A stretch of 42,877 nucleotides of DNA, taken from positions 1 to 42,877 of the forward strand of contig VHAX01000019.1 in NCBI GenBank assembly GCA_016872215.1. The letters run 5' to 3'. The DNA comes from Sphingomonadales bacterium (GTDB lineage Bacteria; Bacteroidota; Bacteroidia; UBA7662). This document shows positions 1 through 42,877 of the stretch, one piece after another. The notes below the pieces were generated by a model. It was not told the DNA's origin. It searched no databases and saw only the letters and a list, made by a program, of their open reading frames with translations. The position numbers and the translations under genes were made by a program. Every line of letters begins with the position of its first letter. The stretch's first letter is position 1.

Positions 1-2
1 GG

Positions 3-86
3 AGCACCACCTGCTATGCCTATATGCAGGCCCTGGGCATGGTGAATGACCACCTGGAGCACTGTCGATTTAAACACGCAGAATGA
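3..86 (+). CDS. tag: DNA-3-methyladenine glycosylase I, C-terminal fragment (cut by window edge)
   Basis: Frame 3 from the window edge is open for 27 codons and stops with TGA at 84-86. The residues include CYAYMQALGMVNDHLEHC, which matches the conserved C-terminal signature of Tag glycosylases (E. coli Tag has a CYAFMQACGLVNDH-type segment). Tag excises 3-methyladenine from alkylated DNA, and the His/Cys near the end belong to its structural zinc site. Only the tail is visible, so start, length and operon context are unknown. The identification rests on this one motif but the match is distinctive. Confidence 0.75.
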   Translation, partial: STTCYAYMQALGMVNDHLEHCRFKHAE

Positions 87-101
87 GGATATATTATTCT
101 T

Positions 102-109
102 TATATTTA
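102..109 (+). promoter_or_regulatory. Candidate ancestral -7 box of ppsA, now separated by the IS
   Basis: TATATTTA is 7/8 to the Bacteroidota -7 consensus TAnnTTTG. It lies directly before the TAGC target site. If the insertion sequence and one TAGC copy are removed in thought, this box stands about 70 bases upstream of the ppsA start. Inference only: no clear -33 TTG is seen at normal spacing. Confidence 0.3.
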
Positions 110-125
110 GCGGGCACCTCTAAAA
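108..125 (+). repeat. Left target-site duplication and terminal inverted repeat of the IS
   Basis: TAGC at 108-111 followed by GGGCACCTCTAAAA at 112-125. The core ACCTCTA is identical to the right end. The duplication could be read as TAGCG (5 bp), but only the 4-bp reading keeps the inverted repeats ungapped. Confidence 0.75.
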
Positions 126-252
126 TTTAAAGCCCTGTAAATCAGATAGATATGCTTTTCTAATGTTTGTCTCAATTTTCTCTTTTTTCTTTTGAATGGC
201 GGTGGTAATTGTTCATAAATTACCCATAAATTGAGCATAAATATTCCTAATC

Positions 253-287
253 AATTGATTGTCAATCAATTATAATGATTATATTTC
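253..287 (+). promoter_or_regulatory. Transposase promoter region with hairpin
   Basis: A perfect 8-bp inverted repeat with a 3-base loop (AATTGATT at 253-260, GTC, AATCAATT at 264-271) is followed by TATATTTC at 280-287, 7/8 to the -7 consensus and 26 bases before the transposase ATG. The hairpin overlaps where a -33 element would lie, so it could be an operator or limit read-in from outside. The function is inferred. Confidence 0.4.
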
Positions 288-313
288 GCAATGAATAGGC
301 AAAATATATCATT

Positions 314-1369
314 ATGAAAATTCAGAAATACAAAATGACTGGCAAAGCCGGACTCTTTGGCGCCCAAGAGGATCGGGAGAAGTTATCGGCTTTGGGTAAT
401 CCGCTGGAACAGCTGAGCCGGGTTGTTGACTTTGAAATGTTTCGTCGGCTTTTGGAAGAACGGCTGATCAATCAGAATAAAAGGAATAATGCGGGAGCGC
501 GACCGTTCGATGTTGTTTTAATGATCAAGATTTTGATTTTGCAGCGCTACTACGGTTTGGGAGACAGGCAGATTGAGTTTCAGATCCTGGATCGCAGCAG
601 CTTTAAGTTGTTTCTAGGACTACAGAGTGGCGACAAAGTGCCTGATGAGAAAACCGTGTGGGCTTTTCGGGAAAAACTGACGAAATCCGGTCTGGTGACG
701 GAGGTCTTTGATTTATTCATGGCCGAACTCCAAAACAAGGGCTACATCATGAACGAGGGGAAAATGGTGGATGCCAGTTTCACAACGGCTCCTCGACAAC
801 GCAACACACGAGACGAGAACAAGGCCATTAAAGAGGGCCACGGTAAAGAACTTTGGAGCGATCAGCCCAACAAACAACGGCAGAAAGATGTCGACGCCCG
901 ATGGACACAAAAGAACGATGTTGCCTATTATGGCTACAAGAATCACACAAAGGTCGACGCAAAAAGCAAGCTGATTGATGGATATGTGGTTACGGATGCC
1001 TCTGTACACGATTCACAGGCTTTGGGCGACTTAATCAGCGAGCAGGATGCAGGACAGGCCTTATATGCCGACGGAGCCTATGCCAGCGAGCAACTTGATG
1101 AAGTAGTGAAGCGTTGTAAAATGATCAATCGAATTCACCAGAGGGGATACCGCAATCGGCCATTAACAGACGATCAAAAGAAATCCAATGCGTTGAAATC
1201 AAAGACCAGGGCAAGAGTGGAACACGTATATGCCTTTATGGAACAATCGATGCATGGCCTTATGATCCGGTGTGTGGGTATGGATCGAGCCAAAGGCGTG
1301 ATTGGCCTGATCAACCTCACCTACAATATGTTTCGACTGGAGCAAATCGAAAGGCTGAAACTGGCCTAA
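314..1369 (+). CDS. IS5-family DDE transposase
   Basis: Catalyses cut-and-paste movement of the surrounding element. The 351-residue protein has an N-terminal DUF772-like helical region (about 30-120, with FDVVLMIKILILQRYYGLGDRQ) and a DDE catalytic domain. The likely acidic triad is D153 (MVDASF), D253 (YADGAYAS) and E303 in ARVEHVYAFME, followed by the NLTYNMFRL-type tail typical of IS5 transposases. The basic segment 160-200 (RQRNTR, KQRQKDVDARW) is likely DNA-contacting. The reading frame is uninterrupted and all three acidic residues are present, so the enzyme looks active. It starts at ATG 314 behind a -7-like box. It has the same orientation as ppsA downstream. Confidence 0.92.
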   Translation: MKIQKYKMTGKAGLFGAQEDREKLSALGNPLEQLSRVVDFEMFRRLLEERLINQNKRNNAGARPFDVVLMIKILILQRYYGLGDRQIEFQILDRSSFKLFLGLQSGDKVPDEKTVWAFREKLTKSGLVTEVFDLFMAELQNKGYIMNEGKMVDASFTTAPRQRNTRDENKAIKEGHGKELWSDQPNKQRQKDVDARWTQKNDVAYYGYKNHTKVDAKSKLIDGYVVTDASVHDSQALGDLISEQDAGQALYADGAYASEQLDEVVKRCKMINRIHQRGYRNRPLTDDQKKSNALKSKTRARVEHVYAFMEQSMHGLMIRCVGMDRAKGVIGLINLTYNMFRLEQIERLKLA

Positions 1370-1477
1370 TGGCACACTTATCCACAAAATTGCGCGAAGC
1401 TTGTTGAGAACACAGGGCGCGACAAATAATTTTGTCACGATTAACTGATTTCTAAGGTAGAAAACAAAATTATTCTT

Positions 1478-1485
1478 TACTTTTG
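1478..1485 (+). promoter_or_regulatory. Possible outward promoter inside the IS 3' end
   Basis: TACTTTTG is a full match to TAnnTTTG, pointing out of the element toward ppsA, about 145 bases before its start. No TTG is seen at the usual distance for a -33 box, so activity is uncertain. If used, it would make ppsA transcription depend on the IS. Confidence 0.35.
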
Positions 1486-1552
1486 GTTGTTGTTTTGGAA
1501 TCGAGTCTCAAAAGTCCTCGGATTTGAAACTGGAGCAACTTAGAAATATTAT

Positions 1553-1570
1553 TAATAGAGGTCTCCTAGC
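1553..1570 (-). repeat. Right terminal inverted repeat and target-site duplication of the IS
   Basis: Reverse complement of 1553-1566 reads GGAGACCTCTATTA, followed on the + strand by TAGC at 1567-1570. It pairs with the left end over 10 of 14 bases. Confidence 0.75.
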
Positions 1571-1604
1571 GAATATTCGCTATTAAAAATTATTCGATAA
1601 TTTT
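1567..1604 (+). promoter_or_regulatory. Two tandem dyads in the ppsA leader
   Basis: TAGCGAATATTCGCTA (1567-1582) is a perfect 16-bp palindrome. Four bases on, AAAATTAT-TCG-ATAATTTT (1586-1604) is a perfect 8-bp-stem hairpin. Both lie between the IS and ppsA. The first four bases of the palindrome are the duplicated target of the IS. They may be an operator for a dimeric regulator or RNA hairpins in the leader; the sequence cannot tell which. Confidence 0.5.
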
Positions 1605-1630
1605 CACACCGCATAAAACGCCCCGATCTT

Positions 1631-4033
1631 TTGGAATATATTATACCGCTCCGCGACATCGCCCTGGCCGATTTGACCCGTGTGGGCGGCAAAAATGCCT
1701 CTTTGGGGGAAATGATCCAAAACCTGACCCACCTCGGCATTCGGGTGCCCGACGGGTTTGCTATCACCGTACAGGCGTATGAGGAGTACATCGACCAGAA
1801 TCATTTCCGTGCGCGGATTCAGGAAATCGTGCGGGGTATGGACACCGAAAATATGGTGGAACTCCGCAAAAAGGGCACTCAGGTGCGTCAGTTGATCCGC
1901 AACGGCACATTCCCTGAAGCAATCAGCGCTGCGATTCGCAAGCACTATCTTGAGTTGTCGGCCCGCTACGAACAGGAGATGACCGATGTAGCGGTGCGCT
2001 CCTCTGCCACGGCCGAAGACCTACCCCACGCCTCTTTCGCCGGTCAACAGGAGACCTACCTCAATGTTCGGGGATCTGAGGGCGTGCTCGACGCCGTGCG
2101 CAACTGTTTCGCCTCACTGTTCACCGACCGTGCCATCGTGTATCGGCAGCAGTTTGGCTTCAATCATTTCGATGTGGCACTTTCGGTGTGTGTCCAGAAA
2201 ATGGTGCGCTCCGATTTGGCCGCTTCCGGAGTTGCCTTCTCACTCGATACCGAAAGCGGTTTCCCCCATGTGGTGGTCATCAACGCATCATACGGACTCG
2301 GTGAACTGGTGGTGCAGGGCGCAGTGTCGCCCGATGAATTCATCCTCTTCAAGCCATCGCTAATGCAAGGTCACCACTCAATCGTGGAGAAGAAAATCGG
2401 ACAAAAAGACCAGAAAATGGTGTACGGCGAAGATGGTGGCAAAGCCACGAAACTCGTCAACTTATACCCCGAACAACGCAACCGATTCAGCATCAGCGAC
2501 GACCAGGCCCTGGAAATTGGCCGATGGGTGTGCCGGATAGAGGACCACTATACCGAACGCAAAGGTGCCTGGTGCCCCATGGATGTGGAATGGGCCATCG
2601 ACGGACTCAACGGACAGCTCTACATCGTTCAGGCCCGTCCCGAAACCATTCACTCCCGTAAAAACACGCAGACTTTAACCGAATACCGCCTGCATGAGCA
2701 CACCCAAAAGCCCTTGGCGAGTGGCATCGCCGTGGGCGACGGGGCTGCATACGGACAAGTTTCAGTGCTCTACAGCCTCGACGGGCGAGATGGCACCACC
2801 GATGCCTCCGGATTTGTGACCGGAAGCGTGCTCGTAACTGAGATGACCGACCCCGACTGGGAACCCATTATGAAAAAAGCGTCAGCCATCGTTACCAACA
2901 AAGGCGGCCGCACTTGTCACGCCGCCATCGTGGCCCGCGAGATGGGATTACCCGCGATCGTAGGCTGTGGCAACGCCACCGAATTGCTGCGCGACGGACA
3001 AGCGGTTACCATCGCTTGTTGCGAGGGCGACACAGGCCAGGTCTATTCGGGACACATACCCTTCGAAATACTAGAGACCCGCCTCGATCAGGTGCCTGTG
3101 GTGTCGACCCCCGTCATGCTCAACGTGGCCTCACCCGACATCGCCTTTAAATTCGCAGCATTGCCCCACTCAGGGGTGGGACTCGCCCGGGAGGAGTTTA
3201 TCATCAACAACTACATCAAGGTGCACCCTCAGGCACTGCTAGAACACCGCCGCCTCAACGATCCGCTACTCACCGCCGAAATTGAACGCATCATCAGGGG
3301 ATTTCCCGATGAGGAAACCTTTTTCGTGAAGAAACTCAGCTACGGAATTGCCCGGATCGCCTGCGCCTTTCACCCGCATAAGGTCATCGTGCGCCTGTCG
3401 GACTTCAAAACCAACGAATACAAAAACCTCCTCGGTGGGAGCCACTTCGAACCCGACGAAGAAAACCCTATGATTGGATGGCGCGGGGCGTCGCGCTACT
3501 ACGCCCCTGGCTACCGCGAGGCATTCGGCATGGAAATCAAGGCCATTAAACGGGTACGGGAAAAAATGGGGCTGACGAATGTGGTGGTGATGATTCCCTT
3601 CTGCCGGACAGTGGAAGAATTGCTTATGGTGTATGAGACCATGGAAGATTTTGGCCTCAAAAGAGGAGAGAACGGACTGGAGATCTACTTGATGGCCGAA
3701 TTACCTTCGAACATCCTGTTGGCCGATCAATTTGCACCCCATATCGACGGCTTTTCGATTGGTTCCAACGACCTCACCCAGCTCATGTTGGGCCTCGACC
3801 GCGATTCGGCTCTTGTGGCCCACCTCTACGACGAGCGCAACCCCGCGGTGAAGCGGGCCATCGCACACCTCATACGCACCGCCCATGAACACGGAACCAA
3901 AGTCGGAATCTGTGGGCAAGGTCCATCGGATTTTCCCGATTTCGCTGAGTTTCTAGTGGAGGAGGGTATCGACAGCATTTCTGTGACCCCCGACTCCATG
4001 CTGAAAACCCTGCGTGCGCTGGCACAGCAATAG
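1631..4033 (+). CDS. ppsA: Phosphoenolpyruvate synthase (pyruvate, water dikinase)
   Basis: Converts pyruvate + ATP + water to PEP + AMP + Pi, the entry step of gluconeogenesis from C3 acids. The 800-residue length fits the family (about 790-820). In order: an ATP-grasp/pyruvate-binding domain (about 8-345, with VGGKNASLGEM and VRSSATAEDLPHASFAGQQ), the swivelling phosphohistidine domain (about 380-455) with His430 in GGRTCHAAIVAREMG, and a C-terminal PEP-binding TIM barrel (about 475-795) with SIGSNDLTQLMLGLDRDS and GICGQGPSD. No ATG lies before the conserved N-terminus: an in-frame TAA sits at 1598, so TTG 1631 is the only plausible start and gives the expected N-terminal length. The upstream IS separates the gene from its likely native promoter. 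The 3' end is 48 bases from the histidine kinase, which has its own promoter. Confidence 0.95.
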   Translation: MEYIIPLRDIALADLTRVGGKNASLGEMIQNLTHLGIRVPDGFAITVQAYEEYIDQNHFRARIQEIVRGMDTENMVELRKKGTQVRQLIRNGTFPEAISAAIRKHYLELSARYEQEMTDVAVRSSATAEDLPHASFAGQQETYLNVRGSEGVLDAVRNCFASLFTDRAIVYRQQFGFNHFDVALSVCVQKMVRSDLAASGVAFSLDTESGFPHVVVINASYGLGELVVQGAVSPDEFILFKPSLMQGHHSIVEKKIGQKDQKMVYGEDGGKATKLVNLYPEQRNRFSISDDQALEIGRWVCRIEDHYTERKGAWCPMDVEWAIDGLNGQLYIVQARPETIHSRKNTQTLTEYRLHEHTQKPLASGIAVGDGAAYGQVSVLYSLDGRDGTTDASGFVTGSVLVTEMTDPDWEPIMKKASAIVTNKGGRTCHAAIVAREMGLPAIVGCGNATELLRDGQAVTIACCEGDTGQVYSGHIPFEILETRLDQVPVVSTPVMLNVASPDIAFKFAALPHSGVGLAREEFIINNYIKVHPQALLEHRRLNDPLLTAEIERIIRGFPDEETFFVKKLSYGIARIACAFHPHKVIVRLSDFKTNEYKNLLGGSHFEPDEENPMIGWRGASRYYAPGYREAFGMEIKAIKRVREKMGLTNVVVMIPFCRTVEELLMVYETMEDFGLKRGENGLEIYLMAELPSNILLADQFAPHIDGFSIGSNDLTQLMLGLDRDSALVAHLYDERNPAVKRAIAHLIRTAHEHGTKVGICGQGPSDFPDFAEFLVEEGIDSISVTPDSMLKTLRALAQQ

Positions 4034-4060
4034 GCACCCGTCGATTCCGTTGTTTGGGCG

Positions 4061-4068
4061 TATATTTG
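4061..4068 (+). promoter_or_regulatory. -7 promoter box of the histidine kinase gene
   Basis: TATATTTG is a perfect TAnnTTTG match, 13 bases before the kinase ATG, implying a leader of only a few bases. It probably drives the kinase / envelope protein / waaA run. Confidence 0.6.
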
Positions 4069-4081
4069 AACGCCCGTCTCT

Positions 4082-5290
4082 ATGATATCTGCCTATTACC
4101 GAAAAAACAACTGGAAAATCGTGTTGCTGGTGTGCGCCTTGCTTTTGGGGGTGTTTTCATTGATTTACACGGAGCGGGTGGTACGCCAGCTCCGGATGGA
4201 GGAAGAGAAAAAAATCCAGATGTGGTCGCGCGCTACCAAAGAATTGGGGTCGGGCGGGGCGCCGGAAGGCCAAAATGTGGATTTTCTGCTTGATATCATC
4301 CGCGACAACACCCAGATCCCGGTGATCCTCACCGATGAACAGTTTCGGATTTTATCGGCGCTCAACATCGACTCCTCGCAATTGCGACACCCGGGCTATC
4401 TCGAGCGCGAGCTGCATCTGATGAGGGGCCAGCATGAGCCCATCGCGATTGAGCCCGCTGAGGGCATCCGCCAATTTGTCTTCTACAAAGACTCCCTTTT
4501 GTTGAGTCAACTTCGCCTTTATCCCTACCTCCAGCTCGGGTTGATTGTTGTGTTTCTGCTCGTGAGCTACCTCGCCTTCAGCCTCAACCGACGCTACGAA
4601 CAGGAATTTCTGTGGGTGGGCATGGCCAAGGAAACTGCCCACCAGCTGGGTACGCCCATCAGCAGCCTGCTGGCATGGCATGAGGTGTTGAAGGGACAAG
4701 CAGAAGAATCGGGCGACCCCTTCCAAAGTCAAATTAATACAGAAGTGGGGCGCGACCTGGAACGGCTGCAGACCATTACGGAGCGGTTTTCGCGCATCGG
4801 ATCGACCCCAAACCTGGAGCGGATGGATTTGCGCGACTCCGTGCGACGTGCAGTGGCCTACCTCGATGGTCGCGTCGGTGGCAACGCACGCATCGAACTA
4901 TCCGAGGGTTCAAACGCGCTTCCTGTTATGCTGAATCAGGCCCTGTTCGAATGGGTCGTGGAAAACCTTACCAAAAACTCGGTAGATGCTATGGGTGGAC
5001 AAGGCACCTTATGTGTGGTGCTGGGAAAGCAGGGCCGGCAAGCGGTGTGCGACGTGATCGATACCGGCAAAGGCATTCCCTCTACCCAGCATATGTCGGT
5101 TTTTCAACCCGGAATCACCACCCGCAAGCGCGGCTGGGGATTGGGATTGGCCTTGTCGCGTCGGATTGTAGAGAAATACCACAAAGGCCGCATATTTGTG
5201 CACAAGTCCGAACCGGGCAAAGGCACATGCATGCGTATTATGCTGCCTTTGGCCACCAAAATGAGGGCTCCATCCGCAGAAAATGCCTGA
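4082..5290 (+). CDS. Membrane sensor histidine kinase (orphan)
   Basis: Inner-membrane two-component sensor of 402 residues. TM1 is about 12-29, an extracytoplasmic sensing segment spans about 30-146 with no recognised fold, and TM2 is about 147-168. The H-box KETAHQLGTPISSL places the phospho-accepting residue at His187. The HATPase domain carries an N-box (ENLTKNSVDAMGG), a G1 box (DVIDTGKGIP) and the F/G2 region (FQPGITTRKRGWGLGLALSRRIVEKYHKG). No response regulator is adjacent, so its partner lies elsewhere. The last 8 bases overlap the next gene, indicating co-transcription with it and waaA. The ligand is unknown; placement beside envelope genes only hints at an envelope signal. Confidence 0.88.
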   Translation: MISAYYRKNNWKIVLLVCALLLGVFSLIYTERVVRQLRMEEEKKIQMWSRATKELGSGGAPEGQNVDFLLDIIRDNTQIPVILTDEQFRILSALNIDSSQLRHPGYLERELHLMRGQHEPIAIEPAEGIRQFVFYKDSLLLSQLRLYPYLQLGLIVVFLLVSYLAFSLNRRYEQEFLWVGMAKETAHQLGTPISSLLAWHEVLKGQAEESGDPFQSQINTEVGRDLERLQTITERFSRIGSTPNLERMDLRDSVRRAVAYLDGRVGGNARIELSEGSNALPVMLNQALFEWVVENLTKNSVDAMGGQGTLCVVLGKQGRQAVCDVIDTGKGIPSTQHMSVFQPGITTRKRGWGLGLALSRRIVEKYHKGRIFVHKSEPGKGTCMRIMLPLATKMRAPSAENA

Positions 5291-6308
5291 AATTCATCGA
5301 CCCATGCCTCTCAGTTTTGCGCCATCAGCCTTATTTTACCTTGGTATTGACTTAGGCCTAACGCGAATGGTGGTGGCATTTTTCTTAGTGGTCATGCCCT
5401 GTATGGCCCAGGTTTCACCACCACAGCCGTCACCGCGGCCGACATCGTCCCCTCAGACGCAACCCCCACCGTCGACGACACCCTCACAAATTGATGCCGT
5501 CAAAACTTCATCCACACCACAAACAGCAGCGGGTTCCCAGGTTAAACCCAAACCCGTACCCCCACAGCAACCTATTCCGATGCCCATAACACCGCGCATT
5601 CCAAACCTGCGTAAGCCTGTCATCGCGACCACACCCCTTTCCATCAGTTCGGTTCAGACCCATATGGGAATCCTGATGACGGCGGGTGATTTGGCGCAAC
5701 GCTTTGGAGCAGCCGGACAAGTAGGCCTGGATTTTTGTCGGATTGCCCAAGGCAAGTGGCTTATGGGCGGCAGCATCACCCATTTGTTCAGCAATAGTGT
5801 TCGGGAGCAGGACATATTCTCGAATATATCCACCGAGTCGGGCGACGTCATCACCCGCGATGGGGTGTTCGAAGACTACCGTCTGAGGCTGTTTGGTTGG
5901 CTGATGTCGGCCCGAATCGGCAGGCTGATCCTGTTCGACCCATCCCGGCCCAACCGTGGACTCAGCATTGAACTTGGCGTGGGGATCATGCAACACAAGA
6001 TTAGAATTGAGACCCCCGTTCTGAACAGCCCGCAGTTGTCGGCCGACTACAAGCGGGGCTACGATCGGCTCAGCAATGGTCTTTGTTTGAGTCCCGCCCT
6101 GGGCTATCTCCATTATGCCCCCAACCGACGAATCAACTATTTTATCAGGTTGGAAGGGAACCTGGCTCAAACCCGAAATAGGCGTACGGTCAACTACGAC
6201 ACGGGTCTGCCCGACCATCGACTACGCCGCGATGCGCTTTGGGGGGTTCGCGCTGGCTGGATTTTGCCCCTATACCGTAGGGCCGAAAAGGAGGTCAACT
6301 TTTTTTGA
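5283..6308 (+). CDS. Uncharacterised Pro-rich envelope protein, probably outer-membrane
   Basis: Not recognised as a named family. The 341 residues show an N-terminal hydrophobic stretch ending MVVAFFLVVMPCMAQ (signal-peptide-like, cleavage after Ala-Gln around 42-44). A Pro/Thr/Ser/Gln-rich low-complexity linker follows (about 45-110). The C-terminal part (about 120-330) has alternating polar/hydrophobic strands and many aromatics, compatible with an outer-membrane beta-barrel, and ends NFF. The annotated start overlaps the kinase by 8 bases; ATG 5304 or 5367 are alternatives that shorten the region before the signal peptide. It is 6 bases upstream of waaA, so likely one operon. The barrel assignment is inference. 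Confidence 0.65.
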   Translation: MPEIHRPMPLSFAPSALFYLGIDLGLTRMVVAFFLVVMPCMAQVSPPQPSPRPTSSPQTQPPPSTTPSQIDAVKTSSTPQTAAGSQVKPKPVPPQQPIPMPITPRIPNLRKPVIATTPLSISSVQTHMGILMTAGDLAQRFGAAGQVGLDFCRIAQGKWLMGGSITHLFSNSVREQDIFSNISTESGDVITRDGVFEDYRLRLFGWLMSARIGRLILFDPSRPNRGLSIELGVGIMQHKIRIETPVLNSPQLSADYKRGYDRLSNGLCLSPALGYLHYAPNRRINYFIRLEGNLAQTRNRRTVNYDTGLPDHRLRRDALWGVRAGWILPLYRRAEKEVNFF

Positions 6309-6314
6309 CCCTCG

Positions 6315-7595
6315 ATGCAGTGTCTTTATGATTTAGGTATACGAGTCTATGGTGCAGCGGTTCGGCTCTCCGCCCTGTTTGGAAATCCACAAGCCCGTAT
6401 GTGGGTGGATGGACGCCAGCGAGTGTGGACGGAGTTGTCGGATTGGCAGCGAAAGCGGGACGGTCGACGAGTGCTGTGGCTTCATGCTGCCTCTGCAGGT
6501 GAATTCGAGCAGGGCCGCCCGATCCTGGACGCGTTGAGGGAGCGCCTGCCCGGCCTTTGTATACTGGTGAGTTTCTTTTCACCCTCCGGCTACAACCTAC
6601 ACCGCCACTACAAGGGTGCCGACTGCATTGTTTATCTGCCGGAGGACAACCCCTCGAATGTCGGTCGCTGGATGGACATGGTGCGCCCCGACCTCAGCTT
6701 GTTTGTTAAATATGAATATTGGTACCACTATTTCCGGGCGCATCGAAGTAGAGGTATTCCATTGTGGGTGGTTTCCGCTCCGTTTCGCCGAGTACAACCC
6801 TTTTTTCGCCGACCTACAGCCCGATTTTGGGGTGAAATGCTTGAGGCGGTTACACATTTTTTCGTACTCAACTCGGAATCGGCTGCTTTGCTTAATGAAT
6901 TGGGCATTGACCGGGTCACAATCAATGGCGATACGCGCATCGATCGGGTATTGAAAATCCGTGATGAGTCGTTTTCCGACCACATACTCGAAGCCTTCAG
7001 CCGAGGCGCCCATGTTGTGGTGGCCGGAAGTACCTGGCTCAAGGATGAAGAACTCTTGATGGCAGGCTTGAAAGAGCCGATGGAAGGTCGACAGGAGCCT
7101 CCCGTGAAGTTGATTTTGGTGCCCCATCACCCCGACACGGAACGGATCGACAAGTTAATCAGTTTGTACCCCGGAGCTACAGGTGCAATGCTTCGCTGGT
7201 CGACCGCCGACCCCATGTTGGCTGCCGACGCGCGGATTTTATGGATCGATCAAATGGGCATTTTGTCGCGCGTGTACCGCTACGCCAACTGCGCATGGGT
7301 CGGGGGAGGGTTGGGGGTAGGCATCCACAATATATTAGAGCCCGCGGTCTACGGCATACCCGTCGGATTTGGGCCTAATTACCATCGATTTGCTGAGGCG
7401 CATGTCTTATTGGAGCATAAATGGGCCTTTTGTGCGCAGGATCCCCAATCGTTTAGCGATTCATGGAATTCGGTGGTTCAGGAAGCGGAGCAATTCAGGA
7501 TTCGCGGTGGACTATCCAACTGGTTTGAGTTGAACAGAGGGGCATCTTCGCGAATTGCCGACAAGGCGGCTGCTTTACTCGTCGATTCTCAATAA
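6315..7595 (+). CDS. waaA: 3-deoxy-D-manno-octulosonic acid (Kdo) transferase
   Basis: Transfers Kdo from CMP-Kdo to the lipid A precursor at the cytoplasmic face of the inner membrane, so the cell makes lipid A. The 426-residue length is normal for WaaA/KdtA (GT30). The N-terminal domain has LHAASAGEFEQ, whose first Glu (E63) corresponds to the catalytic base of the family, and LFVKYEYWYHY, the conserved KYEYW-type motif. The C-terminal GT-B half has AGSTWLKDEE, LVPHHPDTERI, the acceptor/donor loop VGGGLGVGIHNILEPAVYGIPVGFGPNYHRFAEA, and a helical end. The N-terminal hydrophobic helix (about 5-22) is the usual membrane anchor. It follows the envelope protein by 6 bases. Confidence 0.95.
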   Translation: MQCLYDLGIRVYGAAVRLSALFGNPQARMWVDGRQRVWTELSDWQRKRDGRRVLWLHAASAGEFEQGRPILDALRERLPGLCILVSFFSPSGYNLHRHYKGADCIVYLPEDNPSNVGRWMDMVRPDLSLFVKYEYWYHYFRAHRSRGIPLWVVSAPFRRVQPFFRRPTARFWGEMLEAVTHFFVLNSESAALLNELGIDRVTINGDTRIDRVLKIRDESFSDHILEAFSRGAHVVVAGSTWLKDEELLMAGLKEPMEGRQEPPVKLILVPHHPDTERIDKLISLYPGATGAMLRWSTADPMLAADARILWIDQMGILSRVYRYANCAWVGGGLGVGIHNILEPAVYGIPVGFGPNYHRFAEAHVLLEHKWAFCAQDPQSFSDSWNSVVQEAEQFRIRGGLSNWFELNRGASSRIADKAAALLVDSQ

Positions 7596-7873
7596 CCTGA
7601 TCATGTTAGCGAGTTAGTTGATGCATATGACCCGATAGGTTGTATGAGTATGTCATAGCCCAAAAGTCTGAAGTTGATTACCCCCAAGTCCGACGATTAT
7701 CAACCCCAAATCCAACGTTTACCACATCCCCTTTGTCCGGCATTTGTCACCCCCCGTACCACAATTGTAAACCTTCGGTCAACTTTTTTCGCCCCTCTGT
7801 CCGGCATTTGCCACCTCACCCTTTCCTTTCTGTTCGCCATTAATCACGATATTTGCATTCTTCATTCTAAACC
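7596..7873 (+). other. Pyrimidine-rich intergenic region with an 18-bp direct repeat
   Basis: No gene is seen. From about 7680 the + strand is C/T-rich and G-poor. TGTCCGGCATTTGTCACC at 7734-7751 recurs at 7798-7815 with one change (spacing 64). GATATTTG at 7848-7855 is a 7/8 -7 box, 18 bases before the ettA ATG. The C/T-rich part could be an unstructured leader or a relic of repeats. Confidence 0.5.
7848..7855 (+). promoter_or_regulatory. Candidate -7 box of ettA
   Basis: GATATTTG matches TAnnTTTG at seven of eight positions (first base differs) and sits 18 bases before the start codon, as with other genes in this window. Confidence 0.4.
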
Positions 7874-9547
7874 ATGGCCGACCACAAAATCATTTTTTCC
7901 ATGGCCGGAGTCAGCAAAACGATTCCGACCGGGAAAACCATCCTCAAAAATATCTATTTATCCTTCTTTTATGGAGCCAAGATTGGGGTGCTTGGGCTCA
8001 ACGGTGCGGGTAAATCGACCTTGCTGCGCATCATTGCCGGTATTGACAATTCCTATCAAGGTGAAGTTGTTTTTTCCCCAGGCTATATTGCCGGATATCT
8101 CTCGCAGGAGCCCCAACTCGACCCTAATAAAACCGTCCTCCAGGTGGTACAAGAGGGTGTTCAGCCCATCATAGACCTGCTCAATGAGTTCGAGCAAATC
8201 AGCAATGCCTTTGGGGAACCCGATGCCGACTTCGATAAGTTGTTGTCGCGCCAGGCCGAGGTGCAGGAGCAACTCGATGCGGCCGATGCATGGACGATCG
8301 ACCACCGCCTATCGCTTGCTATGGAAGCACTTATGTGTCCACCAGCGGACACCCTTATTTCCGTGCTTTCCGGCGGTGAGCGCCGCCGAGTAGCGCTTTG
8401 TCGACTTCTGCTTCAAGAACCGGATGTACTTCTACTCGACGAACCTACCAACCACCTCGACGCGGAAAGCATCGATTGGCTCGAGCAACATCTGCAGCGC
8501 TACAAAGGCACGGTCATCGCCGTAACACACGACCGCTATTTCCTCGATAAAGTAGCCGGGTGGATCCTCGAACTCGACCGTGGGGAGGGCATCCCGTTTG
8601 AGGGTAATTACAGCGGTTGGTTGGAACAGAAGTCGAGGCGCCTTGCCCGGGAGGAGAAAGGTGAAAGCAAAAGACAAAAAACCCTGCAACGGGAATTAGA
8701 GTGGGTGCGCATGGCACCCAAAGCCCGCCATGCAAAGTCGAGGGCCCGCCTCAATGCCTACAACAACCTCTTGAACGAGGATGTGGCCGAAAAAGAACAG
8801 AAACTGGAGCTATTTATCCCTCCTGGTCCACGTTTAGGGCAAAATGTGATCGATGCAACAGGCGTATTTAAAAGTTATGGCGACAGACAGCTGATTCAAA
8901 ACCTCAACTTCTCACTTCCACCAGCCGGCGTGGTAGGAATTATTGGTCCAAACGGGGTCGGTAAAACCACCCTCTTTCGGATGATTATGGGACTGGAGCG
9001 CCCCGATCAGGGCTCGTTTACCGTTGGGGAAACTGTGCAAATTGGGTATGTCGACCAGTCACATGAGGGATTACTGCCCGAAAAGTCAGTTTTCGAGGTG
9101 GTCACTGGTGGAACTGAGACCATGATGCTGGTCGGCCGACAGGTGAATTCCAGGGCCTACCTATCGAAATTTAATTTCAGTGGCAACGACCAGAGTAAAA
9201 AAATCGGGGAGTTGAGTGGTGGCGAACGCAACCGGGTTCACCTTGCCATGACCTTACGTCAGGGTGCGAATGTGCTGCTGCTGGACGAGCCCACGAACGA
9301 CATCGACGTTAATACCCTGCGTGCGCTGGAAGAAGCGATCGAAAACTTCGCGGGCTGCGCCGTCATCATTTCCCACGACCGCTGGTTTCTCGACCGGGTG
9401 TGCACACACATGCTGGCCTACGAGGGTCAGGGCGAGTTCTATTATTTTGAAGGAAATTATACAGAATACGAGGAGAATCTTCGTCGCCGCAAAGGCGAAT
9501 CGGCCGTTCGGCGTAACCGCTACCGTGACCTTTCGGGTCGTTCCTAA
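7874..9547 (+). CDS. ettA: Energy-dependent translational throttle protein EttA (ABC-F)
   Basis: Cytosolic ABC-F ATPase that binds the ribosomal E site and gates the first elongation steps according to ATP/ADP ratio. At 557 residues it matches EttA (E. coli 555). It has two ABC cassettes: Walker A GLNGAGKST (41-49), signature LSGGERR (165-171) and Walker B LLLDEPTNHLD (E190); then GPNGVGKTT (358-366), LSGGERN and LLLDEPTNDID. Between them (about 240-320) is the charged P-site tRNA-interaction motif region with many Arg/Lys. The N-terminal segment LKNIYLSFFYGAKIGVLGLNG is EttA-like rather than Uup- or YheS-like. There is no membrane segment. Eleven bases separate it from the phosphoribosyltransferase gene, suggesting co-transcription. 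Confidence 0.94.
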   Translation: MADHKIIFSMAGVSKTIPTGKTILKNIYLSFFYGAKIGVLGLNGAGKSTLLRIIAGIDNSYQGEVVFSPGYIAGYLSQEPQLDPNKTVLQVVQEGVQPIIDLLNEFEQISNAFGEPDADFDKLLSRQAEVQEQLDAADAWTIDHRLSLAMEALMCPPADTLISVLSGGERRRVALCRLLLQEPDVLLLDEPTNHLDAESIDWLEQHLQRYKGTVIAVTHDRYFLDKVAGWILELDRGEGIPFEGNYSGWLEQKSRRLAREEKGESKRQKTLQRELEWVRMAPKARHAKSRARLNAYNNLLNEDVAEKEQKLELFIPPGPRLGQNVIDATGVFKSYGDRQLIQNLNFSLPPAGVVGIIGPNGVGKTTLFRMIMGLERPDQGSFTVGETVQIGYVDQSHEGLLPEKSVFEVVTGGTETMMLVGRQVNSRAYLSKFNFSGNDQSKKIGELSGGERNRVHLAMTLRQGANVLLLDEPTNDIDVNTLRALEEAIENFAGCAVIISHDRWFLDRVCTHMLAYEGQGEFYYFEGNYTEYEENLRRRKGESAVRRNRYRDLSGRS

Positions 9548-9558
9548 ATTTTCTGCAT

Positions 9559-10107
9559 ATGAATACCGCCAACTCAACTTCTGAATCACACAAAGCCCCG
9601 TTTCCCGGCGGTACGTGTATTTTATCGCCCGATCGTTGTCGACAGACGCTACGGCGCATGGCCTGCCAGATCCTGGAACGAAATTATGAGGAGAGACGTA
9701 TTCTACTTGCAGGGGTGCGTAGTGGTGGTGATGGGGTTGCCGACCAGTTGGCGCGTGAATTGAAGTCGTTAAATCCTGAATTGGTGGTGGAGGTCACACA
9801 CATCACACTGGATAAGCTACACCCAGACCAAAGCCCGGTCAACATTGGGGTGGATGTAGTGCCCTGGACCAATGGTGTAGTGGTGGTGGTAGATGATGTG
9901 GCCCATACGGGAAGAACCCTGCTCCATGCCTTGCGCCCCTTTCTGGGCACCTCACTCCTTCGTCTCCAAGTGGCCGTTTTGGTGGATCGTGCCCATAAAA
10001 CCCATCCCATCCACCCCGACTATGTAGGCTTGTCGCTCGCCACCACCCTACAGGAGCATATTGAAGTAGTACAATCCGACGGTTTTTTTTCCGTATGGCT
10101 CTTGTAG
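9559..10107 (+). CDS. PyrR-like type I phosphoribosyltransferase
   Basis: 182 residues with the PRPP-binding loop VVVVVDDVAHTGRT (107-120) of type I PRTases. The PyrR-like C-terminal pattern LQVAVLVDRAHKTHPIHPDYVGLSLATTLQEHIEV corresponds to the B. subtilis PyrR segment ending in DYIG. PyrR proteins have uracil phosphoribosyltransferase activity and, in Firmicutes, attenuate pyr operons. In Bacteroidota such homologues occur without a pyr attenuator, so the regulatory role is not assumed here. The first 15 residues are low-complexity and may be an extension. No pyr genes lie nearby. It is 11 bases after ettA. A hypoxanthine/uracil PRTase of related fold is an alternative. Confidence 0.8.
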   Translation: MNTANSTSESHKAPFPGGTCILSPDRCRQTLRRMACQILERNYEERRILLAGVRSGGDGVADQLARELKSLNPELVVEVTHITLDKLHPDQSPVNIGVDVVPWTNGVVVVVDDVAHTGRTLLHALRPFLGTSLLRLQVAVLVDRAHKTHPIHPDYVGLSLATTLQEHIEVVQSDGFFSVWLL

Positions 10108-10122
10108 TGAGCTCTATATTCC

Positions 10123-10370
10123 TGAAACGAGGCTCAATGCATTGAACTTAGATTTGCCCACTTTATTGACTTGTAACAATTCTTCGCACTGAATTGAAAC
10201 GAGGCTCAGCGGTTTAAGATGCCCTCCACCTCGATTTCGAAAACACGGTTCAGCGATATACGGCCACCACCATCTGGATTTCGAAAAAGAGACTCCCCGG
10301 TTTAAGATGCCCTCAACGCGATTTCGAAAACACGGTTCAGCGATATACGGCCACCACCATTGAGATTTCG
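10123..10370. repeat. Degenerate tandem repeat cluster that includes a copy of the ridA 3' end
   Basis: TGAAACGAGGCTCA occurs at 10123-10136 and 10195-10208. GGTTTAAGATGCCCTC occurs at 10211-10226 and 10299-10314. A 41-bp segment is perfectly repeated at 10233-10273 and 10320-10360 (offset 87). The right copy contains the stop and last codons of ridA (minus strand); the left copy encodes the same MVVAVYR-stop tail but no upstream ridA sequence. This is best read as an imperfect ~88-bp tandem duplication at a gene terminus. Between 10108 and 10336 nothing else is seen. Confidence 0.8.
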
Positions 10371-10720
10371 ATGTTGGCCTGCCGGGGGAGTCCCGCGGCA
10401 GCGAAGGTCTCCCGGGCTGGCACCTTATCGGCCTCGAAATACCGGCCGTAAATGGCATTCACCGTCGTAAAATGAGCCATATCGGATAATAGAATGGTGG
10501 TTTTCAGGACGGAATGAAAGGAGGTCCCGGCTGCCCACAAGATGGCCTCAAGATTTTTCATCACCTGTTCCGCTTCCTCTTCAATACTATCCTGGATCAT
10601 CATTCCGGTAGCCGGATTCAATGCTATTTGTCCGGATACAAACAGCATTCCATTGTTTTCGACAGCCTGGCTGTAGGGACCAATCGGGGCCGGGGCGGCG
10701 GGGGTTTGGATGTATTTCAT
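10337..10720 (-). CDS. ridA: RidA family reactive intermediate deaminase
   Basis: Hydrolyses reactive enamine/imine intermediates (for example 2-aminoacrylate from PLP dehydratases) in the cytosol as a trimer. With start ATG at 10720 the protein is 127 residues, the normal RidA length. It begins MKYIQTPAAPAPIGPYSQA and has GMLFVSGQIALNPATG, the helix VMKNLEAILWAAG, and the C-terminal VPARETFAAAGLPRQANIEISMVVAVYR. That last stretch contains the family Arg (PARETF) that binds substrate carboxylate and the signature around LPRQANIEI. The frame is open further upstream but that would run into the divergent gene's promoter. The last codons are duplicated downstream (10233-10273). Confidence 0.93.
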   Translation of the reverse strand: MKYIQTPAAPAPIGPYSQAVENNGMLFVSGQIALNPATGMMIQDSIEEEAEQVMKNLEAILWAAGTSFHSVLKTTILLSDMAHFTTVNAIYGRYFEADKVPARETFAAAGLPRQANIEISMVVAVYR

Positions 10721-10742
10721 AGCTCTATGGTTTCTAATTGTG

Positions 10743-10750
10743 TACTTTTG
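10743..10750 (+). promoter_or_regulatory. -7 box of the 3-hydroxyacyl-CoA dehydrogenase-like gene
   Basis: TACTTTTG is a perfect TAnnTTTG match 19 bases before ATG 10770. It excludes the upstream in-frame ATG at 10710, which precedes the promoter. Confidence 0.55.
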
Positions 10751-10752
10751 CG

Positions 10753-10760
10753 GAAATATA
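10753..10760 (-). promoter_or_regulatory. Candidate -7 box of ridA
   Basis: The minus strand reads TATATTTC, 7/8 to the consensus, 32 bases before the ridA ATG. It abuts the oppositely directed box at 10743-10750, so the two promoters overlap within 49 bases of shared DNA. Confidence 0.35.
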
Positions 10761-10769
10761 GCACCCGCC

Positions 10770-11450
10770 ATGCACATTCTGGTCACTGGCCCTGCCGATC
10801 GTCGAGGCAACCTTCTCTCTGCTCTGACTGAACCATCGAGCCACGAATCACTTAGTATAGCATTCACCGAAACCCCTGATCAGGCGGTTTTGTCGACTTG
10901 CGACCTGCTCATCGACCTCGAGTTCGACATGCATCCGGAAATACTCCGTGTATACCTGGAAAAAACTCATCCAGAAGCCTTTTTCATCCTGCATGCCAAT
11001 ACCCTTTCGCTTCGGGAAACAGCGCATTCCTTTAATTTGGTACACCTACTCCACCGTGTGGCAGGAGTGAATGCCTGGCCTGGTTGCCTTGATGGTCCCT
11101 TGTGGGAAATGAGCACGTGCCACGATGCTGCACACGAAACCCTTGAGCACCTGTCAAAGACCGTTGGCTTTGAGTACGAACGGGTGGCTGATCGTGTGGG
11201 CCTCGTCACCCCACGCGTAATGTGCATGATCATCAATGAGGCCTATCTATCCCTGCAAGAGGGTACCGCTGGTCGCAGCGACATCGACTTGGCGATGAAA
11301 TTGGGTACTAACTATCCTGGTGGACCGTTCGAATGGGCCGAGCGGTGGGGCCTCCATGAAGTATCGCGTATGCTTCAGTGCTTACAATCAGCCACGGGTG
11401 ACCCCCGCTACAAGCGTTCGCAGCTGCTCATTGAGGAGGCGATGACCTGA
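10770..11450 (+). CDS. 3-hydroxyacyl-CoA dehydrogenase-like protein, short form
   Basis: 226 residues from ATG 10770. The C-terminal half (about 115-220) is a recognisable 3HCDH C-terminal helical domain: RVGLVTPRVMCMIINEAYLSLQEGTA, then IDLAMKLGTNYPGGPFEWAERWG. The N-terminal half is far shorter than the usual ~180-residue NAD Rossmann domain. It begins MHILVTGPADRRG, and the GxGxxG dinucleotide motif is missing. Substrate-positioning GTNYPGGPFEW is preserved, so acyl-CoA binding is plausible while NAD-dependent oxidation is doubtful. It may be a degenerate paralogue with a non-redox role. Shares a divergent promoter with ridA and converges on the adhesin gene downstream. Confidence 0.75.
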   Translation: MHILVTGPADRRGNLLSALTEPSSHESLSIAFTETPDQAVLSTCDLLIDLEFDMHPEILRVYLEKTHPEAFFILHANTLSLRETAHSFNLVHLLHRVAGVNAWPGCLDGPLWEMSTCHDAAHETLEHLSKTVGFEYERVADRVGLVTPRVMCMIINEAYLSLQEGTAGRSDIDLAMKLGTNYPGGPFEWAERWGLHEVSRMLQCLQSATGDPRYKRSQLLIEEAMT

Positions 11451-11469
11451 AATTGGTTCAGGCATAACA

Positions 11470-13980
11470 TCACCTCCTCAAGAAAATCACACCCTGCCTG
11501 ATTTTATCGGGACCATTGCAGCCGGCATAGGACAGTATGTAATAGTAAGATCCCTCCGGTTTGTTGTCACCGTCCCAGAAAACGGTCGTTCCATTATCTG
11601 AATGAATCAGCCTGCCCCAACAATCGAAAATCTTAAGCTCCATGGGGTGGCTCCACTCGATTTTCCACACATCGTTGTAGGAATCGGCATTGGGTGAGAA
11701 AAAATTGGCCGTTGCCTCCGGAGCAGGGTGCAAAACATTGGTCACACTATATACGGAAGAAGGAGAGACGCAGCCACCCGCCGAAACGAAAACCAAATAA
11801 AACAGCAGTCTCTCGCCTATTTCAGGAAGCAAACACAGATCGCCTTCGCCCACTTGTCTTGTTAAATTTGGATCGGTATACCACAGCAAGCGACCCGTTA
11901 TGTCACGTCCATATTGAAGGGGTAGTCCCATTCGCACGCACACTTCTGTATCGACCAAAGCGGGTGCGACCGGGGTCGTATCGATGATGAGCAATAGAAC
12001 ATTGATGCTGTCGCAGCCATCGGCCTTCACGGTGGTGTCGCGATAAATGCCCGTTTGGGTTCTCGGAATGCCTTGCCAAATGAAACGATCGCATCCAAAT
12101 CTTGTAAAGTTCCTCACCACTGTCTGGCCGAGGTTCAAGTTTAGCGTAACACTGCTGTCGCAACCGAACCTGTTGGCAAACAGAGCGGAATAAACCCCCG
12201 ATTGGGTGAACAGTTGTCCGTTCCACCGAAAGCTATCGCATGCCGTAACATTTAGGTTGATGCGGTTCGAGTAGTGAACCGTAAGCTGAAGGTCCACGAT
12301 GCTGTCACAACCCAGGTAGTTCACCCCAACAAACCTATAGTTGCCCGTGCTGCGCAGGATTCTCCCGTTCCACAGCAGGCTGTCGCACACGGTTCGGGTT
12401 TGTTGGGTTTGGCTAAAAGGGTTAACGGTGAGGTTGAGTGTGATGAAACTATCGCATCCGAGGGCGTTGGAGAGCGTTGCATAATAGGTGCCCCCATTCG
12501 TGAGTGCCTGACCTAGGAAGACAAATGTGTCGGGGGCACAGATCACTACATTCAGCACGAATTGCGTTGGTTGATTCACCATCAGCGTGAGCGTCACCAC
12601 GCTGTCGCACCCCCAGCGGTTCTGAAATATGGCGGTGTATACGCCCGCTATACCCAGTGCCTGATTGTTGAAAATGAATGTGCCAGGAAAGCAAATGGTG
12701 CGGGAGATCGAAACAGTGCTGGGCTGGTAAACGGTCAAATTCAATTGCACCACGCTATCGCAGCCAAGTCGATTGATGAGCGTCGAAAAATACGCGCCCG
12801 ATTGGCGGTACCATTGTCCACCCATCAGAAAGCTATCTGGTGCGCAAAGGGTGCGGCTAAGCAGAACCGAATCGCTTGGGTTGATGGTCAATTGCAGACT
12901 TGCCACACTATCGCAGCCCCGGCTGTTGGTGGTGGTATACGTGTAGGTTCCCGATTGGGTATAGGTTTGTCCGTTCCAGGTATACCGATCACAGGCTGAT
13001 AGGCTTTGAGTAGAAGTTGTGGGCGCTGCTAAAGCAACTATAATACTGCGCGTTGCCAGTGTACATCCCCCCAGAACGACATACAGCGTCCAATTACCCG
13101 TATCAGCCGCTGAAACCCCTGCCAACACCGGGTTTCGCAATGAAGAAAAGAATAGTCCATTGGGACGAACCCACGAATAAGTGGCTCCAGCGAGTGGGTC
13201 GGCCATAAAGCGGGCAGTATCGCCCGGGCACAGGGCAGAAGGTGGACTAGCATTACTCGTTGCCTGAAAATTGGTGGGCACCTGAATGGCGGGGTTGGGT
13301 GAAAACCGCCAGCCTTCAGGATTGGACGCGGGCACAACCCATTGGGTGGAATTGCGGTTGGCCGCGACCTGGGCGGAAGTTCCCGTGGCATTGTGCACCC
13401 CTAATACGGCGGTACCGCCCAACCAAGCCGTACAAGCAGGCTTACTGCTGATAAATACATCGATGAACCCCGTGCATTCATGTAAAACAATCTGAAAAGT
13501 GCCCCGTGTTGACATACATAAATAAAGAGGAATCTGGTTGTAGCTCACCACAAACCTGCGGTTCGGTGCCGTTCCCTGAATTTGGTAACGGATATTGCCC
13601 GTAGATGTGAGCGTCCAGTCCTGCCACGGAGCCATGATGCAGTTTTTGGGAACAGAAGCGGCCGTTGACGGAAGGGGGGCTGAGGTATAAGTGGTTGGTT
13701 GTCCGGATGAAAAGGAAATCCATCCATTGGTGCCTATATACACCTGAGTGTAGTTGACCCCATAAAAGTTGAATGTAAAACCTATTGGCAATGCGGCCGT
13801 AACGCCATCGTCTGAATCAGGAATATAGGCAGCGTTGGCCAATTGTGTGCCTGTGGCAGGTAAGGGCGCGAATGTTTGGGCCGTTAAAAAATAGTTTTGT
13901 GCACAGGCGTAGTTTGGCAGCATCAAAAGTGACAGCCAACAGATGACCGCATGAGGATTAACCAAATCAACGCACCACAT
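11470..13980 (-). CDS. T9SS-exported repeat adhesin with gliding-motility-associated C-terminal domain
   Basis: 836 residues from ATG 13980. Signal peptide about 1-27 (hydrophobic VICWLSLLMLPNYACAQ, ending Ala-Gln). The N-terminal module (about 30-240) resembles nidogen-like/surface domains (IGFTFNFYG, YIGTNGWISF, NCIMAPWQDW, GTFQIVLHECTGFIDVFI). A PKD/Ig-like linker follows, then seven tandem ~48-residue repeats with CDxxxWNGQ, SGxYxxxxxNxxGCDS and LxLTV. It ends in the T9SS type B sorting domain: FFSPNADSYNDVWKIEWSHPMELKIFDCWGRLI to a basic end FLRR. Expected to be exported and cell-surface attached or released. The start overlaps the upstream gene's end by 14 bases, implying translational coupling. 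The ligand is unknown. Confidence 0.85.
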   Translation of the reverse strand: MWCVDLVNPHAVICWLSLLMLPNYACAQNYFLTAQTFAPLPATGTQLANAAYIPDSDDGVTAALPIGFTFNFYGVNYTQVYIGTNGWISFSSGQPTTYTSAPLPSTAASVPKNCIMAPWQDWTLTSTGNIRYQIQGTAPNRRFVVSYNQIPLYLCMSTRGTFQIVLHECTGFIDVFISSKPACTAWLGGTAVLGVHNATGTSAQVAANRNSTQWVVPASNPEGWRFSPNPAIQVPTNFQATSNASPPSALCPGDTARFMADPLAGATYSWVRPNGLFFSSLRNPVLAGVSAADTGNWTLYVVLGGCTLATRSIIVALAAPTTSTQSLSACDRYTWNGQTYTQSGTYTYTTTNSRGCDSVASLQLTINPSDSVLLSRTLCAPDSFLMGGQWYRQSGAYFSTLINRLGCDSVVQLNLTVYQPSTVSISRTICFPGTFIFNNQALGIAGVYTAIFQNRWGCDSVVTLTLMVNQPTQFVLNVVICAPDTFVFLGQALTNGGTYYATLSNALGCDSFITLNLTVNPFSQTQQTRTVCDSLLWNGRILRSTGNYRFVGVNYLGCDSIVDLQLTVHYSNRINLNVTACDSFRWNGQLFTQSGVYSALFANRFGCDSSVTLNLNLGQTVVRNFTRFGCDRFIWQGIPRTQTGIYRDTTVKADGCDSINVLLLIIDTTPVAPALVDTEVCVRMGLPLQYGRDITGRLLWYTDPNLTRQVGEGDLCLLPEIGERLLFYLVFVSAGGCVSPSSVYSVTNVLHPAPEATANFFSPNADSYNDVWKIEWSHPMELKIFDCWGRLIHSDNGTTVFWDGDNKPEGSYYYILSYAGCNGPDKIRQGVIFLRR
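11975..13020 (-). repeat. Seven ~48-codon repeats in the adhesin gene
   Basis: Each unit encodes a Cys-Asp/Pro near the start (CDRYTWNGQ, CDSLLWNGR, CDSFRWNGQ and variants), SGxY in the middle and GCDS followed by LxLTV at the end. Units 2-4 have the variant opening C-(A/F)-P-(D/G)-(S/T)-F. Boundaries are approximate. Confidence 0.75.
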
Positions 13981-16510
13981 GAACGAGTCCCTTTTCCTGT
14001 TTTTTTCCGCCTGAACACGACGAATAACGAAGTATATAGGGGTACGCCCCAGCCGGGAGGTCGCCACCATTCCAACGCACGGTCGTACCAGTGTCGCGCA
14101 ATACGAGGCGGCCCCACCGATCAAAAACCTCTAAATCCATCACCTCATCCCACTGCACCTCCCACACATCGTTTAAGCCGTCATTGTTGGGAGTGAACGC
14201 GGTGGGTAGGTTTTGTACGAAGCGACTGTCTTCGTTGTAGACCCGAAAGCGGGTGATGGGCGACAAGCAGCCGCCGGGACTACGGAAAACGGCGTATATC
14301 TCGATTGAATCGACTAAGTCGTTGAGCAAACACACTGGTCCAATACCCTTGAAACGTGTGAGGAGGGAGTCGGCATACCAACGCAACTCTCCATAATAGG
14401 GGCCGGAATAGGTGACCGGCAAATTCAGTCGCATACACACAGTTGTGTCGAACGGCTGAGGAGGAAGGGGGGTATCGTCCATAAGTAGCTGAATCGCAAG
14501 AATACTATCACATCCCCTGCGGCTCACGAGTGAATCAAAGTAGGTGCCCGAATTGGTGAGGGTTCTCCCACGCCATTGGTATTGGTCGCACCCCCGGGCC
14601 GTATCGGTTTGTAGGCTGCTGGGGTAAAGTGAAAGGAGGAGCGTCACCACGCTGTCGCATCCCTGAACATTGGCTATGGTGTCGCGGTACACTCCCCCCG
14701 TTACATACGTTCGCCCATTGAACGGCCACACATATCGGTCGCAGGCCGTATCGCGAACCACGGCTACCGTACTGCGGCGAATGAGCAACTCCAGGACCAC
14801 CGTACTGTCGCAACCAAAGCGATTGGTAGTTGTATAGGGATAATAGCCCGACTGTCGATAGGTAGCGCCATTCCACCGGATGCTGTCGCAGGTCGATTGC
14901 TGGAGCGTATCCGTATCGGAAACTCCCATGGCCACTGTCACCTGCCGAACGGATGAGGAGCATCCATCCACAATTGCCACCACCGACCATAAGCCCGTAT
15001 CAATCGAAGAAAATCCAGCCACCGTTGGGTTTCTAAGGCTTGAAAAAAACTGGCCATTGGGTCGGCGCCAGGTATATGTAGCCCCTGTGAGGGAGTCGGC
15101 AAATAAGCGCAAAAGGTCGCCAGGGCAACCCGGGCTCAAAGGAGTGAAGTTGGTGCTTCCCTGCAATTCGAAACGTGCATAGTCGGAGAAATACCCATAT
15201 CGGCAACCCGATGCTGCACCTCCGTTGATCAATCCCATATGGAATTTGCCAAGGGAATTGGACAACACATAGGCATTGTTGGTGCCAATCGTACCCGTCC
15301 CCGTATACTCCGCCCGCGCATATTGCCATTGCCCACTCGTGCCCGGCACCGGCTGAAACAGGGAGGCAGGAACCGGTATGATGCCGTTCAGCATGAATCC
15401 TCCGATATATTGGGTCTTGGTGATGAGGTTAATAGCAAAACTCTCGGATGTGGTGCGCTGGAATCCCACGCTTTGCGAACCTGTGCACTGAATGGGAGGC
15501 AGGATGGCCATGCCCGTTTCACATCCGTAGCCCGACACGTGCATCACATTGATCGGCTGACTGCTGGTGATGTACAATACATTTTCTGTGAACGTACGCT
15601 CAAGAGTTTGTCCCGCCGCAAGTGGCGCCTGTGCAACTCCATTAATGCTAATCTGTGTATTACCCATGAGGGCCGTTACCGTCACGAGGTCTGAATTGGC
15701 CAGATACCCTTTAATTACGATAAATTCATTTCCTAAAATAGAAACCGGAATCAGCTGATCGCCCAGCAAATCATGGCAACCACCCCCGCCTAGGGCGGTT
15801 CCTAACACTGAATCGTCGATGTAGGTAACGGCCACCGGCCTGTCCGATGTGATTGTACTGCCCGCGAGGGATATGTTGGCGGCCTGACTCGCGGCACGGA
15901 AGCAGTAGGTCTGCCCGGCGTTTAAAGTCACCGACACCAAGGTCCCAGACGCGATGACCCCACCTCCCGTTTGAAACAAATCGACTGTTGGGGTGAAATA
16001 AATCGTAGTGTTGTTCTGGGTGGCCACAACATCGACCCGTTCGTGGCCATAAACATTCGACATAGTACGTTGCCCTGGTATCAGAAAATGTGACCCTAGG
16101 GCCGTTTCCCCCTTCAGAGCAAAAATATCGGTGTTGTTGCCTGCGGAAATGACCTCATAGTAGGCCGTAATTTCGGCGGTCGACTGGATCCGAAACCCCC
16201 GGTTCAGCACTTGATTGGGCGGATCGTTCTCGATCAGGTTGATCTGGGGTGTCAAATCGAGTGAAACCACCGTTTGTGGGGGAACAAGCACTGTATTGTC
16301 GTAGATGCTCGGGTCAGCCGGGGTATACACCCGTACACTGCAAGCAGTAGCCCCTGAAGTCAACCGAAACGCAATGGGGCGATCACTGTGCGCCTGAGCC
16401 ACCTCAGGCGCCACAAACCAGAAAGTCGTGTCTGTTTGTGCATTAGTATCGAAAGCAAACAATACAGATGCTAAAAAAATGGCGGATTTGACTCTTCGTA
16501 AACGAAACAT
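13967..16510 (-). CDS. T9SS-exported protein with IgGFc-binding-like N-terminus and gliding-type C-terminal domain
   Basis: 847 residues from ATG 16510. Signal peptide 1-25 (SAIFLASVLFAFDTNAQ). Residues about 27-440 resemble the IgGFc-binding protein N-terminal region: FWFVAPEVAQAHSDRPIAF, QINLIENDP, ITAYYEV, then LGSHFLIPGQ and ILGNEFIVIKGYLANSDLVTV. A PKD-like segment (YTWRRPNGQFFSSLRNPTVAGFSSIDTG) closely matches the neighbouring adhesin. Three CDxxxW/GCDS repeats and the type B sorting domain (AFTPNNDGLNDVWEVQWDEVMDLEVFDRWGRLV) end the protein, with final residues HVVR. It is the first gene of the overlapping pair. An adhesive or complex-polymer-binding role is inferred from architecture only. 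Confidence 0.85.
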   Translation of the reverse strand: MFRLRRVKSAIFLASVLFAFDTNAQTDTTFWFVAPEVAQAHSDRPIAFRLTSGATACSVRVYTPADPSIYDNTVLVPPQTVVSLDLTPQINLIENDPPNQVLNRGFRIQSTAEITAYYEVISAGNNTDIFALKGETALGSHFLIPGQRTMSNVYGHERVDVVATQNNTTIYFTPTVDLFQTGGGVIASGTLVSVTLNAGQTYCFRAASQAANISLAGSTITSDRPVAVTYIDDSVLGTALGGGGCHDLLGDQLIPVSILGNEFIVIKGYLANSDLVTVTALMGNTQISINGVAQAPLAAGQTLERTFTENVLYITSSQPINVMHVSGYGCETGMAILPPIQCTGSQSVGFQRTTSESFAINLITKTQYIGGFMLNGIIPVPASLFQPVPGTSGQWQYARAEYTGTGTIGTNNAYVLSNSLGKFHMGLINGGAASGCRYGYFSDYARFELQGSTNFTPLSPGCPGDLLRLFADSLTGATYTWRRPNGQFFSSLRNPTVAGFSSIDTGLWSVVAIVDGCSSSVRQVTVAMGVSDTDTLQQSTCDSIRWNGATYRQSGYYPYTTTNRFGCDSTVVLELLIRRSTVAVVRDTACDRYVWPFNGRTYVTGGVYRDTIANVQGCDSVVTLLLSLYPSSLQTDTARGCDQYQWRGRTLTNSGTYFDSLVSRRGCDSILAIQLLMDDTPLPPQPFDTTVCMRLNLPVTYSGPYYGELRWYADSLLTRFKGIGPVCLLNDLVDSIEIYAVFRSPGGCLSPITRFRVYNEDSRFVQNLPTAFTPNNDGLNDVWEVQWDEVMDLEVFDRWGRLVLRDTGTTVRWNGGDLPAGAYPYILRYSSCSGGKKQEKGLVHVVR
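14475..14930 (-). repeat. Three ~48-codon CDxxxW/GCDS repeats
   Basis: Units start near CDSIRWNGATY, CDRYVWPFNGRTY and CDQYQWRGRTL, each followed by an SG/GGxY turn and a GCDS block. Same family as the repeats in the two other giant surface proteins here. Boundaries are approximate. Confidence 0.7.
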
Positions 16511-16620
16511 GGCTGAAAAATACCTTATTATCTCGAAAAGCAACAGAGTTGCGCACCTACTCCCACCATTTCTCTGGGCAAGACTTTGGCCTGTCTGGGT
16601 TACTTGCCGTATTCGAAACC

Positions 16621-18768
16621 TTACTTCCTAATACCCAGCAGGTCAAGGGCAAAGCTGTATTCGCGTGCCACCTCCTTCAACGCTTCAAATCGACCACTGG
16701 CGCCGCCGTGACCAGCATCCATGTTTGTATGCAAAAACAATAGATTATTGTCGGTCTTCATCGCCCTGAGGCGCGCTACCCATTTGGCGGGCTCCCAATA
16801 CTGCACCTGAGAATCGTGCAGGCCGGTGGTGATCAGCATATGGGGATAGTTCTTGCGTTTCACTTGATCGTAGGGCGAATAAGACAACATATAATCGTAC
16901 TGCTCACGAATGTTGGGATTGCCCCACTCCTGCCACTCAAAGGTCGTGAGCGGTATGCTTTCATCCATCATCGTGCTCACTACATCCACAAATGGCACAT
17001 CCGCAATAATACCCCGATACAGTTCAGGTGCCATGTTCGACACCGCACCCATCAGCAAACCCCCTGCACTGCCCCCCTGGGCGAACAACTGATCGGCCGC
17101 AACATAGCCCTGCTCCTGCAACCAGCGCGAGCAATCAATGAAATCGTTGAATGTGTTTTTCTTGTTCAACATCTTGCCCTCTTCATACCAGGAACCCCCC
17201 ATTTCCATCCCACCACGTACGTGTGCAATCGCGAAAACAAACCCCCGATCGAGTAAACTGAGTCGATTCGACGAAAAGCGGGCATCCATCGAGCTGCCGT
17301 ATGAGCCATACGCATAGAGCCAGCCCGGTTGTCCACCCCCCTTTTTAAACCGGTTCACCCGATACACAATCGAAACCGGAATCCGTCGGCCATCGCGCGA
17401 GGGCACCATGACCCGCTCGCTTTTGTAGCGCGAAGGCTCAAAACCGCCAGGCACCTTCTGCTGTTTCATAAGGGTACGGCGGCGTGATTTCATATCGTAG
17501 TCGTACACGGTTCCGGGTGTCGTGAGCGAGGTGTAGGTGTAACGCACCACATCGGTCTCAAACTCGGGGTTGTAGCTGAGAGCGGCAGTGTAGGCCGGCT
17601 CATCGAAGGGTAACTCATAGGCCGCTGAGCCCGTGGATGGAAGAATGCGGATGTGGCTCAAGCCTTCCCGCTTCTCCTGCAGCACCATGAAGTCGCGGAA
17701 ATAATCTACGTCCTCCAGCAAAACATCTTCGCGGTGGGCCACCACATCCACCCATTGATCTGGTTGGGTGTGGTTCAGTGGAGCCTTCACCAAACGGAAA
17801 TTGACCGCGTCTTGGTTCGTGTAGATCAACCAGTGATCGCCTCCTGCATGGTCGACCCGATAGTCGACCCCATCGCGAAGAGGGGCGATTTGGCGGGGTT
17901 TCGAACCAAATCCGGCCCTGCCAGCATCCAAAACGTGAACAAGGGATGCATCGGTCCGGTCGGATGTGATCAGGATGTATTGACGCGATTTACTCCGACC
18001 CACCGAACAGTTGAGGGTCGATTCCTTCTCCTCGTAGACCAATACATCGGTCGAAACAGTCAACCCCAGGGTATGGCGCATCACTTTGTGCGTGCGCAGA
18101 GAAACCGGCTCGGGCAGTGTGTAATAAAAGGCCGTAGCATCGGTCGACCATTCTACAGCCCCGCGGGTATTCGGAATACGATCGGGCAACCAAGTGCTGG
18201 TCGACAAATCCCTGACCCGGATTTCATAGAAGTTACGGCCAACCGTATCCACCACCACCGCCGCAAAACGATGGTCGTCGCTCACCGATAGAAAGAAACT
18301 CAGGTATGCTTGTCCCTTCCCCAGTTCGTTTCCATCAACCAGAACCTCCTCCGCTCCCTCCATGCTTCCCCTGCGGCGCACATATATGGGGTATTCACCG
18401 CCCTTAACGTAACGCACGTAGTAGAAATAATCACCTCTTCGCACGGGTACACTTTGGTCGTCCTCCACAATCCGGCCTTTCATTTCCTGAAACAACTTCT
18501 CTTGAAGCGGACGCGTATGCGCCATCATGCTGTCGTAGTAGGCATTCTCAGCCTCCAAATAGGCGATGACCTCCGGATTCTCCCGCTCCCGCAACCAGAA
18601 ATAAGGGTCGGAACGCTTGTGACCATGCGCCGAAACCAACTCGTATGGCTTCTCATCGGCCTTGGGCGGCACCAAATCGGGGTATTGGGTGGATGTATTC
18701 ATCATATTTTGACAAGAACCGGTCATCAGCAACACAAAAGGAAAGATTATAGAGGGATGAAGGCGCAT
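16621..18768 (-). CDS. ptrB: Oligopeptidase B-type prolyl oligopeptidase (S9A), probable lipoprotein
   Basis: Serine peptidase that cleaves short peptides, in oligopeptidase B after basic residues. 715 residues from ATG 18768. The N-terminus MRLHPSIIFPFVLLMTGSC has a lipobox-like TGSC (Cys19), so it is probably exported and lipid-anchored rather than cytosolic. A seven-bladed propeller (about 90-430) precedes the alpha/beta-hydrolase domain: Ser567 in GGSAGG, Asp652 in GLHDSQVQYWEP and His687 in DAGHGGASGRF, all as in S9A enzymes. AHVRGGMEMGGSWYEEGKMLNKKNTFNDF is the conserved oligopeptidase B region. Catalytic residues are intact. It follows the aldehyde dehydrogenase gene by 68 bases on the same strand. 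Confidence 0.92.
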   Translation of the reverse strand: MRLHPSIIFPFVLLMTGSCQNMMNTSTQYPDLVPPKADEKPYELVSAHGHKRSDPYFWLRERENPEVIAYLEAENAYYDSMMAHTRPLQEKLFQEMKGRIVEDDQSVPVRRGDYFYYVRYVKGGEYPIYVRRRGSMEGAEEVLVDGNELGKGQAYLSFFLSVSDDHRFAAVVVDTVGRNFYEIRVRDLSTSTWLPDRIPNTRGAVEWSTDATAFYYTLPEPVSLRTHKVMRHTLGLTVSTDVLVYEEKESTLNCSVGRSKSRQYILITSDRTDASLVHVLDAGRAGFGSKPRQIAPLRDGVDYRVDHAGGDHWLIYTNQDAVNFRLVKAPLNHTQPDQWVDVVAHREDVLLEDVDYFRDFMVLQEKREGLSHIRILPSTGSAAYELPFDEPAYTAALSYNPEFETDVVRYTYTSLTTPGTVYDYDMKSRRRTLMKQQKVPGGFEPSRYKSERVMVPSRDGRRIPVSIVYRVNRFKKGGGQPGWLYAYGSYGSSMDARFSSNRLSLLDRGFVFAIAHVRGGMEMGGSWYEEGKMLNKKNTFNDFIDCSRWLQEQGYVAADQLFAQGGSAGGLLMGAVSNMAPELYRGIIADVPFVDVVSTMMDESIPLTTFEWQEWGNPNIREQYDYMLSYSPYDQVKRKNYPHMLITTGLHDSQVQYWEPAKWVARLRAMKTDNNLLFLHTNMDAGHGGASGRFEALKEVAREYSFALDLLGIRK

Positions 18769-18836
18769 AAAAGGGATTTTAATGGGTAGATATGGTACAC
18801 TAAACATCACTCAGGTTCGTATAATTGTTATATTAT

Positions 18837-20390
18837 TTATACATCAAATCGGATACCCTGCGCAAGCGGAAGGCGGGTGGAATAGTTGATGGTATTGGTT
18901 TGCCTCCGCATATAGGCCTTCCAGCTGTCGGAACCCGATTCCCGGCCACCGCCTGTCTCTTTTTCGCCCCCAAAGGCCCCCCCAATTTCGGCACCCGATG
19001 TGCCAATGTTGACGTTGGCTATACCACAATCGCTGCCCGCGGTCGATAGGAACTGCTCCGCCTCGCGCATATTGAGGGTGAACAAGGCCGACGATAAGCC
19101 CTGCGGAACGCTGTTTTGGATGGCAATGGCCTCCTCCAGCGTATCGTAGGGCATGATGTAGAGAATGGGCGCAAAAGTCTCATGCTGCACTATGGAGAAA
19201 TGGGGCTTCACCTCGGCAATACAAGGTTTTACATAGCAACCCGATTCGAATTCCCCATCAGAAAAGACACCTCCTTCCACGAGAAATGACCCTCCCTCCT
19301 GACGCACCGCCTCCAACGCCTTTTTGTAGGCCTGCACAGCCAGCGAGTCGATGAGCGGTCCCACGTGGTTGGCCTCATCGAGCGGATTTCCTATCCGCAA
19401 TTGCCCATAGGCCTTCACAAGCCTTTGCTTCATCTCCTCATAGCGCAAGCGGTGGATTATGAGACGACGGGTGGTGGTACAACGCTGTCCGGCCGTGCCC
19501 ACTGCACCGAAGACTGAACCCACTATAGCTAAATCCAAATCAGCCTGCTCACTGATGATGATGGCATTGTTGCCCCCCAACTCCAGCAGGCTGCGCCCCA
19601 ATCGGCGCGCTACCGCCTCACCAACCAACTTGCCCATGCGTGTGCTGCCCGTGGCCGAAACCAGCGGTATGCGTTCGTCCGACGAGATCCACTCGCCTAC
19701 TTTGTAGTCGCCCACCAACAAACACGATAAGCCCTCCGGTGCGCCGAAGGAACGAAATACATCAGTCAGCAAATTCTGACAAGCAATGGCTGTGAGTGGG
19801 GTTTTCTCTGATGGCTTCCAAATGCAGGCATCGCCGCAAACCCAGGCCAACATGCTGTTCCAACTCCACACAGCCACAGGGAAATTGAAGGCAGAAATGA
19901 TGCCCACCACACCCAGTGGATGCCATTGCTCATACATGCGGTGCCCCGGACGCTCAGAATGCATGCTGAGGCCGTAGAGCTGACGCGACAAACCCACTGC
20001 GAAATCGCAGATGTCGATCATCTCCTGTACCTCCCCTAGTCCCTCCTGCAAACTCTTGCCCATCTCGTAACTCACCAAACGACCCAGGGGATCCTTGAAA
20101 TCCCGTAGTTTTTGTCCGACCAGGCGCACGAGCTCTCCCCTACGCGGGGCCGGCACCAAACGCCATTCCTGAAAGGCCTGCACCGCCATTTTCATCGCTT
20201 TTTCATAGTCGCTCCGATCGGCCTGGTAGACGCTACCGATCAGCTCGCCGTCCACCGGAGAAAGTGATTCAAGCAAAGCGCCTCCGGGCTTCCAACCTCC
20301 GATTCCGGTGTGCACGCCATGGCTGATTGGAGAAATTCTCAAAACATCGAGAACGTTCCGCATTTCTTTTCTCAAGGTTAATTTTGACAT
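18837..20390 (-). CDS. ALDH7-family aldehyde dehydrogenase (aminoadipate-semialdehyde type)
   Basis: NAD(P)-dependent oxidation of an aldehyde, likely L-2-aminoadipate 6-semialdehyde in lysine/pipecolate breakdown, as for ALDH7A1 (antiquitin). 517 residues from ATG 20390; length and N-terminus (LRISPISHGVHTGIGGW) fit that subfamily. Catalytic Cys304 lies in GTAGQRCTTTRR, general base Glu270 in LLELGGNNAI, and the oxyanion Asn169 in ISAFNFPVAVWSWN. The GQRCTTTRR and ELGGNNA strings are typical of ALDH7. The C-terminal AFGGEKETGGGRESGSDSWKAYMRRQTNTINYS is also family-like. It begins 14 bases after the M1 peptidase stop, so the two are likely co-transcribed; no lysine-catabolic partner is adjacent. 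Confidence 0.92.
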   Translation of the reverse strand: MSKLTLRKEMRNVLDVLRISPISHGVHTGIGGWKPGGALLESLSPVDGELIGSVYQADRSDYEKAMKMAVQAFQEWRLVPAPRRGELVRLVGQKLRDFKDPLGRLVSYEMGKSLQEGLGEVQEMIDICDFAVGLSRQLYGLSMHSERPGHRMYEQWHPLGVVGIISAFNFPVAVWSWNSMLAWVCGDACIWKPSEKTPLTAIACQNLLTDVFRSFGAPEGLSCLLVGDYKVGEWISSDERIPLVSATGSTRMGKLVGEAVARRLGRSLLELGGNNAIIISEQADLDLAIVGSVFGAVGTAGQRCTTTRRLIIHRLRYEEMKQRLVKAYGQLRIGNPLDEANHVGPLIDSLAVQAYKKALEAVRQEGGSFLVEGGVFSDGEFESGCYVKPCIAEVKPHFSIVQHETFAPILYIMPYDTLEEAIAIQNSVPQGLSSALFTLNMREAEQFLSTAGSDCGIANVNIGTSGAEIGGAFGGEKETGGGRESGSDSWKAYMRRQTNTINYSTRLPLAQGIRFDV

Positions 20391-20404
20391 ATGGTTTTTT
20401 TGAA

Positions 20405-23400
20405 TTACAATCTGAAATTGCGCACAAGATCGTGCGGATTGAGCCTTTTTAGGTCGATCGACCAGCTGAAATACCCGTACCATTCCGGTTTAGGGTCATT
20501 GCTCAAAAATCCAGGCCTGAGCTCTGAAGTTGCGGCAAGCTGACGGTTGATCTGCAGCAGGCCCTTGAACACCGACAACGAAATGCCGATCTCGCCCATG
20601 TACCCGCGGTAGTTTTCATAAAGTGGATTTCCCTCAAAATAGTTGACAAGGACACTATCCGATGAACCAGTATGGGCCACCCCGGCGTAGATTTCCAGGG
20701 GGAAACGGGGAATGGTAACTACCCAATTGGTCGCCAGTAGACGGGTAGCATTACGAGTATTCTGAAGGGCGCTGATAAATTGGGGGTTCATGACCGACCG
20801 CAAACCGGCATCGCGTGTCGACACCTGTCGCAGGTTCAACGGCATAGACCCGCCATTTCCATCCACAACCTGTCGACCATAGAAGATGTCACGGCAACCA
20901 TAATCCAACCACCCTGTAATACCACTGCCGTGTCCCAAAAACCCAACAGGGTTGATTGGATCTTGCACCTTCGCCAGGCCCGCAAACCAACGATGCGCCA
21001 CATAGGCCCGATTGCCTCTGGTTTTGTAGTACCATTTGTGCAAAACCGAAGCGCTCACACGGGAATTTACGCTACCCCTTTCCTGAAACAATTTGTTCAG
21101 TATACCCCACTCCACGTCGGCCTGCCACCGAAAACTGTGCACCAGGCCGGGATATTCTGCAAGATAGCTCAGGTACCCCATCAGCAAACGAGGAGTGTGT
21201 GCATTGGGCAACAAATCCATAGTGGGGATAGGGTACGTATGCCACGGGCTACCCAATACACCGGCCGTCAGCTGGCGGGTGCGGCGGACCGACAAGTTTT
21301 CCTCCCGCAATTTCAACTGTACCGATCCTTCCCAAAACACATTCGATTGCTTTTCAAGATAGTTCAAACTAAACTGATAATTTGTGTAGCGGGATAGGTT
21401 GCCCCGCAACTGACATTCGGAAAAGAGGCCCGAGTTCGGCCGAAACATCTGCCGCACCGAGGCTTGTCCCACCAAACTGCGTGATTTCACCCCGAATGCC
21501 GGCATCAGAGTGTATTCAAAATTTCGGGGGAAAACGGGTGGTGTCATCAGTGACAAGCCAATAATAGCCCCGTCTGAGAAGTTAGTGCCCATCACGGGCA
21601 ACAACCAGAGGCGGTTGCGCGTTGCATCGAGTCCGGGCATAAACCGGATCCCTGGCAAGGCTGGAAAAAGCGCACCCGCTTGTGCCCTCGATCGCTCGCG
21701 GAAGGCCAGGGGCATGCGAAGATTGGGGTCCAACACAAATTCGGATGCCCGTTCATTCAAGCCGATTTCATAGGTTTGTCGACCACTGATGGGCTCATAC
21801 CACTCCTGGCGCATCACCTGGCCTTGCTCATCAATAGCGGCCAGCAGGAAAGGGGTCCGACTTCCCATGCCCTTCACACGCACACGGTAGCGAAATGTGG
21901 GTGATGAACTGCTCTGCCTGTCAACCGCCTTCGGAGCTTTCAGCCTTACAACCTGCCCGAGACGATAATCGACCGGTCTTTGGCCCTGCAAGCGATCCGC
22001 AAACCACCACTCCGTTGCTCGTCCACCCCCGGCCCCTTGGAGTGCCGATTGCAACGATGCCTTCATATCGGCTGGTGAGGGGTGGCGGAATTTCCATTCC
22101 TCATAATAAGCCTGCATCATCTGATCAAATCGCTCGCGACCCACATAGGCATCGAGATAATTGAGTTCCAGAGCGGTCTTTTTGTAGACCAGGGTGCCGT
22201 ACGTCTCCGAATCGTAGTCGGACGAGGCCGACGACCACAATGCGGCTTCCCGTCCTCGTCTGCAAGACAGAAGCCAGGTCAATTGATCCCCATCTACATT
22301 GGCCAAGCCCAATCGCTCCACCAGTTTCCCTGAACCTAGTCCCACCGGATTAGAATCGTATGCAAAACGCTGTCTCATATAGCGACTCTCGTAATAGGAA
22401 TTGAATCCCTCATCCATAAAGGGGTGGTCGCGCTCATTGGAGGCCAATATTCCGTAAAACCAATTGTGGCCCACCTCATGCGCAATCACCAGTTCAAGCG
22501 TACGCGCGCTGTTTACCCCGGCGATCACGGTAATTGTGGGATATTCCATGCCTCCGCCGGCCGACAAAGCTCCGTCTACCGCGGTGCATGTCGACCAAGG
22601 ATATTCGCCCACCCATAGAGAGTAATAATAGACCGAACTATCGATATACGCCGCCGCATCTTTCCACAACTTACTGCTCCGGGTGAAGAAAACAGCCGTT
22701 TTCACCATCCGGCCGCTGTGGGGCAGGCGCACTTCGCTTTGTCGGACGTAATAATCGGGCCCGCAGAACCAGGCAAAATCATGGGCGTTTTCGAGGCGGT
22801 ATTTCAGGGTCTTGCGTCTCCCCGCCCCCATCTGATCGACAGTATTTTTCATTTTCGGAAAACTATCTAGCGCCCAGCAGGCGGCCGATAGGGAGTCGAG
22901 CCAGACTTGCTCCAATGCGGTTTGGAGTTCACCCGAACCAGCCACACGAAAATGCGCAGGTACGGTAATTTGTACGTCGAAATCCCCAAACTCTGAGTAA
23001 AACTCGCCCAGATCGAGGTACGGCATGGGGTGCCATCCATCGCGGTCATATACTGCCGGCTTGGGGTACCACTGACACAACTGGTACTGCCCCCGGTCGC
23101 GTCCCAGACGTGAAAAATTACCCGGAATCTGCACCCGGAAGGGGGTCGTGAGCGACACCCGTTCACCTGGCAAAAGCGGCTTCAACAGCCATACGCGGGC
23201 CACATCGATGGTGTCTGGCAGGAGCGCCCATTTCAAAGCCACACCTCCGGTCCGAAAATCGAGGCTATCAATCCCTCCCCTGAGGCTGTCGTGGGCTGAA
23301 TAAAAATCCCATGAACCCGACGCGGCCTCTTGGCGCGCAAAAGCCGTTCGGTTGTTGCGGTACGCATTTGGCCATAGGTGAATGTAGAGGAAAGACAGAG

Positions 23401-23638
23401 TATCGGGCGAGCGGTTTTCGTAGCTCATCTCCATCCGCGCAAGCAACTGGTGTCCCACCTCATCGAGCTCCACCTCGACCCGGTAGTCGACCCGCTGCTG
23501 AAAATAGGGACGTTCGGCCACACCCTCCACTCCACGCGTTGTATGTGGAAGCTTATGCCCGCCATGCACACCCAAAACACAAACGGGTGCAAGTGCCAAC
23601 AGGAAACCCACCAGAATCAGAAAAGAAAATCGATTCAT
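20405..23638 (-). CDS. M1 family metallopeptidase with barrel-like C-terminal extension
   Basis: 1077 residues from ATG 23638. Signal peptide about 1-23. The M1 aminopeptidase core is complete: exopeptidase motif GGGMEYP (361-367), zinc site H387-E388-x-x-H391 with the third ligand E410 (HEVGHNWFYG ... FMDEGFNSYYE), then the helical region to about 560. The remaining ~450 residues are not peptidase-like. They show alternating strands with many aromatics (RNFEYTLMPAFG, YQFSLNYLEK, SFRWQADVEWG) and could be an outer-membrane barrel. The enzyme would then be displayed at the surface or on the periplasmic face. Role: peptide trimming for amino-acid uptake. It lies between the GSCFA gene and the ALDH gene on one strand. 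Confidence 0.88.
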   Translation of the reverse strand: MNRFSFLILVGFLLALAPVCVLGVHGGHKLPHTTRGVEGVAERPYFQQRVDYRVEVELDEVGHQLLARMEMSYENRSPDTLSFLYIHLWPNAYRNNRTAFARQEAASGSWDFYSAHDSLRGGIDSLDFRTGGVALKWALLPDTIDVARVWLLKPLLPGERVSLTTPFRVQIPGNFSRLGRDRGQYQLCQWYPKPAVYDRDGWHPMPYLDLGEFYSEFGDFDVQITVPAHFRVAGSGELQTALEQVWLDSLSAACWALDSFPKMKNTVDQMGAGRRKTLKYRLENAHDFAWFCGPDYYVRQSEVRLPHSGRMVKTAVFFTRSSKLWKDAAAYIDSSVYYYSLWVGEYPWSTCTAVDGALSAGGGMEYPTITVIAGVNSARTLELVIAHEVGHNWFYGILASNERDHPFMDEGFNSYYESRYMRQRFAYDSNPVGLGSGKLVERLGLANVDGDQLTWLLSCRRGREAALWSSASSDYDSETYGTLVYKKTALELNYLDAYVGRERFDQMMQAYYEEWKFRHPSPADMKASLQSALQGAGGGRATEWWFADRLQGQRPVDYRLGQVVRLKAPKAVDRQSSSSPTFRYRVRVKGMGSRTPFLLAAIDEQGQVMRQEWYEPISGRQTYEIGLNERASEFVLDPNLRMPLAFRERSRAQAGALFPALPGIRFMPGLDATRNRLWLLPVMGTNFSDGAIIGLSLMTPPVFPRNFEYTLMPAFGVKSRSLVGQASVRQMFRPNSGLFSECQLRGNLSRYTNYQFSLNYLEKQSNVFWEGSVQLKLREENLSVRRTRQLTAGVLGSPWHTYPIPTMDLLPNAHTPRLLMGYLSYLAEYPGLVHSFRWQADVEWGILNKLFQERGSVNSRVSASVLHKWYYKTRGNRAYVAHRWFAGLAKVQDPINPVGFLGHGSGITGWLDYGCRDIFYGRQVVDGNGGSMPLNLRQVSTRDAGLRSVMNPQFISALQNTRNATRLLATNWVVTIPRFPLEIYAGVAHTGSSDSVLVNYFEGNPLYENYRGYMGEIGISLSVFKGLLQINRQLAATSELRPGFLSNDPKPEWYGYFSWSIDLKRLNPHDLVRNFRL

Positions 23639-23650
23639 ATATGTTATTTG

Positions 23651-23658
23651 CAATAATA
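23651..23658 (-). promoter_or_regulatory. Candidate -7 box of the M1 peptidase gene
   Basis: The minus strand reads TATTATTG, 7/8 to TAnnTTTG, 12 bases before the start codon. It sits in an AT-only run (TA repeats) with a TTTTGG about 25 bases upstream that could serve as a -33 element. Confidence 0.3.
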
Positions 23659-23690
23659 TATATATATTAAAATAAACACTTGCCAAAACC

Positions 23691-24683
23691 CTATTCATCC
23701 TCCAGCTCAACGGACTGCGTTTCCACGCAGGGCGGATACCAGGTGAGCTCGGGGTGTTCCACAAGGAAGGCCTCACGATCCACCTGTTGCCGCGCTAAAA
23801 AGCGCTGATGCGCGGGCGTTTCAGGGAACCGTGGCCTATGCCGGTCAGCTTGAGTAAAGCGAAGCGCCTGCTCGGCGAGGTCTTGTGCCTTACGGCCAAG
23901 ACAATGCGACACAAACAGATCGATAACCTCGCGTGTGGCCGCGTGGTTGGGGTGAATGAGGTCCACATCATACCAACGGTGGTCGCGCAGCACATCAATC
24001 ACCCACTCATAAGAGGGAAAGTAATGAACCCCATCCAAGGCCTGGCACATCCGATGCGCCAGTTCGATCAGGCGTGCCTTACTGCGGTTGTTATCGATTA
24101 ACCCATCACGCGCATGGCGCACCGGACTCACCGTGAGCAATACCTGTAGGCCAGGGTTGACCCCCCGAACCGCAAGCATGGCCGATAGCAGCTCATCGAA
24201 TAGTGCGTCGACAGAAGGCAACTCCCGCTCAAATTCCCCGGCCGGTGCCCGGTGGTTGTTGGACACCGGTTCGCCCGTGTCGCACCGCACATACCGAAAT
24301 GCGGAACCTAAAGTGAGAATCAGCGTGCCTGCGCTATGAAGGGCTAAATGTCCTTCCCGCACGGCAGCCGCCTGAAGTGCATGCGCAGCATCGGCATTGG
24401 GGTGCGAAAAACGGCTGTGAAATGCCCAGGAATGCCACACATCATTCAGGAAAACAAGGCAATCGGGCCTTGGAGGCTGTCCTTCCAGCAGCATATGCAT
24501 GTGGCGCGCAATCGCGGTTGGATCAAACAAGATGCCGGTGGGGTTGTGCCAGACCCGAAACATGCGGTCCTGCAAAGCCTCGCCCACATGTCGGGTGAAG
24601 CACGATCCCATCAGCAACACGGGCTCGGAATGCTCCAATAGTCGACCGCCAAAATGATAGCGCAGATTCAGCACGTGTTTCAC
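23691..24683 (-). CDS. GSCFA domain protein
   Basis: 330 residues. The GSCFA family signature appears as LLMGSCFTRHVGEAL near the N-terminus, followed by NPTGILFDPTAIARHM, LILTLGSAFRYV, CDTGEPVSNNHR and VLLTVSPVRHARDGL. The family is SGNH/GDSL-like in sequence pattern and common in Bacteroidota and Alphaproteobacteria, with no established reaction. No signal peptide or membrane segment is seen, so it is probably cytosolic. The start is GTG 24683: no ATG precedes the conserved N-terminus. The -7 box ends only 4 bases upstream, so the mRNA would be nearly leaderless; a GTG at 24674 is an alternative. Confidence 0.85.
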   Translation of the reverse strand: MKHVLNLRYHFGGRLLEHSEPVLLMGSCFTRHVGEALQDRMFRVWHNPTGILFDPTAIARHMHMLLEGQPPRPDCLVFLNDVWHSWAFHSRFSHPNADAAHALQAAAVREGHLALHSAGTLILTLGSAFRYVRCDTGEPVSNNHRAPAGEFERELPSVDALFDELLSAMLAVRGVNPGLQVLLTVSPVRHARDGLIDNNRSKARLIELAHRMCQALDGVHYFPSYEWVIDVLRDHRWYDVDLIHPNHAATREVIDLFVSHCLGRKAQDLAEQALRFTQADRHRPRFPETPAHQRFLARQQVDREAFLVEHPELTWYPPCVETQSVELEDE

Positions 24684-24687
24684 CCCG

Positions 24688-24695
24688 CAAAAATA
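24688..24695 (-). promoter_or_regulatory. -7 box of the GSCFA gene
   Basis: The minus strand reads TATTTTTG, a perfect TAnnTTTG match, ending 4 bases before the GTG start. Transcription would begin at or within a few bases of the start codon. Confidence 0.55.
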
Positions 24696-24777
24696 CGTCT
24701 AAATGGCCTAAACGGGAGAGACCACAACCACCTCATTCAATGGTGGGGCCACGCAATACCACGGCACTTTTTCGACC

Positions 24778-27700
24778 CTACCGGATCAGATTGATGACCC
24801 CTTTGGTGGACACTTTCTGGCCAACGCAATTGTTCTGGCGTATTTCATAGGGATAAACGCCTGGGTCGTAGTTTTTCCCATCCCACGAAACCCGTAGCCC
24901 CGAATCCTGGTGGATCAGACGCCCCCACCGATCAAAAATTCTGAGTTCCATGGTGAATTCCGATTCCACAAACCACACGTCATTGGTTCCGTTGCCGTTC
25001 GGGCTAAACGCATTGGGCATGGGGGCGAAGGCATCGTACACTTCATTGCGCACACGAATGCGGGTTGGGGGCGATAAACACCCACCAGGTGAAGACGCTG
25101 AAACCTCCAGATCCAATACATCGAAATTATCATTAAGCACAAACAGGGATCCTCTGGCCAATACATTGAGCGGATTTCCCGGCTCATACCAAACCAAATC
25201 CGGACGATTGCGGTCGAGGTACCAAAGCTCATAGCCTGGAAGCCAGCAGATCAATGAGTCAAACCCCCCAACAGACGCAGGGGTGCGGTCAACCAGCAGG
25301 TTCAAACGATAAACCGAATCGCAGCGACTGGCGAAACTCCGGCGCACGACATAAGTCCCGGATTGCTTAATCCAGATGCCTGAAACGGGCCAGAACAGGG
25401 AGTCGCAAACAAATGTCTGTTCTACCATGCTGTCTGTTCGCCCCATACTGAGCGTGAGCCTAACCGTACTGTCGCAACCAGTTGAACTCTGAAAAATCGT
25501 AGAATACTGCCCGCTTTGGCGTAAAACCTGGCCATTCCAAACCAAACTGTCGCACGCACTTAAACTAAATGACGTGTCCCCCGTATAACCCACGGTCAGA
25601 TTGAGCATCGCCAGACTATCGCAACCCACGGAATTGGTTGACTGATAGCTATAAACCCCCGTTGTCCTGTAAATCTGACCATTCCAAAGTAGACTATCAC
25701 ACACAACACGTGTTTGTGTCGACTGGCTGGGTTGATTAACGGTCAGGTTCAGGGTTACTGTACTGTCGCACCCCACATAATTGGGGGTGATGTACGTATA
25801 GGTACCCGCATTCGACAAAATCTGGCCGTTGAAGAAGTAGGTTGCCGGGAAACAAACAGCGGCGTTAATAGATGTATTGCTCACGGGCAAGACCGTTACA
25901 GACCTGCTCACCGTATCCGACAAACACCCGAAGGCATCCTGCACAACATATTTAACCGCCACTGAACCTGCAGAGATGGCGTTCAATAGTCCGCTGACCT
26001 GACCGATAGAGGCCACCGCAGGGTTGCTACTATACCACCTGCCACCAGAAATACTGGATGAAAAGCCTGTTTGTGACCCAACACAAAGGCTCTGGTTACC
26101 GGAAAGTATACCAGCCAGGGGCCGCGCATTCACGGTCATAATCCGAGTGGCGGAGGTGGGTGGACAAACTCCATTTCCAAACAGCGTGTATGTAATGGTT
26201 GCCGTTCCTGCGCCGATACCCGTAACCAATCCGGTCACCGAATTAACCCGTGCAACTGACGTATCGCTGCTGCTCCACACCCCCCCACTTGTCGCTGCAG
26301 AATAAACGGTTGTCGCCCCAACACAAATTCCCTGGCTTCCGGATAGTTGTCCGGTCACCGGCCGATTCGTGATTTGAAGATTCAGAAATATCGTGCTGTC
26401 GCACCCAACTGAATTGGTGAGCGTATAAGGATACAATCCGCTGCTTGTGTAGCGCTGTCCATTCAATGCCCAAACAAACGAGTCACATGCGGAAACAGCC
26501 ACAGTATCAAAGGACGACCGATTAATCAACAAAGTCAATCTATTGTTCCTGCAACCACGCTGGGCCTGATAATACCCCGATTGGGTGTATGTCTGGCCAT
26601 TCACAGACCAAGTATAAGAGTTACACGCTGAAACACTGGCCAAGACTGTATCTCGAGGCGTTACTAGTACATAGCCGTCTACAAACACGCTCGTCAACGT
26701 ATTCCCTGATGAATCAGCAATTTCACAATTTCCACCATTATCCGAATCAAAGTTCATAACACTACTTGATGAGGCCAGGAATTTGAACTCAATTAGGGTT
26801 CCACTGCCAATATTAGACGCAACCAAACTGTACCAAGCTAAATATATCTTACCAGGCAGGGGAGAGTTCACAATCAAATTGCCACTCAACTGACTGTTCT
26901 GGAAACCACGATATAAAAGAGCAGATGAGTCATAATCGATGACCAACGAAACGGCTCCAATGCCCGTGAAATTCTGAACCCGAACGGGCACAACCACGAG
27001 CGTATCGGCTGGTCCACCCTGACAAGCAAAAGCTGTGTCGATAAACAAACCAGGGCCATTCAAGCCCGTAACCTGAAGCGTGCAAACAGACGAAGTATCT
27101 GCTCCACAGGCGTTGCTTACCCTGCATCTAAACAAATAGCCTGTCATTCCGGGATTAACATTAGAGATGCCCAATGTTGCCGTATTGATGCCCGTGTATA
27201 CCGATCCTGCGATGACAGGCACCCAACCTGTTCCCGGATTTAAAAACCATTGAAAGCCGGTTGCAGCGGGCGATAATACAGATATGGAGGTGTTCTGCCC
27301 AGCCAACACAGACACGGTTGTTGGAGGCTGTACGCTGATCTGTGGAGTTGAGCGAACAGAAATATTTTTTACCGTGCGCTGACAGGCATTCGGTCCGGAT
27401 GCGGGCAGGGTGTAGATTACCTGTGCCTGTCCGATGGCTATGCCTGTAACCACTCCAGTAGAACTTACGGCCAATACAGAAAGATTTGAACTGCTCCATT
27501 GCCATTGCCCGCCAGCTGAATTGGGATTCATTTGCGTGGTGCCACCTACGCAAACCGTTGAATCCCCATTGATTCTGAGATTATCGGGCGTGAATCTATG
27601 CAATTCAGGTGCCGTGCTGGCAACACTCCATGCCGTATTGTTTCTATTGGCTACAACGTGTGCCACGTCACCTGCGTTGTTGTGCAAGCCAAGCACAGCA

Positions 27701-28317
27701 CGATTGGCGTTTGTGACCGTACAAGCCGGTTTTTGGTAGATGTAGACTTCGATGATGTTCGTACACTCATTCAGCACAATTTGGAAGGTACCATTAGAAG
27801 TCAAACATCCATTCATTGGCCAGACGTTGTAGGTCACCACAAACTGTCTGTTGGGCGAGGCGCCATCGGTTCGGTAACGCACCGAACCTACACCCCCAAT
27901 ATTATTCCAATCCTGCCACGGAGCCATGATGCAGTTTTTGGGTGTAGTGTTGGCCGCGCTGGGCAGCGTCACCGGAATTGCATTGGTGTTTGCGGTGGCG
28001 AGTGTTTGAGGAGTGAAGGCAACCCAGCCATTTGTGTTGATGTAGAGCTGGTTGTATGAGGTACCATAGAAGCGAAAATAAAATGGCAGTGTAATGGCCG
28101 ATGAAACCGCATCATTTTGACTTGTAAATGTTACTTGTGTGCCGCCAGTAAGAGCTGGTGGATTGACCCACGTGGCTTGGGAGATTGTGTAGCCTGGCTG
28201 GGCTAAGGCGTAATACGGACCAACCAGTAACAAGAACAAGAAAACCCCCTGAAATGAAAAGACGTATGGCTTCCCCCGATTAAATCCAACAGGCTTCTGA
28301 AAGTCATTTTTGAACAT
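24778..28317 (-). CDS. Giant T9SS-exported multidomain surface protein with Ig-like and cohesin-like modules
   Basis: 1179 residues from ATG 28317. Signal peptide to about 40 (FLFLLLVGPYYALAQ). The N-terminal module is paralogous to that of the adhesin at 11470-13980 (IGFTF-type fold, INTNGWVAFTPQ, NCIMAPWQDW, GTFQIVLNECTNIIEVYIYQKPACT). Next are a BIG2-like Ig domain (WSSSNLSVLAVSSTGVVTGIAIGQA) and another Ig-like domain. A cohesin-like module follows (VVVPVRVQNFTGIGAVSLVIDYDSSALLYRGF to EFKFLASSS). Two CDxxxW repeats, two further BIG2-like units (VWSSSDTSVARVNSVTGLVTGIGAG), four more GCDS repeats and a type B sorting domain (FSPNGNGTNDVWFVESEFTMELRIFDRWGRLI) complete it. Probably surface adhesion or scaffolding. 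Confidence 0.85.
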   Translation of the reverse strand: MFKNDFQKPVGFNRGKPYVFSFQGVFLFLLLVGPYYALAQPGYTISQATWVNPPALTGGTQVTFTSQNDAVSSAITLPFYFRFYGTSYNQLYINTNGWVAFTPQTLATANTNAIPVTLPSAANTTPKNCIMAPWQDWNNIGGVGSVRYRTDGASPNRQFVVTYNVWPMNGCLTSNGTFQIVLNECTNIIEVYIYQKPACTVTNANRAVLGLHNNAGDVAHVVANRNNTAWSVASTAPELHRFTPDNLRINGDSTVCVGGTTQMNPNSAGGQWQWSSSNLSVLAVSSTGVVTGIAIGQAQVIYTLPASGPNACQRTVKNISVRSTPQISVQPPTTVSVLAGQNTSISVLSPAATGFQWFLNPGTGWVPVIAGSVYTGINTATLGISNVNPGMTGYLFRCRVSNACGADTSSVCTLQVTGLNGPGLFIDTAFACQGGPADTLVVVPVRVQNFTGIGAVSLVIDYDSSALLYRGFQNSQLSGNLIVNSPLPGKIYLAWYSLVASNIGSGTLIEFKFLASSSSVMNFDSDNGGNCEIADSSGNTLTSVFVDGYVLVTPRDTVLASVSACNSYTWSVNGQTYTQSGYYQAQRGCRNNRLTLLINRSSFDTVAVSACDSFVWALNGQRYTSSGLYPYTLTNSVGCDSTIFLNLQITNRPVTGQLSGSQGICVGATTVYSAATSGGVWSSSDTSVARVNSVTGLVTGIGAGTATITYTLFGNGVCPPTSATRIMTVNARPLAGILSGNQSLCVGSQTGFSSSISGGRWYSSNPAVASIGQVSGLLNAISAGSVAVKYVVQDAFGCLSDTVSRSVTVLPVSNTSINAAVCFPATYFFNGQILSNAGTYTYITPNYVGCDSTVTLNLTVNQPSQSTQTRVVCDSLLWNGQIYRTTGVYSYQSTNSVGCDSLAMLNLTVGYTGDTSFSLSACDSLVWNGQVLRQSGQYSTIFQSSTGCDSTVRLTLSMGRTDSMVEQTFVCDSLFWPVSGIWIKQSGTYVVRRSFASRCDSVYRLNLLVDRTPASVGGFDSLICWLPGYELWYLDRNRPDLVWYEPGNPLNVLARGSLFVLNDNFDVLDLEVSASSPGGCLSPPTRIRVRNEVYDAFAPMPNAFSPNGNGTNDVWFVESEFTMELRIFDRWGRLIHQDSGLRVSWDGKNYDPGVYPYEIRQNNCVGQKVSTKGVINLIR
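25280..26655 (-). repeat. CDxxxW/GCDS repeats interrupted by two BIG2-like units
   Basis: Two repeats (CNSYTWSVNGQ, CDSFVWALNGQ), then two ~80-residue BIG2-like units sharing GxLSGxQxxCVG, WxSSxxxVA and GxAxxxY. Four more repeats follow (CFPATYFFNGQ, CDSLLWNGQ, CDSLVWNGQ, CDSLFWPVSG). The insertion of Ig-like units within the array shows modular shuffling. Boundaries are approximate. Confidence 0.7.
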
Positions 28318-28378
28318 AAAAAACTGTTTAAGACCGAAAAATAAGGAAAAAGAGACAAAACTCCCTTCACTATAGCAC

Positions 28379-29431
28379 CTAATGGGTATACATTCTACGA
28401 TGCAATTCATGCTCCTGCCCGCTGTGCGACACCAGGATTTGTCCATCCTCAGCATCCGTTATGTACCCCAGCATACAGATATCCGGGTGTCCTTCGAACT
28501 TATCACTCAACGACGATGGGAGCGTGAATAGCAGTTCATAATCCTCACCTCCACTCAAGGCGCATAGGGTTGGGTCAATTTGAAATTGGGTGGCCAGTTC
28601 GCGTACCTGAGGGTCGATCGGTATCCGATCTTCATAGAGCCGGCAACCCACGCCTGAGGCGCGACAAAGAGCAGCTATGTCGTGGCCCAAGCCAGAGCTG
28701 AGGTCAATCAGCGAAGTGGGTATACATCCTATAGTGTCGAAAATGGACGACATATCGGTGCGGGCGGCGGGACGAATCTGCCGCTGCAGCAAATACTCAT
28801 AGGCTCCAAAATCAGGCTGAATTCCGGGGTCTTCGCGGTATATTCGCTTTTCACGCTCAAGTAAGTTCAGCCCCATAAATGCAGCCCCGAGGTCGCCACT
28901 CACACAGATGAGTTCGCCCTTACGTGCTCCGGTGCGGCCAACCAATCGATCGGCAGGGGCGCTCCCAATGGCCGTAACCGACAAGGTGAGTCCACCCGTC
29001 GATGAAGTTACGTCACCCCCCACCAAATCAACCCCGTAATCCGCACAGGCAGCATGCACGCCTTTGTATAGTTCCTCGACTGCCTCAACAGTGTACTTAG
29101 CGGAAATGGCCAAACCCAGAAGTATTTGTCGCGGCACCGCATTCATAGCCACCACATCGCTGATTCCGGCCACCACCAATTTATATCCCAAATGCCTGAG
29201 GGGAAAATACGTCGTGTCGAAATGCACCCCCTCCACCATCAGGTCGGTCGAAACCACCCATTCCTCTCCGGGTATGGACTGAATTCGGGCGGCATCATCA
29301 CCCACGCCTTGTCGGGTTGAAGTTTGGCGGTGAACCACATTGGTCGTGATCCGCTCGATCAGCGCCGCCACTCCAATTTGTCCGATCGGGGTGAGACCAT
29401 CACCCCCCTCTTTCTTCAATAAACTGCTCAT
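28379..29431 (-). CDS. thiL: Thiamine-monophosphate kinase
   Basis: Phosphorylates thiamine monophosphate to thiamine diphosphate with ATP, the last step of cofactor synthesis. 350 residues from ATG 29431. It carries the AIR-synthase-like signatures of ThiL: GVGDDAARIQ, STDLMVEGVHFDTTYF, HLGYKLVVAGISDVVAMNAVP, GGDVTSSTGGLTLSVTAIG, then ICVSGDLGAAFMGL and DLSSGLGHDIAALC with GGEDYELLF. Conserved Asp residues of the Mg/phosphate loop are present. No other thiamine genes are adjacent. The start is fixed by a promoter box whose last base is 5 nt before the ATG, so the longer upstream frame is not transcribed and the mRNA is probably leaderless. Confidence 0.95.
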   Translation of the reverse strand: MSSLLKKEGGDGLTPIGQIGVAALIERITTNVVHRQTSTRQGVGDDAARIQSIPGEEWVVSTDLMVEGVHFDTTYFPLRHLGYKLVVAGISDVVAMNAVPRQILLGLAISAKYTVEAVEELYKGVHAACADYGVDLVGGDVTSSTGGLTLSVTAIGSAPADRLVGRTGARKGELICVSGDLGAAFMGLNLLEREKRIYREDPGIQPDFGAYEYLLQRQIRPAARTDMSSIFDTIGCIPTSLIDLSSGLGHDIAALCRASGVGCRLYEDRIPIDPQVRELATQFQIDPTLCALSGGEDYELLFTLPSSLSDKFEGHPDICMLGYITDAEDGQILVSHSGQEHELHRRMYTH

Positions 29432-29435
29432 AATG

Positions 29436-29443
29436 CAAATATA
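29436..29443 (-). promoter_or_regulatory. -7 box of thiL
   Basis: The minus strand reads TATATTTG, a perfect match, with only four bases between it and the ATG at 29431. Confidence 0.6.
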
Positions 29444-29710
29444 CCCTTTACCGCCCACCCCTACGTCGCAAACAGGCTCTAACCCACCCCGTTCACACGC
29501 CCTCAATAACCACCCCCCTATGGTTCCCACCTGTTAATTTCACCTTCCCTTACTTCAACTGTAATGTTTTCACCCAATCATTCTGCCATCCCCTGTTCTC
29601 ACCTATATTATTCAGCCCTGGGTTCACCCGCCCTTATTAACCCCCTAATTCGGCTTAATTCATACAAATAACCGCCTTCATTCAGTCGCCCTCTGTTCGC
29701 CCAAGGCCCG
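29444..29710. other. C/T-biased intergenic region upstream of the DegT gene
   Basis: About 270 bases without a gene. The + strand is C/T-rich and G-poor, with scattered short words such as TTCACC, TTCACCC, CTCACC and TTCGCCC at irregular 20-30 base spacing. It resembles the region before ettA (7680-7850) in composition. No RNA fold or ORF of note is seen. Confidence 0.45.
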
Positions 29711-29718
29711 TATCTTTG
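29711..29718 (+). promoter_or_regulatory. -7 box of the DegT aminotransferase gene
   Basis: TATCTTTG is a perfect TAnnTTTG match, 24 bases before ATG 29743. Confidence 0.55.
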
Positions 29719-29742
29719 TCGAATTCAAACACATGACCGAAG

Positions 29743-30861
29743 ATGAGCATGATTCCAATGGTGGATTTAAAGTCCCAGTATACTCAGATCAAAGAAGAAA
29801 TCGACCGGGGGATCCGGGAGGTCATTGATAACACCGCATTTATTAACGGCCCTGCCGTCAAGTCCTTTGCGTCGGAACTAAGCACCTATTTGGGCGGAGC
29901 ACAGGTCATTCCCTGCGCCAACGGCACCGATGCCCTCCAGATTGCCATGATGGCCCTCGATCTGAGGCCTGGCGATGAGGTGATCACGGCCAATTTTACC
30001 TATGTGGCCACCGCCGAAGTCATCGCTCTCCTCCGGCTCAAGCCGGTATTGGTGGATGTCCACCCTAAATATTTCACCCTCGATCTGGAGGCAGTTGAGG
30101 TGGCCATCACCCCCCGCACACGGGCGATTGTGCCGGTGCACCTGTTCGGACAATGTGCAGAGATGGGGCCTCTCCTCCAATTGGCCGAACGGCACGGACT
30201 CGCCGTAATTGAGGATACGGCCCAGGCCATCGGTGCCGATTACCTGGACAGTGAAGGCAACATCCGCAAGGCGGGCACGCTGGGTACCATCGGCTGCACC
30301 TCATTTTTCCCCAGCAAAAACCTGGGCTGCTACGGCGATGGCGGGGCTTTGTTTACCCACAACTTCGAGCTGGCCCATACCCTGCAAATGGTGTGCAACC
30401 ACGGGCAACGCATGCAATACTACCACGACGAGGTAGGGGTAAACTCGCGACTAGACTCAATACAAGCAGCCATACTGAGAGCTAAATTACCCCACCTCGA
30501 CCGCTACAACCGCTCGCGAAATCAGGCGGCGATGTACTACAACGCAGCCTTTTCGGGGATTGACTGGCTCACCTGCCCCTCCACTGCGCTCTGGTCGACC
30601 CACGTCTTCCACCAATACACCCTCCAACTGGCCGCGGGTGTATCGCGCGAAAAACTCCGCGATCATCTGGCCGAATCGGGCATCCCCCTGATGATCTATT
30701 ACCCGGTTCCCCTCAACGAGCAAAAAGCCTACGCGCAGGCGGGCGATTATCCGGTGACGCGCCGCCTGTGCAACACCGTTTTCTCACTGCCCATGCACAG
30801 CGAGCTGACTCCAGCTATTCAAGACCGCATCATTGAAGGTGTTTGCTCCTTCAAACCCTAA
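29743..30861 (+). CDS. DegT/DnrJ/EryC1/StrS-family sugar aminotransferase
   Basis: PLP-dependent transamination of a nucleotide-linked ketosugar, making an amino sugar for surface polysaccharide or glycoprotein. 372 residues, the normal length. MVDLKSQYTQIKEEID and FINGPAVKSFASELSTYLG open the fold. CANGTDALQIA is the phosphate-binding loop, IEDTAQAIGA contains the cofactor-contacting Asp158, and SFFPSKNLGCYGDGGALFT holds Lys192, the Schiff-base lysine. NSRLDSIQAAIL and YYPVPLNEQKAY are typical of WbpE/VioA-like members, but the exact sugar cannot be read from sequence. It stands alone as a + strand gene, convergent with the ugd cluster. Confidence 0.92.
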   Translation: MSMIPMVDLKSQYTQIKEEIDRGIREVIDNTAFINGPAVKSFASELSTYLGGAQVIPCANGTDALQIAMMALDLRPGDEVITANFTYVATAEVIALLRLKPVLVDVHPKYFTLDLEAVEVAITPRTRAIVPVHLFGQCAEMGPLLQLAERHGLAVIEDTAQAIGADYLDSEGNIRKAGTLGTIGCTSFFPSKNLGCYGDGGALFTHNFELAHTLQMVCNHGQRMQYYHDEVGVNSRLDSIQAAILRAKLPHLDRYNRSRNQAAMYYNAAFSGIDWLTCPSTALWSTHVFHQYTLQLAAGVSREKLRDHLAESGIPLMIYYPVPLNEQKAYAQAGDYPVTRRLCNTVFSLPMHSELTPAIQDRIIEGVCSFKP

Positions 30862-30918
30862 AAATCTTAAGTAGGCAAGGATCGTACAATCCAGGCCACA
30901 ACATACCACTGATACCGA

Positions 30919-31485
30919 CTAAGAAATGGTGTCCTTTGACTCCTGATCCTCCAGGTACCGCAACAAATCCTGTTCATCCATTCCCATCACCTGAATCATT
31001 TGTCGCGCCTCCACAGCTCGGGGGTGCAGGGGGTATTCATCGATTACCCGCTGCAAAAACTCATTCGCCTTCTGCTGCTCGCTGATGTCGTTGTGCAACA
31101 TAAATCCCGCAAAAAACAAGGCTTCCGGGGCTTGGGGCGATTTAGGGTAGCGTCTAACGAGCAGTTCCAGAGTCGTGCACGCATCTTGCACCCGATACAT
31201 CCCCCGCATGACATCCGCAGCCCTGAATAAATAATCGGGACACTTGGGATCATTCGGCCAGCGCTCCTGAAAGCGCAGATAATCCTTAATTACCTGTGCA
31301 GCCGCAGAATCATTCAATGCCACATCCTCGTTCAACAAAACCCTCTCCAGGCTATCAATCCTTCCCACAATTTGCTCCTGCGGCTCCAAAACCTCCGCCT
31401 TTTTACCACTCTTTTGCCCGCAACCCGTAAGAGATAGCTCAAATAGAGCCCCCGAAAGCAATACAAACCAAACGATCCGCCTCAT
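30919..31485 (-). CDS. Tetratricopeptide-repeat lipoprotein of unknown role
   Basis: 188 residues. The signal ends in LTGCG, a lipobox with Cys22 as lipidated residue. After a short charged linker come TPR-like helical pairs (about 62-165), e.g. CPDYLFRAADVMRGMYRVQDACTTLELLVRRYPKSPQAPEALFFAGFML and ANEFLQRVIDEYPLHPRAVEA. They resemble the TPRs of YbgF/BamD-like periplasmic proteins. The start codon lies 3 bases after the ugd stop, so the two genes form one transcription unit. A scaffolding job in the envelope is the usual inference for such proteins. Confidence 0.75.
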   Translation of the reverse strand: MRRIVWFVLLSGALFELSLTGCGQKSGKKAEVLEPQEQIVGRIDSLERVLLNEDVALNDSAAAQVIKDYLRFQERWPNDPKCPDYLFRAADVMRGMYRVQDACTTLELLVRRYPKSPQAPEALFFAGFMLHNDISEQQKANEFLQRVIDEYPLHPRAVEARQMIQVMGMDEQDLLRYLEDQESKDTIS

Positions 31486-31488
31486 ACC

Positions 31489-32805
31489 TTAATGCAGTCC
31501 AATACCGTAATAGGAAAAGCCCATCGCGCGCAATTCATGCCGATCGTACTGGTTGCGGCCGTCAAATACGACGTGTCCACGCATCAACTTCTTCACCACC
31601 TCGAAATTGGGCAGCCTAAACTCAGGCCATTCCGTCACCAGCAGCAAGGCATCAGCATCCAAAAGGGCATCGTATGGATCCTTAGCGTAGGTGATGGTGT
31701 CGGCAAATTGATGGCGGGCCTCTTCCATAGCCACCGGATCGTAGGCACGCACACGGGCCCCTTTCGCCAACAACTTCTGGATGATTACTACCGAAGGCGC
31801 CTCCCGCATATCGTCGGTGCGTGGCTTAAAACTAAGCCCCCAAACCGCGAAATTCTTGCCCTTCAAATCTTCGCCAAAATGGCCCAAAATCTTGGTCGGC
31901 AACACCATTTTCTGGTCATCATTCACCGCCTCCACCGCATCCAAAATCCGCAGTGTATAATGATGCTCACGACCTGTACGGATCAGAGCTTTAACATCTT
32001 TGGGAAAGCAGCTTCCACCATAGCCTACACCCGGATATATGAAGCGGTGACCAATACGGGGATCACTGCCGATCCCTTTGCGCACCAAATTCACATCGGC
32101 CCCCAACAACTCACATAAATTGGCGATGTCGTTCATGAAGCTGATTTTCGTAGCTAGCATGGCGTTGGCTGCATATTTGGTCATTTCCGCTGATGGGATG
32201 TCCATATACACCACCGGGTGCCCGTTGAGGGTAAATGGCTTATACAATTTACCCAGAGTCTCTTCGGCCCGCTTTGAACTCGTGCCCACCACAATGCGGT
32301 CAGGCTTCAGGAAGTCTTCAATCGCCGCACCCTCCTTCAAAAACTCCGGATTGGAGGCCACGTCGAAACTCAACTGCTCCTTACGGGACTCTAAGGCCTC
32401 AGCCAGTGCCGTGCGTACCTTCTCGCTGGTGCCCACCGGCACGGTCGATTTGGTAACCACCACCAGGTAGTCGGTTATATGTTGGCCGATTTCGCGGGCC
32501 ACTGCCAAAACGTATTTCAGATCGGCACTGCCATCCTCGCCCGGGGGGGTTCCTACAGCGATGAAGGCCGCCTCCGCACCCGGAAGCGCCTCCACCAAAG
32601 ATGTCCCGAAGTGCAGCCTCCCCTGTGCATAATTCCGCTTCACCATTTCCTCCAACCCAGGCTCATAGATGGGCATGGCCCCCTTTTTCAAACCATCAAT
32701 CTTTTTTTGATCGATGTCGATACACGTCACATCAATTCCCACCTCCGCGAAGCAGGTGCCTGTAACAAGCCCTACATAACCGGTGCCGACGACTACAATT
32801 TTCAT
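31489..32805 (-). CDS. ugd: UDP-glucose 6-dehydrogenase
   Basis: Oxidises UDP-glucose to UDP-glucuronate with two NAD+. 438 residues. The N-terminal Rossmann motif is GTGYVGLVTG (7-16), followed by IYEPGLEEM, FIAVGTPPGEDGSADL and VVTKSTVPVGT. The catalytic thiol is Cys266 in GYGGSCFPKD; SNPEFLKEGAAIEDFLKPDRIVVG and FAVWGLSFKPRTDDMREAPS are also family-specific. The product feeds the UDP-glucuronate decarboxylase encoded at 40153-41133 and other uronic-acid sugars. It is first in a two-gene unit with the TPR lipoprotein and has its own -7 box. Confidence 0.96.
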   Translation of the reverse strand: MKIVVVGTGYVGLVTGTCFAEVGIDVTCIDIDQKKIDGLKKGAMPIYEPGLEEMVKRNYAQGRLHFGTSLVEALPGAEAAFIAVGTPPGEDGSADLKYVLAVAREIGQHITDYLVVVTKSTVPVGTSEKVRTALAEALESRKEQLSFDVASNPEFLKEGAAIEDFLKPDRIVVGTSSKRAEETLGKLYKPFTLNGHPVVYMDIPSAEMTKYAANAMLATKISFMNDIANLCELLGADVNLVRKGIGSDPRIGHRFIYPGVGYGGSCFPKDVKALIRTGREHHYTLRILDAVEAVNDDQKMVLPTKILGHFGEDLKGKNFAVWGLSFKPRTDDMREAPSVVIIQKLLAKGARVRAYDPVAMEEARHQFADTITYAKDPYDALLDADALLLVTEWPEFRLPNFEVVKKLMRGHVVFDGRNQYDRHELRAMGFSYYGIGLH

Positions 32806-32823
32806 AAACTTATTTTAGAGCCG

Positions 32824-32831
32824 CAAAAATA
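32824..32831 (-). promoter_or_regulatory. -7 box of ugd
   Basis: The minus strand reads TATTTTTG, a perfect TAnnTTTG match, 18 bases before the ugd ATG. Confidence 0.55.
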
Positions 32832-32943
32832 CAGAAAAAGAGTGCTTAAATATCGATTGATGAAGTGTTACAAGAGGGCATTCCTATTCTATTCTTCACT
32901 CGCAGTGGATCAATCATCCATTCCCTAAACCCCCTCAACGGCC

Positions 32944-33378
32944 TCAGTCCCGATCCTGACAGAGCTCCGTGAGCACCCCAGATACGCCACGGGGATGGAT
33001 GAAACAAACCCATTTGCCATCGGCGCCTGGATTAGGCTCATCGCTCAAGAGCTGAAATCCCTCCTGTTTCAATCGGTGCATTTCCGACCGAATATCCGCC
33101 ACCGCATAGGCCACATGGTGCATCCCTTCACCCCGCCTTTCCAAGAACAGGGCAATGGGACCGTCCGACCCTCGACTTTCAAGCAGCTCTATTTTGTTGG
33201 GGCCACACAACAGGAAGGCGGTTTCCACACCCTCACGCTCCACCATTTCCCTCTTATACACCCGTCCACCCATCAGACGCTCGTAGCGGGGAATGGCTTC
33301 CTCCAAACTGCGCACTGCAATCCCTATGTGTTCGATTTTCGTGAAATAGGGTGATGCGTGGTCGCTCATAAATTCCAT
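32944..33378 (-). CDS. mce: Methylmalonyl-CoA epimerase
   Basis: Interconverts (R)- and (S)-methylmalonyl-CoA in the propionate/succinate pathway. 144 residues with the vicinal-oxygen-chelate fold: IEHIGIAVRSLEEAIPRYE at the N-terminus, KIELLES, MHHVAYAVADI and a C-terminal FIHPRGVSGVLTELCQ. Candidate metal ligands are His17, His88 and Glu138, in the positions used by MCE. ATG 33378 or 33369 (MSDHASP) could start it. The methylmalonyl-CoA mutase genes are not in the window. It is last in a minus-strand run 21 bases behind the secreted protein gene. Confidence 0.92.
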   Translation of the reverse strand: MEFMSDHASPYFTKIEHIGIAVRSLEEAIPRYERLMGGRVYKREMVEREGVETAFLLCGPNKIELLESRGSDGPIALFLERRGEGMHHVAYAVADIRSEMHRLKQEGFQLLSDEPNPGADGKWVCFIHPRGVSGVLTELCQDRD

Positions 33379-33399
33379 CAGGAATCGGCCGTGATCGGA

Positions 33400-33936
33400 T
33401 CAGCGGGAACCTGAAGGCTCTGACTTCACCAGACGCCCGCGCAGAATCAAATCCCCTTTGGCGCCCTTCACCTCCCATTCCACCATGGCGCCGAATCCTG
33501 ATGTTTGTCCCCACTCTTGTCCCTGCACCGAACGAATCAGGCGATTCCACGGTGCTGGAATTGATTCTGTAGCCCATCCCTCCAGAGTAGCACCGCCATT
33601 GAGGCCTTGGCTCACACTCCTGCAGGCGAACCCGCCTACGATTTTAACCTCTGTACCGTACTTCATCTGTGTAGCCAGATCCAATTCGGGAAGGGGCACT
33701 TCAACAGCAGGACCGCCGTCGACCCGAACGTCGAGGGTACCCGCGATTCCGCTTATATACTGAATGGTAACGGCCTCCTTGCGCTCAATTGTAACCTTAT
33801 TTTCTTCCACTGTGATGGTGACAGGGGTCTTCACCCCACCCATTTCCTGTTCATACAGCAAAGTGCCGCGATACGACTGCGCCCATGTGGCGGTCCACAA
33901 AAACAAGCCCAACAATAAGAGAATTATGCTTTTCAT
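33400..33936 (-). CDS. Secreted protein of unknown function
   Basis: 178 residues with a clear signal peptide (SIILLLLGLFLWTATWAQ). The mature part is beta-rich: YRGTLLYEQEMGGVKTPVTITVEENKVTIERK, then GGFACRSVSQ with a lone Cys, and a polar C-terminus. The pattern of a strand-rich domain starting soon after the signal, with EQEM and VTIxxxxNKVxIE, is reminiscent of small DUF4412-like envelope proteins, but I cannot assign it. It probably sits in the periplasm. Gap to the HAD gene is 17 bases and to mce 21 bases, so it is likely co-transcribed with both. Confidence 0.65.
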   Translation of the reverse strand: MKSIILLLLGLFLWTATWAQSYRGTLLYEQEMGGVKTPVTITVEENKVTIERKEAVTIQYISGIAGTLDVRVDGGPAVEVPLPELDLATQMKYGTEVKIVGGFACRSVSQGLNGGATLEGWATESIPAPWNRLIRSVQGQEWGQTSGFGAMVEWEVKGAKGDLILRGRLVKSEPSGSR

Positions 33937-33953
33937 ACGAATGCTTTAAAAGG

Positions 33954-34604
33954 CTAAGATAATAAGGAAAGTTGATGAAAAGGCAAATCCAACCGGGCTT
34001 CCAGTTGAGGCCGCAGCGGCGCGTTGCAGGGATGCAATACAGCACCCATACCCAATTGGGCGGCGGCCCGAACATTCTGTGGGTTGTCGTCCACTAAAAG
34101 GGTCTCCTCGGCCCGCCATCCCTGAAGCTCCAGTACTCTGAAATAAATTTCAAGGGCGGGCTTCCGCAAGCCCAACCTCTGCGAATAATAAACCCCATCA
34201 AAATAATCCGTCAGTTCTCTTCCACCCGTTTGCTGCCGGAGCGACTCCTCGAAAGACTCCCTGTGCAACTCATTGGTATTGCTCAGCAGCGAGGTACGAA
34301 AAAAGCTACGCAGGCCTGAGGCCCATGACAGATCTTCGAGCGAAAACGCCCCCAAAATGGAGTTCCAGGCCTGTTCAATTTCTTGTTCCTCCACCTGATA
34401 ACCTAATAAGTAACGGATTTCCAGAAGAAACCGGGCGGTCGACAATCCTCCCTTTTCATACGCATGGTGTGCCTCGTCGAAGCGTTGGCGAAATAATACG
34501 GAATGCGACTCTGCGGGGTATGTGCTAAACAACCAGCGCTCGAAGCGATCGGTGTATACCGTAATAAACAGTCCGCCGAGATCGAACAGGACGTTTTTCA
34601 ACAC
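33954..34604 (-). CDS. HAD-superfamily hydrolase (subfamily IA-like)
   Basis: 216 residues from GTG 34604. Motif I is LFDLGGLFI right after the start (nucleophile Asp in FDLGG), motif II SLLSNTNELH, motif III lysine in GLRKPALEIY and motif IV LLVDDNPQNVRAAAQLG. The DLGG variant of motif I occurs in YihX-like phosphatases acting on sugar phosphates; substrate is unknown. No ATG lies near the N-terminus: the frame continues upstream to TTG 34634, but GTG 34604 or TTG 34601 gives the normal spacing before motif I. It precedes the secreted protein gene by 17 bases. Confidence 0.85.
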   Translation of the reverse strand: MLKNVLFDLGGLFITVYTDRFERWLFSTYPAESHSVLFRQRFDEAHHAYEKGGLSTARFLLEIRYLLGYQVEEQEIEQAWNSILGAFSLEDLSWASGLRSFFRTSLLSNTNELHRESFEESLRQQTGGRELTDYFDGVYYSQRLGLRKPALEIYFRVLELQGWRAEETLLVDDNPQNVRAAAQLGMGAVLHPCNAPLRPQLEARLDLPFHQLSLLS

Positions 34605-34691
34605 GCGTGAATCGACATTACACCGCGAATTCAAAATCTTAAAATCTAATAAGGCCCCAAACCGGCAGATTCGAATGCCCTCAGAACTGAG

Positions 34692-36377
34692 TTATCGAAT
34701 GGCGGCCTGGAAGTAGTCTTTATCCCAGTGCTTCACAAACTCTGCATCCTTGCGGGCCTTGTCTCTATACAATCCACTCGATGAAACCGCACGAGTCAGA
34801 CTTGTAGTCATCATTTCGCGGTTGTCCATCCGAGCACCCAAAATAGCCCTCAGGTAATAATAAGCGGCATCCTTCTCGGATATCTTATCCAATGCGACCG
34901 ATGCCCCCGCGTAGTTCTCCGATAGGATCAACGCTAAAACCTTATTGTAGGAATCCTCTGAACGAGCCATACGATTACCTGCCGTTGCCCAGTCACCCAA
35001 AGGAATGGCACAAAGTCCTTGGTTGTAATCAACCTTAGCCCCTGCCCGCGCCGCCTGAGCAAATTGCGATGAAGCTGCCCGGTAATTTTTCTTTGAAGCG
35101 GCCAATACGCCCATATTGTTCAGCACTTCAGCAGAATTAGGCGAAAGATTGGACGCCTGATCCATCAGGCGGGCTGCCTCCTCCATATTGCCCTTACGGA
35201 TATTCCAGGCAGCCAGATTATTGTAACCCACATATGAATCGGGGAAATCAACAACAAGTTGATCCAGTTTCGTTTTTTCTGCGTCTTCCGGACTCATAGC
35301 TGCAAGCGCAACTTCGCGAGCCTTTTTCTCTGGATCGAAGTCCACGATATATTCAATTTGTGTTCTCCGGAGCGTGGGCAAAAATTTATCGGCCAACACT
35401 TTATAGGAGGTGCCCATTTTCTTAAGAGCTTTTTGCTTATCCGTATTGCTTCCAGAACCCTGAATAACCGACATCATTTTTGCGTTATCGAAAAGATCAC
35501 CCGACGAACGAATAGCAGAGGCTAAGGCCGTCCAGTCCTCTGTTTGGCTTTGCTGCTCATAAGGCAACTTTTCAACCAACCACTCACTTGCTTTTTGCTT
35601 CTTGTTCTTCGACTTACGCTCCAAAGTCTCCGACATCAATCCGGCTACACTTTCAGCACGCTGCTCAGCCAAAACATTATTCCTGTCGAGCCTGCCGTCG
35701 GGTGAGGCATATCCCTGAACCCGCACCCGACCCATGACCGGCCTCGACTTTAACTCACCCAAAAACGCTTGTACATCGCTTTTCCCAGACTCAGTTTTCT
35801 TGATATTCGATTTATTGATGTCGAAAAATACAGTGGCGTTCGCTGGAGGAATTGGCTTCGGCTTAGGTTCGGTTGCGCTGAGGGCCTTGAAATCCGGACG
35901 AAACAAATTTTGGGTGGTGATGGTTGCGCTGGCCACCTGCACATCCGGGAACTGCTTCGACTTTTTCTTTACATTAGCCTCGGCCCGAACAACTATTTTC
36001 GAATTTTCAAACTCGGATTTGTAGGGTAATGCATATCCTTTCGATTTGCGGATTCCATTTTCAAATGGCACAGTAACTCCTTTTTCCTTCGATTTTTCTC
36101 CCACATAATCAATTTGATCCAAAACAACTTCACCCGAAGGTGAAACCACAACCAACTTGGTTTTTAACATCCCTTTCTTATGGAAGAACTTGTTTGGAAT
36201 GCTTAACCTCGACTCCATTTGTACTGAATCCCCTTTGAGCACCCAAACGGCGGGAGACATTTTATATTCCAACATCTCAGGTTGCTCCAGCATCTTTATG
36301 GAACATGATGTCGCAGAAAAAATAAAAGCGGCTGAAAGGAAAGCTAATTTTTTACCTAACGGGGAATTCAAATTCAT
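34692..36377 (-). CDS. OmpA-domain/TPR lipoprotein
   Basis: 561 residues from ATG 36377. A signal peptide leads to a lipobox-like ATSC (Cys25), so the protein is probably anchored in the outer membrane facing the periplasm. Residues about 30-185 form two beta-rich segments of unknown type. Residues about 195-280 are an OmpA-like peptidoglycan-binding domain (NATVFFDINKSNIKKTESGK, VRVQGYASPDGRLDRNNVLAEQRAESVAGLM). The rest is helical with TPRs (YVGYNNLAAWNIRKGNMEEAARLMDQASNLSPNSAEVLNNMGVLAASKKNYRAASSQFAQAA). The order OmpA then TPR is the reverse of PorE-type T9SS proteins, so it is not simply that component. A perfect -7 box lies 54 bases upstream. Confidence 0.82.
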   Translation of the reverse strand: MNLNSPLGKKLAFLSAAFIFSATSCSIKMLEQPEMLEYKMSPAVWVLKGDSVQMESRLSIPNKFFHKKGMLKTKLVVVSPSGEVVLDQIDYVGEKSKEKGVTVPFENGIRKSKGYALPYKSEFENSKIVVRAEANVKKKSKQFPDVQVASATITTQNLFRPDFKALSATEPKPKPIPPANATVFFDINKSNIKKTESGKSDVQAFLGELKSRPVMGRVRVQGYASPDGRLDRNNVLAEQRAESVAGLMSETLERKSKNKKQKASEWLVEKLPYEQQSQTEDWTALASAIRSSGDLFDNAKMMSVIQGSGSNTDKQKALKKMGTSYKVLADKFLPTLRRTQIEYIVDFDPEKKAREVALAAMSPEDAEKTKLDQLVVDFPDSYVGYNNLAAWNIRKGNMEEAARLMDQASNLSPNSAEVLNNMGVLAASKKNYRAASSQFAQAARAGAKVDYNQGLCAIPLGDWATAGNRMARSEDSYNKVLALILSENYAGASVALDKISEKDAAYYYLRAILGARMDNREMMTTSLTRAVSSSGLYRDKARKDAEFVKHWDKDYFQAAIR

Positions 36378-36431
36378 GGGATTATTAATTATGTGGGAAC
36401 TAAAAAAGAAAAGCCTCGGGCAATAAAAGCG

Positions 36432-36439
36432 CAAATATA
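36432..36439 (-). promoter_or_regulatory. -7 box of the OmpA/TPR lipoprotein gene
   Basis: The minus strand reads TATATTTG, a perfect match, 54 bases before ATG 36377. It excludes most of the longer upstream frame as coding. Confidence 0.55.
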
Positions 36440-36495
36440 GACGCGAAAATTGTCGGGGCATCTCATGTGGGCCTTGAACACACGTGAAAAATAAT

Positions 36496-36984
36496 TCAAT
36501 ACAGCTTTTGAGCAAGCATCCTCAGTACGGTTTCCGTCGCTTCCACACCCTTATGACCAATGGAACCCCCAACCCTGTCGCGCGCCTGAGCCTCGGTCAA
36601 CACGGTTAGAACCCCAAAAGCCACAGGCACACCGGTCGAAAGACCCACCTGCATCAATCCAGTGGAAACGGCCTGACTGATGTATTCAAAATGTGGGGTT
36701 TCTCCTTTGATCAGGCAACCCAAGGCCACCACAGCATCCACGCCCTTGTCTTCTATGAGCCAACGGGCGCCCAATGGGAGTTCGAAACTGCCCGGGACTA
36801 CCATTTCAATCAGTTGCTCGCCCGTAAAGCCATGCTCCAGCCACACACGGCGGGCACCGGCTGCTAGTTCATCGGTAATTTCGCTGTTCCATTCCGCCTT
36901 AACCAGGCCGAGCTTGAGGGTCGATAATTGTTGGGCGGTGAAACTGAGTTCCCTCCTTCCCCCTATACCGGAACTACCCGACAT
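36496..36984 (-). CDS. ribH: 6,7-dimethyl-8-ribityllumazine synthase
   Basis: Condenses 5-amino-6-ribitylaminouracil with 3,4-dihydroxybutanone 4-phosphate in riboflavin synthesis, as a large cytosolic capsid-like assembly. 162 residues with the family signatures VVPGSFELPLGA, ALGCLIKGETPHFEYI (catalytic His98) and FGVLTVLTEAQARDRVGG followed by GHKGVEATE. In most homologues the segment after FGVLT is less Leu-rich (TTDxxEQA), a mild variation here. The ATG overlaps the stop of the upstream TPR gene by one base (TAATG), a classic translational coupling. No other rib genes are adjacent. Confidence 0.96.
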   Translation of the reverse strand: MSGSSGIGGRRELSFTAQQLSTLKLGLVKAEWNSEITDELAAGARRVWLEHGFTGEQLIEMVVPGSFELPLGARWLIEDKGVDAVVALGCLIKGETPHFEYISQAVSTGLMQVGLSTGVPVAFGVLTVLTEAQARDRVGGSIGHKGVEATETVLRMLAQKLY

Positions 36985-37688
36985 TATATCCCGCGGGCCT
37001 TTATACGGGCAATATACTTCTCTGCGCCCGAACCCTCAGTACTTGAGGGATACTCTTGCTGCAGACGCTCATACAACTCCAGGGCCTTCTTATAGTTGCC
37101 CAGACTCTCCGTCAATTCGGCGGCCCTCGCAAGATAGATTGGGGAGGTAAACTCGTTTTTGTAGTCACCCGCCACATTCAAATACAACTCCACGGCTTTC
37201 TCCTTTTCACCCTTCTCCAAATAGGCATCGGCCGTGGCGCCTTTAGCGACACTCATCAACAACACATCGTCGGAGGAAAACTTCTCGAGCCAGTGAATGG
37301 CCTCATCATATGCACCCTGCCTCAAATAGGACACCCCTAAGTAATAGCGTGCCAATCGACCCGCATCGGTCCAGGAATAGTCCGATTCAATCTCCAGAAA
37401 ACCGGGGAAATTGCCATCTCCGTTGATGGCCTTTGAGATGGAATCGTTCTCAAAATAACGCTCGGCCATATACATCATGTTCTGAGCCTCCTCCTGTCGG
37501 TTGGGGAGAAATACTCCAAATACCGCATATGCTGTTCCCGTCAACACCAATAGTATGATGCCAGATAGTATGAACTTACTCCGGTTGGCTTGAAAAAAAA
37601 TGGTGGTTTTGCTCAAGGTCTCTTGTACATCCAGGTTTTCCAATCCAAAATCGAGTGGATTGCCTCTGTCTTTGTTTGGATTTGACAT
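36984..37688 (-). CDS. Membrane-anchored tetratricopeptide protein
   Basis: 234 residues. A cytoplasmic N-terminus (about 1-38, polar) precedes one transmembrane helix (about 39-59, FILSGIILLVLTGTAYAVFGVFL) and a TPR-rich extracytoplasmic domain (ARYYLGVSYLRQGAYDEAIHWLEKF, AKGATADAYLEKGEKEKAVELYLNVA, YKKALELYERLQQEYP). It resembles YfgM-type (TPR_21) proteins that associate with SecYEG and periplasmic chaperones. The placement next to ribH and near recF is a common Bacteroidota arrangement. It starts 60 bases after pdhA and overlaps ribH by one base, so it probably shares the pdhA promoter. Confidence 0.85.
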   Translation of the reverse strand: MSNPNKDRGNPLDFGLENLDVQETLSKTTIFFQANRSKFILSGIILLVLTGTAYAVFGVFLPNRQEEAQNMMYMAERYFENDSISKAINGDGNFPGFLEIESDYSWTDAGRLARYYLGVSYLRQGAYDEAIHWLEKFSSDDVLLMSVAKGATADAYLEKGEKEKAVELYLNVAGDYKNEFTSPIYLARAAELTESLGNYKKALELYERLQQEYPSSTEGSGAEKYIARIKARGI

Positions 37689-37748
37689 AATGGTAAAATC
37701 GAAGGTTTTTTGAATGTGATTGAAGGGATGTGGCTGCTCAGCCAGGCG

Positions 37749-38744
37749 TTAGTTGGTTATGAAGGGATAATCGCTCTGCTGGTAGACATCGGTGAAGAGC
37801 TCTTTGGCTTCGGGCCAGGGTGATTGCTCAGCGAATTCTACTGCCTCGGCTACAGCTGTTTCGATGGCCGCGTCGATAGTATCCAGATCTGCCTCCTTGG
37901 CGTATTTCTTGGAAAGAATGGTGGCGCGCACCTCGGCGATGGGATCGCGACTTCTGTAATCCTCTACTTCTTCTTTGGTTCTGTACTTAGCGGGGTCACT
38001 CATGGAGTGGCCGCGGTATCGGTAGGTGCGTATTTCCAGGAGGGTGGGGCCCTCGCCACGGCGTGCGCGGTCTACCGCCTCCTGCATGGCCTCATGTACA
38101 GCCTCACAACTCATGCCGTCGACCCATTTGGAGGGCATATCGTAGGCGCTACCCATTTTGTAGATGTTGAGCAGATTTGTGGTCCGCTCCAATGAGGTAC
38201 CCATGGCGTAGAAGTTGTTTTCCACCACGAATATGACGGGTAGTTTCCACAACATGGCCATGTTGAAGGTCTCATGAAGGGCGCCCTGGCGAACTGCACC
38301 GTCGCCCATATAGCACACATTCACCGCATCGGTGCCCTTATACTGCTCAGCGAGGGCGATGCCTGCACCCAGCGGAATTTGTCCACCCACGATTCCGTGG
38401 CCCCCAAAATTTTTGAACTGCTTACTGAACATATGCATCGAACCTCCCTTTCCCTTGGAACAGCCCGTGATTTTGCCATACAACTCAGCCATAACAGATC
38501 CGGGTGATAATCCACACGCCAAGGCATGGCCGTGGTCGCGGTAAGCCGTGATCACTGAATCATCGCTGCGAATGACTGAATAGGTACCGGCCACCACTGC
38601 TTCTTGTCCGATATAAAGATGACAAAATCCCTTGATTTTTTGTTGACCATATAACTGTGCGCACTTCTCCTCGAAGCGACGAATCAATTGCATTTGTTCG
38701 TACCAACGAAGGTAGGTTTCTTTCGATAATTTTGTCCGAGGCAT
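37749..38744 (-). CDS. pdhA: Pyruvate dehydrogenase E1 component, alpha subunit
   Basis: Thiamine-diphosphate-dependent decarboxylation of pyruvate as alpha partner of the E1 heterotetramer. 331 residues from ATG 38744. KGFCHLYIGQEAVVAG, YRDHGHALACG and KGGSMHMFSK open the fold. The ThDP-binding motif runs MGDGAVRQG (G147-D148-G149) to ENN (about 175). YRYRGHSMSDPAKYRTKEE (about 241-259) is the regulatory loop of E1 alpha. The beta and E2 genes are not adjacent. The frame extends 72 codons upstream, but those would span the -7 promoter box and the recF start region, so ATG 38744 is chosen. Confidence 0.94.
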   Translation of the reverse strand: MPRTKLSKETYLRWYEQMQLIRRFEEKCAQLYGQQKIKGFCHLYIGQEAVVAGTYSVIRSDDSVITAYRDHGHALACGLSPGSVMAELYGKITGCSKGKGGSMHMFSKQFKNFGGHGIVGGQIPLGAGIALAEQYKGTDAVNVCYMGDGAVRQGALHETFNMAMLWKLPVIFVVENNFYAMGTSLERTTNLLNIYKMGSAYDMPSKWVDGMSCEAVHEAMQEAVDRARRGEGPTLLEIRTYRYRGHSMSDPAKYRTKEEVEDYRSRDPIAEVRATILSKKYAKEADLDTIDAAIETAVAEAVEFAEQSPWPEAKELFTDVYQQSDYPFITN

Positions 38745-38778
38745 GCTTGCAACCAATGATGAAGGGTGAAACAGGGCG

Positions 38779-38786
38779 CAAATATA
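38779..38786 (-). promoter_or_regulatory. -7 box of the pdhA unit
   Basis: The minus strand reads TATATTTG, a perfect match, 34 bases before the pdhA ATG, inside the 84-base divergent gap to recF. Confidence 0.55.
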
Positions 38787-38828
38787 CATGGCTTTTCGAT
38801 TTAAACGAATGAGAACACACTGGACAGC

Positions 38829-40046
38829 ATGAAATTGCAACAGTTGACCCTGGCCAACTTTAGGTTGACCGAACAGGCCTCGTATGAGTTTAGATCTAAA
38901 CTGACCGCCATTACCGGTGCAAACGGGCGGGGAAAAACGAACCTGATCGATGCAGTTCACTACCTATGCCTTGCGCGAAGCTATTTTCACCCACACGACG
39001 AGCGGTTGATGCGGTTTGGCGCGTCGTATTTGTGGGTCGACGGACAATTTGACCGGGCTGGCCAAACATTCAGGATCCACGGCGCATGGCGACCAGGCGA
39101 AAAGGGGTTTCGATGCGACGGCAAGGCCTATGGCCGCCTGTCGGACCATGTGGGCCGGTTTCCGGCGGTGATGATCGCACCAATCGACATCAACCTCATC
39201 CACGAGGGTGGCGAGCAAAGGCGCAGACTTATGGATCTCACACTCTCCCAGGAAGACCCCAATTACCTCGAGGATCTGAGTCGCTACAACCGGCTGTTGC
39301 GACAAAAACAAGCGGTTCTGCGCGGCTGGCAGACAACGGGTAGGGGCGACAAGCATTTGCTGCGGGTACTCACCGACCAGATGCACCCCCTGAATCTGTG
39401 CATCAGCCGCCGGCGCCGGCAGTGGACCGCGCAAATGACCACTTTGTTTGCCGACAATTACCGGCACATTTCGGGTGGACATGAAGTTCCCTCCCTCGAA
39501 TACCGGCCTGGATGGCCGCTCGAAGCTGAACAAACGGCATCTGCCAGCACCTCAGAAATTAGTGCCGCTCTTGGAATATCCAATAGCCATAAAGACGCAA
39601 ATCTGCCTCAGAACGAAGAAGGTATAGTTCAACCCGGTATTAACAAAACATACAACGACGACGAAGCGCCGGAACCCATCAAAATGGAGCAGATGCTGCA
39701 ACAAGAAAAAAGCAGCGGTCGCTGTCTGTGGGGGATCCACCGCGACGACCTGCAGTTTTGTCTGGATGGTCATCCCCTAAGGCCCCATGCGTCGCAGGGT
39801 CAACAAAAAACATACGTCATCAGCCTAAAACTGGCTCAAGCCGAGCTCATTCGACAGGCCACCGGCACGCAACCCATTCTCCTGCTCGATGATGTTTTTG
39901 AGAAACTCGATGAGCAGCGGGTTGCGGCCCTGCTCGACCGGGTTTCAGCCGAGCCCTACCACCAAATCCTGCTCACCCATACCGAACAGGATCGGGTGCG
40001 GGCGATGCTCAGCGGCAACATCGATGCGGATTACATAGCGCTGTAG
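38829..40046 (+). CDS. recF: DNA replication and repair protein RecF
   Basis: SMC-like ATPase that loads RecA at ssDNA gaps with RecO and RecR. 405 residues, about 40 longer than usual. Walker A is GANGRGKTN (30-38), the ABC signature ASQGQQKTYVISLKLAQAELI (from 321), and Walker B ILLLDDVFEKLDEQR. The D-loop and LLTHTE at the end fit. The extra length is a polar, low-complexity insert at about 231-282 (EAEQTASASTSE to NDDEAPEP) between YRPGW and the segment leading to GRCLWGIHRDDL. The family is much shorter there. Core motifs are intact, so it is expected to be active. Divergent from pdhA. Confidence 0.95.
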   Translation: MKLQQLTLANFRLTEQASYEFRSKLTAITGANGRGKTNLIDAVHYLCLARSYFHPHDERLMRFGASYLWVDGQFDRAGQTFRIHGAWRPGEKGFRCDGKAYGRLSDHVGRFPAVMIAPIDINLIHEGGEQRRRLMDLTLSQEDPNYLEDLSRYNRLLRQKQAVLRGWQTTGRGDKHLLRVLTDQMHPLNLCISRRRRQWTAQMTTLFADNYRHISGGHEVPSLEYRPGWPLEAEQTASASTSEISAALGISNSHKDANLPQNEEGIVQPGINKTYNDDEAPEPIKMEQMLQQEKSSGRCLWGIHRDDLQFCLDGHPLRPHASQGQQKTYVISLKLAQAELIRQATGTQPILLLDDVFEKLDEQRVAALLDRVSAEPYHQILLTHTEQDRVRAMLSGNIDADYIAL

Positions 40047-40120
40047 TCAGCATTCTTTACTTATCGCACGGCAAATGGCTGTTTTCATTTATTCCTGCGC
40101 GGGAGGGGTTTGAATTGGCC

Positions 40121-40128
40121 TATATTTG
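40121..40128 (+). promoter_or_regulatory. -7 box of the UDP-glucuronate decarboxylase gene
   Basis: TATATTTG is a perfect match 24 bases before ATG 40153. An in-frame TTG at 40126 lies inside this box, so it cannot be the start. Confidence 0.6.
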
Positions 40129-40152
40129 CACAACAAAATCGAAACTGGGGAT

Positions 40153-41133
40153 ATGCCAAGAATATTAATCACCGGAGCCGCAGGTTTTTTGGGTTCTCAT
40201 CTATCGGATCGGTTTATTCGTGAGGGATATCGGGTTGTGGGAATGGACAACCTCATTACAGGGGACCTGCGCAACATCGCGCACCTTATGAAGCAAAAGG
40301 AATTCGAGTTTTACCATCATGATGTGAGCAAGTTTGTGCATGTGGCGGGCCCGATAGATAAAATCCTGCACTTCGCATCACCTGCGAGTCCGATTGATTA
40401 CCTGAAAATCCCCATTCAAACCCTGAAGGTGGGCTCGCTGGGCACCCATAATTTGTTGGGACTAGCCCGTGAGAAAAAGGCGCGCATCTTGGTGGCCTCC
40501 ACTTCGGAGATCTACGGGGATCCGCTGGTACACCCCCAAAATGAGTCCTATTGGGGCAATGTGAACCCGGTTGGCCCGCGCGGGGTCTACGACGAGGCTA
40601 AACGCTTTCAGGAAGCCATCACCATGGCCTACCACACCTACCACGGCCTGGAAACCCGGATTGTACGCATATTCAATACTTATGGTCCACGTATGCGCCT
40701 AAACGATGGCCGGGCCCTTCCGGCCTTCATCGGACAGGCCCTCCGTGGTGAAGACATCACTGTTTTTGGCGATGGCTCACAAACCCGTTCATTCTGTTAT
40801 GTTGATGATCTGGTTGAGGGAATTTTCCGCCTGCTCAAGAGCGATTATACCGGACCGGTGAACATCGGCAACCCGGTGGAAATCACAATTCAGGAATTTG
40901 CCGAGGAAATCATTCGCCTCACCGGCACTTCCCAGAAAATCGTGTACAAGCCTCTTCCGGCTGATGATCCCAAACAGCGGAAACCCGACATCAGCTTAGC
41001 AAAAAAGCTGCTGAATTGGGAGCCGCGGGTGGATCGCGCGGAGGGACTGCGTATCACCTACGATTATTTCCGGTCGCTTCCGGAAGAGGAGCTTTATAAG
41101 GAGGCACATGGACGAACATTCGAGCGAAACTGA
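40153..41133 (+). CDS. UDP-glucuronate decarboxylase (UDP-xylose synthase)
   Basis: Converts UDP-glucuronate to UDP-xylose with tightly bound NAD+. 326 residues from ATG 40153. It is an extended SDR: GxxGxxG as GAAGFLG (8-14), active-site Tyr146/Lys150 in YDEAK, and Ser118 region [14 protein letters not shown]. The UXS hallmark [20 protein letters not shown] and the substrate loop [21 protein letters not shown] are present. The substrate is made by Ugd (31489-32805). The last 26 bases overlap the NusG-like gene, indicating co-translation. Only the decarboxylase domain is present, unlike ArnA. Confidence 0.95.
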
Positions 41134-42043
41134 TTTAACTGTCCCCAAACTCGCCGCCGGGCCTCGGGTGTCTGAGGAAGTGAAGCCACAATCAGCTGCA
41201 CAGAATCAGGCGGGGGGGTTGGAGTCGGTGGAGTTGACAGCTGCAGATGGGATAGAGGTCGAGCCGTTGACACAGATGCAGTCGGAGTTGATAGAGCTGA
41301 AGATGACAGATGGATCAGGGTCAATTATACACACGGCCTCAGAGTCTATGGAAGTGACGCTGGCAGATGGATCAAGGTCAATTACGCAAACGGGTTCAGA
41401 ATCAATAGAACTGCCGAGGACTGAAGGGTTGGAGTCTGCCGAATACCCAGAGCTTCCCCAGGTAAAACGCCCCTGGCTTCCGCCGGGCAATAAATCCTCC
41501 GCAAATCTGCCCCGCCTTTGGTATGCAGTCTGCACCCGCCCGCGCTTCGAAAAGAAAACCCGCATCTTCTTGGAACGGGAAGAAATACCCAACTGGCTAC
41601 CCCTGCAGCGCAGTCAACGGCAGTGGAGCGACCGCAAACGGATAGTCGACGCCCCTGTGTTCAACTCCTATATATTCGTTCACATCACCGAAAATGAGTT
41701 TCACCGCACCCTCAATACATATGGGGTCAGTCGATTTGTGTACTACAACGGCAAGCCGGCCGTGGTTCCCGACCGGGATATCGACTTTTTAAGGCGGGTT
41801 TTTGATGAGGGCTACGAGGTGGAGGCCAGGTCCATAGCCTTTCAACCGGGCATGCGGGTACGCATCACGCGTGGCGCTTTTATCGGCCGGGAGGGGATTT
41901 TGGTAGCTGAGGGCAATCGACAGCGCTTCAGGGTAGATTTGAAGCAGATCGGTCAATCCTTACTTTTCGATTTCACCCCCGACTCGCTCGAACCTATCGC
42001 GGACGATGGTGGCGAGTCATTGACCAACAAGACGTCTGAATAG
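41108..42043 (+). CDS. NusG/UpxY-like transcription antiterminator with repeated N-terminal extension
   Basis: 311 residues. The C-terminal part is a NusG paralogue: NGN domain about 136-235 ([55 protein letters not shown]) and KOW region about 240-275 ([20 protein letters not shown]). Such UpxY-like factors antiterminate capsule/exopolysaccharide operons in Bacteroidota. The first ~135 residues are a low-complexity acidic extension with four imperfect ~19-residue repeats (about 39-110), absent from normal NusG. AAGGAGG (41098-41104) precedes the ATG. The gene overlaps UXS by 26 bases, an unusual downstream position for this regulator class. Confidence 0.85.
41222..41437 (+). repeat. Four imperfect ~57-bp in-frame repeats in the NusG-like gene
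   Basis: Units begin ESVEL, ELIEL, ESMEV and ESIEL and carry (A/T)DG near the middle. A 21-bp word around GGATCA(A/G)GGTCAATTA occurs at 41307-41327 and 41364-41384, one difference, offset 57 = 19 codons. The array is a coding minisatellite whose copy number could change without frameshift. Confidence 0.75.
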
Positions 42044-42113
42044 CCGGGGTATTTGTACAGGCCTCATCAACCGTGTATCTTCCACAGATCTCGAAATTTC
42101 TTAGGGGTTTGGC

Positions 42114-42121
42114 TATATTTG
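42114..42121 (+). promoter_or_regulatory. -7 box of the tRNA gene
   Basis: TATATTTG is a perfect match, 26 bases before the mature tRNA 5' end. Confidence 0.55.
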
Positions 42122-42147
42122 CATCCCGCACCACATCTGCGGATTGC

Positions 42148-42221
42148 GGGCCCTTAGCTCAGTCGGTTAGAGCGTCTGACTCATAATCAGGTGGTCGTAG
42201 GTTCGAGCCCTACAGGGCCCA
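42148..42221 (+). tRNA. tRNA with CAT anticodon (elongator Met or lysidine-modified Ile2)
   Basis: The cloverleaf reads fully. A 7-bp acceptor stem GGGCCCT/AGGGCCC, D-stem GCTC/GAGC, anticodon stem TCTGA/TCAGG (with one G-T pair) and loop CTCATAA (anticodon CAT). T-stem GTAGG/CCTAC has loop TTCGAGC, and A is the discriminator base. CCA is not encoded, as is normal in Bacteroidota. The loop and the CCCTTAGCTCAGT start fit either elongator tRNA-Met or tRNA-Ile2; the initiator type is excluded by the paired first base. Confidence 0.95.
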
Positions 42222-42233
42222 CTTAATAATCAG

Positions 42234-42268
42234 GGAGTTACCAATAAAAATCGGTAGCTCCTTTTTTT
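42234..42268 (+). terminator. Rho-independent terminator after the tRNA
   Basis: GGAGTTACC (42234-42242) pairs with GGTAGCTCC (42253-42261) as a 9-bp stem with one G-T, a 10-base loop, and seven T (42262-42268). It has a strong classical shape. Confidence 0.8.
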
Positions 42269-42271
42269 ATG

Positions 42272-42290
42272 TGCATACAATTTGCATACA
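42272..42290. other. Paired TGCATACA repeats beside the tRNA, possible attachment-site arm
   Basis: TGCATACA at 42272-42279 and 42283-42290, 11 bases apart (one helical turn), immediately downstream of the tRNA terminator. Short phased repeats next to a tRNA 3' end resemble tyrosine-integrase arm sites, and the following gene is accessory-type. No integrase is in the window, so this is a suggestion. Nothing else is seen from 42291 to 42413. Confidence 0.3.
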
Positions 42291-42413
42291 GAAAGCGTCA
42301 AAACCTCAATCGCCTTAATTTGGGCGAAGAGGAGTGATGGCTTGGTTGACACTCGTCCTTTGGCTTTAGCTGGCTCGAAGGAATCGTTTGCCGCGCCCCA
42401 CCGCACAAAGCCA

Positions 42414-42437
42414 ATGGTTAAATGGTTGAATGGTTAA
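42414..42437. repeat. Three tandem 8-bp units at the end of the DUF1566 gene
   Basis: ATGGTTAA, ATGGTTGA and ATGGTTAA run head to tail at 42414-42437. The stop codon of the minus-strand gene (42434-42436) lies in the last unit. Confidence 0.7.
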
Positions 42438-42877
42438 AAAGCCTGAACAGCACGCACTCGGCCGTCGCTGTTCTTGGAGTTGACGCCGTAGAAGTTGAAG
42501 TAGACATTGCCACTGCTGAAGTTCACGTTCCAGGCGTAGCCCGAACCGCCCTGCGAACTGCTCCAGTACCACTCATTCTTAAAATTACCCTTGCCTTGCT
42601 TGTGCAGCTGCTCATACATAGCCTTTAGCTCCTCCTTGTTGGGCAATCTCCAGCCGTTGCCGAGGTTTTGACAAGCTCTCATAGCATCATCCCAATTCAT
42701 TCGATTTGGCATATCCTGTTCTGCAACCTCGAGCTTACGACCATTAACTTCAATCATAAGCTTCTTACCAAAGCTCAACTCCGCATACAAATCACACTCA
42801 AACTCCCCCACATCCTTGAGCGTCTCCCAATCGATGCGGTGGTTGACACCTGCTGGCACCCGCGTGAGCGCACCTGA
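42434..42877 (-). CDS. DUF1566/C-type-lectin-like variable protein, 5' end outside the window
   Basis: The frame is open to the window edge, so only the C-terminal 147 residues are visible. They show NRMNWDDAMRACQNLGNGWRLPNKEELKAMYEQL, then NEWYWSSSQGGSGYAWNVNFSSGNVYFNFYG and a final DGRVRAVQAF. This is the DUF1566 (Lcl C-terminal/C-lectin-like) fold, which occurs in surface or tail proteins and is a frequent target domain of diversity-generating retroelements. The last third is rich in NNC codons, as in a DGR variable region. The possible start GTG 42859 is internal. It lies 200 bases beyond the tRNA, facing it, in a region that looks like the end of an integrated element. Confidence 0.8.
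   Translation of the reverse strand, partial: SGALTRVPAGVNHRIDWETLKDVGEFECDLYAELSFGKKLMIEVNGRKLEVAEQDMPNRMNWDDAMRACQNLGNGWRLPNKEELKAMYEQLHKQGKGNFKNEWYWSSSQGGSGYAWNVNFSSGNVYFNFYGVNSKNSDGRVRAVQAF
42461..42505 (-). other. Candidate DGR variable-region core (NNC codon run)
   Basis: Reading on the minus strand, 14 of these 15 codons end in C (Val, Tyr, Phe, Asn, Phe, Tyr, Gly, Val, Asn, Ser, Lys, Asn, Ser, Asp, Gly; only Lys AAG differs). Adenine-specific mutagenesis of a template of AAC codons changes the first two positions and leaves the C, producing this pattern. The flanking WSSS...WNVNF and RVRAV...F are the usual framework of such regions. Confidence 0.6.

Follow-up and report, generated by a model that had tools for sequence, protein, structure and literature searches.

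The prototype diversity-generating retroelement (DGR) of BPP-1 combines a reverse transcriptase (RT) carrying the DGR motif variant with Avd, adenine-limited mutagenesis and a variable region (VR) at the end of a gene; it acts in cis, and a hairpin behind the VR is needed for efficient homing (PMC3240598). From Bacteroidota, DGRs are described whose targets carry DUF1566 (Lcl_C) or Fib_succ_major domains, with a C-terminal VR, an A-to-N pattern and an RT-associated template, and one RT may go with several VRs (PMC4159848, PMC6642488). DUF1566 domains have been reported with CLec folds (PMC6642488), and for the Fib_succ_major domain both a similarity to DUF1566 and a role as DGR target have been reported (PMC4159848). 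In Thiohalocapsa PB-PSB1 remote targets match a distant template repeat (TR) at non-adenine sites, and incomplete loci are diversified in trans (PMC10907252). Earlier work has therefore already described DGR targets that are remote or served in trans, templates with more than one VR, targets of the DUF1566 type and AAC runs of changing length (PMC6642488, PMC10907252, PMC4159848, PMC12875486). Owing to their design, surveys for DGRs on metagenome contigs overlook remote targets (PMC8144416).

Here, we describe a gene that is very probably a remote target of a DGR, diversified in trans. It lies in a window of 42,877 nucleotides, which is the whole of contig C19 in a draft genome (G000) of 2.09 Mb, 53 contigs and 99% completeness. 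The system analysed here shares the two target domains, the C-terminal VR, the A-to-N pattern and the RT-associated template with the Bacteroidota DGRs, remote targets matching a distant TR at non-adenine sites and incomplete loci with Thiohalocapsa, and the RT motif variant, adenine-limited mutagenesis and, in sister cassettes, Avd with BPP-1; there are also distinct differences. Unlike in the known Bacteroidota DGRs, the window VR has neither template nor RT on its contig, and targets of both types are dispersed over a genome in which a single RT gene was found. The RT lineage and the targets differ from those of Thiohalocapsa, where the TRs were found, whereas the TR of the window VR is missing. 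In contrast to BPP-1, the window VR has no hairpin behind it.

The target gene (42437-42877, minus strand) is present with 147 codons, its 5' end being off the contig. Its C-terminal part scores 50.7 bits for the Pfam domain Lcl_C (PF07603, formerly DUF1566), where the cut-off is 34.9, and the product ends in WYWSSSQ-GGSGY-AWNVNFSSGN-VYFNFYGVNSKNSDG-RVRAVQAF. The preliminary description had pointed to 14 NNC codons among 15 consecutive ones, and this run is indeed found at codons 125-139 (42461-42505, minus strand), the remaining codon being AAG. The NNC rate in the ten other window genes is 29% (3,453 codons), at which the binomial probability of at least 14 NNC codons in 15 is 3.4e-7. The highest count in any 15-codon stretch of these genes is 11, and none of 20,000 simulated genes of 147 codons reached 14 of 15. 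With these figures, the pattern of codons 125-139 is not a product of the usual codon choice of the window genes. The VR is taken as about 42440-42565 (minus strand), from TGGAGCAGTTCGCAG... through ...GCTGTTCAGGCT, with bounds inferred from where the sister-species copies turn identical at sites that are not template adenines; this broadly agrees with the interval first proposed (42434-42577) and lies slightly inside it. The protein has a weak PDB match (8q4e), its AlphaFold model is poor (pLDDT 52), and a search of viral contigs with it returned no relative. It is likely a surface binder. An Rfam scan of the gene region returned a tRNA only, and tRNA-Met(CAT) (42148-42222, plus strand) is the convergent neighbour of the gene here as in the sister species G001. 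The N-terminal extension of a NusG/UpxY-like ORF (41108-42043) consists of imperfect repeats and differs strongly from that in G001.

G001 holds two homologs of the window gene, a syntenic ortholog on contig C171, which has tRNA-Met and the NusG-like gene as neighbours just as in the window, and, on contig C172, a paralog that is lipoprotein-like. For the comparison of codon positions the template adenines were inferred from the codon pattern. Relative to the ortholog, codon positions 1, 2 and 3 of the window VR are changed 9, 10 and 0 times, compared to 14, 7 and 19 times in the framework (Fisher 1.7e-4). The paralog differs from the window gene by 14, 13 and 0 changes in the VR and 12, 5 and 21 in the framework (Fisher 5e-7), and the third comparison of these copies gave 14, 12 and 0 against 14, 9 and 16 (Fisher 7e-5). 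Third positions are thus unchanged in all of the 26-28 VR codons, whereas 28-37% are changed in the framework. Continued copying from a template in both lineages would leave third positions unchanged in just this way. On sequence comparison, the frozen third positions next to hypervariable first and second positions indicate that a common template keeps resetting the non-A sites of all three copies, with drift in the remainder of the gene. Variation limited to NNC-type sites among close relatives had been named beforehand as a mark of a DGR target, and in both homologs every VR difference falls on codon positions 1 and 2. The case shows that the codon pattern of a remote DGR target is enough to recognise it and that codon-position asymmetry in relatives can confirm it, no template being required.

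A DGR RT is defined by the motifs [I/V/L]GxxxSQ and YxDD. The genome contains one RVT_1 gene, located on the 4.3 kb contig C49, and the earlier statement that the window itself holds no RT is therefore correct. The encoded RT is cut by the contig end and lacks its first 160 or so residues. It carries IGNLSSQ and YVDD, both in agreement with the DGR RT motifs. The PDB entry that it matches best is 8ub7, titled just 'Reverse transcriptase', which we take to be the BPP-1 DGR RT. Thus, the DGR-type RT that was to be sought beyond the window exists in this genome. A TonB-receptor-like gene adjoins it, an arrangement also seen in the sister species. The RT of sister species G003 (SYHW01000040.1) is 93% identical to the C49 RT, and 55 of the 77 nucleotide differences between the two genes are at third positions, which argues that the RT is maintained under purifying selection. 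The cassette of G003 is complete and has the order VR-bAvd-TR-RT, with a VR tail, bAvd (PF22296), a template repeat at 735-914 and the RT at 971-2233; its template is of the Fib_succ_major type only. In G015, which belongs to another genus of the same family, an RT of the same type, with 45% identity to that of G003, is paired with an Lcl_C-type template. bAvd is found in the G003 and G015 cassettes and not in the G000 assembly, whose RT contig stops before the avd position. The C49-type RT family is a DGR family, since a TR/VR pair lies on the same stretch in 132 of 164 loci examined. Over 105 non-redundant pairs of this family, 2284 of 5369 A sites (43%) are changed, compared to 345 of 10309 other bases (3%).

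A search of G000 with the G003 template revealed seven further VR loci, all of them in Fib_succ_major-type genes: C46, C40, C17, C15, C33 and the short tails on C6 and C43. Mismatches to this template at A sites and at other sites amount to 20/48 and 1/132 for C46, 24/48 and 4/132 for C40, 27/48 and 7/131 for C17, 20/47 and 12/132 for C15, 28/47 and 11/123 for C33, and 15/29 and 3/67 for the C6 tail; the C43 tail is too short to be scored. Taking together nine Fib_succ_major-type VRs from four genomes of the genus, 204 of 411 A sites and 56 of 1113 other sites are mismatched (odds ratio 18.6, p 5e-84). The C6 and C43 loci are clearly defective, with just the VR end and the flank kept in unrelated sequence, and the C15 gene looks broken upstream of its VR. 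The remnants (L025 on C6, 1104-1199; L026 on C43, 1124-1176) consist of the last 50-100 VR bases with flank and hairpin. Including the window, putative DGR targets are scattered over at least eight places of the genome. The preliminary description had left three options for the cassette, namely to the right of the window, acting in trans, or lost; action in trans is best supported, with the RT on another contig and many VRs dispersed over the genome. In the mechanism we propose, the C49 RT and an Avd partner would make cDNA from an A-rich template repeat and misincorporate at template adenines, and this cDNA would replace the VR of the window gene in trans. Template AAC codons would turn into NNC codons, so that exposed ligand-contact positions of the C-type-lectin-like Lcl_C domain would be randomised and the framework kept. 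The same machinery would rewrite the seven or more other VR loci of the Fib_succ_major type.

We class the window gene as a DGR target, as had been suggested for this DUF1566 protein, because of the codon-position comparison and the DGR RT of the genome; the near-identical template repeat that was to be looked for was not found in the assembly, which breaks inside the RT. Searches of the genome by DNA, by pattern and with a predicted template returned only the VR itself, looking for the absent avd-TR-RT region across G000-G002 gave VR loci only, and the exact template core has no match in viral contigs. Absence of the template from G000 holds only as far as this incomplete assembly can say, and the region from avd over the template to the RT start is absent from it; the Lcl_C-type template likely lies in this gap. 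It might instead be that the template which shaped the VR has since been lost, that the C49 RT now serves only Fib_succ_major-type VRs and that the window gene is frozen. An Lcl_C-type template was looked for in G000-G003 and not found, the G003 cassette has only the other template type, and the window VR has no hairpin, all of which would fit such a loss. We nevertheless consider it unlikely, since the breaks of the assembly fall precisely where templates are to be expected and where repeats collapse, and since the non-A sites of the VR are identical across both sister species and the paralog in spite of a diverged framework, which argues that rewriting continued after the species split.

Rewriting in trans could also be the work of a second DGR with its own RT, located in an assembly gap or in an unassembled element and serving the Lcl_C-type VRs. 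Genomes with several DGRs are known (PMC10907252), and in G015 the Lcl_C-type templates come with their own RT. This arrangement is improbable here, with one RVT_1 gene only in an assembly that is 99% complete, and a 3' flank common to the window gene and the Fib_succ_major-type VR genes hints at a single machinery. The C49 RT probably serves the window VR. That there is no DGR at all, and that the NNC-rich loop stems from ordinary positive selection, recombination or codon bias, is hardly credible: the region is rich in C-ending codons and such loops can evolve fast, but many first- and second-position changes without any at third positions run opposite to what ordinary evolution produces, positive selection included, and related VRs agree with a known template at non-A sites.

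Among the three copies VR length differs by whole codons within the AAC-type run, the counts between GTC and AAG being 9, 6 and 4 codons; in the wider family, most of the targets aligned have 4 codons there. While the C171 VR aligns to the G015 Lcl_C-type template without gaps, the window loop (42461-42505) is five codons longer than both, and because of these extra codons the window VR cannot be aligned to that template in the AAC run without gaps. Length changes in threes inside AAC runs have been described as slippage in DGR templates (PMC12875486). The five additional codons resemble that case and may reflect either slippage or a longer template, the window's own template being missing. 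In the C49-type RT family, about one in ten TR/VR pairs, or more, show a template and a VR of different length, in frame and within A-rich runs (L035, L104, L110, L126, L140, L143, L170, L194, L195, L118, L079 and L188).

The shared 3' flank includes a 13-mer, TTTGTGCGGTGGG (42397-42409, minus strand, in the window). Most VR genes of the genus, with either target type, have it at a distance of about 25-30 bases from the stop codon, on the downstream side. It is exact at five of eight VR loci of the own genome and also occurs at G001 and G003 VRs; C40 and C46 have a one-base variant, TTTGTGTGGTGGG, and the reversed control pattern gave no match. The motif is not exclusive to VRs, as three of its eight matches in G000 (C8, C20, C30) have no detectable VR alongside. 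On C8 (81700-81899, L239) a Fib_succ_major-like gene end without the NNC pattern lies about 180 bases before the 13-mer copy. The simple explanation for the shared flank is that gene ends were duplicated together. Behind the window VR there is no GC-rich hairpin (z -0.5, no stem of at least 7 in 211 bases), whereas strong ones follow the VRs of G003 C29 (z -6.2) and G000 C46 (z -3.3). No hairpin was found near the VRs of C15, C17 and G001 C35 either, and other tRNA-side VRs lack one like the window VR. The hairpin may not be strictly needed here, because the G001 C35 VR has only one mismatch at 132 non-A sites, as measured against the template of another species, G003. VRs with and without hairpin appear to coexist under one RT, which offers a natural test of the need for it. 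A more far-reaching scheme, in which one DGR RT serves two target families genome-wide and in trans via two templates, recognises its targets by the shared 3' flank with the 13-mer instead of the usual hairpin, and gains loop-length diversity from AAC slippage, seems to us quite doubtful. The tRNA-side VR genes, next to tRNA-Met in the window and in G001 and to tRNA-Val on C15, have a flank in common (window 42223-42330; L024 1650-1800; L042 600-760; L235) in which a ggagttacc...ggtarctcc stem occurs together with tgcatacaatttgcatac; this looks like the insertion of a unit behind several tRNA genes.
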